Below, in pieces: positions 1 to 64,000 of a DNA stretch of 64,000 nucleotides. Below the pieces are notes generated by a model. The model had not been told where the DNA came from and searched no databases. It saw nothing but the letters and a program-made list of their open reading frames with translations. The stretch lies in NCBI GenBank assembly GCA_030710605.1, contig CP092872.1, forward strand, positions 5,196,019 to 5,260,018, in the 5' to 3' direction. The first letter of the stretch is position 1, and each line of letters starts with the position of its first letter. The position numbers and the translations under genes were made by a program. The DNA comes from Cordylochernes scorpioides. Lineage: Eukaryota > Arthropoda > Arachnida > Pseudoscorpiones > Chernetidae.

Positions 1-112
1 AAATTTATTTTCAAAGAGAAATAGCGACATTTCTAACTTTGAGGATGAGGTATGGAAAGGTGAAACATGAAGAGTAATGGCGAACGGAAAAATAAAAAGT
101 GTCCAGGGGCGG
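1..112 (-). repeat. Inverted SINE-A body fragment
   Basis: Near-perfect inverted copy of 277-388, the body of the SINE-A at 217-436. Together the two form a hairpin with arms of about 112 bp around the tRNA-like head. The window starts inside this repeat, so its true left end is not visible. Confidence 0.75.
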
Positions 113-216
113 GAACATTCGCGGTATAATTTCAATTTTCGTTTTACAATCATCAGCCGCGTTATATTGTATTTTAAATGTTACTTTAAGTATTAGTTAC
201 GAACGGAAAAATACGT

Positions 217-436
217 CCAGGGTAGCCGAGTGGACAAGGCACCTGCCCGGTAAGCAGAAGGGTGTGGTTTCGATTTTCGCCCCTGGACACTTTTTATTTT
301 TCCGTTCGCCATTACTCTTCATGTTTCACCTTTCCATACCTCATCCTCAAAGTTAGAAATGTCGCTATTTCTCTTTGAAAATAAATTTCGATTTTTATAA
401 AAGAAACATTCGCGGTATAATTTCAATAAGTTATAT
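217..436 (+). mobile_element. SINE-A, tRNA-derived short interspersed element
   Basis: The head (217-290) reads like a tRNA gene: a GTAGCCGAGTGG D-arm/A-box region, an anticodon-like stem CTGC/GCAG, and a degraded B-box around TTTCGATTTTCGCC. It is followed by a unique body with TTTTTATTTTTCCGTTCG and a tail rich in T and A. The same head-body order recurs at 58106-58330 and, inverted, at 59365-59600. The 24150-24345 copy has lost most of its head. SINEs of this type are transcribed by RNA polymerase III from the internal A and B boxes and are moved by a partner LINE, which cannot be assigned here. Confidence 0.75.
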
Positions 437-756
437 ATAAAAAAGTATTTTTTTTTTTAAATATTTTAAAAATTTATTTCGATTATTAAATTTTCTTTCT
501 TTTTAACTACTACTAGTTTGTTAAAAGGTCAACATGGTTCTGTCTTTTATTCTTGTTCTCATCTTAATATCTTTAATTATTCCAATTTTTTCTTATGTTA
601 CGCATATATGACTAGTAACTGCCAAAGCTTAAGCGTGAACTTGTTATAGCCCTTATTGTTTAAAAAACATAATCCTTTTTATTACCTTATTATATTCTTA
701 ATTTAGTTTCCCTTTTACTATCCTTTCTTCTTATTATTTAATTTTTCTTCCATATT
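437..756. other. AT-rich spacer, no gene seen
   Basis: Poly-T and AT-rich sequence with no open frame of note and no recognisable repeat end. Confidence 0.6.
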
Positions 757-1152
757 TAAAAAGCACATGTGCTCGTGGTCAGGTAATGCCTTCTTTATTT
801 TTAATATAAACACCTGACCCACTTGTCTTTTATTTTTTCTATTGTTTTTTCATGTGTTTAGCGTCTTTACGCAAATTTGGCCTTAAATACTCATTTCTTG
901 ATTTCTCAAGAAGCCTCTGGAACCAAAAAACGTTTTGGTTGCAGCGGTTACAGCCTACTCCACGCTGACGAGCGCCAACAACGCAAAACGCGTTCGTGGA
1001 TGGCTTTTCTTGATTTATCAAGAAATTGGGTTGGCCAAATATCACGGAGCAAGCTAAATAAACGTTTAGTTTATTTTTTGCTCCACTATATGGCGCTCTG
1101 CCATCTAAAAAGCACATGTGCTCGTGGTCAGAAGATGCCTTCTTTATTTTTA
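757..1152 (+). mobile_element. Small hammerhead-bearing element with direct end repeats
   Basis: A 47-bp segment at 757-803 (AAAAGCACATGTGCTCGTGG onward, ending near ATGCCTTC) is repeated directly at 1106-1152. Between them lies a unit holding, in order, a hammerhead-like motif (959-1000), the hairpin TTGATTTATCAAG, a GGCCAAATATCACGG block, an AAACGTTTAG block and the hairpin GATGGCGCTCTGCCATC. The same order occurs at 19755-19972 (-), 43665-43880 (-) and 57660-57860 (+), and a diverged version occurs in the 59639-59889 group. The end-unit-end layout is that of a partial head-to-tail dimer, as expected for elements that pass through circular RNA such as retrozymes. No protein is encoded. Confidence 0.55.
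959..1000 (+). ncRNA. Hammerhead ribozyme-like motif, mutated at G12
   Basis: Stem I strand TCCACG (959-964) pairs with CGTGGA (995-1000). The core CTGACGA is at 965-971. Stem II is GCG (972-974) with CGC (982-984). The expected GAAA is AAAA (985-988), so the catalytic G12 is lost. Stem III is the self-complementary ACGCGT (988-993), and T994 would be the cleavage-site base. All helices match a type I hammerhead with a stem III too short to fold alone, which favours dimers. This copy is probably inactive because of the G12 change. Confidence 0.5.
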
Positions 1153-1165
1153 TTATATATATATG

Positions 1166-2052
1166 TATTTTAAAAAATAAGGCCTATTTTGGATTTTAAT
1201 ACAATTATTTATTAATCCGATATTTCGATGGATCAATCTTCCATCTTTTACGAGGTGTTTTGCCGTGAAGAACGCAGCAGGTCGCGTGCCCCAGGTGAGC
1301 CACTAGACGTCTTCCAAGCTTATTGGTCGATAAACCATCTAATATATACATTTTAAACAGAGTAAATATAATCAAATTGAAAATTAAGAGATATCGAATA
1401 AATTAAACAAATAAAATATCATAAAAATCGAAATAACTGCGAAATAAATATACAAATAATAGTAATAAATATCCGATTTAAAAATGAAATATAATAACCA
1501 TGTAAATAACATAATCATCTAGGAGTTTCTAAACTGAGTATATACATCTGGCAAGTCAATCTTTCTATTGATACTATTATATATAGCTTATATAGCTCAT
1601 TAGAAAATAAAAATAGTATCAATAGAAAGATTGACTTGCCAGATGTATATACTCAGTTTAGAAACTCCTAGATGATTATGTTATTTACATGGTTATTATA
1701 TTTCATTTTAAATCGGATATTTATTACTATTATTTGTATATTTATTTCGCAGTTATTTCGATTTTTATGATATTTTATTTGTTTAATTTATTCGATATCT
1801 CTTAATTTTCAATAGTTATTTACATATATCACTTTTTTTCTTTTGATTATATTTACTCTGTTTAAAATGTATATATTAGATGGTTCATCGCCCAATAAGC
1901 TTGGAAGACGTCTAATGGCTCACCTGGGGCACGCGACCTGCTGTGTGCTTCATAACAAAATACCTCGTAAAAGATGGAAGATTGATCCATCGAAATATCG
2001 GATTAATAAATAATTGTATTAAAATCCAAAATAGGCCTTATTTTTTAAAATA
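1166..2052. repeat. Large foldback (inverted-repeat) element
   Basis: The left arm 1166-1578 and right arm 1612-2052 are reverse complements over more than 400 bp, with a 33-bp spacer. The right arm carries an extra stretch of about 30 bp near 1815-1845. There are many mismatches in the outer third but long perfect runs near the centre. No transposase is encoded. The right flank GGATTGCTCTAT (from 2063) also borders other foldbacks near 18430, 20185, 44160 and 54825, suggesting a shared terminal sequence or insertion preference. Confidence 0.8.
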
Positions 2053-2172
2053 TAAATCTATTATGGATTGCTCTATATTCAGAATATGTATGTATTTAGG
2101 TGTAAAAACATTTGATATAATTTTACTTAAAAAGGAAAAATGTAAAATATTTAAAATAAAAAAATATATATA

Positions 2173-2957
2173 TGTGATATCTTGGGACCTCTGGGACCAG
2201 TGTTACCTGATGCTAGACGAACCTCGATGTCAACTCTACCGTGCAGTCGTGGTGGAAGGCGACACAGCTGGGCCAAAGGTGAAATAAACAAACAGAGATT
2301 CCACTAAGAAGCGTCTGACGTCAAGAAGGAATGGGATGAGGAGAGAGGGAGATCTTTAGAGCAAGTGTTACCTTGTTGAGAGCCAAGCGCATACTAACTA
2401 TTCTTGCTTCTCGATTTAACACCAAGACCTGTCTTCTTTCCCATTGGTCGAAAGGTGTCACATGGCCTTTTTCTATTGGTTGACCTATTTAGGTGATGTC
2501 TTCTGATTGGTCTTTGCTACTGCCTTTGACGGAAGATACGTCCGGTCTTGTTCCGGAAATACGGGGCGTTACTCGACTTTTATGGTTTCCGCGGTCACAA
2601 GATACGTCCGGTCCTGTCAAGAAATATTGGCTTAAACTTAGCTCGCAGGGTTTCCGGGGTCAGAAGGTTAACTGTGACTTTATTAATAGTCGGGCTCTCT
2701 TCTAGGCCTACTTCTTAGGTTTGACTTTACTCTCACCTAAGCCTGATTAGTTTTAACCTTAATCTTCTCCTGTTAGTCTCCATTCCTTCTATCTGTACAG
2801 TTGCGATACTTTATTAGATTCTTACGCGGTACAGATTGATGTTAGTTGAGGCTTTCTATGTGCAGTACACAAGAAGTTATATACAGTCATGGGGTGGAAC
2901 ATGTGGTAGTAGATATCTAGACTATTTACAACAATTCCATGGTCTTAAATCATCACA
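2173..2957 (-). repeat. LTR copy (left)
   Basis: 785 bp with short inverted ends TGTGAT/ATCACA. Read on the minus strand it has TATATAA about 80 nt from its start and AATAAA soon after. Three ATTGGT motifs (inverted CCAAT boxes) lie at about 2440-2510. Nearly identical to 7111-7896. Confidence 0.9.
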
Positions 2958-5900
2958 GATGGCCCCGGATGTGAGAGGGTTCATATGGAGGGATTTAAGA
3001 GAGCGGAATAGGAAGACTGTTATTAAGGAAGTAATTTTTAAAAATTAATTGAAATGAGTTGGTATATAACATGGGGTTGAGTTCTGTATATCCATAAGAG
3101 ATAATAAAGCATAAACAACTAATATTAAACATACAAGTAAAAATAAAAATATGAATAAAATATTTAATAGAGAACATATAATGATTATAGGTAAAAATAT
3201 AAATGATTGGATGGGTAAATCATGATCTCTTCGTGATGGGCGTTAGAAAGGGTTGAGGGGTTAGTTATTACTTGGTTGAGGCAATGTCACTTTGACTCAA
3301 GTCCCAAACCATTTAATGTGCACGGCGCGGAAAACCTAGGCCATGTTTCACATGTAAATTTAAGGACCGAAATAAAGTTACAGTACCACAATCGAAAAGT
3401 AAGATAAGGGGGATTGTTATGGGTTTTAGTAATTAGTCGTTAATACGTACGCATGCAGGATAAATGAGGGCGAAGATCAGTGACCAGAAATCAAAGTTTT
3501 AATTGGAGTCATCAGGGGCTTAGCGAGAAAAAGAGTAAAATAAAAAAAAAGATGTGCCAGCGTGTGGCATGAGAGTGCCCTGGAATATAAAAAAAAAAAA
3601 AATACAATTTGCACGTATCCAAGCCAGAAGTAGGGATAGGTAAATCTGGGGGACGGTGTGTCAAGATTGTTAATTACGAAATCAAAGTAGGTCAAGTCTA
3701 GCCTGCGAAGGAGTTAAAAGTTCCTGCGGAAAAGGGTTAGTATTTATTAAGAAGTAACCTTTAAAGTGGTTGTTTAAGAGGTTATTGAAGATTGCCCTGT
3801 TTTTAGATCATGATTTTTAGTTTGATTATAAAAGAATATATCATTGAGATGTGAAATTGCGAAATTAAGGCTTTGCATATAGCGTTAAAGGATTTGAAAA
3901 GTCGAAAATAGAATTGCGAAGTTAAATGCAAAGTAATCTTTAAAAAAAAAGTAAAAATAGTGATGATATGATACAAAGATTAACACACTACAGCAGTATA
4001 TAAGGGGTAATAGAAAGCGAAAATATTAAATGAAAATTAATAATGAGCAATAATATACTCGATAGCATTGATATGGTAGCGGAAGATGAAACAATGTAAA
4101 TAACATCTAATTTATAAAGTGAGAAAAAATATAAAATGACAAAATGCAAATTAGTCATATAAGCATGAAATATAAACTTGAGATTATTAGATATGAAAGA
4201 TAAAATATAAAGTTGATTATAGAATAATCATAAAGCAAAAGTAAATAAGTTTTGGTAAAGAAAAATAAAATAAAATGACAATAATCTAAACTGATTGGTT
4301 GACGTAAAAAAAACAATTATAAGAGCTATATAATGATTATATAAAGAATATTAAAATGAAAAATATAAAAAAAATGTTCATCGTGAAAGAAGAGCAAGTA
4401 AGATTATACATAGAAATTATATATCGTGAAAGAATGGAAAGTTGTAGGCTAAACGTAATGTTCCTGTTTTTTAGGATGGGTGGAGAGAGCTTTAAATTGT
4501 CCTCGATTGATATCTTTGGTCTTGTTGGCCTAAGTTTTTCTAACTTATCGAATTTGTTTTAAGTTTGATGCGACTCGTGGATCACATTGTTTCCAACTGT
4601 GAAACTTACTGGTCCTAATGTTGTCGATTTTTTGTTCCCTGCGCCACGTTTAGGTGAAAACGTGATTCTTCCTAAAGCGGCATTTATTCTGTGTGTGCAG
4701 GAGAAACACGGCGATCTATTCTAACCGATAAAGGGTTGTTGTTGTTGTTGTTTTTTTTTTTTTTTTTTAACATGTGTGGGTGTGTGTGATTTTTAGGTAA
4801 AATGTTGTCCTTGGTTCTAAGTGTCAATGTTAAGTGGACAAGTTAATCGAGGGCGAGAGAATGTTAGTGAACAGATTTGTTAGTAAATGTACGCACTAAT
4901 GTTTAATTTAATAGGTAGCGAAAATCCATTAGAGAGACATCGGGGTGGCGACGGGTCGTAACAAGATGTCGGCTGTTTGTTTGCTCATCTCCCCTCGAAT
5001 TTATTATTAGCGAGTTCCGGCGCTGGCGGGCATATTTATTTGGGTCAGAGGCCCTTTGTGGGGGCAGCTTGCTTGCTGGTTGTCTCCCATCTTTGGAAAC
5101 GCCTGGTTTTCTGATGGCCATGTTTTAGTGACATTGGGTATGTTAATTCGGAATACGCTCGGAGATTTTATTTCTATAATCGTAAACACACAAAAGCGTT
5201 TGATTTGTCACGTTTGGTGACAAGCGTTATGGGATTGACATAGGGAGATACAGTGGTTGTAATTATCCTGTGTGTTCAAGCATTTGTTCGATTTGTGTTT
5301 GTATTTAGAAAATTCGGATATTGTATCTGTTGATATTAAATCGAATGGTTTTTGGCGGACTTAGTAAAAATGTTATTCAATGATATCAGGTTAGAATTGA
5401 GTGAAATTGCGACTATCGACGTGAACAATGTGTGGTTAAATGTGTCACAGGCGTGATGAAGGCGTCTTTTGGCCTGAAGATTGAAAGAGTTTTGTGGTGT
5501 GGCGCTGTGACACGAAGCGAAAAAAATTGTAAATGAAAAGGTGTCACGTGAAGTCTTTGTTTGTACAAAATCCAACCTGTTTTACTAAGAATAACAAATT
5601 TACTAAAGTCATGGGTGCTGGTTGTACGAACATATCGATAATTTTTATATGGTTAGTGGATATGACACGTTTTATGTGAGAAAAAAAATATTGTGTGTGT
5701 TTAGTAGGGCGACGTTCTGAAGCTTGTGTGGCTCGACATTGGGTGTGAAGTCGCGCATTGAAAATTGTTGCCAATTAGAAAAAGTGATGTGAGAAGATGT
5801 TGTTTATTTTGTTGAGAGTGATTTGTCGATATTTAAATATGCATGTAAAAGGAAGGTACGTGAGAGTGTAGCTATTTTGGACTTTAACGATTGGAATAGT

Positions 5901-5995
5901 TTTGGAAGGCTGTGATTTAAGTTACTTCTGTCCAAAGATATGAAAGAAAAGGACATAGGGGCGTTGAAAATGGGATTAGGAGCATTGTAATGAGA
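2958..5995. other. Interior of LTR element, no readable pol
   Basis: AT-rich sequence with a GC-richer patch at about 4570-5200. Minus-strand open stretches near 4903-5121 and 5336-5774 lie where RT and integrase should be, but I cannot match them to any pol motif. A (GTT)n/poly-T run is at about 4737-4768. Confidence 0.6.
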
Positions 5996-6119
5996 TTAAA
6001 TAAGAGTGTTGGTGTTCACCACGTGTGAGCAACCCGTTCCAGGAAGGGAAGATTTAGTAAATGGGACAGTTGTATTAACCTGTCCATGGGACACGTGTTG
6101 CTTGCACGAAGTGAATTGG

Positions 6120-6470
6120 TACAAGGTAGTTGGTAGGGTGACATTATCTTGATACAGGAGTAGCTGAGAACAGTTTATAATTAGTAGTAATCTTTTTATG
6201 GAATTAAGGAATAAAATGCCAAAAGGCAAGGGTGTATCGATGATATGGAATTTTAAATTCCGCGTTATGTTACTTATTTTTAAGATCAAAAAGATATAAT
6301 CTATGGTGACAATATTGTTAGCTATGGCGTTAATAGTTAAGTTAAATGGATGGACAGGTATTTTTCTTTTACAAACTGCTTTCTATTATTTTAAAAGTAT
6401 TCTGCCTAATTATAGCGATAGATGCTCCTGAATCAAGTAGTAGAGTAGGTTTACATTATTGGACAGTGTG
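6120..6470 (-). pseudogene. Retropepsin remnant of the LTR element
   Basis: On the minus strand, LLLDSGAS can be read with the active-site Asp codon at 6432-6434. About 60 codons later, in another frame, comes IIDTPLPFGIL followed by FLNSIK. This corresponds to the C-terminal half of gypsy proteases, where a GILG-x-DFL segment closes the domain. The two halves are separated by stop codons and frameshifts, and GILG-x-DFL has lost residues. It lies just downstream of the gag remnant, in the normal gag-protease order. Confidence 0.65.
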
Positions 6471-6621
6471 TTCAGCTCGAACGAGCAATAGTTCAACAAA
6501 AGTTATGTGAGGAGGAACCTACTGTTGTGTTGCCTTGTATGTCGGAACAGTTCTGGTCTTGTGCCATGGTTGGAGGTTCCTTGGGACAGTCAGAGTTCAT
6601 TGTTTGCGCTGGGCTCGTGGT

Positions 6622-7029
6622 TTAGAGATGGTCGGGGGAGCAGGTAACATACGCTCGCGTGTTGGTAACTCGGAGGGGTGCTTGCAGGAGATTTGGTGGC
6701 TTTCTCAGTCTTGTAGAGTATTGTAGTTGGGCCCGATCTGCTTGGGCGTCGTAGTTGGTGAAGAAGCTCTGCGCCTCGTACAAACCATCGTAGCGATTCC
6801 ACCTCTCGCGATGTCCGGTCACGGCAGAAAGCTGAGGTAGCGTCGTCGTCAACCTCCCTAGGACATCTGACACCGGCGGCGGGGGCGAGACGTCTTCCTG
6901 GCCGGGGGCGATTTCCTGCGTCCTACCGAGGGTGGTTTCTTTCTTCGGAAAAGTGGGGTTTTCGCCACTTTCGTAGTCGGGATCGGTCTTCATGGGCTCC
7001 TTTGAATCCTCCTCTCTTCCCTGTTCCAT
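6622..7029 (-). pseudogene. Gag N-terminal remnant
   Basis: A 135-codon open frame starts 81 nt inside the right LTR on the minus strand. It begins with an acidic, proline-rich segment and continues into RYDGLYEAQSFFTNYDA, which resembles the start of a retrotransposon capsid domain. It stops early. The capsid major homology region and zinc knuckle are missing. Its position between LTR and protease remnant fits gag. Identification rests on context and a short segment, so it is moderate. Confidence 0.55.
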
Positions 7030-7110
7030 CTTTCTGTACAGACAGTGGTCTATTTGCTTACTTGTACCTTGGCGTCCACTATCCTGTCGACTCTTCGGGA
7101 CGGGGGAGTC

Positions 7111-7896
7111 TGTGATATCTTGGGACCTCTGGGACCAGTGTTACCTGATGCTAGACGAACCTCGATGTCAACTCTACCGTGCAGTCGTGGTGGAAGGCGA
7201 CACAGCTGGGCCAAAGGTGAAATAAACAAACAGAGATTCCACTAAGAAGCGTCTGACGTCAAGAAGGAATGGGATGAAGAGAGAGGGAGATCTTTAGAGC
7301 AAGTGTTACCTTGTTGAGAGCCAAGCGCATACTAACTATTCTTGCTTCTCGATTTAACACCAAGACCTGTCTTCTTTCCCATTGGTCGAAAGGTGTCACA
7401 TGGCCTTTTTCTATTGGTTGACCTATTTAGGTGATGTCTTCTGATTGGTCTTTGCTACTGCCTTTGACGGAAGATACGTCCGGTCTTGTTCCGGAAATAC
7501 GGGGCGTTACTCGACTTTTATGGTTTCCGCGGTCACAAGATACGACCGGTCCTGTCAAGAAATATTGGCTTAAACTTAGCTCGCAGGGTTTCCGGGGTCA
7601 GAAGGTTAACTGTGACTTTATTAATAGTCGGGCTCTCTTCTAGGCCTACTTCTTAGGTTTGACTTCTACTCTCACCTAAGCCTGATTAGTTTTAACCTTA
7701 ATCTTCTCCTGTTAGTCTCCATTCCTTCTATCTGTACAGTTGCGATACTTTATTAGATTCTTACGCGGTACAGATTGATGTTAGTTGAGGCTTTCTATGT
7801 GCAGTACACAAGAAGTTATATACAGTCATGGGGTGGAACATGTGGTAGTAGATATCTAGACTATTTACAACAATTCCATGGTCTTAAATCATCACA
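7111..7896 (-). repeat. LTR copy (right)
   Basis: 786 bp, nearly identical to 2173-2957. Examples of differences are gatgaagag versus gatgaggag, gatacgacc versus gatacgtcc, and one inserted base near 7667. On the minus strand this is the upstream LTR for the gag remnant. Confidence 0.9.
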
Positions 7897-8371
7897 TATA
7901 TATATTGCGGCGTTAAAACACAATCCCAGGAAAAACTGCACACCTGGTATTATAATTCAAGAATGTGAAATACGGAGTGTTAATCCATTTGTCACAACTT
8001 CAAATTTTGGATTCCGAAACCAAAACCAAAATAAGACGCAGCCGACAGTTTTAATGAGATTCCTCATTATTTCAGGATTATTGCCAAATTCCATAATTGT
8101 ATTATTGCAATTAAGGTCAATCTTAATTAAAATACTCCTTCCACCAGTTAATTAATTATTTTTACGAGGGTTGTGGAATAATTAATTTAGTTATGCAAAT
8201 CTCTCCTTGTTTCTTTGACGTCCTTTCCTCCATTTTCTTGTAGAGACAAAGAATTTTGTGCTTGGAGAAAGGTTTTATATAGAAACAAATAGAATTTTCC
8301 TGATGAATGAAAGACAGGATAACAACAAAATTTCATCTTTTAATCTTTCAATACTTGAAACTACATATAAA

Positions 8372-8939
8372 AATTGGAACTATTTTAGACTCGTAAGATT
8401 CTTTTTCAAATTAAACAATTTTCTACTGTCCTTACTACAATTATAAATTAATAGAAGGGCCTGACTCATCAGTAATGAACCCTTCAAGCTGTTTCGCAAG
8501 TTTAAACAACTGGGAAGGATTACCAATGATACAAGTCAGGGCCTCCCATTAATTTTTAATTACAGTAGACTCTCCTATAACGCGAGTTTTTATAACGTGT
8601 TTTCTTACAACGCGATAAAAAAAATTGCGACAAATTTATTTATACAACGCGAATTTTCGTATAACACGTTATAAAATAAAATACATTATATTTGTCACTA
8701 ACAATTTACCCTAACAACATTCGCGTTATACAAGTTTCATTTCGTACAACGCGAATTCCTATAACGCGATTTCATACAACACAGAACACATTAATCGCGT
8801 TATAGGAGAGTTTACTGTATAATGAATGTTTCATTTCTACTGTCCTTTGGCAATGGAAAATTGTTAATTTAAAAAGAATCATAGGCGTCCAAAATAGTTT
8901 TAATTTTCTATGACAGATGGCGCGCTAATGCATTATATA
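8372..8939. repeat. Foldback family with ACTGCAAT core, interrupted
   Basis: The left arm (TTAGACTCGTAAGATTC to CTTACTACAAT) and right arm (TTTGGCAATGG to CTATGACAGATGGCGCGC) are degenerate inverted copies. The family recurs at 29634-29760, 38310-38635 and 62278-62545. The right arm is displaced by the MITE at 8573-8817. Confidence 0.6.
8573..8817. mobile_element. Pogo/Tigger-like MITE
   Basis: 245 bp bounded by inverted repeats beginning CAGTAGACTCTCCTATAACG and ending CGTTATAGGAGAGTTTACTG, flanked by TA on both sides. CAG termini and TA duplications are typical of pogo-type members of the Tc1/mariner superfamily. There is no coding sequence. The duplicate region at 62430 lacks it. Confidence 0.85.
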
Positions 8940-8957
8940 AAAATGAAAAAGGCGAAT

Positions 8958-9033
8958 TATATAGCGGGACTCGAACCCGAGTCGTAGCGTTCAAAACCCA
9001 ACGGTTTAGACCATCCTTCCACCGACCCCCTAT
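8958..9033 (-). mobile_element. SINE-B head fragment
   Basis: Only the tRNA-like part is present: GGTCGGTGGAAGGATGGTCT (A-box) to GGTTCGAGTCCCGC (B-box). The ends can pair like an acceptor stem (6 of 7), but the D arm does not close, so it is a tRNA-derived relic and not a tRNA gene. Confidence 0.65.
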
Positions 9034-9299
9034 AAATATTATATAATATATCACAATATATATAAGAAATTCAGTCTAATACAATAGTAGTAGAGCGGTG
9101 TGGAGATTAAATTGGGCAAACCGCTGGAGGGTTCACCATTGAAAGACCATACCTTCCCATATTTTATCCATTACAGTAGATAGAGTCCGTAGAAATTATT
9201 TATTTAATATATTTCGAAAAAGGAATATAGCTTTAACAATTTATTTTTATTTGAAAAATATAGAACACAAAAGTGAAATTATATTGGGATCAGGTGGAT

Positions 9300-9570
9300 A
9301 AATTATGAAAAAGGTGTTTTTCTGGAACGTGCAATTAAAATTTGTTGATGGCTTGCGCCATCTATCGGAATAAATATCAACTAATCGTTGATTTTTCAAT
9401 TATTCCGGGAATTGGCCAAATATTTCATTCCTTATTAGTTAAGAAAATCTAACCTTGTATGCAATTCGAGCTGTTAACCCTCATCAGCGTGGTGCAAGCT
9501 GATATGATTAGTTGATATTTATTCTGAGAGATGGCGCAAACTATCATCAATCTTTATTTTCACGATCAGT
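9300..9570 (-). mobile_element. Hammerhead-bearing small repeat, degraded
   Basis: Minus strand: CTGATGA (9481-9487), stem II GGG/CTC, then GAAT in place of GAAA, then TGCATA. It is followed by a degraded TTGAT/ATCAAG hairpin, TTTGGCCAATT and GATGGCGCAAGCCATC. Same architecture as 63235-63510. Confidence 0.5.
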
Positions 9571-9734
9571 AGATGCCTTTTTCTTAATTTATTTTTAGTT
9601 TTCAGCGATAAATGACACCAATTTGAATATGCTATTTGATAATTTTAGTAAATTACCGAAGTAGTTTTTCATGCCAGGAAATATATAAGAGGAATGGCTA
9701 AATCGTATCTATTGTGGAAGATTGAAGGTAGTTT

Positions 9735-9930
9735 GGGCTGTCCCAGAAACAGAACTATATGGAAGTCTAACGGCTGTAAACATGTTCGGCCATATTTTCC
9801 CACCCCGAAAGGGATTCACCACCGCAATGCTACAGTATTGTTATAGACAACTGAAACTAATATCCAATTCAAACCCACACACACAATTTAAGCATACCAA
9901 GTCTGTGAATATTTGTTCGTTTCAGAATAT
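9735..9930. other. Strongly conserved block in the duplicated segment
   Basis: About 190 bp almost identical to 63655-63850 although the sequences on both sides have diverged visibly. A plus-strand frame is open through it in both copies (GHIFPPRKGFTTAM within it). I do not recognise a product. It may be the core of a younger repeat or a constrained sequence. Confidence 0.4.
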
Positions 9931-10255
9931 ATATTTTTTACACACATACAGCTGTATTAAGACCACAGGTCTTATACAGATCCATCACAGGAAGAAAGCA
10001 TAGATGGAGCTCCTATATTCCAGACAGCTAAGAGCATAACAAGCTCCAGTTCCGACGCATGTCTAGTGGCCACAGATTCTACCGTGCATAAGTTAGCGTA
10101 TCACTGGAAAGGTTTCAGAATATAAATACAACAACACCTACAATAGACATTATTGGGCACACTTGCCATACAGGATTCTCTCTGTAGAACAAAATAAATA
10201 AATAACAAATTAGCATCATAGTTATATACAAATATTGGGTATTGACCTCAACCAA

Positions 10256-10510
10256 TTATCGAGTTGGATCTGGTATCTGTGCTAAACATTTTGATTGAGC
10301 TGATTTCCAGTATTTATAAAAAGCGAATGCAAAGGGTCTGGATTTTACGACTTTTGCCATTAAAACATAAGGCGAATTGCTATTATAGCCGGTCTCTTGA
10401 CGAAGAATTTCTCTTTCTTCTTCCATTGCCGTACAGTAGAACATGTAGTGTGGGAAATCGAGACTAAATTCACCGTTGCATAAGGTGCATTTTATGGTCT
10501 TAGTTTTCAA
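10256..10510 (-). pseudogene. LINE C-terminal zinc-finger remnant
   Basis: An 84-codon frame with CTLCNGEFSLDFPHYMFYC, a C-x2-C-x8-H-x4-C pattern like the cysteine/histidine motif after the RT of jockey/R1/I-type LINEs. No RT is readable upstream, so this is a 5'-truncated copy. The stop is near 10256. Confidence 0.55.
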
Positions 10511-10730
10511 TAGTGAAACATGATTAATTCTCTGTACTACAAAAAGGCTTCTTACTTGTGCAATGATTCTCTTTAAGTTTCAGAATATAAATAAGACGTA
10601 TAAATAAAGGTCACCTCTTCAGGCAAAGTAGACACTAAAGCTAAGCGACATCTCTTGACCGTCTCCTCAAACTAGCGGACTCAGATAGGTGAAAAATCCA
10701 CAACACCAGCTTTGGCAAACTGAGAAGCGT

Positions 10731-10780
10731 CCACCTAGAGACCATGGTTTCGGGCTAATAACCCTCGTCAGTCTGGGCGG
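10731..10780 (-). ncRNA. Hammerhead ribozyme candidate, complete core
   Basis: Read on the minus strand: stem I strand CCGCCCAGA (10780-10772), core CTGACGA (10771-10765), stem II GGG (10764-10762), loop TTATTAG (10761-10755), CCC (10754-10752), GAAA (10751-10748), self-complementary stem III ACCATGGT (10748-10741), cleavage base C (10740), then stem I partner TCTAGGTGG (10739-10731). Stem I pairs 8 of 9 with one A-C mismatch and one G-U. Every conserved hammerhead base is present and the triplet is GTC. Cleavage would fall between 10740 and 10739. The two-nucleotide loop of stem III implies action as a dimer, as proposed for short-stem-III hammerheads in animal repeats. It sits between the repeat at 10810-11215 and LINE debris at 10256-10510, all on the minus strand. 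Confidence 0.65.
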
Positions 10781-10809
10781 ACTTTATTCCATGAGATCCA
10801 CAATAAAAT

Positions 10810-11215
10810 CTTCACAATCTGCCAGGTGTCGAGTAGTCTTGGGAATATAATACAGTCCATGATGATATAGCAGCTGTTAGGTTTCGAGCATGAGCCTTTG
10901 CCGGTCCCAAACCCGGATGAAAAAGGAGGAGGGGGAGCAGTAACAAGCTCACTAAAAAACCTGGGCTCAGCTGGCCCGGCTGATAGTACTCTGTAAGAGC
11001 TCCCAATCCAGGGAGACAGGATGAGCAGCGTTTGTACTCCATGTTAGGAGTGGCTGTACATGGTGTCTGTTCCTCATGTCAGAGGCAGCCATTTTTTTTT
11101 TGGAGCTAAGTCGGTGGCCTGCCACTGAGTAGTGCTCCCAGGCTTAATGACAAAGACATTCTACCTCACCCAGTAGCCTAATATGATTGAGTGGAGATAA
11201 GAAAGAAGAAGATGA
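10810..11215 (-). repeat. Dispersed GC-rich repeat (family D)
   Basis: Matches 34027-34416 in the opposite orientation, including the stretch that reads MEYKRCSSC, CCCAGGTTTTTTAG, CTCCCCCTCCTCC and the outer GTAGAATG and TCTCCACTCAATCATAT blocks. A 76-codon minus-strand frame runs through it but is broken differently in the other copy, so it is probably the untranslated or 5' part of a retroelement. Confidence 0.6.
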
Positions 11216-11561
11216 GTTCAAGGCAGGGTGGAGTATGAGTGTGGTAAGACAGAAGTAGCGGCAAATTTTGCTGCACTGTCTGCTAGTTCATTTTCATTGA
11301 TTCCAATATGTCCGCGTACCCAACACAAGCCTGATGTGAGGAACTGTTCACTTTACATAAAGATACTGATTCTAAGAATTGTATCAAACATTATCTTTAT
11401 TTATTTACACGAGAGATAACAAAATAAACGAGAAACCTATCTTTCACTTACAAATAGCACCTATTTTCTTGTGATTTTACATACATTCTGTGGGAACTAT
11501 TAATTAAATAAACTTAAAATATATATATACAGCAGAGAGAGAAAGAGATATATTGAATATA
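11216..11561. other. AT-rich spacer
   Basis: No gene or recognised repeat. It includes a GA-rich run (AGAGAGAGAAAGAGATATA near 11535). Confidence 0.5.
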
Positions 11562-11567
11562 CTTTTA
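11562..11567 (-). promoter_or_regulatory. Possible poly(A) signal
   Basis: AATAAA on the minus strand, about 80 nt past the TAG at 11647-11649. Its position fits a short 3' UTR of the possible terminal exon at 11647-11880. Confidence 0.4.
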
Positions 11568-11646
11568 TTAATCGTACATATAAGATTATATAAGGTTAAT
11601 AGGAGAAAAAAAAGTAAAATTAAATATTATTTTCATCAGAGGAATC

Positions 11647-11880
11647 CTACTGAGGGTCGTCTGGTATGATGTCACGCCCTGAAGTCGGACAGATCTCCCC
11701 GACTGTTTCCATGTCGAGGAATTGAACAGACCTCTGCTCAGATGACAGGTACTCGTCCTCCCTGTTAGAAGGGGAGACTATCTCCTCCCTATAATAGTTT
11801 CTATAAAGAGGTTCTAGGATGGTGTTGACATTCAAGCTCTCGAACAACTGCTCTACCTGTTGTAAAGTGGTCTGTAGAGG
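11647..11880 (-). CDS. Possible terminal exon of a host gene
   Basis: Open for 77 codons then TAG, preceded on the minus strand by a pyrimidine run and AG (CTCTCTTTAAAAACAG) that looks like a splice acceptor. The frame closes at a TAA just inside the presumed intron, so an exon is more likely than a whole gene. The peptide is acidic and hydrophilic (starts PLQTTLQQVEQLF, ends GRDIIPDDPQ) and I do not recognise it. AATAAA follows. The phase agrees with the exon at 17197-17252. Alternatives are chance open frame or unknown retroelement debris. Confidence 0.4.
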   Translation of the reverse strand, partial: PLQTTLQQVEQLFESLNVNTILEPLYRNYYREEIVSPSNREDEYLSSEQRSVQFLDMETVGEICPTSGRDIIPDDPQ

Positions 11881-11962
11881 CTGTTTTTAAAGAGAGAGAG
11901 ATAGAGACGGCTAAACATACTTTATTGACTACTAGTCAATTATGGATGAAAAATAATGATAT

Positions 11963-12157
11963 TGTAGCGTTATTTGTTGTATTGTTTTACATAATTAGGT
12001 TTTGGATTTTGTTTGTGTTTGTTTTGCATGTATTGAGTTAATGATTGGTGTATATGTGTTCGTGTATTCTTTGATTTGGGTAGTCTGCTCGTTGGCAGCA
12101 ATAAACGTTTATCGTTCGATTTATCTACGCCTGTTGCTTGCAATTCTTACCGCCACA
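11963..12157 (+). repeat. 5' LTR of gypsy element
   Basis: 195 bp, starts TGTAGCG and ends CGCCACA. AATAAA occurs near 12100, close to the 3' end, as expected for an R/U5 polyadenylation signal. Confidence 0.95.
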
Positions 12158-12180
12158 AGTGGTGGAGATGCTGGGTACCG
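12158..12180 (+). other. Primer binding site
   Basis: TGGTGGAGATGC begins two to three bases after the LTR. TGG complements the CCA end of a tRNA, and the rest should match its acceptor and T arm. I cannot name the tRNA. Confidence 0.6.
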
Positions 12181-13439
12181 ATACCATCACGGATACCTCT
12201 GTCAGAAGAAGCCGTCGCCTAGAAGGCCTGGAACCACGTTTTGATTTCGACGAAAAGAATAAGCCAATCAGAAAAATGTCAATATCGGCTGGAGTTAACA
12301 CGGGTGTTAATACTTGCAAACATTTGACAAGAAACCCAACTGTGTTTAGCGGCAATGGAACGGAGGATTGTGGCAAATGGATGAAGGATTACGAACGTAT
12401 TGCGAGATCGAACTGCTGGGATGCCACGATGAAATTGGCGAACGCACCATTCTTTTTGGAAGGGACCGCTGGCCAATGGTATGATAACAACGAAGAAGGA
12501 ATGGATTCGTGGGATATGTTTAAGGAGATGTTTAGCCGGACATTCGACAATAGCGGTGTCCTTCTCAGACGCGCTAAGGACAACCTTCAGAGTCGAGCTC
12601 AGAAGAGTACAGAATCCTGTGAATCCTATATCCAAGACGTTCTGAGCTTGTGTAGGCAGGTGAATCCCGATATGAGTAAAGAAGAGAAAGTGGCACATCT
12701 AATGAAAGGTGTGGTAGAAGATGTCTATCAGATTATCTTGATAAAGGAAATTGATACTGTTGAAGCCTTTGTCGATTGGTGCCGAAAGGTGGAGGCTTGC
12801 AAGCAGCGACGCATCGGGAAACCGAAGTTTGAGCGACTCCCTAACGTCGCAAGTATAGAGCAACCAAACTCCTCGTCCCTGGAAGATCTGATTCGACGAA
12901 TCGTGAGAGAAGAAATTAAAAGTGCCCTACATTCCGAGCCTATAGTGCCGGAGGTGAACTCCCTGAAGAAAATGATTCATGAAGAGGTTGAGAGAAATCT
13001 GACCCCAATTGCGCAGCAGGGTCCATACTACCAAGAACAACGCCGCCAATTTGAAGGACCGGCGAAACCACCCCCGTATTACCAGCAGCAAAGTCCTACA
13101 AGGCTGACAACTGCCCGAAGAAAGACTGACGAATGGAGGACGGTGGATAATATTCCCGTTTGTTTCCAATGCGGACGCCCGGGTCACGTCGCCAGGTACT
13201 GCCGAGAGCGGCGAGGGATGATGGATCGACAGCCACCGGGGAGATACCACCCTGTCCAGAACGGCCCGCGAACGATCTATAATAGCAATGAAACCCCAGG
13301 CCGCGCAAGTTACCGAAGCCCGTCGCCCTATCCAGGTCGTGGCCGATCCCCAGCTGAACGTCGCCCCTCGATAGCCGACGATCTGGCCGATCACCTTATC
13401 GTGAGAAAAACTAGAGCAAGCGCCCTTCGCTGGAGGTAA
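12168..13439 (+). CDS. gag: Gag polyprotein of gypsy element
   Basis: Structural protein that builds the virus-like particle. I take the ATG at 12168 (423 codons), because the frame upstream lies in the LTR and primer site. After a short basic leader comes a retrotransposon gag/capsid domain (about residues 45-225) with the typical tryptophans (GTAGQWYDN, DSWDMFKEMF). A linker rich in Q and P precedes one zinc knuckle, CFQCGRPGHVARYC (C-x2-C-x4-H-x4-C, about nt 13159-13203), which binds RNA. The C-terminus is basic and arginine-rich. The stop TAA at 13437-13439 overlaps the open pol frame. No disruptions are visible. Confidence 0.93.
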   Translation: MLGTDTITDTSVRRSRRLEGLEPRFDFDEKNKPIRKMSISAGVNTGVNTCKHLTRNPTVFSGNGTEDCGKWMKDYERIARSNCWDATMKLANAPFFLEGTAGQWYDNNEEGMDSWDMFKEMFSRTFDNSGVLLRRAKDNLQSRAQKSTESCESYIQDVLSLCRQVNPDMSKEEKVAHLMKGVVEDVYQIILIKEIDTVEAFVDWCRKVEACKQRRIGKPKFERLPNVASIEQPNSSSLEDLIRRIVREEIKSALHSEPIVPEVNSLKKMIHEEVERNLTPIAQQGPYYQEQRRQFEGPAKPPPYYQQQSPTRLTTARRKTDEWRTVDNIPVCFQCGRPGHVARYCRERRGMMDRQPPGRYHPVQNGPRTIYNSNETPGRASYRSPSPYPGRGRSPAERRPSIADDLADHLIVRKTRASALRWR

Positions 13440-16400
13440 GGTCGCTGAGGAGATTATAAATCCTCCGCCGCTCATAGCCGCTAAACTATCACAGAATATA
13501 GTTGACGTTACTATTGACGATAAAACTTTTCCTGCCCTTGTCGACAGCGGCGCTTCATTTTCGGTTATTTCGGACCACTTTAGACAACAACACAAAAAGA
13601 CTATGTTCAGTGACGCTGGCATGACACTTAGAGTTGCCGACGGGAAATATATCGTTTCCAGGGGCCGATGTACGTTACGTTTAGAAATAAACGGATTGGT
13701 ACAGCCGTTTGAATTCATTGTTTTACCAAGTTGTAGCCACGACATCATTCTCGGTTGGGACTTTCTGGAGGCGTCAAGAGCTATAATCGATTGTGGTAGC
13801 GCCGAGATTCTGTTAGAAAAAGCAGAACTACCAGAGGATTCTTCGAGCATATTCCAAACTGTGGCCGCCGACGATAGCTTTATAATCCCCGCTGGATCAA
13901 CCAAGCAGATAAACGTAATCAGCGAAGCTATACTCGGTGTGAGTGATGTCGTAATGGAGCCTTCGAGGATCCTCTTTCTAGAACGTGATCTGATGGTTCC
14001 CGCCTCGATCTTCGCTGTCCAGCATGGAAAAGGGAGAATTTGGATAACCAACATCGGCACATGTGATCGAACTGTCCCCAAAGGAATGTGTATTGGAGAG
14101 ATACAGGTACTGGAAGAGGGTCAGCTGGCGGTCATCGGTGATGCTTCGGACACCAATCGGCAGGGGATTCTTGGACAAGAAAACTCTCCAAACATTGCCT
14201 CGATGATAAGCCCTGATCTATCCATGCTTGAAAGGACCAGGATATGTTCGATACTTGGGAGTTTCAGCGGCTTATTTGAATTTAATAAGTTTCCGTCTAA
14301 TCTGACGAGCACAGCCAAGCACAAGATAAATACAGAGGACCATCCCCCGATTAAACGCCGTCCATATCGAGTGTCGCAGGTCGAACGTCAAACCATTCAG
14401 AATGAGGTCGACAAAATGTTGAAAGGAGGTATAGTTCAGCTTTCCGAAAGTCCTTGGTCCTCTCCTGTGGTATTAGTGAAAAAGAAAAATGGTAGTTGGC
14501 GTTTCTGTGTCGATTACAGACACCTGAATAAAATCACAAAAAAGGATGTATATCCACTACCAAGGATTGACGATACACTCGATTGCTTAAGAGGGGCGAG
14601 TTATTATTCTTCCATGGACCTCCGTTCTGGTTACTGGCAGATTGAGGTGGATGAGGCAGATCGCGAAAAGACCGCCTTCATTACACCCGACGGATTGTAC
14701 GAGTTCAAAGTTATGCCTTTCGGGCTGTGTAACGCCCCAGCGACATTTGAAAGAATGATGGATACCTTGCTGAGGGGGTTGAAGTGGTCAATGTGCCTTT
14801 GCTATCTGGACGATATTATTGTGTTTTCACCCACCTTTGACGAACATGTTCGACGCCTTGAATTAGTTCTCAGGTGTCTCTCAAAGGCTGGACTTGTGTT
14901 AAATCCAGACAAGTGCTTGTTCGGAACAAAACGACTAAGCATTTTTGGGCATCTGGTGGATGGAGAGGGCGTGCACCCCGACCCGGGTAAAGTTGATGCT
15001 ATGTCCAAATTCCCTACTCCCAAATCCCTTACTGATGTAAGAAGTTTCATTGGAATGTGCTCATATTATCGTCGTTTCATTAAGAATTTTGCTCAAAAAG
15101 CTGAACCACTACACAGGTTGTTGAGAAAGGACACCAGATTCGAATGGGGACCAGATCAACGGCAGGCCTATGAATCCTTGAAGTTGGCACTCGCGTCGGA
15201 ACCCGTCTTGGCCCACTTTGACGAAAAGTATGCGACCGAACTGCACACCGACGCCAGTGGGTTTGGAATTGGTGCGGTTTTGGTCCAGGTCCAGGGAGGA
15301 AGTGAAAAACCGATTGGATATGCATCAAGAACGCTGTCAACAGCTGAAAAAAATTATTCAACAACGGAGCGGGAGTGTCTTGCCGCGATTTGGGCGATCG
15401 GCAAGTTCCGTCCATACCTATTTGGTCGCTCGTTTACAATTGTGACGGATCATCACTCGCTCTGTTGGCTTTCGGGACTGAAGGATCCGTCGGGAAGACT
15501 GGCCAGGTGGGCCTTAAGACTTCAGGAGTACAATGTGAACGTGGTATATAAAAACGGCAGAAAACATCAAGATGCCGATTGTCTCTCACGCAATCCAATC
15601 GAAGCGAATAACCCAGGGGAATCCGGAGATGACATACCAACATTAGCTGCTTTAATTGATATCGTCGCGGAACAGCGGAAAGATCCGGTAATTGTGAGAA
15701 TATCGGAGGAATGTTCGAGGAACGATCAAAACCGCTTCAAAATAATCAATGGAGCTCTTTACAAGCGGAATTTCGACCCAGTGGGGCAACCGTGGCTATT
15801 GGTGATCCCCAGGCATTTGCGCCCTGACGTCCTCAGAAGTCTCCACGATAATCCAACTGCCGGTCATTTAGGGTTGGCTAAAACCCACGATAGAATTAGG
15901 AGGAAGTATTTTTGGCCAGGTCTTCTGAGGAGCATAAGAAAATATGTCGGTCACTGTAGGGAGTGCCAGCGTCGTAAACATGCTCCCTTGCGACCGCCCG
16001 GATTGCTGCAACCGATACCACCCACCTCTGTTCCGTTCCAAAGAGTCGGAATTGATCTCCTCGGAAGATTCCCAATATCCCATTTAGGAAATAAATGGAT
16101 AATAGTTTGCACAGACTATCTGACGCGATACGCTATCACCCGAGCCTTACCATCGGCAGACGCTCAGCAAGTGGCCAAGTTCGTCCTGGAGGACGTAGTG
16201 CTTAAACATGGAGCACCACGAGAAATAATTACTGACCGGGGTAGGGTTTTTCAGTCTAAACTAATATCCGAGCTGACGGGACTTTGCTCTTCGGCTCAGA
16301 GATTTACCACGGCGTACCATCCTCAGACGAATGGTCTCACTGAGAGACTTAATAAAACCCTGGCCGACATGATGTCAATGTATGTGGACGTCGAACAAAA

Positions 16401-16926
16401 GGAATGGGACGTTATTCTTCCGTTCATCACGTTTGCTTACAATACGGCGAAGCAGGACACCACCGGATTCACCCCATTCAGCCTCATCCATGGACGAGAA
16501 GCTGAAACTACGTTGGATACATTGTTTCCTCTTTTAAAAGATGAAGATCAAGAGGACTATAATCGAGAGATAGTGACTCGAGCAGAGGAGACGCGACAAT
16601 TGGCTCGGCTACATACACTGAGAGCGCAAGAGGGCAATAAACGAGTCTACGACGCCAAACATCGAGAAGTGAGCTATCAGCCAGGCGATAAAGTATGGAT
16701 ATTTATACCCGTTCGGAAAATAGGGATATCCGAAAAATTAATAAAACGATATTTCGGCCCTTATAGGGTGACGAGACGCATTTCGGATGTGACGTACGAA
16801 GTTGAAAGTCTAGACACTACTAACCGCCGTCGTAAGCCAAAGGAAATTGTGCACGTAGTGAGAATGAAGAACTACCGTGACCGGGACGAACAACTGGACC
16901 TACCCGAGGATGAGCCTGCCGTCTGA
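13405..16926 (+). CDS. pol: Pol polyprotein of gypsy element
   Basis: The open frame runs from 13405, just after an in-frame TGA at 13402, and overlaps gag by 35 nt in the +1 frame, so expression probably needs a +1 frameshift (or equivalent) in 13405-13439. There is no good ATG before the protease. Domains in order: retropepsin with VDSGAS (Asp codon 13543), reverse transcriptase (VDYRHLNK, MPFGLCNAP, YLDD at 14803-14814), RNase H (TDASG, Asp codon near 15248), and integrase with HHCC zinc finger (H-x-H then CREC). The D,D35E triad is at 16114, 16234 and 16342. The tail carries a GPYRV-type C-terminal segment but no chromodomain that I can see. About 1170 codons, the usual size. All catalytic residues are intact. 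Confidence 0.96.
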   Translation, partial: EKLEQAPFAGGKVAEEIINPPPLIAAKLSQNIVDVTIDDKTFPALVDSGASFSVISDHFRQQHKKTMFSDAGMTLRVADGKYIVSRGRCTLRLEINGLVQPFEFIVLPSCSHDIILGWDFLEASRAIIDCGSAEILLEKAELPEDSSSIFQTVAADDSFIIPAGSTKQINVISEAILGVSDVVMEPSRILFLERDLMVPASIFAVQHGKGRIWITNIGTCDRTVPKGMCIGEIQVLEEGQLAVIGDASDTNRQGILGQENSPNIASMISPDLSMLERTRICSILGSFSGLFEFNKFPSNLTSTAKHKINTEDHPPIKRRPYRVSQVERQTIQNEVDKMLKGGIVQLSESPWSSPVVLVKKKNGSWRFCVDYRHLNKITKKDVYPLPRIDDTLDCLRGASYYSSMDLRSGYWQIEVDEADREKTAFITPDGLYEFKVMPFGLCNAPATFERMMDTLLRGLKWSMCLCYLDDIIVFSPTFDEHVRRLELVLRCLSKAGLVLNPDKCLFGTKRLSIFGHLVDGEGVHPDPGKVDAMSKFPTPKSLTDVRSFIGMCSYYRRFIKNFAQKAEPLHRLLRKDTRFEWGPDQRQAYESLKLALASEPVLAHFDEKYATELHTDASGFGIGAVLVQVQGGSEKPIGYASRTLSTAEKNYSTTERECLAAIWAIGKFRPYLFGRSFTIVTDHHSLCWLSGLKDPSGRLARWALRLQEYNVNVVYKNGRKHQDADCLSRNPIEANNPGESGDDIPTLAALIDIVAEQRKDPVIVRISEECSRNDQNRFKIINGALYKRNFDPVGQPWLLVIPRHLRPDVLRSLHDNPTAGHLGLAKTHDRIRRKYFWPGLLRSIRKYVGHCRECQRRKHAPLRPPGLLQPIPPTSVPFQRVGIDLLGRFPISHLGNKWIIVCTDYLTRYAITRALPSADAQQVAKFVLEDVVLKHGAPREIITDRGRVFQSKLISELTGLCSSAQRFTTAYHPQTNGLTERLNKTLADMMSMYVDVEQKEWDVILPFITFAYNTAKQDTTGFTPFSLIHGREAETTLDTLFPLLKDEDQEDYNREIVTRAEETRQLARLHTLRAQEGNKRVYDAKHREVSYQPGDKVWIFIPVRKIGISEKLIKRYFGPYRVTRRISDVTYEVESLDTTNRRRKPKEIVHVVRMKNYRDRDEQLDLPEDEPAV

Positions 16927-16945
16927 CAGCGAGGACGCTGTCCTT

Positions 16946-16961
16946 TTGGAGTGGAGGGCAT
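16946..16961 (+). other. Polypurine tract
   Basis: TTTGGAGTGGAGGGCAT lies directly before the 3' LTR and is purine-rich as expected for plus-strand DNA priming. Confidence 0.7.
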
Positions 16962-17158
16962 TGTAGCGTTATTTGTTGTATTGTTTTACATAATTAGGTT
17001 TTGGATTTTGTTTGTGTTTGTTTTGCATGTATTGAGTTAATGATTGGTGTATATGTGTGTTCGTGTATTCTTTGATTTGGGTAGTCTGCTCGTTGGCAGC
17101 AATAAACGTTTATCGTTCGATTTATCTACGCCTGTTGCTTGCAATTCTTACCGCCACA
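16962..17158 (+). repeat. 3' LTR of gypsy element
   Basis: 197 bp, same ends as the 5' LTR. It has an extra TG in the TGTGTG run near 17055. Confidence 0.95.
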
Positions 17159-17196
17159 ATATAATACAGTGAAATTATGATTGAGGAAAGCTCTAC

Positions 17197-17252
17197 CATC
17201 TTGCTAGAGTCCTCCTCCAGACGATGAGAGGGTCTTCTTGGACGCCCCGTAT
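17197..17252 (-). CDS. Possible internal exon of the same host gene
   Basis: On the minus strand a long CT tract (17262-17290) and AG at GGAG precede 56 nt reading TGRPRRPSHRLEEDSSKM, followed by GTAGAG as donor. Joined to 11647-11880 across the intron, the frame continues in phase 0. Both junctions are ordinary GT-AG. The exon is short and upstream exons were not found, so support is modest. Confidence 0.33.
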
Positions 17253-18458
17253 CTCCAGGCCCAGGAAGAGAGAGAGAGAGAGAAAGGAACTCTGTTAAGG
17301 ACTTTTATTATTTTCGCCATTGGCCAAAACTCACTAGTTATTTATATTAGAGGAATAAAACAAACTGTATGATGGTACCTTATAATAATCTGTTTAGATA
17401 TAATTAAAATAATTGATTATCAAATATATGTTATATTAAAATGTTATTTTATTTAAAAAAGTAAATTTCATATATCCAAACACTCTGTTAAATCGACCGC
17501 CAGAGGTCACGCTTCCCCAAAAAAATCATTGTTGTTGTTTCCCGATGGTCAGCTCAACCTTTTGTACATTATGTAAAAAGTTTTTCATTTTTTTATTCAT
17601 ACGCCTTAAGCCAGGCAGTACTTTACCAAATTATGTTTTTATATATTCCTTAAGCTCAATTAAAGCAACTAATGATCAAACCCATTTTTATTATTATACT
17701 TTCAAGATTTTCAACCACGACTGCATTAACATAGCATAATCCACAAGATAATCAAAATTCAGCACAAAATCTTATTTTTTATAACATATATATATTCAAT
17801 TATATTTTCGTGTCTTAATATATTAATTAAATTTCAAAAATTGAAATATATTTTTCTGAATAAATTTAAGGAATATATTGAAATAACTTTAGATGTGTTT
17901 GATCTCAAATCATCGAATTTTTTTCTATTAAAAATTGGTTTAATTAAATTTTTAATCACCAAAATGAGTTTTTTTTTTTAAGTTGAGGTTCAGTGAGCAA
18001 GAGATTTTAAGTAAAAAAGACATTTATTAATAACACCGACACAATCGGTTTATTAAAATTTTATAATTATCTTTTTTTAATATCAAACGAAACTCAATAT
18101 AAGGCAAAAAATTTCTATACATTTCCATTTATATTACTTATGCTAAATATATATATAAGGCGTTTTTGTTGACTTTGCTTAGAATATTTAATGAAACTGA
18201 TTCCAATAATTACTAATCAAACATTATATTTATTAATTTACAAGAGAGAACAAAATATAAAAGGGAAAATAATAATAAAACAAAAGAACTTTTTTTCTGT
18301 TACGGTTAGCGCCTATTTACCTGTGAACTTACACACACTCTGTGGAACAATTAATTAATATATATACAACATTGTTGGCAAGTAATTTTCTGGATGGAAA
18401 TACATATAGGAATATCGTTTTGTAAATAGAGCAATCCATAAAAATTCTTTAATTAAAA
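17253..18458. other. AT-rich region, no gene
   Basis: Contains the CT tract, then a block around 17475-17515 (TTAAATCGACCGCCAGAGGTC) that recurs inverted at about 39550-39590, marking an unclassified dispersed repeat. The rest is simple AT-rich sequence. Confidence 0.5.
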
Positions 18459-18545
18459 AGGCATATATTGGATCAAAATAACATTTATTTTACCAATATT
18501 TCAGTTGGCTGAATGCCAACCTTTTCAAGATCTTATAATAAAATA
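18459..18545 (-). repeat. Single arm of the CCAATATTTC foldback family
   Basis: GGCATATATTGGATC to CCAATATTTCAGTTGG and GCCAACCTTTTCAAG. Minus-strand hammerhead-like layout with altered core (TTGAAAA). Flanked by AGAGCAATCC at 18428. Confidence 0.55.
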
Positions 18546-19754
18546 CAATTTATATATAAAACCTGTTTATTATTATTAAAATGCGCATGTTTAATATAAG
18601 CGATTAAACCTAGTATTGAAAAGAAAAACTTCAATTTAACAATACAATAATGTCATGCAGAAATATTGAATAAAAAAAAACTATAAACATAATTGAAAGA
18701 CTCTTTAAATAGGTATTTTACTTTTTTTTAAAGTTTAATAAAAAGGAGACTATTTATTCAATAATTAGTTGATGAAACTACAAAAGGGGGCAAAAAAAAA
18801 GAAATAGCATTTAAATAATAAACTCTAAGGTCGTCTGCATTCAAAGTTAGGCTTAATAATTCCCGCCAATTGAATGATTACCAGACGATTGTACCTTCGC
18901 ATGGTCATTAAACTGAAATTGCCATTATTTTGATTTTTATATAAACAAAGATATTTTTCCCCAAACTGTACTAATTAGAAAGAAAGAAGGGCAAACTCTA
19001 TTATTGGAAAAACTTTAGGACCCATGCAATAAAAGCAGTTTTAAATTAAGTTTATCGATCTAAGTGTAGAAGCTTAACAAAAACTTTGAATCTACTTTTT
19101 TTTAGTTAGTTTTAAATAAAATAATATATATATCTCTCTTTCCCTTCTTCTATTTTTAAAGAAATAAATCCATTATTTGAATGCTAATTAAAATAAAACT
19201 ATTTTATCAGCTATTGTATAATTTTATTTTATTTTTTTCAAAATTTTAAAAATATTATTTGATATTTTCCAAGAAGAAATACTTTTATCTATCCAAATTA
19301 ATTTTAGAGAGTAAAAATTTCTTTTTTTACACAAACAAAAATGATTATTAGTTGACAGCTTATTTTTGCTCGTGAATTATGATTAGTTAGTTTGGCAAAT
19401 ATATTTATTTTCACTTCAAATTGGTATTTTAAATAATTGGCTGAATACCTCACTCGGCTCACCCTATTTGAATAATTTCCTGAAAAATAAGGTATTTTAA
19501 CTATGGATTATTTTTATATTGTTTTTTATTAGAAGTAAGTTTTTCAAATATTATTATAATTCTCATTTTTTATGGCACCAAATTATGCCGAAATAACAGG
19601 CAAATTTGCATTGTCTATTCAAAATTATCACAGTGACACCTTTCAAGCCTAATTCCATAATATCTTAGAATTTCATCTAAACAGGTTGAATATTGATTAG
19701 AAATATGCAAATATGCCTTCATTTTTATTTACATTATATATATGTGAAAAAAAA
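18546..19754. other. AT-rich region, no gene
   Basis: No open frame, tandem repeat or recognised element end. Confidence 0.55.
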
Positions 19755-19972
19755 AAACAATAGAAAATATGAAAAGGGTCAGGTGTTGATATTAAAAACA
19801 AAAGAGGCATATCCTGACCAGGCATACATGGACATTTCTAGATAGCAGAGCGCCATCTAAGGGAGAAAAAATACACTAAACGTTTATTTAATTCGCTCCG
19901 TGATATTTAGCCAACCCAATTTCTTGATAAATCAAGAAAAGTCAATCATGAACGCGTTTCGGACAATATATA
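19755..19972 (-). mobile_element. Hammerhead-bearing small repeat, 5' truncated
   Basis: Minus strand begins within CGAAACGCGTTCA, the 3' half of the motif seen at 959-1000 with the GAAA intact, then the TTGATTTATCAAG hairpin, a GGTTGGCTAAATATCACGG block and GATGGCGCTCTGC. It ends GTCAGGATATGCC and a tail homologous to 803-845. Confidence 0.55.
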
Positions 19973-19981
19973 TATATATAT

Positions 19982-20175
19982 ATTAGATAATAAAAGGCAT
20001 ATATTGGATTTAGTAAAATATTTATTTTGCCAATATTTCGGCTGGCTGAACGCCAACCTTTATCGAGGCATTACATTTTTGTATAATGCCTCGATAAAGG
20101 TTGGCGTTCAGCCAGCCGAAATATTGGCAAAATAAATATTTTACTAAATCCAATATATGCCTTTTATTATCTAAT
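19982..20175. repeat. Perfect palindrome, CCAATATTTC foldback family
   Basis: Arms 19982-20073 and 20084-20175 are identical reverse complements over 92 bp, with a 10-bp spacer (CATTTTTGTA). Each arm contains, read outward from the centre, CGATAA, stem GGTTGGC/GCCAGCC, GAAA, ATAT, T and GGCA, a hammerhead-like order with a changed core. Confidence 0.9.
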
Positions 20176-20406
20176 GAATTAAGTATGGATTGCTCTATTT
20201 TCAAAATATATACATATATGTATGTGTGGTATATTTCTAATTCTGATATAATAATACTGTTAGTGTATTTCGCATATCTTCTAATTAGTTATGTTAGAGT
20301 CAATAATTTATAAGATCTTTAACTCCTATTAAAATGTTCACTGCTCCAATTTACTCAACCCCCCATATTTTGTATAATATGCTATATCTTTATTAATATA
20401 TATACA

Positions 20407-21094
20407 TGTGGTATTACAAACCAACAACCCCATATTGTATATAATATAACAAGATTTTCATGTTGTATAATAGGCACTTCTGTAAATAATTATACGCATG
20501 ATTGACATATGTCATTACATCATCATATGTAATGTACTTTTTACAGACTGAAAATAAATAAATAAACTCTGTAATAGATTAAGAGTCGAGCTAAAGCAAG
20601 AGATAGAAGTCCAAAACGTCTTAAAACGAGGCTTACAAGCTGTCAGAGCGTTACCAGAGTGTACAATGATCTCTTCCGATCCACGCCCTTATAGCATCCG
20701 ATGAAACGATGAAACCCAATAATTCCTCTCGGCAAAGATATATAAGCCTCCAACAGGGCCAGAAATAAATATTCACTTCACCATCAGCGAGCCCTCGTCG
20801 GTTGTGTCCAAGGTCCACCTCATCGACCATGTAGACCAGTAAAAACTCTTCTATTTCCATCTTTCGCTCCTAGGTCGACTTTTATCTGTTCACGAAACTA
20901 TCTTAGTACAAATGTGTCCCTTCGTTTATTGTGTGAAACTCCCAGGTCTTCCACTCTGCCTCGACCATGACTGCCTGTTCTCTGTGAGAACTGGTAAAGG
21001 TCTTCCAAGGTGCAGATAGGCACTGGAAAACTCTCCACATCCTGACTGTTCCTCTCGGTTAACACAGTATAGCGAGAGTCGACAGGATCTCACA
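20407..21094 (-). mobile_element. Solo LTR candidate
   Basis: On the minus strand it starts TGTGAGATCCTGTCGAC and ends near GTAATACCACA (TG...CA ends). It includes a TATA-like GGCTTATATATC and a second copy at 31512-32235 in the opposite direction. No internal region is attached. The target duplication is unclear in the AT repeat flanks. Confidence 0.55.
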
Positions 21095-21833
21095 CCATAT
21101 ATATATATATATGGCGTTTTGCTGTTTTTATTTTGACGTCATCATTTGTATTCAAACTCAAAATGATAACGTATAAATAAAATCAGCAAAAGAGTAGACT
21201 GTAGACAGCTACGAGAAAAGATTCAGAGGACATAGCCGACGCCCAGGAAGAAGCCCCTTCCGGGATTTCTTAGGCGACCGCTCCCGAGAAAAACACAGCA
21301 GTGTCAGCTCAGAGTGCGATATAGTGTGTCCATCTACGCAGGCCGCTTCTGGCTCTCTCTCTCCTTGTCTCGGTGTTAGGCATCCAAGTTTATATCATGG
21401 TCTCTACCTCTGTTCCGTGAAGTGTCGCCAACCCGCTCGGTGCTAACATCTAGCTTTTGTACCGAAACATCGCATTTTTACTACAAATATGCAAATTTCT
21501 AATCAACCAATGAATCAGATTGATCTTTATATATCTCATTTACTTGTTACTTGGCATATGAGAGAAAGAACTGCAAAATTTGTGTATTATATTATAGTCA
21601 AATACAATGAAGGATATTTATATCTTAAATATTATTTTCTAATAACTATCGCAACAGTCTTTGTTCCAATATATATGGCTAATAATTTTTAACCAGCAAA
21701 ATAAACCTTTTCAAGAAAAATTCAAAACAAGAGGCTCATATATTGAAGAGAGAGAGAGATATTTTACACTTAATATTTAATTTATATTTCGAAACAAATT
21801 ACATTCGACAAGGCAAGACTGTGTTATATAAAT
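21095..21833. other. Unclassified region with GC-rich patch
   Basis: (AT)n near 21101-21112. From 21190 to 21480 the sequence is markedly GC-richer than its surroundings, but no frame or known repeat was recognised. The rest is AT-rich. Confidence 0.4.
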
Positions 21834-22146
21834 ATACTCATCGACAAAACTTAAGGAAGTTGTACCTTTCAGAATGTATATTGGTATTCAGACAATAACT
21901 CTGAAATATATTACAGTGACCTTTATTGAAGACACACGAGATAACCAATATACACTCATAGACAAAACTTAAGAAAGTTGTACCTTTTAGCATGTATATC
22001 GGTATTCAGACAATAATTCTGAAAGATATTACAGTGACCTTTATTGAAGACACACGAGATAACCAAGTGTGTGAACAACCTCTGTCTCCTTCGAAAAAAA
22101 TCAGACAATCGGCTTTCCGCCTTCATAGGTTTTGTCCATGAGTGTA
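21834..22146 (+). repeat. Tandem array of mariner-like terminal repeat, 2 units
   Basis: Units start TACTCATCGACAAAAC / TACACTCATAGACAAAAC at 21834 and 21951. The array is closed by the inverted terminus TTTTGTCCATGAGTGTA ending at 22146. Confidence 0.75.
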
Positions 22147-22169
22147 CCTATGTGCATATTAGCTAGGGA

Positions 22170-22345
22170 AGAGAGAAAATTGTGAATATTTATATTGATT
22201 TATATAAATGAGAAAACTTCTAATCGTAAATATAGAGGCTGCTTGGCCGGCATTCATATTTCTTGAAAATAAAGATAATTCGGCCAGAAAATCTTTTATC
22301 ACCTCGACGTTTCGACAAAAAGATTTTGTCCTCGTCAGTAGCAAA
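22170..22345 (-). repeat. Small repeat with hammerhead motif
   Basis: Minus strand: hammerhead-like motif (22306-22338), then GGTGATAAAAG, CTGGCCGAATTATC and GCCGGCCAAGCAGCC. A partial relative lies at 33000-33090 (GGCTGGCTGGCCGG). Confidence 0.5.
22306..22338 (-). ncRNA. Hammerhead ribozyme-like motif, good core
   Basis: CTGACGA (22338-22332), one G, stem II GACAAAA/TTTTGTC around TCTT, GAAA (22313-22310), self-complementary ACGT (22310-22307), C at 22306: a GTC triplet. The one extra purine before stem II and the unpaired stem I (GAGGTG against TTGCTA) are departures from a working hammerhead. Confidence 0.45.
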
Positions 22346-22506
22346 CAAAAATTAAAACATTTGACAAGGCGTTAAAAATTATTCTAAGGCTCCAAGGCCG
22401 TTGAAGGGTGAGAACCCAGACAGACAAGGAAGAAAGTTAAATAATAGATTTTAAAAAGTACATTTTCATTGCTGCTATTTGGAAACTAATATCGTTTTTT
22501 TTTTTG

Positions 22507-22800
22507 CTTATCCCTAGTACACGTGATACAGGCCATGAAAATCATGGTGGGTAGTTAGCGACTGATTTTACTGTAAGCGCACCACATGTCTACACATGTG
22601 AAAAGCAGTTCGACTTTGCACTTACAAAAGTGCCAGAGCCCCGTTTGGCTACTTGCATTCGCTGGTGGGGTTGTACTTTTGCAAGAATCGGGGCCATTGG
22701 AGCATGTTTTAAACAGAAAAAAGTGCCCAGTGCGGGAATCGAACCCGGGTCGTTGCAGTCGAAAACCAACGGTTTTTACCATCTTCCCACCGACCACCAC
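22507..22800 (-). mobile_element. SINE-B, near full length
   Basis: Minus strand: GGTCGGTGGGAAGATGGT (A-box), GGTTCGATTCCCGC (B-box), then a body with CACCAGCGAATGCAAGTAG and CACATGTGTAGACATGTGG, ending ACACGTGTACTAGGGATAAGC-like and poly-A. Other copies: 36958-37240, 39918-40220, 60444-60740 and 62607-62916. Confidence 0.85.
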
Positions 22801-23151
22801 TAATATCCTTGTTAATAGAGACGTATAGGCTTGGTGGAGCATCAAAATAAGATCAAATTAAATTTTTAAGTAAATTTATAAAGAAAGGTCTAGGAACAGG
22901 GCTAATTATAGATTGTAAAAGTGTTGGGTTTTACTTGATAACTGACATGGCGGTTCTTCTATAGCGTTAATTGTGAAAGATTAAATTAATTATATCTTCT
23001 GGTTGATTTATGTGGACTTTTTCTTCCTTCTGCGCATGCGTTGTTTGTTATACTTCTTTAATTTCAAATATTATTTGTTCACAATTTTAATGAAATGATG
23101 AAAGAATGAAGCTGGTAGCCTCCTTACTCAAATTTCTCCAACGATGTAATA

Positions 23152-23657
23152 TACACTCATTGACAAAACTTAAGGAAGTTGTACCTTTTAGCATGTATAT
23201 CGGGATTCAGACAATAACTCTATGAAAGATATTACAGTGAACTTTATTGAAGACACACGAGATAACCAATATACACTCATGGACAAAACTTAAGGAAGTT
23301 GTACCTTTTAACATGTATATCGGGATTCAGACAATAACTCTGTGAAAGATATTACAGTGAACTTTATTAAAGACACACGAGATAACCAATATACACTCAT
23401 GGACAAAACTTAAGGAAGTTATACCTTTCAGCATGTATATCGGGATTGAGACAATACCTCTGAAAGATATTACAGTGACCTCTATTGAAGACACACGAGA
23501 TAACCAATATACACTCATGGACAAAACTTAAGGAAGTTGTACCTTTTAGCATGTATATCGGGATTCAGATAATAACTCTGTGAAATATATTACAGTGAAC
23601 TTTATTAAAGATACACATCAAAGACTTCTACTTCCTTGAGTTTTGTCCATGAGTGTA
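23152..23657 (+). repeat. Tandem array of mariner-like terminal repeat, 4 units
   Basis: Units begin at 23152, 23272, 23392 and 23510 (period 120, 120, 118). The array is closed by the inverted terminus at 23641-23657. Each unit has the terminus TACACTCATGGACAAAACTT followed by about 95 bp ending GAGATAACCAATA. Confidence 0.85.
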
Positions 23658-23877
23658 TACAGCATGAAATTACGGTCGGATGATATTCCTGTACCAAAAA
23701 AGAATCTGCAAGCTTTCATTTGCAAATTCAAACAGATTTATACTTATCTATGCATGTGTTTTACTTGAAGTTTACGGTCAGAAACAAAACAAAGCATAAA
23801 GTATCACCAATTGTACCACATATATATTTGTTGTTTGAAAAAGGAAAAATAAATAAAATCCATGGTCAAGAATTTCT

Positions 23878-24033
23878 TTTAATTTTGATTTTGCAAGCTT
23901 TCGAGAAAATATCTGTGCTCTTTAATAGGCAAATACTTCTATGTACAATACAAAAATCATCTTGATATTGCACATAGATGTTTTTGCCCGTTGAAGAGCA
24001 GAAATTTTGCTCGAAAGATTGCAAAATCAAAAT
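23878..24033. repeat. Foldback with GAAAG-type hammerhead-like arms
   Basis: Inverted arms (GATTTTGCAAGCTTTCGAG ... and CTCGAAAGATTGCAAAATC). Plus-arm motif: TTGAAGA 23991-23997, hairpin GAGCA/TGCTC, GAAA 24013-24016. The core is altered at C3. Confidence 0.5.
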
Positions 24034-24149
24034 TAGAGACACTCTTTACCTTATTTTTATTTATTTTTTTCTTTTTTAAATAATATCTAGATAACTATTG
24101 CTCACAAACTTGATGTTGTGTTGTGTTGTAATAGAACAACTATTAAAAT

Positions 24150-24345
24150 AAATTCCCATCCCTGGACACTTTTATTTTTCCGTTCATCATTACTCTTCAC
24201 AATTCATCCTTTCATACTTTATCCCTAAGGTAAGAAATAATCGTTATTTCTCCTTAAAATAAATTTCGATTTTTTATTCAGAAGAAACACATGCGGGATA
24301 ATTTTCAAATGTCGTTCTAAAATTATAAGCCGCATTATATTGTAT
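24150..24345 (+). mobile_element. SINE-A, head mostly missing
   Basis: Starts at CCCTGGACACTTTT and continues with TTTTTCCGTTC, the CATCCTTTCATAC block and ACACATGCGGGATAATTTTC. 5'-truncated. Confidence 0.65.
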
Positions 24346-24492
24346 TAAAATAAATGCTACCATTCACCTTAAAATAAACACCAATAGATTCTGTCATTAA
24401 AAAATTTGAAATAAAATTTTGACAATATTTTTCTTATGAAAAATATTATTGAATATTACCTTTACAGATCTTACTAAAATTATAATAATTAT

Positions 24493-25072
24493 TGGATGAA
24501 AGGGCTTGGCTCATCAGTGGTAAACCATCTCAGCGGTTTCGCCAAATTAATCACCAGACCGCTCTACTATTGTATTGGATTGATTTTCTTATATATCCTC
24601 TATTTACTATTCAAGGCAGCTTAAAGGTGTTTAGGGAATCTATAGACAAATGCTTATAAATCTGTAGAGGTACATGCATTTATTTACAAGAAAATGCATC
24701 GAATAATGCTCTTCTGTAAATATTATTTCATTTTAAAGCCATTATTAGGTTATAACAAATATAATTTTAATTGACCATTGTCGTTAATATTTGTAAGAAT
24801 ATTTTTGGTAATTTGTTTATTGTGATATTTATTATTAAATATTAACTCTACAGACCTTACTGCAATAATATAAAAGATAAAATATGAGGTTGTATGCGTA
24901 TCTACAGACCTAAGAGCTCTTATGTCTATAGGTTCACTAAACACTTCTAAGCTACCTTCATTATTAAATACAGGGTATATATTAAATTCAATCTAATACA
25001 GCAATAAAGCGGTCTGGAGATTCAGAGAGAGTTCACCGCTGATGAACCAAGCCCTTTCATTCAATAATTTGT
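24493..25072. repeat. Foldback with long unique loop
   Basis: Left arm 24493-24593 (GAAAGGGCTTGGCTCATCAG to GTATTGGATTGA) and right arm about 24990-25072 are inverted copies, with about 390 bp of AT-rich sequence between. Confidence 0.6.
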
Positions 25073-25189
25073 ATAATATCAGTAAGGTTTGGGGGGAAGA
25101 GATAATATTTGATAAATAAATATCACAAGAAACACATTTCCATGAAGAATTTCATTACAATATTTAAGAATAGATGGCAATTGAAATTA

Positions 25190-25515
25190 TACACTCATGG
25201 ACAAAAATGAAGAAGTGTAAAGTGTTTGATGTCGCCGTCGTTTGTTTTGGAAGAGAAGAAGGCAAAATGTTGTTCACACTTGGTTATCTCATGTGTCTTC
25301 AATAAAGGTCACTGTAATATCTTTCAGAGTTATTGTCTAAATACCGATATACATGCCAAAAAGTACAATATCCTTAAGTTTTGTCTATGAGTGTATATTG
25401 GTTATCTCGTGTGTCTTCAATAAAGGTTACTGTAATATCTTTCAGAGTTATTGTCTGAATCCCGATATATACATGATTAATGGTACAACTTCCTTATGTT
25501 TTGTCAATGAATGTA
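25190..25515 (-). repeat. Array of mariner-like terminal repeat
   Basis: Starts TACACTCATGGACAAAA at 25190, then GATGTCGCCGTCG. Two inverted-oriented units follow, ending TTTTGTCTATGAGTGTA (25394) and TTTTGTCAATGAATGTA (25515). Confidence 0.75.
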
Positions 25516-25682
25516 TAGGAATTTACATATTTTCATCTAATAGCTATCCTTTCAAATTGACAAACTAACAACCAAAGCCTTCTCAATATTTTTCCATCAC
25601 AATAAGAATATAACACGAAGCCTTTTATATGAAAAATTATGAATTGATATAAATCGCCTGATAATAAATTAATTAATATAAC

Positions 25683-25843
25683 ACAGGTTCCTCTGGAGAT
25701 GAGTTTTTTATATTTATTACTGCAATCTCGAGCTTTCGCGTATCTCTGCCCTGCTACAAAAGTACATAAAGGACAGAGATACCCGAAAGTTCTATATTGC
25801 AGTAATAAAAATGAGAATAAAGTCATCTCCAGAAACCTGTTGT
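25683..25843. repeat. Imperfect palindrome
   Basis: Arms 25683-25756 and 25770-25843 pair through ACTGCAAT..., CGTATCTCTG and CCTCTGGAGATGA. No coding sense. Confidence 0.7.
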
Positions 25844-26339
25844 ATTATTTAATGATAAGTATTGTTATAAATAGTTTCATTAAGCCTAGATAGCTGACAT
25901 GCTAATGTAGAATAATACTAGTGAATATGAACCACAAGCAACACCCCCATTTTACATATATGATTTGCATAGAAGGAGTATGTAACGAAGGTGAAGGAAT
26001 TGATGAGGAATATTGGAGAAAGGATCGATATCCCAGATTGACGGAAAATCTCTTTTAATTAGCTTTAACACACCATACTCTTCGCCTGAACTTATAGCCG
26101 ATATATCGGAGGTAAATTCAGGTTTGGTACTCCTTTATACCTCTTCAAAGTGCAATAAAAACTGTCTGAATAAATATGTTATTTTATGTTGATTTGTAGC
26201 CGATTATATTTTAACGAATCTGACTATCTTTCGCGTATCTATTTTGAAAATACGTTGTTTGAAGTTTATATGTTAAGTTTGTAATTATTCTTTTTTTTTT
26301 TTTAATTCATAGATGGTAGATTCAACCAGGGTGTGATGC
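25844..26339. other. AT-rich spacer
   Basis: No gene or repeat recognised. Poly-T at 26291-26303. Confidence 0.5.
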
Positions 26340-27845
26340 TAATGAATAATTTAAACAATGGTAGATACAAATAAGATCGTTATGACATGATATAAACAAT
26401 GGAAGACACAACTAGTGTTGCTAAGACACATTCAACAATGGCAGATACAACTAGGGTCGCTAGGACACAATGTCAGATACAACTAGGGTCGTTAGGACAC
26501 ATTCAACAATTGCAGATACAACTGGCGTCGCTAGGACACAATGTCAGATACAACTAGGGTCGCTAGGACACATTCAACAATGGCAGATACAACTGGCGTC
26601 GCTAGGACACAATGTCAGATACAACTAGGGTCGCTAGGACACATTCAACAATTGCAGATACAACTGGCGTCGCTAGGACACAATCTCAACAATGTCAGAT
26701 ACAACTAGGGTCGCTAGGACACATTCAACAATGGCAGATACAACTGGCGTCGCTAGGACACAATGTCAGATACAACTAGGGTCGCTAGGACACATTCAAC
26801 AATGGCAGATACAACTGGCGTCGCTAGGACACAATGTCAGATACAACTAGGGTCGCTAGGACACATTCAACAATTGCAGATACAACTGGCGTCGCTAGGA
26901 CACAATCTCAACAATGTCAGATACAACTAGGGTCGCTAGGACACATTCAACAATGGCAGATACAACTGGCGTCGCTAGGACACAATGTCAGATACAACTA
27001 GGGTCGCTAGGACACATTCAACAATTGCAGATACAACTGGCGTCGCTAGGACACAATCTCAACAAGAGCATATACAAATAGTGTCGGTAAGACACAATCC
27101 CAACAATGGCAGATGCAACTAGGGTCGCTAGGACACAATATCAACAATGGCAGATACAACAAGGGTCGCTAGGACACAATCTCAACAATGACAGATACAA
27201 CTAGGGTCGCTAGGACACATTCAACAATTGCAGATACAACTGGCGTCGCTAGGACACAATCTCAACAAGAGCATATACAAATAGTGTCGGTAAGACACAA
27301 TCCCAACAATGGCAGATACAACTAGAGTCGCTAGGACACAATATCAACAATGGCAGATACAACAAGGGTCGCTAGGACACAATCTCAACAATGGCAGATA
27401 CAACAAGAGTCGCTAGGACACAATCTCAACAATGGCAGATACAACTAGGGTCGCTAGGACACAATATAAAAAATGGCAGATGCAACTAGGGTCGCTAGGA
27501 CACAATCTCAACAATGGCAGATACAACTAGGGTCGCTAGGACACAATCTCAACAATGGCAGATACAACTAGGGTCGCTAGGACACAATCCCAACAATGGC
27601 AGATACAACTAGGGTCGCTAGGACACAATCCCAACAATGGCAGATACAGCTAAGGTCGCTAGGACACAATCTCAACAATGACAGGTACAACTAGGGTCGC
27701 TAGGACACAATCCCAACAATGACAGATACAGCTAGGGTCGCTAGGACACACTCCCAACAATGTTAGGTACAACTAGGGTCGCTAGGACACAATCCCAACA
27801 ATGGCAGATACAGCTTGGGTCGCTAGGACACATTTAACAATGAAA
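26340..27845. repeat. Minisatellite, 41-bp basic unit
   Basis: The consensus unit contains GGCAGATACAACTAGGGTCG and CTAGGACACAATCTCAACAAT. Between 26471 and about 27060 it forms a higher-order pattern with anchor spacing 71, 71, 80, 71, 71, 80, 71. From 27090 on, single units of about 41 bp dominate, with point variants. No frame is maintained. Confidence 0.9.
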
Positions 27846-28095
27846 GATGTGAGTAACACAGGCGAAACCAGATAATGCATTTTGTTAGAAGAAAATAAAA
27901 AGATATAAATATTAAAAAATCCTTTGAATACTACACTAAATATGCGTGAGATGCAATATTTGATATTCATTTGACCTGTTCATTTGGTTTCCCAAAATAA
28001 TTATATTTGAAATATAATATGGCGACCTCTATTTTCAAGATAAAAAAAAATGGTGTCAAAATAGAGTCCATAATATACTCACCTATTCTGATAAA

Positions 28096-28421
28096 TACAC
28101 TCATAGATAAAACTTGAGGAATTTGTACCTTTTAGCATGTATATCGGGATTAAGACAATAACTCTGAAAGATATTACAGTGACCTTTATTGAAGACACGA
28201 GATAACCAATATACACTCATGGACAAAACTTAAGGAAGTTGTACCTTTATCGGGATTCAGACAATAACTCTGAAAGATATTACAGTAACCTTTATTGAAG
28301 ACATACGAGATAACTAAGTATGAACAAGTTTATCTCTATCTCCTTCAAAATCAAAACAACAACAAATTAAAGAGACTACATCAAAGAATTTCCACTTACT
28401 TAAATTTTGTCCATTAGTATA
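28096..28421 (+). repeat. Array of mariner-like terminal repeat, 2 units
   Basis: Units at 28096 and about 28211, closed by TTTTGTCCATTAGTATA near 28421. Confidence 0.75.
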
Positions 28422-29633
28422 AATAAATCAAAAACAAATATAAAACACTAATGGACTATCCAATATTTCAATCTGATATAGAACTATACATACCATATAT
28501 TACATAAATCTTTAGTATACCTCAAAATATTCTCATCATTAGCTCCAATTGGAATAACAAGTAAAAATACATTAGTATCAATAACCTTTCCACATATAAT
28601 ATATAAATATTATTCATTTCCAATTAACTCCTCTTCGAAACAAACAGAGAAACTAGAAAAAGAACATCTGAAATACCAATTTAAAAGGTCCATTCCGAAA
28701 ACGCAATTATAAGCTAAAATTCTAATTGAAAATTTTCTTCTTTTAACATTTTTCTATAATGATCAAAGATAAATAATTAATTTCTCTCTATATATATAAA
28801 TTAATGAAATAAAATATAAATTTTCAGATAATTTTAATATTTCGAATAAATATTTTTATATTCTATGATTGAAAATATTAATATTTGACCAAATTTATCG
28901 TTTCTATAATATAAAGTATATTTAGAGATGCGCAAAAGCATTGAGAGAATATTTCAAATAACTAACTGATTCCTATGGATCAGAAATGCTGGCAAAACAA
29001 TTTCAACCATGGGACCCACATTATTTATGACGTAACCAAATGTAACATGGTATTTAATGGGAAGTATAATGGAGGTAACATCATCAAAACCTTTATTGCC
29101 TCGAAGCGGCCAATAATGATTTCTTAAAAATTTCACCCTCACTTAATTACTGCAAAGTCATCCATCAAGGAATGATGTCTCTTCAATTCTTTTTCTCAGT
29201 CCTAGTGACCTTTTCCTTTCTTGATTTTTTTTGTCTTTATCGCTTACTTACAGTCTGTTCTTGTTTCAACCATCAGGAATCTGAGCAGGTGTAACACTAT
29301 ATAATGCCATATATATATATTTTAGAGTATTTCCAGAGTACAAAAGAGAAGATATTCTATAATAATGGACGTTTAAGGAATCTAATCAAGCTATTAACTT
29401 TTTCTATTAATCTAAAATTGCAATAGAAAGGCGAACCCTTTGCAATTACAGATTAGTAATGCTATATTAGCATTTTTATCTCTTATTCTGTATTCAATAG
29501 AAAAAATAATATTTACCTATTATGGAAGATCATATGTTGACTGGACGTTGATTGGTAAAAAACACAGCTAGATAAACCAATTATTTATTTATTTCATAAT
29601 GTAATGCATTAGAGCGCCATCGGTTATCAATAT
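28422..29633. other. AT-rich region, no gene
   Basis: No open frame with recognisable product and no clear element end. Confidence 0.5.
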
Positions 29634-29760
29634 TCGAAACTACTAGAGACGTGTATGATTCTTTTAAAATTAATTTTTCCATTGCAGTAAGGACAGTAGA
29701 AATTGTTTTATTTTTAAAAGAATCATACGTGTCTATAATAGTTTCGAATTTTCATAATGT
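29634..29760. repeat. Palindrome, ACTGCAAT-core foldback family
   Basis: Arms GTGTATGATTCTTTTAAAA and TTTTAAAAGAATCATACG around ATTGCAGTAAGGACAGTAG. Same family as 8372-8939 and 38310-38635. Confidence 0.7.
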
Positions 29761-30357
29761 ATCGGTGACTCGCTGTTTCTCTGAGGGGAGTGTGATGAAC
29801 ATAGAAGTAATTTATCTTTCTGAAACCTGGAATAAAGAGAAAAATGCCTCTTTTGGTTCATGCATATCTTCGTCTCGCAAATTTATGTTATATTAGTAAT
29901 GTTATTTTCATTTTTGAATCGTTCATGATGTAATAAGTTGAAGGCATCTCTAAGTGTTTACGCAATATAGATTCAATAAATCTTAATATAATTTTGTATA
30001 ATTATATATGCAATATAGAGGAAAACTGCTAGTTATTCACAGATATGCATTAATATAATGGCCATATTGGACTAGTCAAGATTTATGTTACGTCTATCAA
30101 CCGTCTTTGCAAAAGAAAAAGACTAAGTGTACGCGAACTGCTCAGACATTTAAGAATGACTACAGAGTCAGTAAATTCCACCCACCATTGCACCTATACC
30201 CAGTATTCTTCCATGCTGTGAGAACGGATTCACGCTCGTGCACAGAGCGCGGTTTTCCAGATCATCCGTGCTCTTTTTTTGTATCCTGACTTCCGTGACC
30301 AGCCAACCTACGAATTTCTCTGAAGTATATTGGTCGAGATGATGTTTAAGTATTCCT
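29761..30357. other. Spacer, no gene
   Basis: Mixed composition, no product or repeat recognised. Confidence 0.4.
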
Positions 30358-30532
30358 TAAAAAGGTATACACCGATAAAATTAATTGCAAAAAGTTTCTT
30401 TATTTTAAATAAAAATATAATATAAATATAAAATATATAATTATATTATATTTTTTATATATTTATTATATTTTTTATTTAAAATAAAGAGACTTTTTAC
30501 AATTAATTTTATCGGTTTATATCTTTTTAATC
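30358..30532. repeat. AT-rich palindrome
   Basis: Arms ACCGATAAAATTAATTGCAA and TTACAATTAATTTTATCGG with TTATTTTAAATA repeats inside. The centre is nearly pure A/T. Confidence 0.75.
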
Positions 30533-31153
30533 TCCATTGCAATTATTCCACAATCTAAGTATTCCTTATTGATTTTGTCTGACCCAAACTATACTCTATT
30601 AGTCTCCTTCTATTCATTCTTGTAACCATTTATATATATGTTATAATAAATATTATTTTGAGATAGAAATTAATTGCTGGTTCTTTTGAGTACATGAGTG
30701 CCTAATGGTATCGTTTGCAGTCGTGTCATTTTGAGAGAAAAGCAGAAAAATAACTATTTACTATCAAGTAGTTTTTATTTTAAATTACTTGAAGAAAATT
30801 ACAATAAAACATTTTTCACAGTCATATAGAATTTATGAAATTAATTCTATATAGTGAATTTCAAAAATAGGTTAGATAACTACATATTTACAACAAGTAT
30901 TAAAAGTCGGCTTATTCTAAAACTATGGTCAAAAAACAAGTAAAACTATCAATGAATGAAAATAAAATATATTTTTTAAATTATAGAATATTTTTATATT
31001 TAGATTATATAATATATATATAGTGAGATATATTTCAATAAACATTAGAATTTCATAAGTACCATAATTATAAAAGTGTAACAGACCCAAAATGCAGATA
31101 TAATTCAACACGTCAGCTTATCCATCATGTAATCACAAATAAGATAATAAAGT
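30533..31153. other. AT-rich spacer
   Basis: Nothing recognised. Confidence 0.5.
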
Positions 31154-31444
31154 TTGATTGAGAGTCAGCCGAGACCGGGTCCTATTACAGAATTAGTTTG
31201 CTTTACTTTCACCTCCCCTGACCAACAAGAAACGGATCGACAATTCATCTTTACCTCTCTTGTAGATCACACCCTCCCGGACCTTGTCCGCTTATTCGGC
31301 GCTGGTCTCTCTCTGAGGTGGCATCCAACCTGTCTCTTCATTTTGTGTTACTCTTTGACGCCTGAAACAACGGGCCCCACGACTGCACCAATCTGCCTCT
31401 ATATCTGCCAACGATTTAGAATATCTATAGGTATCTCAAAATAG
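31154..31444 (+). other. Unclassified GC-rich open stretch
   Basis: Open for 96 codons, in sharp composition contrast to its AT-rich flanks, and bordering the solo LTR at 31512. No domain is recognised. It may be retroelement leader sequence. I do not call it a gene. Confidence 0.25.
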
Positions 31445-31511
31445 AGAGAAATCCATTTATAAATCTTTATTTAAAAAATGCATGTCTGTGATAAGGTCCT
31501 GTCGACTTATC

Positions 31512-32235
31512 TGTGATGAGATCCTGTCGACTCTCGCTATAGCTGTGGTAACCGAGGGTCAAACCAGTAGTAACCGAGAGGGACAGTCAGGGCGTGGAGA
31601 GTTTTCCAGTACCTCTCTGCACCTTGGAGGACCTTTAGCAGTTCTCACAGAGTACAGGCAGTCGTGGTCGAGGCAGAGTGGAAAGCTTGGGAATGTCCAC
31701 ACACAAAAAACGAAGAGACACAGTTGTAGTAGGAAAGTTCCATGAACAGATAGGAGTCGAGCTAAGAGCAAGATGGAGATGAAAAGAATTCTTACAGTTC
31801 TACATGGTCGATGAGGTGGACCTGGGTACAGCCGACAAGGGCTCACGCCGATGGTGAAGTGACTATGATTTCAGCTAAAACCGAGGTTTTATATACCTTT
31901 GCCGAGGAGGGAGACATGCGAGAATTTGGACTTTGAACGGGTCCAAAGGGCATGGGGCGTCTGCGCTATTCTGCACCCTTTGACCTTGATGGCAACGACT
32001 TGCCAAATTCCTCTTTAGGGTTGTTGGATTTCTATCTCGATCTCTTAGCTCAGCTCTTAATCTATTACATAGTTTTATTTATTCATCCTCAGTTTCTACA
32101 AAGTACATTACATATGGTGATGCAATGACACATGTCAATCATGCGTATAATTATTTATAGATGTGTTTCTATATACAACATGACAATCTTGTTATAAGTA
32201 TTATACAATATGGGGTTGTTGGTTTAAATTACCAT
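31512..32235 (+). mobile_element. Solo LTR candidate, second copy
   Basis: Starts TGTGATGAGATCCTGTCGAC and has TTTTATATACC as TATA-like element. It ends near GGTTTAAATTACC. Matches 20407-21094 in the opposite direction. The first ~25 bp are partly duplicated at 31486-31510. Confidence 0.55.
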
Positions 32236-32244
32236 ATATATTGA

Positions 32245-32372
32245 ATTGAATACAAATATTTATTCGCCAATATTTCGGTTGGTAAAGCATTAACAAAGGT
32301 TGTCGTTCAGCCAACCGAAAAATTGACAAATATATATTTGTATTTAATCCAATATATGCCCTTTTGTTATCT
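32245..32372. repeat. CCAATATTTC foldback family
   Basis: Arms TATTCGCCAATATTTCGGTTGG and CCAACCGAAAAATTGACAAA with an asymmetric centre (GTAAAGCATTAACAAAGG). Confidence 0.6.
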
Positions 32373-34026
32373 AAACTTATAGTTATGAAGAAAACATAGA
32401 CTTGAAGGTGAAAGTTATTAACAATGTTATAAAATAAATGAAGCTTCCAGGGTTAAGTTTCTTGTGCAAAATTTTATTTTCTATCTTTCGGACTTGTCAG
32501 TCCTTTAACAATATTATCACGTTAACAAATTAATAATAAATATTATTTTTATATACAATGTGCTTGGTTACCATTATTATCAGCTGGAATCTCAGAAAAT
32601 TCAAACACCATAAAAGAATGAAAGTCATATATTGAAAATCTAATTCTTATTTAAGATTTCCAAACACGCTATGATTGTGAAAGTTGATGTAACTTCCCTG
32701 ATGGCAGAGCCTAGTGTTCTACACGAGTTATAACCTAGTCAAATCACTGAAACCTAAGACAGAATTGTGTCCCCAAATCTCAAAATAATCATAAAAACAC
32801 ATTTATTGCAAATAAACGTAGGTTCTTCGTCACTTTCGGAACAAAATTCTGTCAGCCATTTTCCTTCATTGTCAAACATCTTCCTTCCGAGGAGTTGAAA
32901 CCTGGCTACTGTCAATCTACACAACTACGATCAAGGATCGAAACCCGCAGGAAGCTCATTTTTATATTTATTAATTTGTCTCAATATTACAATCAAAGAG
33001 AGAGGCTGGCTGGCCGGTATTCATAAAAATATTTATACTAGACGAAGTATCTTTAATTTTAAGATTTATAATCAAAGATATTCTCTTTATTATGTTTCTA
33101 AATGGAGAAAAGAATGAAATGGACATTTAAACTAAATAATTTTTAGAATTATAAACGGCTATGCATTGAACTACAGAGATTTATTATAAATACAAGTTAG
33201 TAGTTAGTAAGTACTAGTTACCTGATCAGATGCCTGTTTGTTAATATTTAAAATTATTTTGATTTTCACCTTTTTTTTACTCTTCTACAAAATAATATTG
33301 TCACAAAGTATTTATTATTTTATTAACAGAGTATCATTTTTTTATGTTTATATTTTGCTACTCTGTAAACTTCCTTCATTGCTTATATTTTTGTTTATCA
33401 TTCATAGTTTGTTTTTGTTTTAAATAAATTGCTGTGTCATCCTGAAGTTTGTCTTTCCTAATTTTCCACTTGGCAATATCTTTAAAAAAAGTGAAAATAT
33501 TCTGTTTTGATAAATTGCTAAAGATAAATCTGAAAATAAGAGTTCACCAATAAATCGGTGCAAAAGAAATAAATAAAAGAACTTCTATAATTAAAATCAC
33601 ATTGCCAATGAAAAAAAAAAAAGGTTTCTTTAAAGTTTAATTTTGTTTGAAATTAATTTAAAAAATTCTCGGAAAGTGATTCTCAGCAAGGCGGGTCATG
33701 AATATACATGGCGATCCTGAATAATTCAACGAAAGGCTGCACACACACACTGAGCAATCAATAAACAGACTTGTTTTCATCCAGGTGGGTACTTGAAGGT
33801 ATGCAAATTGGGAGGAAATACATTCGTCTGCCACCTTCACGGACTGAAAACTCCTGTTTGTTCAACTCTTCTTTCTTTTATCTCGGGACATTTCCAGCTT
33901 CGTCAGGATTCTGAATCTTTACAGAAATTGTTGGAATATTTGTACATTTTTAATTATATAAATATATATATATATATATGTCCTAATTTGTATAAATTCA
34001 AATATGTATAATTTCTTTTTTCCAAA
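32373..34026. other. AT-rich region, no gene
   Basis: Includes GGCTGGCTGGCCGG (about 33003), a relic of the 22170 repeat family, and a T-rich stretch 33260-33425 whose frame is composition-driven. A patch at 33690-33910 is less AT-rich but unrecognised. Confidence 0.45.
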
Positions 34027-34416
34027 ATAAGTAGGTCTTCTTCTTTCTTATCTCCACTCAATCATATTAGAATGTCAAGCTTGTAAAGCTTGAGAGTGTC
34101 TGTTGACAACCATCATGACTGGGTGAAGTAGAATGCGTCTCCCTTTGTCATTAAGACTGGGAGCACTACTCAGTGGCAGGCCGACTTAGCTATAAAATAA
34201 ATGGCCGTCTCTGACATAAGGAACAGACGCCATGTGCAGCCGCTCCTAACATGGAGTACAAACGCTGCTCATCCTGTATCCCTGGATCTGGAGCCCTTAC
34301 AGGGTACGTACTATCAGCCAGGCCAGCTGAGCCCAGGTTTTTTAGCGAGCTTGTTACTGCTCCCCCTCCTCCTTTTTCATCCGGACTTGGGACCGGCAAA
34401 GGCGGAGTTAAAATAA
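34027..34416 (+). repeat. Dispersed GC-rich repeat (family D)
   Basis: Opposite-orientation copy of 10810-11215, with different indels and stops. Confidence 0.6.
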
Positions 34417-34631
34417 GTATGTAAATATGTTAAGCTTGTGTTAAAATGCAAATATGCAAATTCATCCATCTATAAAAATTACAAAAATAAACGTGGCAGA
34501 CACATCGTGGGCGAATGCTACGGCACGTCGCGGGTGCGCTGCTCACTTGGCTGGAACTATTTCTTGGGAATGCATGCATGACAGTTGCACCCTTCCTTTC
34601 GATCACGACATATATATATATTATAATTTTA

Positions 34632-35190
34632 TTTGACATATCGGACGCGATATCCCAGCTTGGGATAATTGCGCCTTCATACATTTTAGCAGTTTATATA
34701 CAATTCATTTTATATACAATTCAATAAACAAGACTAAAAAAAAATTAAAACTGAAAGGTTGATTTTCTCAAACAGAAAAGAAAATCTAAAATGAATTTAC
34801 AAAAATTATTGAATTATATATAGGTGTCCTTGTTATATACAAATTTGCACATTTCTTCAATGGGATAAAAATGATTACTTCTGTAGCTGTGATAGATTGG
34901 ACATTCTATCAATAAATGTATTAAGTTTTGGTTTTATTTTCCACAGAAGCAGCTAGGATCACCCGTTGCCCCGATTTTAGCCAGAAATTCTCCGAAATTA
35001 CCATGATTTATAAATTAAATGTCGTTTTATAATTCTATTAATGATTTTATATATTGATATTTTTAGTAGCAAGGCGTTCTCCGAATCTCAAAGAGAAATA
35101 TCGAAAGATAGTGATAACTATTTGATCCAAAATCATTATTAATGAGAAAAGGTTCAAATGGAGATTGGCCTATATATGACAAGATTAAAA
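34632..35190 (-). mobile_element. LINE 3' fragment
   Basis: Minus strand: the remnant of the cysteine motif region (GAAGCAGCTAGGATCACC on the plus strand), then a degraded tail ending at the CGCGATATCCCA block, which also ends the LINE at 44925 and the fragment at 54420. Confidence 0.6.
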
Positions 35191-35201
35191 ATATAGGTTA
35201 A

Positions 35202-35883
35202 CTAGACGAATGACCCGGCTTCGCCCGGGAATTCACGAGTACATAAAAACGAATAAACGCCGTTAAGATGTTAATAATATGTACATTTAAATATTAGGAG
35301 AGATTTTGCATATTGCTTGATATTAGAATATTTTATTAAGTTAGTTTGTATTTTTTGCATATTGACTATTGTTTGTTTAATTTTAAGAATTATCATATTG
35401 ACTGTAACTTTTATTTATTATATAAAAAAACAAAGGCCAGAACAAAAATTAATAAAAAATACGAAAGCTATTGTTTACATACAGTAACGCTAATTTTGTA
35501 AAGTTTTTTTTTTAAATTGCATTGTGTGCACTTACCGTAACTTAGTAATATAAATTTCTCTCTCAATACTTTTGTAAAAAAAAGTGACACTCGTATAAAA
35601 AGATATTTTAAAAAAAGTACGCAAGCAACTTGAAAAGAAATGCAGAACGCTCATTGGTCGCTTAATTGGCCTCGTGTTGTTACTTCGCCTCGTATTTACT
35701 CCGTGTAAAAAAAAGTTCTTCAAATGAAAAAAAATAAATAGCCAAAAATACTAATCAAAATGTAGCCGAAAAATTTCCTCAGGTTTATAAAAAGCGACAT
35801 GCAAAATTTGGTACCAATTGGTTCAGTAGTTTTTGAGTTTATCGCGAAACAGACAGACAGACATTGACTTTTATATATAGAGA
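35202..35883 (-). mobile_element. Non-autonomous Helitron
   Basis: Minus strand starts TCTCTATATATAAAAGTC and ends with the hairpin CCCGGGCGAAGCCGGG, 8 nt of TCATTCGT and CTAG. Host A and T flank the ends as Helitrons require. Related to 41881-42572. It encodes no Rep/helicase and would depend on an autonomous partner for rolling-circle transposition. Confidence 0.8.
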
Positions 35884-35914
35884 TATATAATGAAATAAAC
35901 TTTTATTTTTATTT

Positions 35915-36320
35915 TCAACATGGCTCTATAACGGTATCGCTTCTTTAACGACCATATCTTTAAAACGGTATTGCCTCTTTAAAGGCCAGATTTCTATAAC
36001 GACCACACCTCTTTAATGAAAACGCATCTTTGACGTCCACGCCTCTTTAACGACCACGCCTCTTTATAAACCACATCTCTTTAATGACAACACCCTGTAT
36101 ACAATCACGTCTATTTAACAACCACGCTTCTTCAACAACCATGCCTCTTAAACGACCACGCCTTTTCAACGGCTACATCCTTTTAAATAGTATAACTCAT
36201 TTACAATCACGCCTCTTTAAAGCCAACACCTATTTTACAACCACGCCTCTCTAACAACCACGCCTCTTTAAAGACCTCACAATGGCTACACCTATTTTAC
36301 ATTCACACATCTTTAATGAC
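35915..36320. repeat. Degenerate 17-18 bp tandem repeat
   Basis: About twenty diverged units related to ACGCCTCTTTAACGACC. Non-coding. Confidence 0.7.
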
Positions 36321-36957
36321 CTAATTACTTAAACACTTCCCTCGTTAATTATATATTGCTTTAAGTAAACTTAGTAGAATTGTTTAAATGGGTTGCGCCT
36401 GAAACCACACACACTACCCCCGTTGTCATAGAGAGAGATTTGAGATTGAAACTACTTTTATTATATCGTTTAAATAAGAATAAATAACATTGAAAAGGAT
36501 ATATATGGATAAATAAATATAAAATTGATGAATATACATATAAGAAATTTAAACTATTTTTGACGCGCGTATCATTATTTTTGATATCAAACACATTTCT
36601 ACTGAATGGTATATTGTTTATCGTTTGCAGTACCTTCATTAATATACATATATATATACTCTTCCTGGAATAATAAAGCAAACCTACAGTCAACCCAGAG
36701 AGAGACGGGCAGCTAAAGTCCGGTCATTTAAGACACCAGCGACATTCCAAGGGGCGACCAGAGGGGCCCATGAGTTCTCGGGACTATTAAGACAGGAGGG
36801 GGATTGTGGGCGATACGAACGACCGCCCGGCTGTTGCCGGGCCCGGCTCTCTCTGTCTCTTTCTCTCTGGTTGCCTAGGTTCCTCTTCCAACTTGTGGTG
36901 TGATTATTTCTCTTTCCCCACCTTATTATAATATTTCCACATATATATATTAATTAT
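36321..36957. other. Spacer with GC-rich patch
   Basis: 36690-36910 is GC-rich with a CT tract (CTCTCTCTGTCTCTTTCTC). AATAATAAAGCAAACC at 36667 resembles a polyadenylation region, so an LTR end is possible but unproven. Confidence 0.35.
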
Positions 36958-37193
36958 CCCTAGCACACGTGGTACAGGCCATGATAATCATGGTGGGTAG
37001 TTAGCGACTGCTTTTACTGTAAGCGCACCACATGTTTACACATCAGTTCGACTTTTGTACTTACAAATATTTCAGTGCACCGTTTGGTTACTTACACTCT
37101 CTAGTGGGGTTGGACTTTTGCAAGAATCGGAGAACCATTGAAGCATTTTCTTTATTAGAAAAAAAATGCCCAATGCTGGATTCGATCCCGGGT
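36958..37193 (-). mobile_element. SINE-B with expanded head
   Basis: Body and B-box (plus strand GGATTCGATCCCGGGTC, 37178-37193) are intact. The head continues into the tandem array at 37194-38067. Confidence 0.8.
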
Positions 37194-38067
37194 CATAACG
37201 GTCCAAAACTAAAGGTTTAGACCATCCTTCCACCGACCTCATAACGGTCCAAAACTAAAGGTTTAGACCATCCTTCCACCGACCTCATAACGGTCGAAAA
37301 CCAAAGGTTTAGACCATCCTTCCACCGACCTCATAACGGTCCAAAACTAAAGGTTTAGACCATCCTTCCACCGACCTCATAACGGTCCAAAACTAAAGGT
37401 TTAGACCATCCTTCCACCGACCTCATAACGGTCCAAAACTAAAGGTTTAGACCATCCTTCCACCGACCTCATAACGGTCCAAAACTAAAGGTTTAGACCA
37501 TCCTTCCACCGACCTCATAACGGTCCAAAACTAAAGGTTTAGACCATCCTTCCACCGACCTCATAACGGTCCAAAACTAAAGGTTTAGACCATCCTTCCA
37601 CCGACCTCATAACGGTCCAAAACTAAAGGTTTAGATCATCCTTCCACCGACCTCATAACGGTCGAAAACCAAAGGTTTAGACCATCCTTCCACCGACCTC
37701 ATAACGGTCGAAAACCAAAGGTTTAGACCATCCTTCCACCGACCTCATAACGGTCCAAAACTAAAGGTTTAGACCATCCTTCCACCGACCTCATAACGGT
37801 CGAAAACCAAAGGTTTAGACCATCCTTCCACCGACCTCATAACGGTCCAAAACTAAAGGTTTAGACCATCCTTCCACCGACCTCATAACGGTCCAAAACT
37901 AAAGGTTTAGACCATCCTTCCACCGACCTCATAACGGTCGAAAACCAAAGGTTTAGACCATCCTTCCACCGACCTCATAACGGTCCAAAACTAAAGGTTT
38001 AGACCATCCTTCCACCGACCTCATAACGGTCGAAAACCAAAGGTTTAGACCATCCTTCCACCGACCC
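37194..38067 (-). repeat. 46-bp tandem array made from the SINE-B head
   Basis: Exactly 19 units of 46 bp. Each is the A-box half of SINE-B (minus strand GGTCGGTGGAAGGATGGTCT then AAACC). Two unit types occur: 13 with GGTCCAAAACTAAAGG and 6 with GGTCGAAAACCAAAGG, the latter interspersed at units 3, 11, 12, 14, 17 and 19. The last unit (ending GACCCCC at 38069) is joined to the original SINE 5' edge. Confidence 0.95.
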
Positions 38068-38309
38068 CCTTTATTGAATTATCATGAATATTTCAAATAT
38101 TTCTAAATAAATTATTTCATTATTAATTTAGAACTGTCACAAAAAGAGTTTTTGCTTTTGTCCTTTCTATTTTAAGGATAAATGTTGTTGTTGTTTATTC
38201 CTCAAGTCGTTTTAAACGATCTCCCTTAGGTTCCATTGGTCTCAAGTTTTCTATTATAGTCCTGGGGTTTTCTCAGACTTGGAGGATTTGATACAATTGA
38301 ATAGATGAA
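38068..38309. other. Spacer
   Basis: AT-rich with a short (GTT)n, no gene. Confidence 0.4.
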
Positions 38310-38635
38310 ATTTCGAAACTATTTTAAACGCGTATGATTCTTTATGATATTAAACAATTTCTACTGCCCTTACTGCAATGAAATATTAATGGGAGGGCCT
38401 GGTTCATCAGTGGTGAACCCTCCCAGCGGTTTCGCCAGTTTAATCTACCATACCGCTGTTATATTGCATTTTTCGATCTTATTTTTATAGTGATTCTGCT
38501 TTTAGACTCTTGGAATGGGTATTATTATAATTTTTCATTGCAGTAAGGGCAGTAAAAATTGTTCAAAAAGAATCTTACGCGTCTAAAATAGTTTCGAATT
38601 TTCATAACAGATGGCGCGCTAGTGCATCATAATTG
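38310..38635. repeat. ACTGCAAT-core foldback family
   Basis: Arms at 38312-38390 and 38535-38610 (AACTATTTTAAACGCGTATG and ACGCGTCTAAAATAGTTTCG) surround GGGAGGGCCTGGTTCATCAG and CAGCGGTTTCGCC. Confidence 0.65.
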
Positions 38636-39917
38636 AATAGATGTTCTGGACTGACAGGCTGGGAATTACATTAAATTAAGAATAAATAAATAGTAATATC
38701 GCTTATCAACTAAATCTTTTTCAATTTCAAATATTGTGTCAGCCTAATCCACATGTTGTTTCCACGGAGGTTGTAGCTAAGGATTACAGCTGTGCCTCCA
38801 TAAATCTATGGTACCATTACCAAGGAACTGGATGAATTAATGCGATGGAGGATTAAGGAAAGGGCCTCGGAGACATAATGGGGCGGAAGGATTGTACAAT
38901 CGCAAAAACTGAGGGTTTCCATGTGTGTGGCTAGGTTGTAATTATTTGACAGCGTCTAGGGTGCTATTAGAACACTTTCTGGGAAATGGCACTCACTTAA
39001 ATCACTTTAGAAGTGATGCATTGGACGGCACATTAGCGTTTTTCTTACCTGGAGGTAATTTGTCAGGCGGTGGGTTTATGTGACAGGATTTAGCTCTGGA
39101 CTCCTAGCACTCGTGGGATTATACAAACTGCTGTGAATTACTGAACCACTCTGATTTAACGTTAAAACGTTTAGCTTTCTTTAACGTTACCATTTTTTGG
39201 TCGCAACTGTTTTAAACCTGTTGTGTAACCTCATTCAACAATGAAACTTTGATTGTTGACTATCTCAACGTTACAATTTTCCTTGTGCTCTTTAATGTTA
39301 AAATTCTGTTTCTATTTCTTTAACGCGAAAACCTTTATTGTTATCTTCACTAAATTTCAGTCATGGTGAAAATAATAAACTTTGAATTACAATTTACTTC
39401 AATTGTGCTAATGAAGAAAACATAATTTGAGAAAGGTACTACCTGACATAAGGCGAGTAAAACAAAAAATTAAATAAAAGACTTATTTACATAAATACAA
39501 AAGATTTGAGCCGGCCAACGGGAAACAACAGCAACGAGGTAAATAAAGAAAAGAGCGACCTCTGGCGGTCGATTTAACAGAGTATTTGAATCTATAAAAT
39601 ATAAATTTAAACAAAAGAATATTTTTATATAACATATATATATATACTATAACCCACATTTATAAAGGGACGTTTTAATCCCAAACGATGACAATTAAGG
39701 TAGGTGGGACTGGAAGTTATAGGAAACTATGCAAATTTGTCAATTTATAAGCAGAACTCAGAGACATTTTCCAAACCATTAATTCAGCATCTGATGTAAT
39801 CGTTGTAATAAATACCAGACGGTACCTTGTCATGTAGGGATGTTAGAGGTTTATTTGGAATGTTCTAAAATACTGTCACATATTTGATTGCTATGTACTT
39901 TATCATAATTATTCTCA
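38636..39917. other. No gene recognised
   Basis: 38740-39130 is less AT-rich and non-repetitive by eye but has no long frame. 39150-39350 has several TTTAACGTTA-like motifs. 39545-39590 is an inverted copy of the block at 17475-17515. Confidence 0.4.
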
Positions 39918-40220
39918 GGGGGTCAGGGGAAGGATGGTCTAAACCGTTGGTTATCAACTGCTACGACCCGGGTACGATACCCGCATTGAGCACTTTTTTC
40001 TAATTAAAAAAAAATGCTCCAATGGCCCCCGATCCTTGCAAAACTCCCATCCCACCAGCGAGTGCAAGTAACCAAACGGGGCTCAGGCATATTTGTAAGT
40101 GAAAAAGTCGAACTGATTTTCACATGTGTAGACATGTGTTGCACTTACAGTAAAAGCAGTCCCATACTTCTACCCACCATGATTATCATGGCCTGTACCA
40201 CGTGTACTAGGGATAAGCAA
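39918..40220 (+). mobile_element. SINE-B, full length
   Basis: GGGGGTCAGGGGAAGGATGG head, A-box TGGTCTAAACC, B-box GGTACGATACCCGC (two changes), full body to CACGTGTACTAGGGATAAGC, then (AT)n. Confidence 0.85.
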
Positions 40221-40559
40221 TATATATATATATACTTTTTGTTTTCTACAGCGTGTGCTAGCATTCAACGTATCCTTTTATAGTTTAATTACACAGATTA
40301 TTTCGGAAATAATGTAAAATTTCCATCAAAATAATATCTCCGGTATAAATTAAAAAATTCCATATTAATAGAGTATGACAGGTTTACTACTTTACTAGTA
40401 GTGCTTCAGGATCTGCGTGTTGAAGGGCATGTTAGCCTGAAATCTTGAGAAATAGAATAATTATGAAAAGAAACGAAATCCTTGATTCCTTATTGAACAA
40501 TCATTAAGGCGTTATTGTTCATTTTAAAAATATTTTCACACCCATATTCTACAAAATTT

Positions 40560-41367
40560 ATTTTGTCCATTAATATATATATCTATAAATGCATATAAAG
40601 CATATATTGAATATGAATTTATTATTCAACTAATATTTCTAGGGGCAACACGCTTCTCTTTATCAAGGCTTTGATTTAAACTAAATGACGTGGGATCCAC
40701 TCATGCTATACAAGTTCAAAGTAAGAAACTATCTGATGAAAATTTCACTGTATATTCTATATACAGTTACGAGCATCATGCGTTCTTAATAATTTTTCAT
40801 CTCTGTCACCGTTTGCTTTTTTTTTTTGGAATGGCGCTCTCCTATTGGTTGGCTACGATCACGCCACCTTTGCCCCCTCTCCCCCATCATGCCTCCCCCA
40901 CTCGCTTTTTCGTTTTTGTAACTATTGTGTTGGAGCGGGTCGCTCCTTAAATAAATGCATATATTAGTTAATAACTAAATGGAATCCTCTCTTTCTTTTT
41001 CCCAGTAAGAGACGCCTACGGAAGCCAACAGTACATAGACAGATAAAGCACATAGGCTATAGTTATTAACTAATATATGCATTTATTTAAGGCGCCAATT
41101 TATAATTGTAACAAATAGTATTTGAATAAAAACATTCAATCGGGTAAAACACGGGCGTTGCCCGGGTCATTCGGCTAGTAAAATATATTAATCAGATAGT
41201 TTCTTACTTTGATCTTGTATAGCATGAGTAGATCACATACCCACGTGATTTAGTTTAAATCAAAGAAAAACCTTGATAAAGAGAGGCGTTTTGTCCCTAT
41301 AAATATTGGTTGATTAATAAATTTAGATCCAATATATGCTTTATATACATTTATAGATATTATTATG
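40560..41367. repeat. Foldback carrying nested insertions
   Basis: Outer arms 40580-40735 and 41190-41367 are inverted copies (ATCTGAT at the inner edges). Inside lies a second inverted pair, 40948-40985 and 41055-41095 (TAAATAAATGCATATATTAG). A Helitron-type 3' end, CACGGGCGTTGCCCGGG ... CTAG (41175-41178), abuts the right arm. Confidence 0.65.
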
Positions 41368-41432
41368 GATGCTCAATCTTTAAAAAATATATATATATCA
41401 AATTTTTTCTCCCCATTGAATATAACAAAATA

Positions 41433-41620
41433 TTTTACATAAATAAATTTACTGGCAATGCGTTTCTTTTAAATATCATCAAATATGTTCAAATATTATA
41501 TCTACAGACCTTACTGCAATGATATGAGTTATTGCAGTAAGGTCTGTAGAGATAATATTTGAACATATTTGATGATATTTAAAAGAAACGCATTGCCAGT
41601 AAATTTATTTGTGTAAAATT
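41433..41620. repeat. Palindrome with ACTGCAAT core
   Basis: Arms of about 88 bp (ACTGGCAATGCGTTTC outward) with a 10-bp centre. Confidence 0.8.
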
Positions 41621-41734
41621 TTAACGATAGATGGCAATAAAATTTAATTTAATAACAAAATATTTTGAAAATTTAATTCTGTTGACGTTATGTGGCGCTG
41701 TGTTTGTTGTTGACACACATTAAATATGTTATAA

Positions 41735-41825
41735 CACCTTGATAAAGGTTGGTGTTCAGCCAACTGAAATATTGGTAAAATAAATGATATTTTGATCCAA
41801 TATATGCCTTTTTAATTAAAAACAA
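41735..41825 (+). repeat. CCAATATTTC-family arm with hammerhead-like motif
   Basis: TTGATAA (41739-41745), stem II GGTTGG/CCAACT (41747-41752, 41760-41765), GAAA (41766-41769), ATAT (41769-41772), T, then GGTA. Three pairs with the preceding ACC form stem I. The core differs from consensus by C3 to T together with G8 to A, a swap that keeps the C3-G8 pair as U-A. Confidence 0.45.
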
Positions 41826-41880
41826 TCAATATGTAGAAGCAGGGAAGATTCTTTATTGTAATCTTGTATAATTATATCTA

Positions 41881-42572
41881 TCTATATATATAAAAATGAA
41901 TGTATGTGTGTCTGTTTGTTTGTCCTTTATGCCTGACCAAACCACTCATTGGAACGCCATGAAACTTTGGGAAGTTATTTAGTATAGTACTGGGAAGGTT
42001 TCTAGCAAATAAAATTTTTGAAATAACTTTTCGCCTAAAAGTAATCAAGATAAATATTCTAATTCATCTGTTATAATTCAACAATCTGCTCTAAATATTA
42101 TCATGATGATATGATGATTTTGTAATGTATAAAATTAGGAAAGACAAAATTCAGGATGACACGACAATTTATTTGAGACAAGAATAATGATACAATTCAA
42201 AGGCAAGATACTATTCCTTTAACTTCCAATTACCGAGGGAACCAATTAATGTTGATTTTATTCAACTTATCGAGTATTTTTCAAGGGACCGGGAAAAAAT
42301 GTTCACTTTATCGAGAGATTCGTTAGACAAACCTTTACTCGGGTAAAACCCGGGCGAAGCCGGGTACATCCATACAAGAATAATGATACAATTCCAAGGC
42401 AAGATACTATTCCTTTAACTTCCAATTACCGAGGGAACCAATTAATATTGATTTTATTCAACTTATCGAGTATTTTTCAAGGGACCGGGAAAAAATGTTC
42501 ACTTTATCGAGAGATTCGTTAGACAAACCTTTACTCGGGTAAAACCCGGGCGAAGCCGGGTACGTCCGCTAG
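41881..42572 (+). mobile_element. Non-autonomous Helitron with doubled 3' end
   Basis: Starts TCTATATATATAAAAATGAA after an A. Ends CCCGGGCGAAGCCGGG, TACGTCCG, CTAG, before a T. The 3'-terminal ~195 bp occurs twice in tandem (about 42179-42373 and 42376-42572), almost identical. The first copy lacks the final CTAG. Confidence 0.85.
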
Positions 42573-43664
42573 TAATTGGATAAAAAATAGCATTTCTTCA
42601 TTTTCATAGGTGGATGCTCAGGTAAGTAACCTTTCATTGGAGGTTGAATTTGATCAGTTCAAGTCATTTCTTCTTTTTATAAAAGTGGCTAATATGTGAG
42701 ATGACCGCTTAATAGAGGTTTTTTAATAGAGGTTTGCCATCCTCGCCGCGGCTAAATACAAGATCTACGGTTTCTTTGTAGGAGTGGAGATGGAAGGTGT
42801 CAGGGACAAGCTGACAATGTTAAGCACATCCCTCCGCAGGTGGTGGAGGTCCCAATCTGATTCAAATTTTCTTTTCCCTCAATCTCTGTAAGCTACAGAG
42901 ATTTGAATAAAAATTGTTTATGTTGTAGAGGTTTTTTAAAACTCTAATTCTAAAGAATCATCAAAAAAAAATAATAATAATAAATAGTTTTATAAATATA
43001 GTACCTGAAGCATTCGTAAATTCAACACTCTCGGAAAAAAAATTCAAATTACATATTTAATATTTGTTTGAATGTATATGGAAATAGAGAAGACCTATTT
43101 TCTTGTTTTTGTCGTAAACGGTAAATATCTCGGTCCCTATTTCGTCCGAGTAAATAAAGAAAAAAGGCAAATTGAAAATAAATAGAAAATTGATTTGAAT
43201 TTAAATATTTTTTTCAGTCAGACGACGCTGAAATGGAACGCGAGTAGAATATTGAAAGAACCAATTTGAGGAAGGTTTTTTATCTCTTAAGATTTTTTAC
43301 CAAATGTCTCACATAAACTACCATTTAAATCTCACTGATAAATTCTGTTTATGAGCTACTAGCGCTTAAAGGGATAAGTCTCCTAGATAGCCAATAGAAA
43401 CCCGGGATTTGGTTGTAAACATCCGGTTGTAGATATCTTTTGGCTTGAATTAGAAGTATTTTCGAATATTTATTTTGTATTTAAACCCGAAAAATCACTA
43501 TTTTTTTTATTTGTATAGATATGTATAAGTATGAATAGATATGTATTGATATATATAAATTATTTTTAAATGTGTGTGTTTTTTAATTTTTGGATTTTTT
43601 TATAGTTTGGAGGGATAAAAAGAAAAAGATGTATAATATTTAATTATATTAAACACAAAAATTA
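42573..43664. other. No gene recognised
   Basis: AT-rich. TTAATAGAGGTTT at 42700-42730 resembles eroded pogo-type MITE termini. Confidence 0.4.
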
Positions 43665-43880
43665 GGTATATCCTGACCTCTAGCATAAGCATTTTTTAGA
43701 TGCCAGAACGCCATCTAGTGGAACAGAAATCAACTAAACGTTGATTTAACCTGTTTCTTGATATTTGGCCGATTCATTTTCTTGATAAATTAAGAAAAGA
43801 CAACCACGAATCTGTTTCGAGCTGTTTGCCTTCGTCAGGGTGGTGCAGCGTGCTCTGCAATCTAAATTTTGTAAATATAT
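43665..43880 (-). mobile_element. Hammerhead-bearing small repeat
   Basis: Minus strand: CTGACGA (43838-43832), weak stem II, exact GAAA, ACAGATT, then CGTGG which pairs with the preceding CCAC (stem I, first position mismatched). It is followed by a TTAATTTATCAAG hairpin and GATGGCGTTCTGGCATC. Same family as 757-1152. Confidence 0.5.
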
Positions 43881-43924
43881 TAAAGTTTATTTTGTTCTTA
43901 AAATAGAACAATTCATTCTTAAAT

Positions 43925-44090
43925 CATTAGATAATAAAAAGGCATATATTGGATCGAATAAAATATTTTTTGTCAAGTGTTATTAACACTATGCGGCGCT
44001 GAGTTTGTGTATACAAAAATGTAATGCCTCGATATAGGTTTGGCGTTTAGCCAGCCGATATATTGGCAAATAAATCTTTTTTCCTATCTA
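43925..44090. repeat. CCAATATTTC foldback family
   Basis: Left arm GGCATATATTGGATCG. The right arm (ATGCCTCGATATAGG to GATATATTGGC) is incomplete. Confidence 0.5.
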
Positions 44091-44184
44091 TTTTTTTCAA
44101 GTATATATATATACAACCTGAATCTGCCAGTAGTATAATTTAGTAGGCATCTCAAAATAGAGCAATCCCTATTTTAATCTTTTA

Positions 44185-44335
44185 TAAAAAGACATATAAT
44201 GGATTGAATACAAATATGAATCCGCTAATATTTCGGTTGGTAAAGCCTTAACAAAGGTTGACGTTCAGCTAACCGAAATATTGACAAATAAATATTTTAT
44301 TCAATCCAATATATACCTTTTTATTATCTAATTAA
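44185..44335. repeat. CCAATATTTC foldback family
   Basis: Arms GACATATAATGGATTG and CAATCCAATATATACC. Centre GTAAAGCCTTAACAAAGG as in the 32245 copy. Confidence 0.6.
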
Positions 44336-44642
44336 AGTTTATATATACACTCATGTAGTTTTGACAGATTCAGATAAAAGCCAACAACCTCTATACCATG
44401 GTTTCAACTATGGCTCTCATCAGTACAGGGACAGATTGTATTTCATAACATTCAACAAGAGGGGTCATGAAATCTATCAAATTATTCAAAAAATTGGTGA
44501 AATGTCGAATTCTGTGTATTCACCATTACGTTCTGTTATAGGATGATTACAGAATGCTTTGTTTAGAAGCATTTTTGAAGGGAGATGTTTCTTTCGGTAT
44601 AAGTATACCATCAATATACAATTTTTCGTTATATCTAACTAA

Positions 44643-44905
44643 TACACTCATGGACAAAACTTAAGGAAGTGGAAAATATTTGATAACGCTTGTTGTCTGT
44701 TTTCTTTTTTAAGGTGACATAGACAATTTTGATTATATAAAAGGGCGTACCTGGATCTGTAAAAGAAAAAAAACAAACAATTTTTTTCTTAAAATATTTC
44801 GAGAGATGGTAATTTTGTTCGCACTTGGTTATCTCGTGTGTCTTCAATAAAGGTCACTGTAATATCTTTCAGAGTTATTGTCTGAATCCTGATATACATG
44901 ATTTA
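44643..44905. repeat. Mariner-like terminal repeat, partial
   Basis: Terminus TACACTCATGGACAAAAC at 44643, internal part, and one unit in reverse (GGTTATCTCGTGTGTCTTC) truncated at the LINE boundary. Confidence 0.65.
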
Positions 44906-45170
44906 ACTTTATTAACATCATGAAACGCGATATCCCAAACTCAGGGATATTTGCGCCAATACATTTCACTGCATTACAGCAATTCGGCTATATACAATCC
45001 TGTTCAATTCATTATTTTACATAAATTAACTAAAGAAAATTGTCCAAAGAGAAAAACAAACAACAAAGCAAAACACACAGAGCAAGCATCGCAGTTCTTT
45101 TTTTTTTTCTAAGATTCCTTCTCTTTTTTTCCAATTCAAGAGAAAGTTGTATATGTATTTACAAAATTGA

Positions 45171-45806
45171 TCAAAATTTTATACTTTTCTTTTTGTCTAC
45201 AAATTCATCAAGCTGTCCAATACGACCAAATCTATTTTCCCTAAAATCCCGGAAAATTGGGCACTCCAGAAGTAGATGTCTCGCGTCTTGAATTTCACCT
45301 CCGCAGAAGCATCCTGGTTCCTTCACGGCGCCGATAGTTGCCAAAAATTTCCCAAAATTGCCATGATCTGTAATGAATTGGATATTATAAAAATTTGGAC
45401 GGAAAAATCTTGGAATTCCTAATACGAAAAAGCTTCTGAAAATTTCATTAGTGTTCTCAAAAATTTCATTCATTTTTGCGTGTAAGAATGATTTGACTAT
45501 ACTTGGAGCATGGGGTTCGTAAGTAATTAGATCTTCAATGGACATTTGAGCTAGATCAAATTTGATTATTCTGGATTCTATATAATCTGTTAGGAGTGGA
45601 ATTTTTGCCAAGCTATGCACACAGTTTGATGAAGTGGTTTTGTATGCTCTAACTGCCCATAAAATGATCTGGTACTGCATGGAGTTCAGTTTTTGTTTAC
45701 AACGATTGTTTAAATATTTGAACCAAATTTCAGAACCGTATGTAAGTACAGGCCTAATGATTGTTTTGAATAAAGTTAACCTCTTTTCAGTGTCTAAACC
45801 CCACAT
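45171..45806 (-). pseudogene. LINE ORF2 C-terminal part
   Basis: 211-codon frame. It starts in the RT thumb (RPVLTYGSEIW) and ends with the motif CFCGGEIQDARHLLLEC (C-x-C-x8-H-x4-C), which contacts template RNA in related LINEs. No RNase H domain is visible. Confidence 0.8.
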
Positions 45807-45917
45807 ATTGCCACTTAGTGAACATAATAAATTTTTTCATACGTCCTGCCTTACACAGAATATCATTAACATGCGGTGTAAAGTTAACTTTGTTTTTCCA
45901 TTTGTGATTAGAAAATT

Positions 45918-47230
45918 TCATTCCAGAATTTTTACTTGCTTGACCGGCATTATTATATTGTTATTAACCTTAATAGGTATTTTTTGTCTGTTATGTAGGT
46001 ATAGCATATTAGTCTTCTCTGTACTGATCGTTAATTTATTTCTATTACACCATTGGATCACATAATTTAAGGTGTATTCACTTGCGGTTTTTAGTCCTTC
46101 AATAGTCTTATTCCAGCAAATTATTGTAACGTCGTCTGCATAACATATAATATCTGCATTCATTGAATCAAAATTTATCAACAAATCATTTAGCAAAATA
46201 TTCCATAGAAGTGGAGATAAAGGTCCACCCTGTGGACATCCTTTAGTTAGTTTCTTATAAAAAGTTTCTGATTCGTATGTAAATTTCACCTCCCTTTCAT
46301 TATTCAAATAAGATTTTATGATCCGTATTAAATCTGAAGGAACATCATCATTATCCATTCTTTTTATAATAGCAGGCCACCATGCATTGTCGAATGCACC
46401 CGCAATATCTATAGCTATCAAGGAAGTCAATTCTTTTTGTTTATGTTTCAATATAGTTTCTATAATTTTATCCATTCCAGTAATTGTTGATCTAGATTTC
46501 ATAAAACCATGCTGCCTTGAGCTCATTAAATTATTCTCTAAATAATAGTTACTTAATTTATTTTTTATTATATTCTCAAATGTTTTAGATAGATTAGATG
46601 TCAAGGATATAGGTCTATAACTTTTATTTATTTCATAATTCGTTTTGCCTGGTTTTGGAATTATTTTTAAGAATGATTTTTTCCATTCATCCGGATATAT
46701 CCCATTTCTATACATTTATTGAATAATTTATGCAGAATTGGGATTATTTTTATTTTAGCCTGTCTAATCATATTGTTACTAATGTAATCAGGGCCCGGTG
46801 CTTTTTTAATATTTGTTTTTAAAATTGTTTCCTCTATTTCCTTAGATTCGATATAAACACTACTTTTATTTTTATATTTAGGCGTATAATTTCTAATCAA
46901 AATATGATCATCTTTATCCAAACCTCCAATATCATCCTGAAATAGATCGTTCATTAAACTTTTTATTTTGTCGGTCTTTAAATGATCTGGTAAATTATCT
47001 ATTAGTGGTAATCCTAAATTTCTATTTTTCGATCTCAATGACTTGAATATCCTATAAGCATTACCAAATGAGTTATTTGAATGACTTTCTTCTATAAAAA
47101 TTCTCCAACTCGCTCTTTTTGGCCTTTTACTTTTATTTAAATATTTATTTCTCATTGATTTATAGGTCTTTTCAAGGACCTTTCCATGTCGGTAATACAA
47201 ATTTCTAATATAGTGGAAATCGTTTTTCAT
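45918..47230 (-). pseudogene. LINE ORF2 reverse transcriptase
   Basis: Two overlapping frames. 46667-47230 holds the N-terminal region with KKAPGPDYI. 45918-46715 holds YRPISLTSNLSKTFE, AIDIAGAFD (about residue 103), PQGGPLSPLLWN and YADD (about 192-195). Catalytic aspartates are intact, but the domain is split by a frameshift at about 46670-46715. Confidence 0.88.
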
Positions 47231-47339
47231 TTTCTCCAGCTTCCCATCCCACCAGTATGTATTTGTTTTATGATTTCCGCTTCTTGTCTTGACATTAGTG
47301 ACAGATAAGCTGCCTCTTTAATTATTTGTGTGAGAGTCT

Positions 47340-48163
47340 TTACAATGTTGTCAATATCTTGATGTTTGACGCGTGGTTTATCATGGTGATAATATTATCT
47401 ACGTCTTGTATTGCTATTTTTTCGGTAAATGTTTTCCAATCAGCATCTTTTTCTATAAATTTCCATGTTGAGTTTTGAACTGTCCTTTGCCTGTTAAAAT
47501 TGTGATAAATGTCAAAGGTTATTGCTACGTGATCTGAAATGTGCGTCAATATAGTCGTCTTCCAGTTTTGTACCAAACCTATTGATTTTTGTTTGAAATC
47601 GTAAGATCTATAAAGCTAGAATTTCGGCAGGTGGGTATCTTAAGATTATGAATAAATAGGTTATGTTCATCTATGATGGAGTGAATTTGAAACCATTGGA
47701 GTTTGTTGTCGGATCAAACCAGACTGGGTGTCTAGAATTAAAGGTCACCACATAGTATAATAGGTTGTTGATTGTAGGTCTCCAGAAGCTCTTGGATAAA
47801 TTTTCTATGAGTGTCATTGAATCTATGTGGATGTATATAAAAGTTTGCGATAATAGTATTTGATTTTGCTGAATTTAAAGAAGTGGTTGTACAAAAGGAG
47901 TTTGTGAATTTATTGATTTTATTAAATTTTAAACTCTTATTCATAAAGATCGTTGCAGTATAAATTTGTTCATCTGTCGTTGAAAGCACTATTTGAGATT
48001 CCAAATCGAAAATTACATCTCTATCAATCAGATAAGGTTCCTGTATTAGGATGATATCTGGTGGGTTGTCTTTTATAGAAGCTTGAAGCTCATTCAGTGC
48101 CAAGATACTTTTTCTTACATTTTGTTGTAAACATTTAATTCCTTTTCCCTGCATGATATTCAA
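47340..48163 (-). pseudogene. LINE ORF2 endonuclease
   Basis: 48163-47738 begins CLQQNVRKS and has IQEPYL (catalytic Glu) and ends in ILCGDL. The NSRHPVW segment follows in another frame, and SDHVAITF is in 47340-47576. These are the ordered motifs of apurinic-like LINE endonucleases, in three frames. Confidence 0.8.
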
Positions 48164-48214
48164 ACTAAATAAACAAAAATCTTAGCTGCGAAATTTGCCT
48201 AATTGTCGGTTGGA

Positions 48215-49175
48215 TCATATCTCGTTCGTTGGATAATTCTGTCTATCTGTATTTTGTATAGAGGGACAGTCCGAGGAATTAGCTCTATGATTCGGCGAGT
48301 TTCTAAATTTAGGATGTTTTAGACAGTTATAACAATTGCAAATTTTTGAACAGTCATGAATTCCTTGCGCGCCGCATAATTTGCATATCTCGACGTTAGT
48401 ACAATCGGCCAATTTATGGTTGGGATTAAATTGAAGGCATTTCTGACATTGTTTTACCAGAATCTTATCTTCCACAAAACAGCGTTCAAAGTCAGTATAT
48501 AATTTATTATTCATATTTTTAAGGATTCGGTAAACCTTTGGAGAAACCCTAAGAACTATGTTGTGGTGGGGCTTATTCGATTTCATGCTAAACAAAACAT
48601 GGATATCATTTTCCATTTCGTTCAATTCAGGGTTCATACTGCAGATTGTTTTAGTAAAATTAGCGGTTTCTGTAAGTTTATTAACATTTTTGACTATTAC
48701 TGTTAGGATCTCTTGGTTTGGGGATAAAAATTTTGCTGATATTTGCGAGTTCCTCTGCCCCTGCCTAACTCATCATTTAGAGATTCCATGTCTGATTCTG
48801 TAGGGGTCTTTATTATTACAGATTTCCTAGCATTTATAATTTTGTTAATCTTTATTTTTTTTCCTTCGTCCCTAAGCTTTTTAACTTTGCCTGATATAGT
48901 TTGATACATTTTTGTATTATCTTCCACATTTATAGGTGTTGCCACTATTGTGAACTCCTTATGTAAATTTTGTTTTTTTTTATGTAATCTTGTGATGTTT
49001 CTGTACGAGCTACTTGAGCATATGTTGGAGTTGTTTTGACTAATTCATCTTGGATCCCTTTCAGTTTTGGTCCATAACATCTGTAATTGTTGTTTTCATT
49101 AGTTCCAATATATCTTGGTTATTTATTTCTTTTAAAGTTGAAATACCATCCTGGTGAAATGTTAAAAATACATGC
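48215..49175 (-). pseudogene. LINE ORF1 (gag-like)
   Basis: Frames 48945-48703 and 48637-48215 carry the basic N-terminal part and three cysteine clusters (CQKCLQFNPNHKLADC, ICKLCGAQGIHDC, CNCYNC). Weak continuation upstream to about 49175 (PTYAQVARTETS) in another frame. An RNA-binding chaperone in intact relatives. Confidence 0.75.
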
Positions 49176-49440
49176 TGAAACTATAGCTTAAGTATTGTCC
49201 ATGAGAATATATCTACATGTTTTATACAATATAACTTTGGTTTGGCGACTAATACTAATATTAGCTTAACATCAAGTAAAAGCGATTATTCATAAGTTTC
49301 GGCTGGAATTTATTAGAACGAATCCATAGTTAACTGTCCTCGATTTAGCAAATTTTTCTAAAGTATCATTAGGGTTGGAAAATTAATTATTACAAAAATA
49401 AAAAATTAGCGTATTTGTACACTCACAAACACAACTAAAC

Positions 49441-49897
49441 TCATGGACCTCATGGACAAAACTTAAGTAAGTTGTAGTTTTTATTATGTATATTAGGATT
49501 CAAACAATAACTCTGAAAGATATTACAGTGACCTTTATTGAAGACACACGAGATAACCAATATACATTCATAGACAAAACATAAGGAAGTTTTAACTTTT
49601 AGCATGTATATCGAGATTCAAACAATAACTCTGAAAGATATTACAGTGACCTTTATTGAAGACACACGAGATAACCAATATACATTCATAGACAAAACAT
49701 AAGGAAGTTTTAACTTTTAGCATGTATATCGAGATTCAAACAATAACTCTGAAAGATATTACAGTGACCTTTATTGAAGACACACGAGATAACCAAGTGT
49801 GAAAAAAATTGTCCCCGTGTCCCTAAAAAAAAAAAAAAAATAATCGACTGGCGACATCAAAGAATTTCTACTTCTTCAAGTTTTGTCCATGAGTGTA
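49441..49897 (+). repeat. Array of mariner-like terminal repeat, 3 units
   Basis: Units at about 49441, 49560 and 49680, closed by CAAGTTTTGTCCATGAGTGTA ending 49897. Units 2 and 3 share private changes (GACAAAACATAAGG), indicating recent unit duplication. Confidence 0.8.
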
Positions 49898-50539
49898 CAT
49901 ACAATACAGATGAGAGCCATAGCCCAAATTAATTGTATACAGATGAGTCCTTGTCTGAATTTGCAAAAACTTGACCATTTTTTATCACCGTTATTGCGTT
50001 CAAATACTGGGATGAAAAACCAATATACATTCTCTAATGAATTTAAAAAGGAGAGTTGCCTCTTTTTTATATAATACACTATCATCCATATATGTGTTGT
50101 GTGTGAGAAGGAAAATTTGCATACAGAGCGCACAAAGGTTTGAGAGAAAGGATATTTGAGGTACCCACAATTGCAGTATAGTATAAAGTACGATAAATAC
50201 GGGGGCTGTATATAAATACACCGCTTTGGTCTGGGCCACGCCATAAAAGCGGCAATAAAGGTTTACTGATATTTTATCGGAACATTTTCGACACGAGATA
50301 TCATTATTCTTTTCATTTTTATTGCCGTTTTTATCCGTTTTTATAAATCCGGGGATTGGAGCTGATGTTAATGGCAATTATTGGCAATTGCTTCAGCCTG
50401 GGATTCCTACCCTTTTATATTCAATTTGGTAAGATTTCCTCTGGTATAGGGTTGTTTGCCTATAGTACGTGAATTTATGTAGACATAACAATGGTAATGG
50501 GCTGAAAAAGAAAATAAAAAGGTTTATTTGCCTATTGTA
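49898..50539. other. No gene recognised
   Basis: Both strands have short open frames here but no domain or coding signature. Confidence 0.4.
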
Positions 50540-51300
50540 TTGTGTGTTTTGTTGAATTTTGTGAGTGTTGTGTGTGTGTATTGTATTGAGTGTTATGTGG
50601 TGTGTTGGTTGAGTGTTGTTTGTGCTGTGTGTGTTGTTTTATGAGTATTGTGTGTGTTGTGTTGCCTGCTCTATTTTGTGTTGTGTGCTGTGTATTGGGT
50701 TTTGTGTTTTGTAATGAGTATCGTGTGTGTTGTTTCTTTTATTGTGCGTGTTTTTTTTTCGACAATTAAAAGATCTTTATTGACTTCTTAGTCGATATTT
50801 ATTGCGCGTGTTGTGTGTTATATGATTGGGCTGTGTATTATTTGCTTTGTATTCATGTTCATGTGCGTTGTGTCGTGTTTTATATTTATTGTGTTGTGTG
50901 GCTATATGATTTGTTTTGGTTGCATGTTGTTTGTGTTATGTGCTATTTGTGATGTGCCATGTGTTATATTTTTTGTGTGTTTATGTGTGTTGTATGTTAT
51001 TTGTATTTTGTGTTGTGCTATTGTGATGGTTTTGTCTTGAGCGTTATTAGTTAATGTTTATTATGTGTGTTTATGTGTATTGTGTTGTTTCGTGTTGTTT
51101 GTGTATATGTGGGGTGTATTTTATGTGCTATTTTGCGTGTTTTCTGTGTTGTGTGTGCTTATGTATGTGGTTTTCTTCTTTGTGTGTTTTTCGTGATGTG
51201 TTGTGTGTTCATGTGTGTGTCTTGTGTTATTTGTGTTCTGTCGTGTCTTGTGTGTGTTCTATGTTGTGTTGCGTGTAGAGTGTTAGATATTTGTGTGCAG
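50540..51300. repeat. GT-rich low-complexity tract
   Basis: Degenerate TGTGTT/TGTATT repeats. The cysteine-rich open frames inside are composition artefacts. Confidence 0.8.
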
Positions 51301-51515
51301 TCTATATCAGGTTAAAGATCGAAACAAGTTAATAAAGTTAAAATTTTCTGCAAAATAAAATCTACTTATAAAGCGATCATTTCTTATAAAAAATAAACCA
51401 ATTTCTGATTGCCTTTACTGGAACGATTGAGAGAGTCTAACTTCTCAGCGGTTCGTTAAAGTTTTGTTGTGAAATAGTGCGCGTGTGCATTCCAGAGTTA
51501 TATTTAAAATGAATA

Positions 51516-51791
51516 ATGAAACGCCATATCTTGGATAGGACTGAAAAAAACACTATTACAAGACTTAGAACAAAACACTATAAAGGAATGGCTATACATT
51601 CAGATGGCACAAGAACCTACAGAACATGCAACAACTGTCCTGGTGTGGAACTAACACCTACTCACATATTTTCATGCCCAGAAATGACCGCAGCCTTGCA
51701 GAAAATTGACATGGACCCAGAGCAGCAGCTTTACACACTCAAGATAGTGAACATTGCTGCTGCTGTGATAGAGATGCATGGAGACATCTGA
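51516..51791 (+). pseudogene. LINE C-terminal fragment, 5' truncated
   Basis: A 91-codon frame with ITRLRTKHYKG, CNNCPGVELTPTHIFSC (C-x2-C-x9-H-x3-C) and a final IEMHGDI. This is the C-terminal end of a LINE family common in arthropods, located after RT/RNase H. An (ACA)n run at 51810-51822 lies just past the stop as a 3' tail. The first Met is arbitrary. Confidence 0.7.
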
Positions 51792-51989
51792 GGCTCTTCA
51801 TTGGACACGACAACAACAACAACTGAAAATAAAAAGGTTGAGAGATACATATAGGATCAGTTGATATAGATTGGATTGAAAATAAGATAAAGAGTCAAAG
51901 GAATTGCCAATAAGGAAGAAGCAACCACTAACTAACCAAACATATGTATAGATAGAGAATTCTCCTGATTTGAAATTAGACGAAAAACA

Positions 51990-52070
51990 CGGCAAAGGAA
52001 GACGAGTTTCTTTTATTGATGCATAGGTGCAAGCTTTCGAGTAAAAACCCTTCAACGGGCGAACAATGAA
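51990..52070 (-). repeat. GAAAG-type hammerhead-like relic
   Basis: Minus strand CCGTTGAAG, GGGT/ACTC hairpin, GAAA, AGCT, then TGCAC. Relative of 23878-24033. Confidence 0.35.
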
Positions 52071-52370
52071 GCGCGACTTATAAGTACTATGGTAAAATGG
52101 TATATATATATATAAAAAGAAAGTTTTTAAACTATTTATATATGTTAATATTAACATATGTATCATGGTGTAATTCCACTATGAGTTCAGTATAAAGACA
52201 TATATCATTTAGGAACCAAGAAAAACTATGCTCATGATATCGGGGGTAGAGGATTTGACTCACATCAACAAATTCAAATATCTTAGATCTTTGTATGTAT
52301 TATCGTGCGCGATAAACGTCAAATTCACAGAAAGACAAAACTTACGTAATCATAAACTGAGGTAGTCAAG

Positions 52371-52590
52371 TATACACATATGGACAAAACTTAAGGGAAG
52401 TTGTACCTTTCAGCATGTATATCGGGATTCAGACAATAACTCTGAAAGATATACAGTGACCTTTATTGAAGACACACGAGATAACCAAGTGTGAACAAAA
52501 TTGGCTCTGTGTTATAAAAAAAAAAAAAAAAACAGACCACTCGTAACATCAAACACTTTCTACTTCCTTAGGTTCTGTCCATGAATGAAT
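52371..52590 (+). repeat. Mariner-like terminal repeat element
   Basis: Starts TACACATATGGACAAAAC, one unit, then CAAGTGTGAACAAAATTGG, poly-A, and the inverted terminus ending near 52590. Possibly the non-array ancestor (a MITE of about 220 bp). Confidence 0.7.
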
Positions 52591-52794
52591 TTTTAACCAT
52601 TAAATCTGAAATAAGGTTTATAAAATATTTTTTAATATTTAAAGAATAAGCTGATGAGTGGAACTGTAAGTTATGAAATTCACATTCTCTCTTCGTTAAA
52701 TCATATCCTCTTTTGTACAGTCGGGACTCAATCTTCGAACTTCTTCGCCTACTCAAATATTTGAACAAAGTAAAACAAGAAAGAAAAAAAAGGC

Positions 52795-52890
52795 ATCTCC
52801 TTATCGTTCAACTGAAATTTTCTGAGGGCTTGCGCCATCTATAGCTCAAACCATCAGCAACTTTCAGTTGAACGATAAAGATATACCCTT
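52795..52890. repeat. Short palindrome of the GATGGCGCAAGCCATC family
   Basis: Only the outer ends remain: CTCCTTATCGTTCAACTG and CAGTTGAACGATAAAG. Confidence 0.6.
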
Positions 52891-53029
52891 TTTCTCTTTC
52901 AATTTATGCACCTTATCCCAATGCAATATCACGTTTGTACTATATTTCCATAGAGTATAACAAGATCTAAAATATATTTACTTACCATATGATCTTTAAA
53001 CAGGCCAGTAGAAGAGCTATATATGCTAG

Positions 53030-53170
53030 GAATGGCCACTAGACATGCGTTGGACCTGGGGGCTGTTTGCGGTCTGCGCTGCCTGGAATATAGAAGCTTT
53101 ATCTATGCTTCCTTTCTGTGGTGACTCTGTATAAGACCGGTGGTCTTAATAAAGCTGCCTGTGTGTGTGT
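53030..53170 (-). repeat. Dispersed repeat, also at 9950-10090
   Basis: Reverse complement of the AAGACCACAGGTCTTATACAG to CGACGCATGTCTAGTGGCC block in the duplicated segment. Preceded by a (GT)n run. Confidence 0.55.
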
Positions 53171-54059
53171 GGAAGACACTTACAATAAGAATAAGGGATA
53201 GATATATTTGGCCATCTAAAGCAATTAGAAATCTGAAGGAAAGAAAAATAAACATAGTCTTACCCTGATTTTTCTGATAAACAATGCAATATAACCTAGA
53301 TACTCTTGGTCTTTCCTGGAAGTGGTCTTTTATTGGAGGTTTGTTTAGATCAAAACCAATTAATATAAATTATTCGAATATATTACTCATCAGATAGGTC
53401 GTTTATGGGAGGTCATACTGTATTGTTAAATGGAACAATATCCAGCTCTGAAAACATCAAAAGTAGCAAAACTAGTGAAGCGGAACAACTCCTTCACCTT
53501 CCCCGGATATAGCTCCAAGAATAAACATCGACTCTCTTTAAAAACCTAATATAAAAAGGTAACGATATTAAATTCCGGGAGAACTGAAGAGAAGCGGCGC
53601 AGCGAAAAAAAAAGAAATTTCTCTCCCGTCTGGACTAATGAAAAGAACTTTAAAACTTCTCTAATCCAGGGGTAGTTAGCTGATGGCGGTATAAATGACA
53701 ATTTAAATTTCTTAAGTGATTTTATATTATGTAGACGCTGATACATATTTATAAGAAGGCAATTTCTCAATGTATAGATGATTATAGCATTTATTTTAGT
53801 GAAGATAAATCAGTCTTTGTCATTTTTTTATTTAGGAATAACGCATTTGTCTATGTGTTTGTAAATTGATGTAAATAAATTGAGTTTGCTCATTTGTTGC
53901 CAAGACGTATCCCTAATAATTTGCCTATCCGGATAGAGCCTTTATAGTATAGTGAAATAAGCCTAGGAGATGTTACTGCTATATGCAATATGCAAATCAA
54001 ATCGAAGCAAATATGCATATTTACGGTGTCAGGAATGATGATAACCTTGTTCATAATGA

Positions 54060-54180
54060 TGAAAAAGGCATTTCCTGATCGTGTAACTGAAAGTTGCTGA
54101 TGGCTTGCGCCATCTATCGGAATAAATATCAACTATTCTCGTTGATTTTTTAATTATTCCAGAATTGGCATAAATTGGAT
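54060..54180 (+). repeat. Arm of the GATGGCGCAAGCCATC family
   Basis: Single arm, AAAAAGGCATTTCCTGATCG to CCAGAATTGGC, ending where the next foldback starts. Confidence 0.55.
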
Positions 54181-54400
54181 CAAAGAGGCATATATTGGAT
54201 CAAAATATCATGTATTTTACCAATATTTCAGTTGGCTGAACGACAACCTTTATCAAAGTATAATATTAGTTATCTCGTGTATCTTCAATAAAGGTCACTG
54301 TAATATCTTTCAGAGTTATAATACCTTGATAAAGGTTGGCGTTCAGCCAACTAAAATATTGGTAAAATAAATGATATTTTGATCCAATATATGCTTTTTT
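54181..54400. repeat. CCAATATTTC foldback with array piece at its centre
   Basis: Arms 54186-54262 and 54318-54395 pair. The centre (54270-54317) is part of the mariner-like array unit (TATCTCGTGTATCTTCAATA). Confidence 0.7.
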
Positions 54401-54419
54401 TGTTTAAAGATTTATATAT

Positions 54420-54842
54420 AATCACAATTATTTTATTTCCAAAGCGCTATATCCCGCAAAGGATACTTGCGCCAAGCAAGGAGAAAAGTTTATTTACATA
54501 AGTTATTTACATTATTCAACGCATGAGAACATTAGATATCCAGATTTTGAAGAGAGTTTAGAATGTATTTACAAAATAAATTGAACTTTTAATATGATTT
54601 TTTATCGGAAATCAAATCGTAAGTTCACAAACAACTAGTTCATTCTTCATTCTATAATCTTGAAATGCTGGGCAATCTATCAGTAGATGTCTTGAGGTTT
54701 GTTCCTCAATACCACAAAAGCAACTTGAATCCTCCACTGCCTTTATTCTATTTAAAAAAACTTTTGAAATATCCGTGGTTTGTAACAAATTGAGTATTAT
54801 AAAAATCTGTACGAAAGTATTTAGGGATTGCTCTATTTTCAA
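54420..54842 (-). pseudogene. LINE 3' fragment
   Basis: Minus strand frame with CFCGIEEQTSRHLLIDC, the same motif as 45171-45806 but diverged, then the GGCGCAAGTATCC tail block. Confidence 0.7.
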
Positions 54843-55675
54843 AATGTATGTTTATAAATTTTATATTTTACACTCATTTGTCTATTTATCCATATTTAAT
54901 CTTATTTAACCATATATATACGTATTTATTCTGTATTTAACCATATATAATCTTATATGAACATTGAAATAAGGTAATTTAAAGCTCTATCTCTCAATAG
55001 TCACCTAACCCTAAATAAAAAATAACGTCATACAGAGGAAATCAATCAAATAATTAATCGATAAAAACATAAGATATTTGACAGCTATAAACACCACAAA
55101 TGGCTATGTTTCAATATTTAAAAAGCGACAGTTTGTAGGCGAGTCTGTGTGTTGGAAAATAAATAAATAAATCTTGAAGTCCTTGTAAATAATTCAGAGA
55201 AGATCCATCTCAACACACTGGAGCTGTCCGGTTAGCGGTTGACAACTTGTACGTTTATATCGAATATCTCTTTAGGAGCTATCAATCTATAATAAATACA
55301 GTAAAACCTCTCATAAGCGACCTATCTTGATCTTATAAATGATTTTTTTCTTCCTCCTTCATATATATAAACGGATAGAAGGTTTAATCCCATATTCCTA
55401 TAAAGAATAGCTCAAAATATGTAAATATGGAATGAAGACATAAACAGCATCAGATATATAAACCTGACTACTAGCTATGCAAATCTCTAAAGTAAATCAA
55501 ACTTCACCAGATCTTCCTACAATTTCTTCAGATTGTCTTCCATTGTGATAATTCCTCTTGATCATATTTGAGATGGGCATATAAAACATGAAATATATTT
55601 AGCTGTTTCGTGTTTTAGATTTTTGGGGGATTTAAACTATAATTTTACACACACATTTGTGAAAAAAAAGATATA
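54843..55675. other. AT-rich, no gene
   Basis: CAGTAAAACCTCTCATAAGC at 55299 resembles one terminus of a pogo-type MITE. A matching end was not found. Confidence 0.4.
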
Positions 55676-55852
55676 CAGTAGAACTACCTCTCTTTAAAGG
55701 ACGCCAAATTACAGAGCCAATGTGTCCTTTAGGGAGAGGTGTTTTCTTACCAGAGATTTGCTAAATAGTAAAAATGGTAATTTTACAAATGAAAATTGTA
55801 TTTTAAAGAGAGGTGTCCGTTAGCGCGATTGTCCTCTCATGGAAATTCTACT
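55676..55852. mobile_element. Pogo-like MITE, eroded
   Basis: CAGTAGAACTACCTCTC at the left and GAAATTCTACTA at the right, with further inner inverted GGAGAGGTG motifs. Confidence 0.45.
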
Positions 55853-55861
55853 ACATATATT

Positions 55862-55965
55862 TATATTCAAAAAAGATGCATATATTGGATTTATAATAAT
55901 TTTAATGTTCCAATATTTCGAGGGGCAACTCGCCTCTCTTTATCGAAGATGTTTGTGTTTTTCAC
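55862..55965 (-). repeat. Foldback arm, GAGAGG variant of hammerhead-like motif
   Basis: Minus strand CGATAAAGAGAGGC, loop, CCCCTCGAAATATTGGAAC. Same flanks as the CCAATATTTC family but a different, still paired, stem II. Related to 40580-40680 and 41270-41320. Confidence 0.45.
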
Positions 55966-56384
55966 TAAAACATGCGAGCACGCGTACACAACTCTCGTTC
56001 TACAAGGCCAATGAAAGAATTGTATCTTCGATTTAAATATTACATTCCGTCTATATACAGCTAACAATTATATATAATATTACAGATCAATACCATCATT
56101 ATTATTTTTTCCACACATTGTGCGTGAAAGAGAGAGATTTATATACAACAGTGTAAATAATTGTGTGTATACATATTAATTCTAAATTAATTATAAAATT
56201 TTTATAAGAAAAATAAATGAGTAAATTAAAAGTATTTACATAGTTGAAATTTTATACACAAATTTATTATTCCATTATTGATTAGAACCCGGAATCAAAG
56301 AATTCTAACACGTATTTTATGCAAATTAGCCGTTCAAGCAATGATCTTCTTGCAGTCAGTGCATAAATATCTTGGATATTGTTG

Positions 56385-57112
56385 TTAATATGGGGTGTTA
56401 TCGCCTTTAACTGATAGACAGGCTCTACATAGGTGACCCATACTAAGAATTAGGGAGATTATCAGCTCCTGTGGAATCAACGCCCACTCTTGTGTTAAGG
56501 CTGTTTCTAGCTCATGAGTGTTTCTAGGAGGGAGTTGGAGGGATGAGATCCGCCGTCCTAGGTTGTCCCATACATGCTCAATGGGATTTAGGTCTGGGGA
56601 TCGAGCTGGCCAATTCATCCGAGCAATTGCATGGTTTTGGAGAAAAGTGTCGACCACACCATCCCTATGTGGACGGGCATTATCATCCATTAGAAGAAAG
56701 TTTTCTCCCATTTCCAATGCTTGAGGCATCACATATGCTGCCAAGATCTCGTCCCGATATCTATGTCCAGTCAGGGTTCCTTGCCGAAAAATATGGAGTG
56801 CTGTGCGACCGCCCAAGAAGATTCCAGACCATAAAACCTTGGCTTCTGTAGGGATCCCTTTCAACCAGATTTCGGGGATTATTTCTGTTCCTACCTCTCT
56901 CCAGACAAAGACACGACGATAATAGCTGTTTAGAGAGAATCTGGACTCATCAGTGAACATTACAAGGCTCCATTCACCTGGATTCCAGCGACATGTTGTC
57001 TGCGCCAAAGTTCCCTTGCTATCTTTTGAGGTGGTGTCAACGGCACACAATTTATGGGTCGTCGAGCATAGAGGCCCTTCATGTGAAGCCTTCTGCGTAT
57101 TGTATCAGTTGA
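56385..57112 (-). pseudogene. Tc1-like transposase
   Basis: DDE transposase for cut-and-paste movement at TA. From 57112 one frame reads TIRRRLHMKGLYARRP (end of the DNA-binding domain). Near 56980 a frameshift moves into the main 221-codon frame, with MFTDESRF (first Asp), MDDNARPH (second Asp) and DLNPIEHVW (Glu) at D-34-E spacing. The N-terminal helix-turn-helix is missing because the element folds back at 57113. Confidence 0.85.
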
Positions 57113-57116
57113 AAAG

Positions 57117-57430
57117 GAAGAAAATTTTCTTCTAATGGATTATAATGTCCGTCCACATAGGGCTGATGTGGTCGACAATTTTCTCCAAAACCATGCAATT
57201 GCTCGGATGAATTGGCCAGCTCGATCTCCAGACCTAAATCCTATTGAGCACGTATAGAACAATCTAGGACGACGGATCTCATCCCTCCAAACCCCTCCTA
57301 GAAACACTCATGAGCTAGAAACACACTTTAAAAAAAGAGTGGGCCTTGATTCCACAGGAGCTTATAAACTCCCTAATTCTTAGTATGGGTCGCCGTTGTA
57401 GAGCCTGTCTATCAGTTAAAGGCGATCACA
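57117..57430 (+). pseudogene. Second, inverted Tc1 transposase C-terminus
   Basis: Reads RPHRADVVDNFLQNHAIARM and DLNPIEHV then a stop, with frameshifts after RNTHELET. Diverged from the minus-strand copy and certainly dead. Confidence 0.75.
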
Positions 57431-57659
57431 CCCCATATTAATAACAATTTACAAGTTATTTATACACTGACTGCAAGAAGATCATTGCTTGACCGCTAAT
57501 TTGCATATAATACATGTTATTCATAGATCGGGTAATCTAATCAATAATGGAATAAAAATTGTGTAAAAATCTCATTGATAAAATACAATAATATAGATGA
57601 AAATGAAAAAATATAAGTTGTTCCTTAATTTTGCGGACCAGTGTATATCTAATTGTGAA

Positions 57660-57860
57660 AATAATAATAAAAAAAAAAACTATCAGCACCAGGAAAAGTG
57701 GGGCCAACAGCCTGAAAACGCGTACGTGGTTACCTTTCTCGTTTATCAAGAAATTATGTTAGCCAAAAATCATTGAACAGGCTAAATCAATGTTTAGTTT
57801 GATTTTTTTCACTAAGATGGCGCTCTGCCATCAAAATGCCCATATGAGTTGTCAGCAATT
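57660..57860 (+). mobile_element. Hammerhead-bearing small repeat, degraded core
   Basis: GGGCCAACAGCC stem II, GAAA, ACGCGT, A, CGTGG, then a hairpin with TTTATCAAG, TTTAGTTTGATTTTTTTC and GATGGCGCTCTGCCATC. The CTGACGA segment is lost (AGGAAAAGT). Confidence 0.5.
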
Positions 57861-58019
57861 TCCATTTTATGTTTTGAAATATCTAATTGTTGATTAATCT
57901 CTCTTATATTTTAATTCAACATATATCCTTATATCTTTCTGTTGAAAGCAATACACGTCCTATAGCTCTATTGAAATAACGAAACATAAGGCTATCGTTA
58001 TATCATATAAATAAAAAGA

Positions 58020-58330
58020 TACAATATAATATAATGCGGCTTGTGATTGTAAAACGACATTTGAAAATTATCCCGCATGTGTTTCTTTTGAACGAAAAAT
58101 CAAGCCTAGTGGACATGGCATCTGCCCGGTAAGCGGAACATGATGGGTTCGATTTCCATCCCTGGACACTTTTTATTTTTCCGTTTTATCATTTCCTCTT
58201 CACAATTCATCCTTTCATACTTCATCCTAAGGTTAGAAAAATCGTTATTCTCCTTGAAATAAATTTCGATTTTTCGTTTAAAAGAAAACACATGCGGGAT
58301 ATTTTCCAATGTAGTTTTATAAAGGATAAC
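58020..58330 (+). mobile_element. SINE-A with inverted tail fragment
   Basis: 58020-58095 is an inverted tail. 58106-58330 is the forward SINE (CTGCCCGGTAAGCGG, GGTTCGATTTCC B-box, body, tail). Confidence 0.7.
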
Positions 58331-58504
58331 GTTACTCTAAACCTACTTCAATAGCTCATAAATTCTTCGACAAAGTCAACAGATATCCCAGATATACGCT
58401 AAGAGGAATGTGTTCGGTTGAATGCAAGGAATAAATAGCGGTATGTCGAAAAATTGTTAGATTAGTTGGAATAGGTTAGCTGATCACAGTAGGTATGGAG
58501 ATTT

Positions 58505-58996
58505 GAAGGAGATACAGAGGTTGTCACACTTTGTTATCTCGTATGTCTTCAATGAAGGTCACTGTGATATCGTTCAGAGTTATTGTATGAATCCCGATAT
58601 ACATGCGAAAAAGTACAACTTCTTAAGTTTTGTCCATGAGTGTATATATGTTATCTCGTGTGTCTTCAATAAAGGTCACTGTAATATCTTTCAGTTATTG
58701 TCTGAATCCCGATATACATGCTGAAAGGTAAAACTTTCTTAAGTTTTGTCCATGAGAGTGTATATTGTTATCTTTTATGTCTTCAATGAAGGTCGCTGTA
58801 TTATCGTTCAGAGTTATTGTATAATCCCGATATACATGGGAAAAGGTACAACTTCCTTAAGTTTTGTCCATGAGTGTATATTGATTATCTCATGTGTCTT
58901 CAATAAAGGTCACTGTAATATCTTTCAGAGTAATTGTTTAAATCCCGATATATATACTAAAAGAACAACTTCCTTAAGTTTTGTTCATGAATGTAT
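58505..58996 (-). repeat. Array of mariner-like terminal repeat, 4 units
   Basis: Units in reverse orientation end with TTTTGTCCATGAGTGTA-like termini near 58644, 58763, 58879 and 58996. No opposite terminus at the left. Confidence 0.8.
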
Positions 58997-59364
58997 TCTG
59001 TATTTATGATAGTTTTATACTGAAAGTATGTTACCTATCGAATGAAAAATACAGAATTACCACTCATACTAGTAAAGCTTCACTTTCATCAAAATTGGGA
59101 TGAGCTTTCGTGTACAAATCACAAACAAACCATAAGAAGCCGCACCTCTTTTTATATTAGTTGATTAAATGAAGCTTTCGGACAAGCCCTTTTTCAACTA
59201 ACTAAAACGTATAAACAAAGCAATGGAAAGAGATTATATAGCATTTTAAAGATAAATCTATGTAAATATAAGACATACGTATAAATGACTGCGGCGTATA
59301 ATTATAAAGCTATACAAACAGTTTAACCGCATAAGTTTCTTTTTTTATTTATGAAAAATCATTT

Positions 59365-59600
59365 TTAATTTCAAAGCGAAATATTTAATATTTCTAACTT
59401 TTGGATGACGTATGAAAAGGTTGAATATATGAAGAGTGATGGTCTATATATGAATGGATGACGTATGGAAGGGTGAAAAATATGAAGAGTAATGGCGAAC
59501 GGAAAAATAAAAGTGTCCAGGAGCGGGAATCGACCCACAACCTTCTGCTTACCGGGCAGGTGCCATGTCCACTAGGCTATCCTGGACGTATTTACATAAT
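59365..59600 (-). mobile_element. SINE-A
   Basis: Minus strand: TCCAGGATAGCCTAGTGGAC, CTGCCCGGTAAGCAG, GGTCGATTCCCGCTCC, then body. A 40-bp body segment is repeated (59403-59435, 59455-59490). Confidence 0.75.
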
Positions 59601-59638
59601 TTGTAAATTAGTATGTCCAATATATACATAGAAATAAG

Positions 59639-59889
59639 AAAAAGGCATCTCCTTATCGTGCAACTGAAAGTTGCTGATGGCTTGAGCCATCTATCGGAAT
59701 AAATATCAACTATTCTCGTTGATTTTTAATTATTCCAGAATTGGCCAAATACCCATTCTGGTTAATCAAGAATGGGTATTTGGCCAATTCTGGAATAATT
59801 AAAAATCAACGAGAATAGTTGATATTTATTCCGATAGATGGCGCAAGCCATCAGCAACTTTCAGTTGCACGATATGGAGATGCCTTTTT
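59639..59889. repeat. Near-perfect 121-bp-arm palindrome
   Basis: Arms 59639-59759 and 59769-59889 with about two mismatches and a 9-bp centre (GGTTAATCA). Each arm has GATGGCGCAAGCCATC and GCATCTCC ends. Confidence 0.9.
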
Positions 59890-60443
59890 ATTAATTTATG
59901 CACCTTATCCCAGTACAATATCACATTTGTACTATTTTTTCATACATAGATTTATCTATAAAATGCTATATAATCTCTCCATTACATTTTTTATACGTTT
60001 TAGGTAGTTGAGGAAGAGTTTGTACGAAAGCTTTCTTTAATTAATTGAATAAAATAGTTGTGGCGTCTTTTGCCTTTTTTTTTTTGTAAAAATTCCATAT
60101 GTCACAAAGTGTAGTTGAGCAAATGGTTGACCATTTCAAGATGTCGTCTCTCTTGTCTTCTGTTGTTTATTGCCGCTTTTTAAATTGGATTTTATTATAG
60201 TCGGTGGTCATAAAATGCCAGGCCTCTATGTTTCGTCTGAGATATATATTTCATACCCTGACACGGTTATGTATTTTATACTTTCCCATTCTGGCGGGTG
60301 TGAGATAGCAAACTTTGAAAAAAATTGTTAAATTACACTTCACACAAAAATTGTCTTCTAAAAATATTACACAATTAGAAAGAAGTTATTTATTATAATG
60401 GGAATTTTTAAATTTTAAGAAACCTTTCGCCTTATTATTTCGC

Positions 60444-60740
60444 GGGGTCGATGGAAGGATGGTCTAAACCATTGGTTTTCGACCGCTACGACCCGGGTTC
60501 GATTCCCGCATTGGGCACTTATTTATGCTTAAAAAAAAAAGCTTCAATTTCCCCGATTCTTGTAAAACTCCACCCCACCAGCGAGTGCAAGTAACCAAAC
60601 GATGCACTGGCATATTTGTAAATGCAAAGTCGAACTGCTTTTCACATGTGTAGACATATGGTGTACTTACAGTAAAAGCAGTCGCCAACTTCTACCCACC
60701 ATGATTTTCATGGCCTGTACCACGTGTAATAGGGATAAGC
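60444..60740 (+). mobile_element. SINE-B, full length
   Basis: GGGGTCGATGGAAGGATGGT, A-box TGGTCTAAACCATTGG, intact B-box GGTTCGATTCC, full body, GGGATAAGC and poly-A. Confidence 0.88.
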
Positions 60741-61815
60741 AAAAAAAAAGAATTAAAAATTCATTGCATCAGAAAATTTAAAAAATCAACCCCTCATTAC
60801 GGTGCAATATTAAAACTTATAATTAAGTCTATGTTTTGTCCATGAGTGTATAATGGGTGGAAATCAACCATGGGTCAAAAAAAAATAGATTTCATTTTTT
60901 TCTTCGTCGATGACATTCTGATGAAAGCTTTTCAATATACAATAAAGAAACTCGTTGTGTTTAAAATATCTCATCTTTTGAATAGTATGTACAATGCCAA
61001 TTTCTCGCAATGTATTGGGGATGCTTGTATGATACTTTTCTGTACAAGATGACACATGGTGTAACATGTACACGTATTTATCTTCCTTTATAATATGGCG
61101 ATGAGAAGAAATATAGAAAATAATGGTAGCAAAAGGTTGCTAATATATGAGAATAAATAATTTTAGAAGAAATTTTAAAAATAATGAGATTATTTATTAG
61201 AATCTAAAATGAAAAAAAAATCATATTCAATTCTCTTTTCAATTAAAAATTTGAAACTAAATAAGTTATTGTTTAACGGAAATGGATTTTTTGAACATAG
61301 TACGCGCATCGTCTGATTTCCTAGTGTTGCCAGATAAAAAAGACAACTTCCAAAAAAGACCAAAAGTATCCCTATATGTAGAATTTTCTCATGAGAATTC
61401 TTCTTTTCTACTGAAAATATTATTATAGGAATATATGTATATATGTATGGATACAAAATATCTAATTCGAAATAGCAAAAAAATATTATAATAACAAAAC
61501 ACATTTTTATTCGTTTTCCAATACCAATTTGCATAGTAATATATGAAGAATATTTACATATGTATGAGACATAATGAATTTTATATTTTCCACTACGAGC
61601 TATATGAATATTTTTCTATTATATAAAATTCCCAAACAATTTTTTTTTTCCATTCATTGCTAGGAATAATAAATAAAGAAGCAAAAGAAAATAAGTGCTA
61701 TTTTGCACGTTGCTTATATAATTTTAAAATAGAATAGTGAATATGGAATGAAATTTATGGTTTCTTTAGATGTTTTTTTTTATTATTATTATTTTGAATG
61801 ATGGAGAGCTTTAGA
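60741..61815. other. AT-rich up to the gap, no gene
   Basis: One isolated mariner-like terminus (TTTTGTCCATGAGTGTA, 60836-60852). No coding sequence recognised. Confidence 0.45.
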
Positions 61816-61915
61816 NNNNNNNNNNNNNNNNNNNNNNNNNNNNNNNNNNNNNNNNNNNNNNNNNNNNNNNNNNNNNNNNNNNNNNNNNNNNNNNNNNNNN
61901 NNNNNNNNNNNNNNN
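61816..61915. other. Assembly gap, 100 N
   Basis: Exactly 100 unknown bases, the usual placeholder for a gap of unknown size. Confidence 0.99.
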
Positions 61916-62277
61916 CGAAACCAAAACCAAAATAAGACGCAGCCGACAGTTTTAATGAGATTCCTCATTATTTCAGGATTATTGCCAAATTCCATAATTG
62001 TATTATTGCAATTAAGGTCAATCTTAATTAAAATACTCCTTCTCCCCAGTTAATTAATTATTTTTACGAGGGTTGTGGAATAATTAATTTAGTTATGCAA
62101 ATATCTCCTTGTTTCTTTGACGTCTTTCCTCCATTTTCTTGTAGAGACAAAGAATTCTGTGCTTGGAGAAAGGTTTTATATAGAAACAAATAGAATTTTC
62201 CTGATGAATGAAAGACAGGATAACAACAAAATATCATTTTTAATCTTCCGATACTTGCAACTACATATAAAAATTGA

Positions 62278-62545
62278 GGCTATTTTAGACGCGTTTGATT
62301 CTTTTTCAAATTAAACAAATTTCTACTGTCCTTACTGCAATGATAAATTAATAGAAGGGCCTGGCTCATCAGTGATCAACCCTTCAAGCTGTTTCGCAAG
62401 TTTAAACCACTGGGAGGGTATACCAATGATAAGCTAGGCTCTCCCATTAATTTATTATTGCACTAAGGGCAGTATGAAATTGTTTAATTAAAAAAAAAAG
62501 AATCATACGCGTTTAAAAGAGTTTTAATTACGTATAACAGATGAC
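62278..62545. repeat. ACTGCAAT-core foldback, uninterrupted
   Basis: Counterpart of 8372-8939 without the MITE. Arms TTTTAGACGCGTTTGATTC and GAATCATACGCGTTTAAAA. Confidence 0.65.
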
Positions 62546-62606
62546 TCGCTAATGCATTACATAAAAATAAAAGAGCTAATTATAAGTTGTCATTATTTAT
62601 TCAATA

Positions 62607-62916
62607 AAGGGGGGGTCGGTGGAAGGCAGGTCTAAACCGTTTGTTTTCGAACGCTACCGACCCGGGTTCGATTCCCGCATTGGGCACTTTTTTCTGAATT
62701 AAAAAAAGAATGCTCCAATGGCCTCCGATCTTTACAAAAGTACAAACCCACCAGCAAGTGCAAGTAACCAAAAGGGGCTCTGACACATTTGTAAATACAA
62801 AGTTGATCTGCCTTTCACATGTGTTGACATGTGGTCCACTTACAGTAAAAGCAGTCTCCTACCTCTATCCACCATGATTATCATGGCCTGTACCACGTGT
62901 ACTAGGGATAAGCAAA
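62607..62916 (+). mobile_element. SINE-B, full length
   Basis: GGGGGGTCGGTGGAAGGCAG head, intact B-box GGTTCGATTCC, full body ending GTACTAGGGATAAGC and poly-A. Confidence 0.88.
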
Positions 62917-63234
62917 AAAAATCAATAAAGGGTTATATTGCCATTCGTCTTTCTATATTTTATAAAGATTATAGAATATATCACAAATGCTCGGAAAATA
63001 TATAAGAAATTCAGTCTAATACAATAGTAGAGCGGTGTGGAGATTAAATTGGGCAAACCGCTGGAGGGTTCACCATCGAAAGACCTTCCCATATTTTATC
63101 CATTACAGTAGATCGAGTCTGTAGAAATTATTTAATATATTTCGAAAAAGAAATATTACTTTAACAATTTATTTTTATGTGAAAAAATAGTATAAAGTGA
63201 AATTATACTGAGATCAGGTGGATAAGTTAAGAAA

Positions 63235-63510
63235 AAGGTATTTCTTGAACGTGCAATTAAAATTTGCTGATGGCTTGCGCCATCTATCGGAATAAATATT
63301 AGCTCATCGTTGATTTTTTAATTATTCCAGAATTGGCCAAATATTTCATTCTTGATTAATCAAGAAAAATCTAACCTTGTATGCATTTCGGGCTGTTGGC
63401 CCTTATCAGTGGGGTGTAAGCTGATATGATTAGTTGATATTTGTTCTGACAGATGGCACTAACTATCATCAATCTTTAGTTGCACGATCAGAAGATGCCT
63501 TTTTGTTAAT
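63235..63510 (-). mobile_element. Hammerhead-bearing small repeat
   Basis: Minus strand: CTGATAA (63409-63403, G8 to A), perfect stem II GGGC/GCCC, GAAA (63389-63386), self-complementary ATGCAT (63381-63386), A at 63380. Stem I is not paired. Then TTGATTAATCAAG, TTTGGCCAATT and GATGGCGCAAGCCATC. Confidence 0.5.
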
Positions 63511-64000
63511 TTATTTTTATTCTACAGAGATAAATGGCATCAATTTGAATATGCTATTTGAAAACTTTAGTAAATTAACCGAAGTTGTTTTTCTTACCAT
63601 GAAATCTTATAGGAGAAATGGCTAAATCTTATCTATCGATGAAGAATAAAGGTAGTTTGGGCTGTTCCAGAAACAGAACTATATGGAAGTCTAACGGCTG
63701 TAAACATGTTCGGCCATATTTTCCCACCCCGAAAGGGATTCACCACCGCAATGCTACAGTATTGTTATAGACAACTGAAACTAATATCCAATTCAAACCC
63801 ACACACACAATTTAAGCATACCAAGTCTGTGAATATTTGTTTGTTTCAGAATATAATTTTTTTACATACACACAGTTTTATTAAGACCACTGGTTTTAAA
63901 CAGATTTACCACATAAAGTAAACATATATGGAGCTCCTATATTCCAGACAGCTAAGAGCTCAACAAGCTCCAGTTCCGACGCATGTATAATTGCCACAGA

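Follow-up and report, generated by a model that had tools for sequence, protein, structure and literature searches.

Which kind of element carries the putatively self-cleaving RNA motif found at this locus of the pseudoscorpion Cordylochernes scorpioides, and which machinery put it there? The motif lies on the minus strand of the window, by which we mean the whole stretch of 64,000 nucleotides that was analysed, and a preliminary description had presented it as a hammerhead ribozyme candidate in a repeat that was not obviously newt satellite 2, a Penelope-like element, or a retrozyme. Here, the motif is dissected, its relatives are followed through the genome, and the way in which they are inserted is compared with that of Penelope-like elements (PLEs) of the same genome.

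Anatomy of the hammerhead motif

The sequence at 10782–10729 (minus strand) is confirmed as a type I hammerhead motif, with cleavage as a prediction (Table 1). It has the CUGANGA and GAAA cores, an NUH cleavage triplet (GTC), and three stems, of which stem I is open. Stem I pairs at 10 of 11 positions (10782–10772 with 10739–10729), with one C.A mismatch. One stem I base is missing from the window copy, which lacks the T of GTCCGCCCTAGA, the 5' strand with a bulged C that most of the listed relatives retain. Following established hammerhead numbering, we take position 10740 to be C17, so that cleavage is predicted just where the preliminary description had put it. Its placement of a complete type I hammerhead here also stands, as sequence, pattern, and descriptor agree on the core, the three stems, and the GTC triplet. 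In contrast, its view that no hairpin can form from stem III needs correction, since an A-U and a C-G pair can close around a CAUG tetraloop, a two-pair arrangement described as similar to that of invertebrate hammerheads (PMC7229834). The same stem III is retained in most listed relatives, and a few read CTATGG, CATGTT, or similar, in a list whose pattern demanded GAAAC and GT.

Table 1. Positions in the window of the ribozyme parts, the retrozyme copy that holds them, and a PLE end used for comparison
Feature	Position	Strand	Basis
Entire type I hammerhead ribozyme motif, stem I in full	10729..10782	-	sequence, pattern, descriptor scan
Stem I, 5' strand GTCCGCCCAGA	10772..10782	-	comparison with relatives
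Conserved hammerhead core CTGACGA	10765..10771	-	sequence, pattern
Stem II/loop GGGTTATTAGCCC, GGG/CCC then T.G and T-A	10752..10764	-	sequence, descriptor
Conserved hammerhead GAAA	10748..10751	-	sequence, pattern
Stem III ACCATGGT: in cis 2 pairs and CAUG tetraloop, or between two molecules an 8-nt self-complementary duplex	10741..10748	-	sequence
Predicted cleavage site, after C17 (C17 = 10740)	10739..10740	-	hammerhead numbering
Stem I, 3' strand TCTAGGTGGAC	10729..10739	-	sequence, descriptor
Retrozyme copy, single arm, 5'-truncated	10606..10824, may reach ~10590 and ~10841	-	blastn with 319-nt unit of L003
Canonical PLE 3' end, minimal PLE hammerhead (core from 22338), full tail ending TTTACGATT	22222..22378	-	comparison element

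Two kinds of scan had been proposed for the motif, and they gave opposite results. A descriptor consisting of the core, a stem II of at least 3 pairs, a stem III of at least 2 pairs, and a stem I of at least 7/11 pairs with the first 3 contiguous matched the whole window at this one place alone. Its strict form (stem I at least 9/11) had no match in 300 first-order-Markov windows of equal size, and the form without the stem I requirement had 192 matches over the same simulated windows. Rfam models, in turn, returned no hammerhead at the window copy, either at the gathering threshold or at E ≤ 5 to 10, and none at E ≤ 5 in two other loci that hold intact relatives (L056 and L021). As the models also miss intact relatives, the Rfam negative says little about the window copy.

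The retrozyme copy and its surroundings

By blastn, the sequence around the motif shares about 84% identity with a 319-nt repeat unit taken from another locus (L003). Counting the first base 3' of the cleavage site as phase 1, the window copy spans phase ~225, through the ribozyme, to ~133. No second arm of this copy was found, and a possible 8-bp duplication around it, TTATATTC (minus strand), was read by eye and is not significant. What the window holds is a single degraded copy of a short mobile element of which the genome has many.

Several other repeats share the window. A Ty3/gypsy element (11961–17159, plus strand) with a long Pol frame (13405–16926) starts 1.1 kb from the retrozyme piece, and its LTRs of ~198 bp (11961–12158 and 16960–17159, 99% identical) do not take in the retrozyme copy. 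A Twister-P1-like motif (34414–34360, minus strand; 50.1 bits, E 3.5e-8) scores below the gathering score of 67.2; the repeat holding it has another, decayed copy close to the retrozyme piece (~10884–10937, plus strand, 88% identical). According to a review, RTE retrotransposons carry twisters at their 5' end (PMC7761336). A hammerhead-like core, CTGATGAGAGCCATAGTTGAAACCATGGTATA, at 44423–44392 (minus strand) shares GAAACCATGGT with the motif described above and has no convincing stem I; it is possibly a decayed relative or due to chance, and the 319-nt unit had no blastn match at this place. A tandem repeat of ~118 bp, apparently the same by visual comparison of the units, recurs at 21832–22066, 23148–23616, 49450–49796, and 58531–58996, once inverted, and minisatellites of 41 and 46 bp occupy 26395–27842 and 37193–38066. 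Finally, two similar tRNA-like stretches (216–288, plus strand, and 59586–59515, minus strand), matched by Rfam and not by ARAGORN, are possibly the heads of a tRNA-derived SINE.

A retrozyme family of high copy number

The exact 25-nt ribozyme core occurs at least 11,410 times in the genome searched, which comprises 2.62 Gb on 24 contigs, and was counted as two variants with C or T at one stem II position (10,969 and 441, respectively); reversed-pattern controls for these 25-mers gave none genome-wide. The copies occur in both orientations in tandem units of ~319 nt and are dispersed over many contigs. Such units fall within the 150–450-bp tandem repeats with a type I hammerhead by which metazoan non-LTR retrozymes are recognised, and by its sequence we classify the element as a new family of metazoan retrozyme, a known kind of element. 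The host repeat is thus of retrozyme type, contrary to the earlier impression that it was not obviously so. The preliminary description had nevertheless pointed in the right direction in naming retrozymes and PLEs as relevant relatives, and the genomic search that it proposed did recover tandem relatives with the ribozyme pairing kept.

The ribozyme stretch is the least variable part of the unit, with a mean minor-base frequency of 0.049 compared to 0.067–0.096 elsewhere, as measured on the 154 of 232 unit pieces other than the search anchor. Among complete non-anchor ribozyme stretches, 17/46 are identical. A unit of 319 nt leaves little room for a gene; it cannot hold a reverse transcriptase/GIY-YIG frame, so that an element of this size may insert like a PLE without being an autonomous one. 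An apparent tendency of the 5'-most unit to carry the T variant was set aside, because the query itself carried T, the 4% variant, and full-length matching gave first units an advantage. Some arms, few in number, have at least three units, and there this query bias does not wholly account for the pattern.

Two fixed 3' ends and head-to-head arms

The layout of the insertions was examined in two sets of loci. Similarity searching gave 38 loci, of which five were dropped (L009, the same place as L003, and L012, L016, L022, and L025, near-identical to L011, L015, L015, and L023, respectively), leaving a first set of 33 in which L028 and L030 overlap. As these had been selected by similarity, the first 20 places in the list of exact cores, as they came, were used as a second set. 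Opposite arms, arranged head to head, are present in 37 of the 53 loci (23/33 and 14/20, respectively). Furthermore, opposite-strand neighbours within 500 nt of each other were head-to-head in 8/8 cases among 100 listed exact-core places.

Where both outer (3') ends are readable, one arm stops at each of two fixed points 36 nt apart in 30/32 loci. The first point lies near phase 141 (134–155 by BLAST) and the second near 177 (172–181); for some sequence variants BLAST breaks off at 125–130, and the end was then read from the printed flank. In the first set, 21 two-armed loci have readable ends, the second arm of L018 is cut short, L033 runs off the locus, and 10 loci are single-orientation. 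One end of each kind is found in 20 of these 21; the exception, L013, is composite and has five pieces. Two further loci are composite as well, namely L026 and L035, and both of the pairs contained in L035 conform to the pattern of one end of each kind. In the second set, both ends could be read in 11 of the 14 two-armed loci, and 10 of the 11 have one end of each kind, L068 being the exception; the second arm is cut short in L065, L066, and L067, and six loci are one-armed (L054, L055, L058, L059, L063, and L069).

The insertions begin on the inside at a point that varies and run out to an end that does not. Arm length and inner junction differ among loci, and some arms contain several tandem units. 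Overlaps of 1–5 bases are frequent at the inner junctions, and 11–14 unmatched bases separate the arms in L002, L008, and L015. Both the head-to-head inverted copies and the 36-nt tail on one of the two ends correspond to PLE-type integration, for which a tail of 30–40 nt is characteristic. A stem at the first end (CGGGAG/CTCCCG) is 88–97% paired but nearly invariant; for a structured stem around the two ends no covariation support was obtained, and RNAalifold did not choose CGGGAG/CTCCCG.

Target sites and common source of the arms

Target duplications were analysed at 29 loci (19 of the first set and 10 of the second). Clear duplications of 11–14 bp around the whole pair, outside plain (AT)n, are found in seven of them (L002, L005, L007, L008, L057, L062, and L064), in keeping with retrozyme-type duplications, which exceed 4 bp when present. 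Left and right flanks share a string of at least 9 nt at 20/29 loci, compared to 23% of 812 mismatched left–right combinations, but many of these 20 are set in (AT)n, from which a duplication is indistinguishable, and prove little by themselves. The shared string measures just 4–6 nt at L024, L026, L031, L034, L035, and L052 and 7 nt at L053, L060, and L071; in the composites L026 and L035, the ends compared may come from different insertions. A run of (AT)4+ lies within 30 nt of 9/28 retrozyme ends of the second set, a count that left out the ends of L054 and L068 and cut-short arms.

The two arms of a locus resemble each other about as closely as units within one arm do. Mean identity of unit pieces is 0.937 between arms (95 comparisons), 0.931 within an arm (124), and 0.884 between different loci (13,502), and the between-arm mean exceeds the mean of the same locus to other loci in 22/23 loci. 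It lies above the locus's own 95th percentile to others in 5/23 loci only. The likeness of the arms means that both copy one RNA or one subfamily, and falls short of proof that they copy a single molecule.

Penelope-like elements of the same genome

A GIY-YIG search of the genome, in which 150 of 17,015 candidates were scored, gave 146 matches. A canonical PLE, with RVT_1 followed by GIY-YIG, shows the same geometry as the retrozyme insertions. At L050, it forms a head-to-head pair whose right arm is 36 nt longer than the left. Of 40 scored 3' ends of this PLE across the genome, 39 lie at query position 161–173 (tail end = 165), the 40th being the query's own place, and 6/6 listed opposite-strand partners stop at 129–134 (first site = 129), all head-to-head; the 40 ends are the best-scoring places, which favours long ends, and the partners were not selected for shortness. 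Together with L050 and three further loci (L079, L081, and L088), the two-end layout is found in 10/10 canonical PLE pairs, with the ends 29–36 nt apart. No second arm was detected within 1.5 kb in 8 of the 12 PLE loci that were fetched (L078 is the right arm of L050). Read by eye, the flanks of two canonical PLE pairs show duplications, 11 bp long at L081 and 8 bp at L079, and an (AT)4+ run lies beside 1/16 canonical PLE ends, compared to 9/28 for the retrozyme.

A second type of PLE has an N-terminal GIY-YIG domain, the only one assigned by Pfam, and we take it from this architecture to be Naiad-like. At L049 / L073–L074 (G000:C1:8983000-8996300), it is arranged head-to-head between (AT)n runs, with its ends ~113 nt apart. 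The three opposite-strand neighbours of its 3' end comprise one head-to-head and two tail-to-tail cases, one of the latter a 37-nt AT-rich match. The end spacing of the retrozyme thus fits the canonical PLE and its (AT)n sites fit the PLE with the N-terminal GIY-YIG as candidate partner. Sequence itself does not tie the retrozyme ends to those of PLEs, the best match of the 319-nt unit to 13 GIY-YIG loci having E = 0.56.

Alternative explanations

Since the retrozyme and PLEs share so much of their layout, the units might be solo pseudo-LTRs of an autonomous PLE that bears the same hammerhead. Their layout is that of PLE pseudo-LTRs, and 4 of the 13 GIY-YIG loci compared (L039–L051) have hammerheads of their own. 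However, these ribozymes differ from that of the retrozyme in stem III (mostly GAAAC-GTY) and stem I, and the 319-nt unit is in none of the 13 loci (no significant match, best E = 0.56), although these make up only a small share of the PLE loci in the genome. We therefore regard a solo pseudo-LTR origin as unlikely. Mobilisation by a LINE through ordinary target-primed reverse transcription, with the inverted arms arising from twin priming or self-priming, appears more doubtful still. A fixed 3' end, a variable 5' extent, and target duplications are features of LINEs as well as of these insertions, and the window has frames that look LINE-like by eye (45171–48769) in addition to the repeat with the twister motif. 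It is the head-to-head arms with two 3' ends 36 nt apart, matching the PLEs of the same genome and published PLEs, that argue against a LINE; to our knowledge, two 3' ends with this spacing, one per head-to-head arm, are not expected from LINEs.

Two explanations without retrotransposition are much less probable. The existence of 319-nt tandem units would agree with a plain tandem satellite that spreads by recombination and in which the hammerhead is there by coincidence, but the dispersal of copies on many contigs, the combination of fixed 3' ends with variable inner junctions, and target duplications that enclose whole elements at part of the loci make this very improbable. Even harder to accept is a foldback DNA transposon with the arms as terminal inverted repeats and the ribozyme as a passenger. 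Inverted repeats, some with target duplications, would be expected of such an element, whereas arm lengths and inner junctions that vary by locus, several tandem units in some arms, and ends offset by 36 nt instead of being symmetric would not.

Relation to known systems

The element resembles the metazoan non-LTR retrozymes described by Cervera & de la Pena 2020 (PMC7229834) in its type I hammerhead with a short stem III, its tandem copies, its thousands of copies, and the presence of PLEs in the same genome; its unit of ~319 nt falls within the ~170–400 nt given there. It differs from that description, which is of tandem copies, in its frequent head-to-head arms and two fixed 3' ends. Amphibian satellite-2 and axolotl retrozymes, likened here by their description, are repeats of ~330–350 bp with a short helix III and a tetraloop; helix III of the present element has two pairs, as told of HHR_Amex2 and invertebrate forms, and the axolotl forms are reported to cleave better as dimers (PMC7229834). 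Plant LTR retrozymes are likewise non-autonomous retroelements with a hammerhead (PMC4918200), but their ribozymes are of type III and they have LTRs and 4-bp duplications, according to PMC7229834, which is not the case here.

With PLEs, the retrozyme shares head-to-head arms, an end offset of 30–40 nt, short target duplications, AT-rich targets, and a hammerhead, as far as these are described in PMC3846280 and PMC11167929. Unlike PLEs, its unit has no apparent reading frame, and its stem I is longer and its stem III other than in the minimal PLE hammerhead seen here. The head-to-head arrangement is reported as the commonest among PLE insertions; one inverted pLTR may bear a tail of 31 bp, and duplications of 8–10 bp accompany some insertions (PMC3846280). 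Work on purified PLE protein describes cutting and extension of both strands and two internal RNA start sites that define the tail, with insertion in vitro unaffected by mutation of the hammerhead (PMC11167929). As the same study found the top and bottom strands alike in start site, the rule of one end of each kind is not predicted by that work.

Proposed mode of insertion

We consider it likely, with a probability of roughly 0.8, that the hammerhead serves for self-cleavage in a non-autonomous retrozyme of the metazoan (non-LTR) type and that PLE machinery inserts this retrozyme, using RNA in circular or multimeric form, a reading in which we infer the cleavage, the circularisation, and the use of a PLE protein. 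The ribozyme would cut transcripts of the arrays into monomers, which, judging from published retrozymes, would probably be circularised by a host ligase. A PLE-encoded GIY-YIG/reverse transcriptase protein may then carry such RNA, circular or multimeric, to AT-rich DNA with a staggered cut, where one cDNA would be begun on each cut strand, from the two internal RNA sites at phases ~141 and ~177. Each cDNA could be of variable length, sometimes several units, and the joining of the two head to head would leave a target duplication of ~12 bp around the pair.

A more specific version, in which one PLE complex loads a single RNA circle made by the ribozyme, starts the two cDNAs 36 nt apart, and so writes the circle in both directions, is put forward tentatively, with the odds somewhat against it; animal retrozymes would then be parasites of PLEs. 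The single-RNA part draws on the between-arm likeness, which equals that within arms and goes beyond the 95th percentile in only the 5/23 loci given above.

Implications for animal retrozymes

What is new here is the insertion layout, with its twin fixed ends and head-to-head arms. The literature searched (including PMC11722881), which consisted of published texts with few from subscription journals, yielded no description of a retrozyme with twin ends of the PLE type and no occurrence of four ribozyme-core strings. As Rfam gave no hammerhead even in the two loci scanned that hold intact relatives, surveys that rely on Rfam may count too few elements of this kind. Without settling which autonomous element moves animal retrozymes, earlier authors have named PLEs a strong or likely candidate on the grounds that both have type I hammerheads and tandem copies and occur together (PMC7229834, PMC7761336). 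An idea that previously came from shared features now has structural evidence. Because the twin ends, the head-to-head arms, and the target duplications are the physical trace of an enzyme, the question of which machinery moves retrozymes becomes testable.
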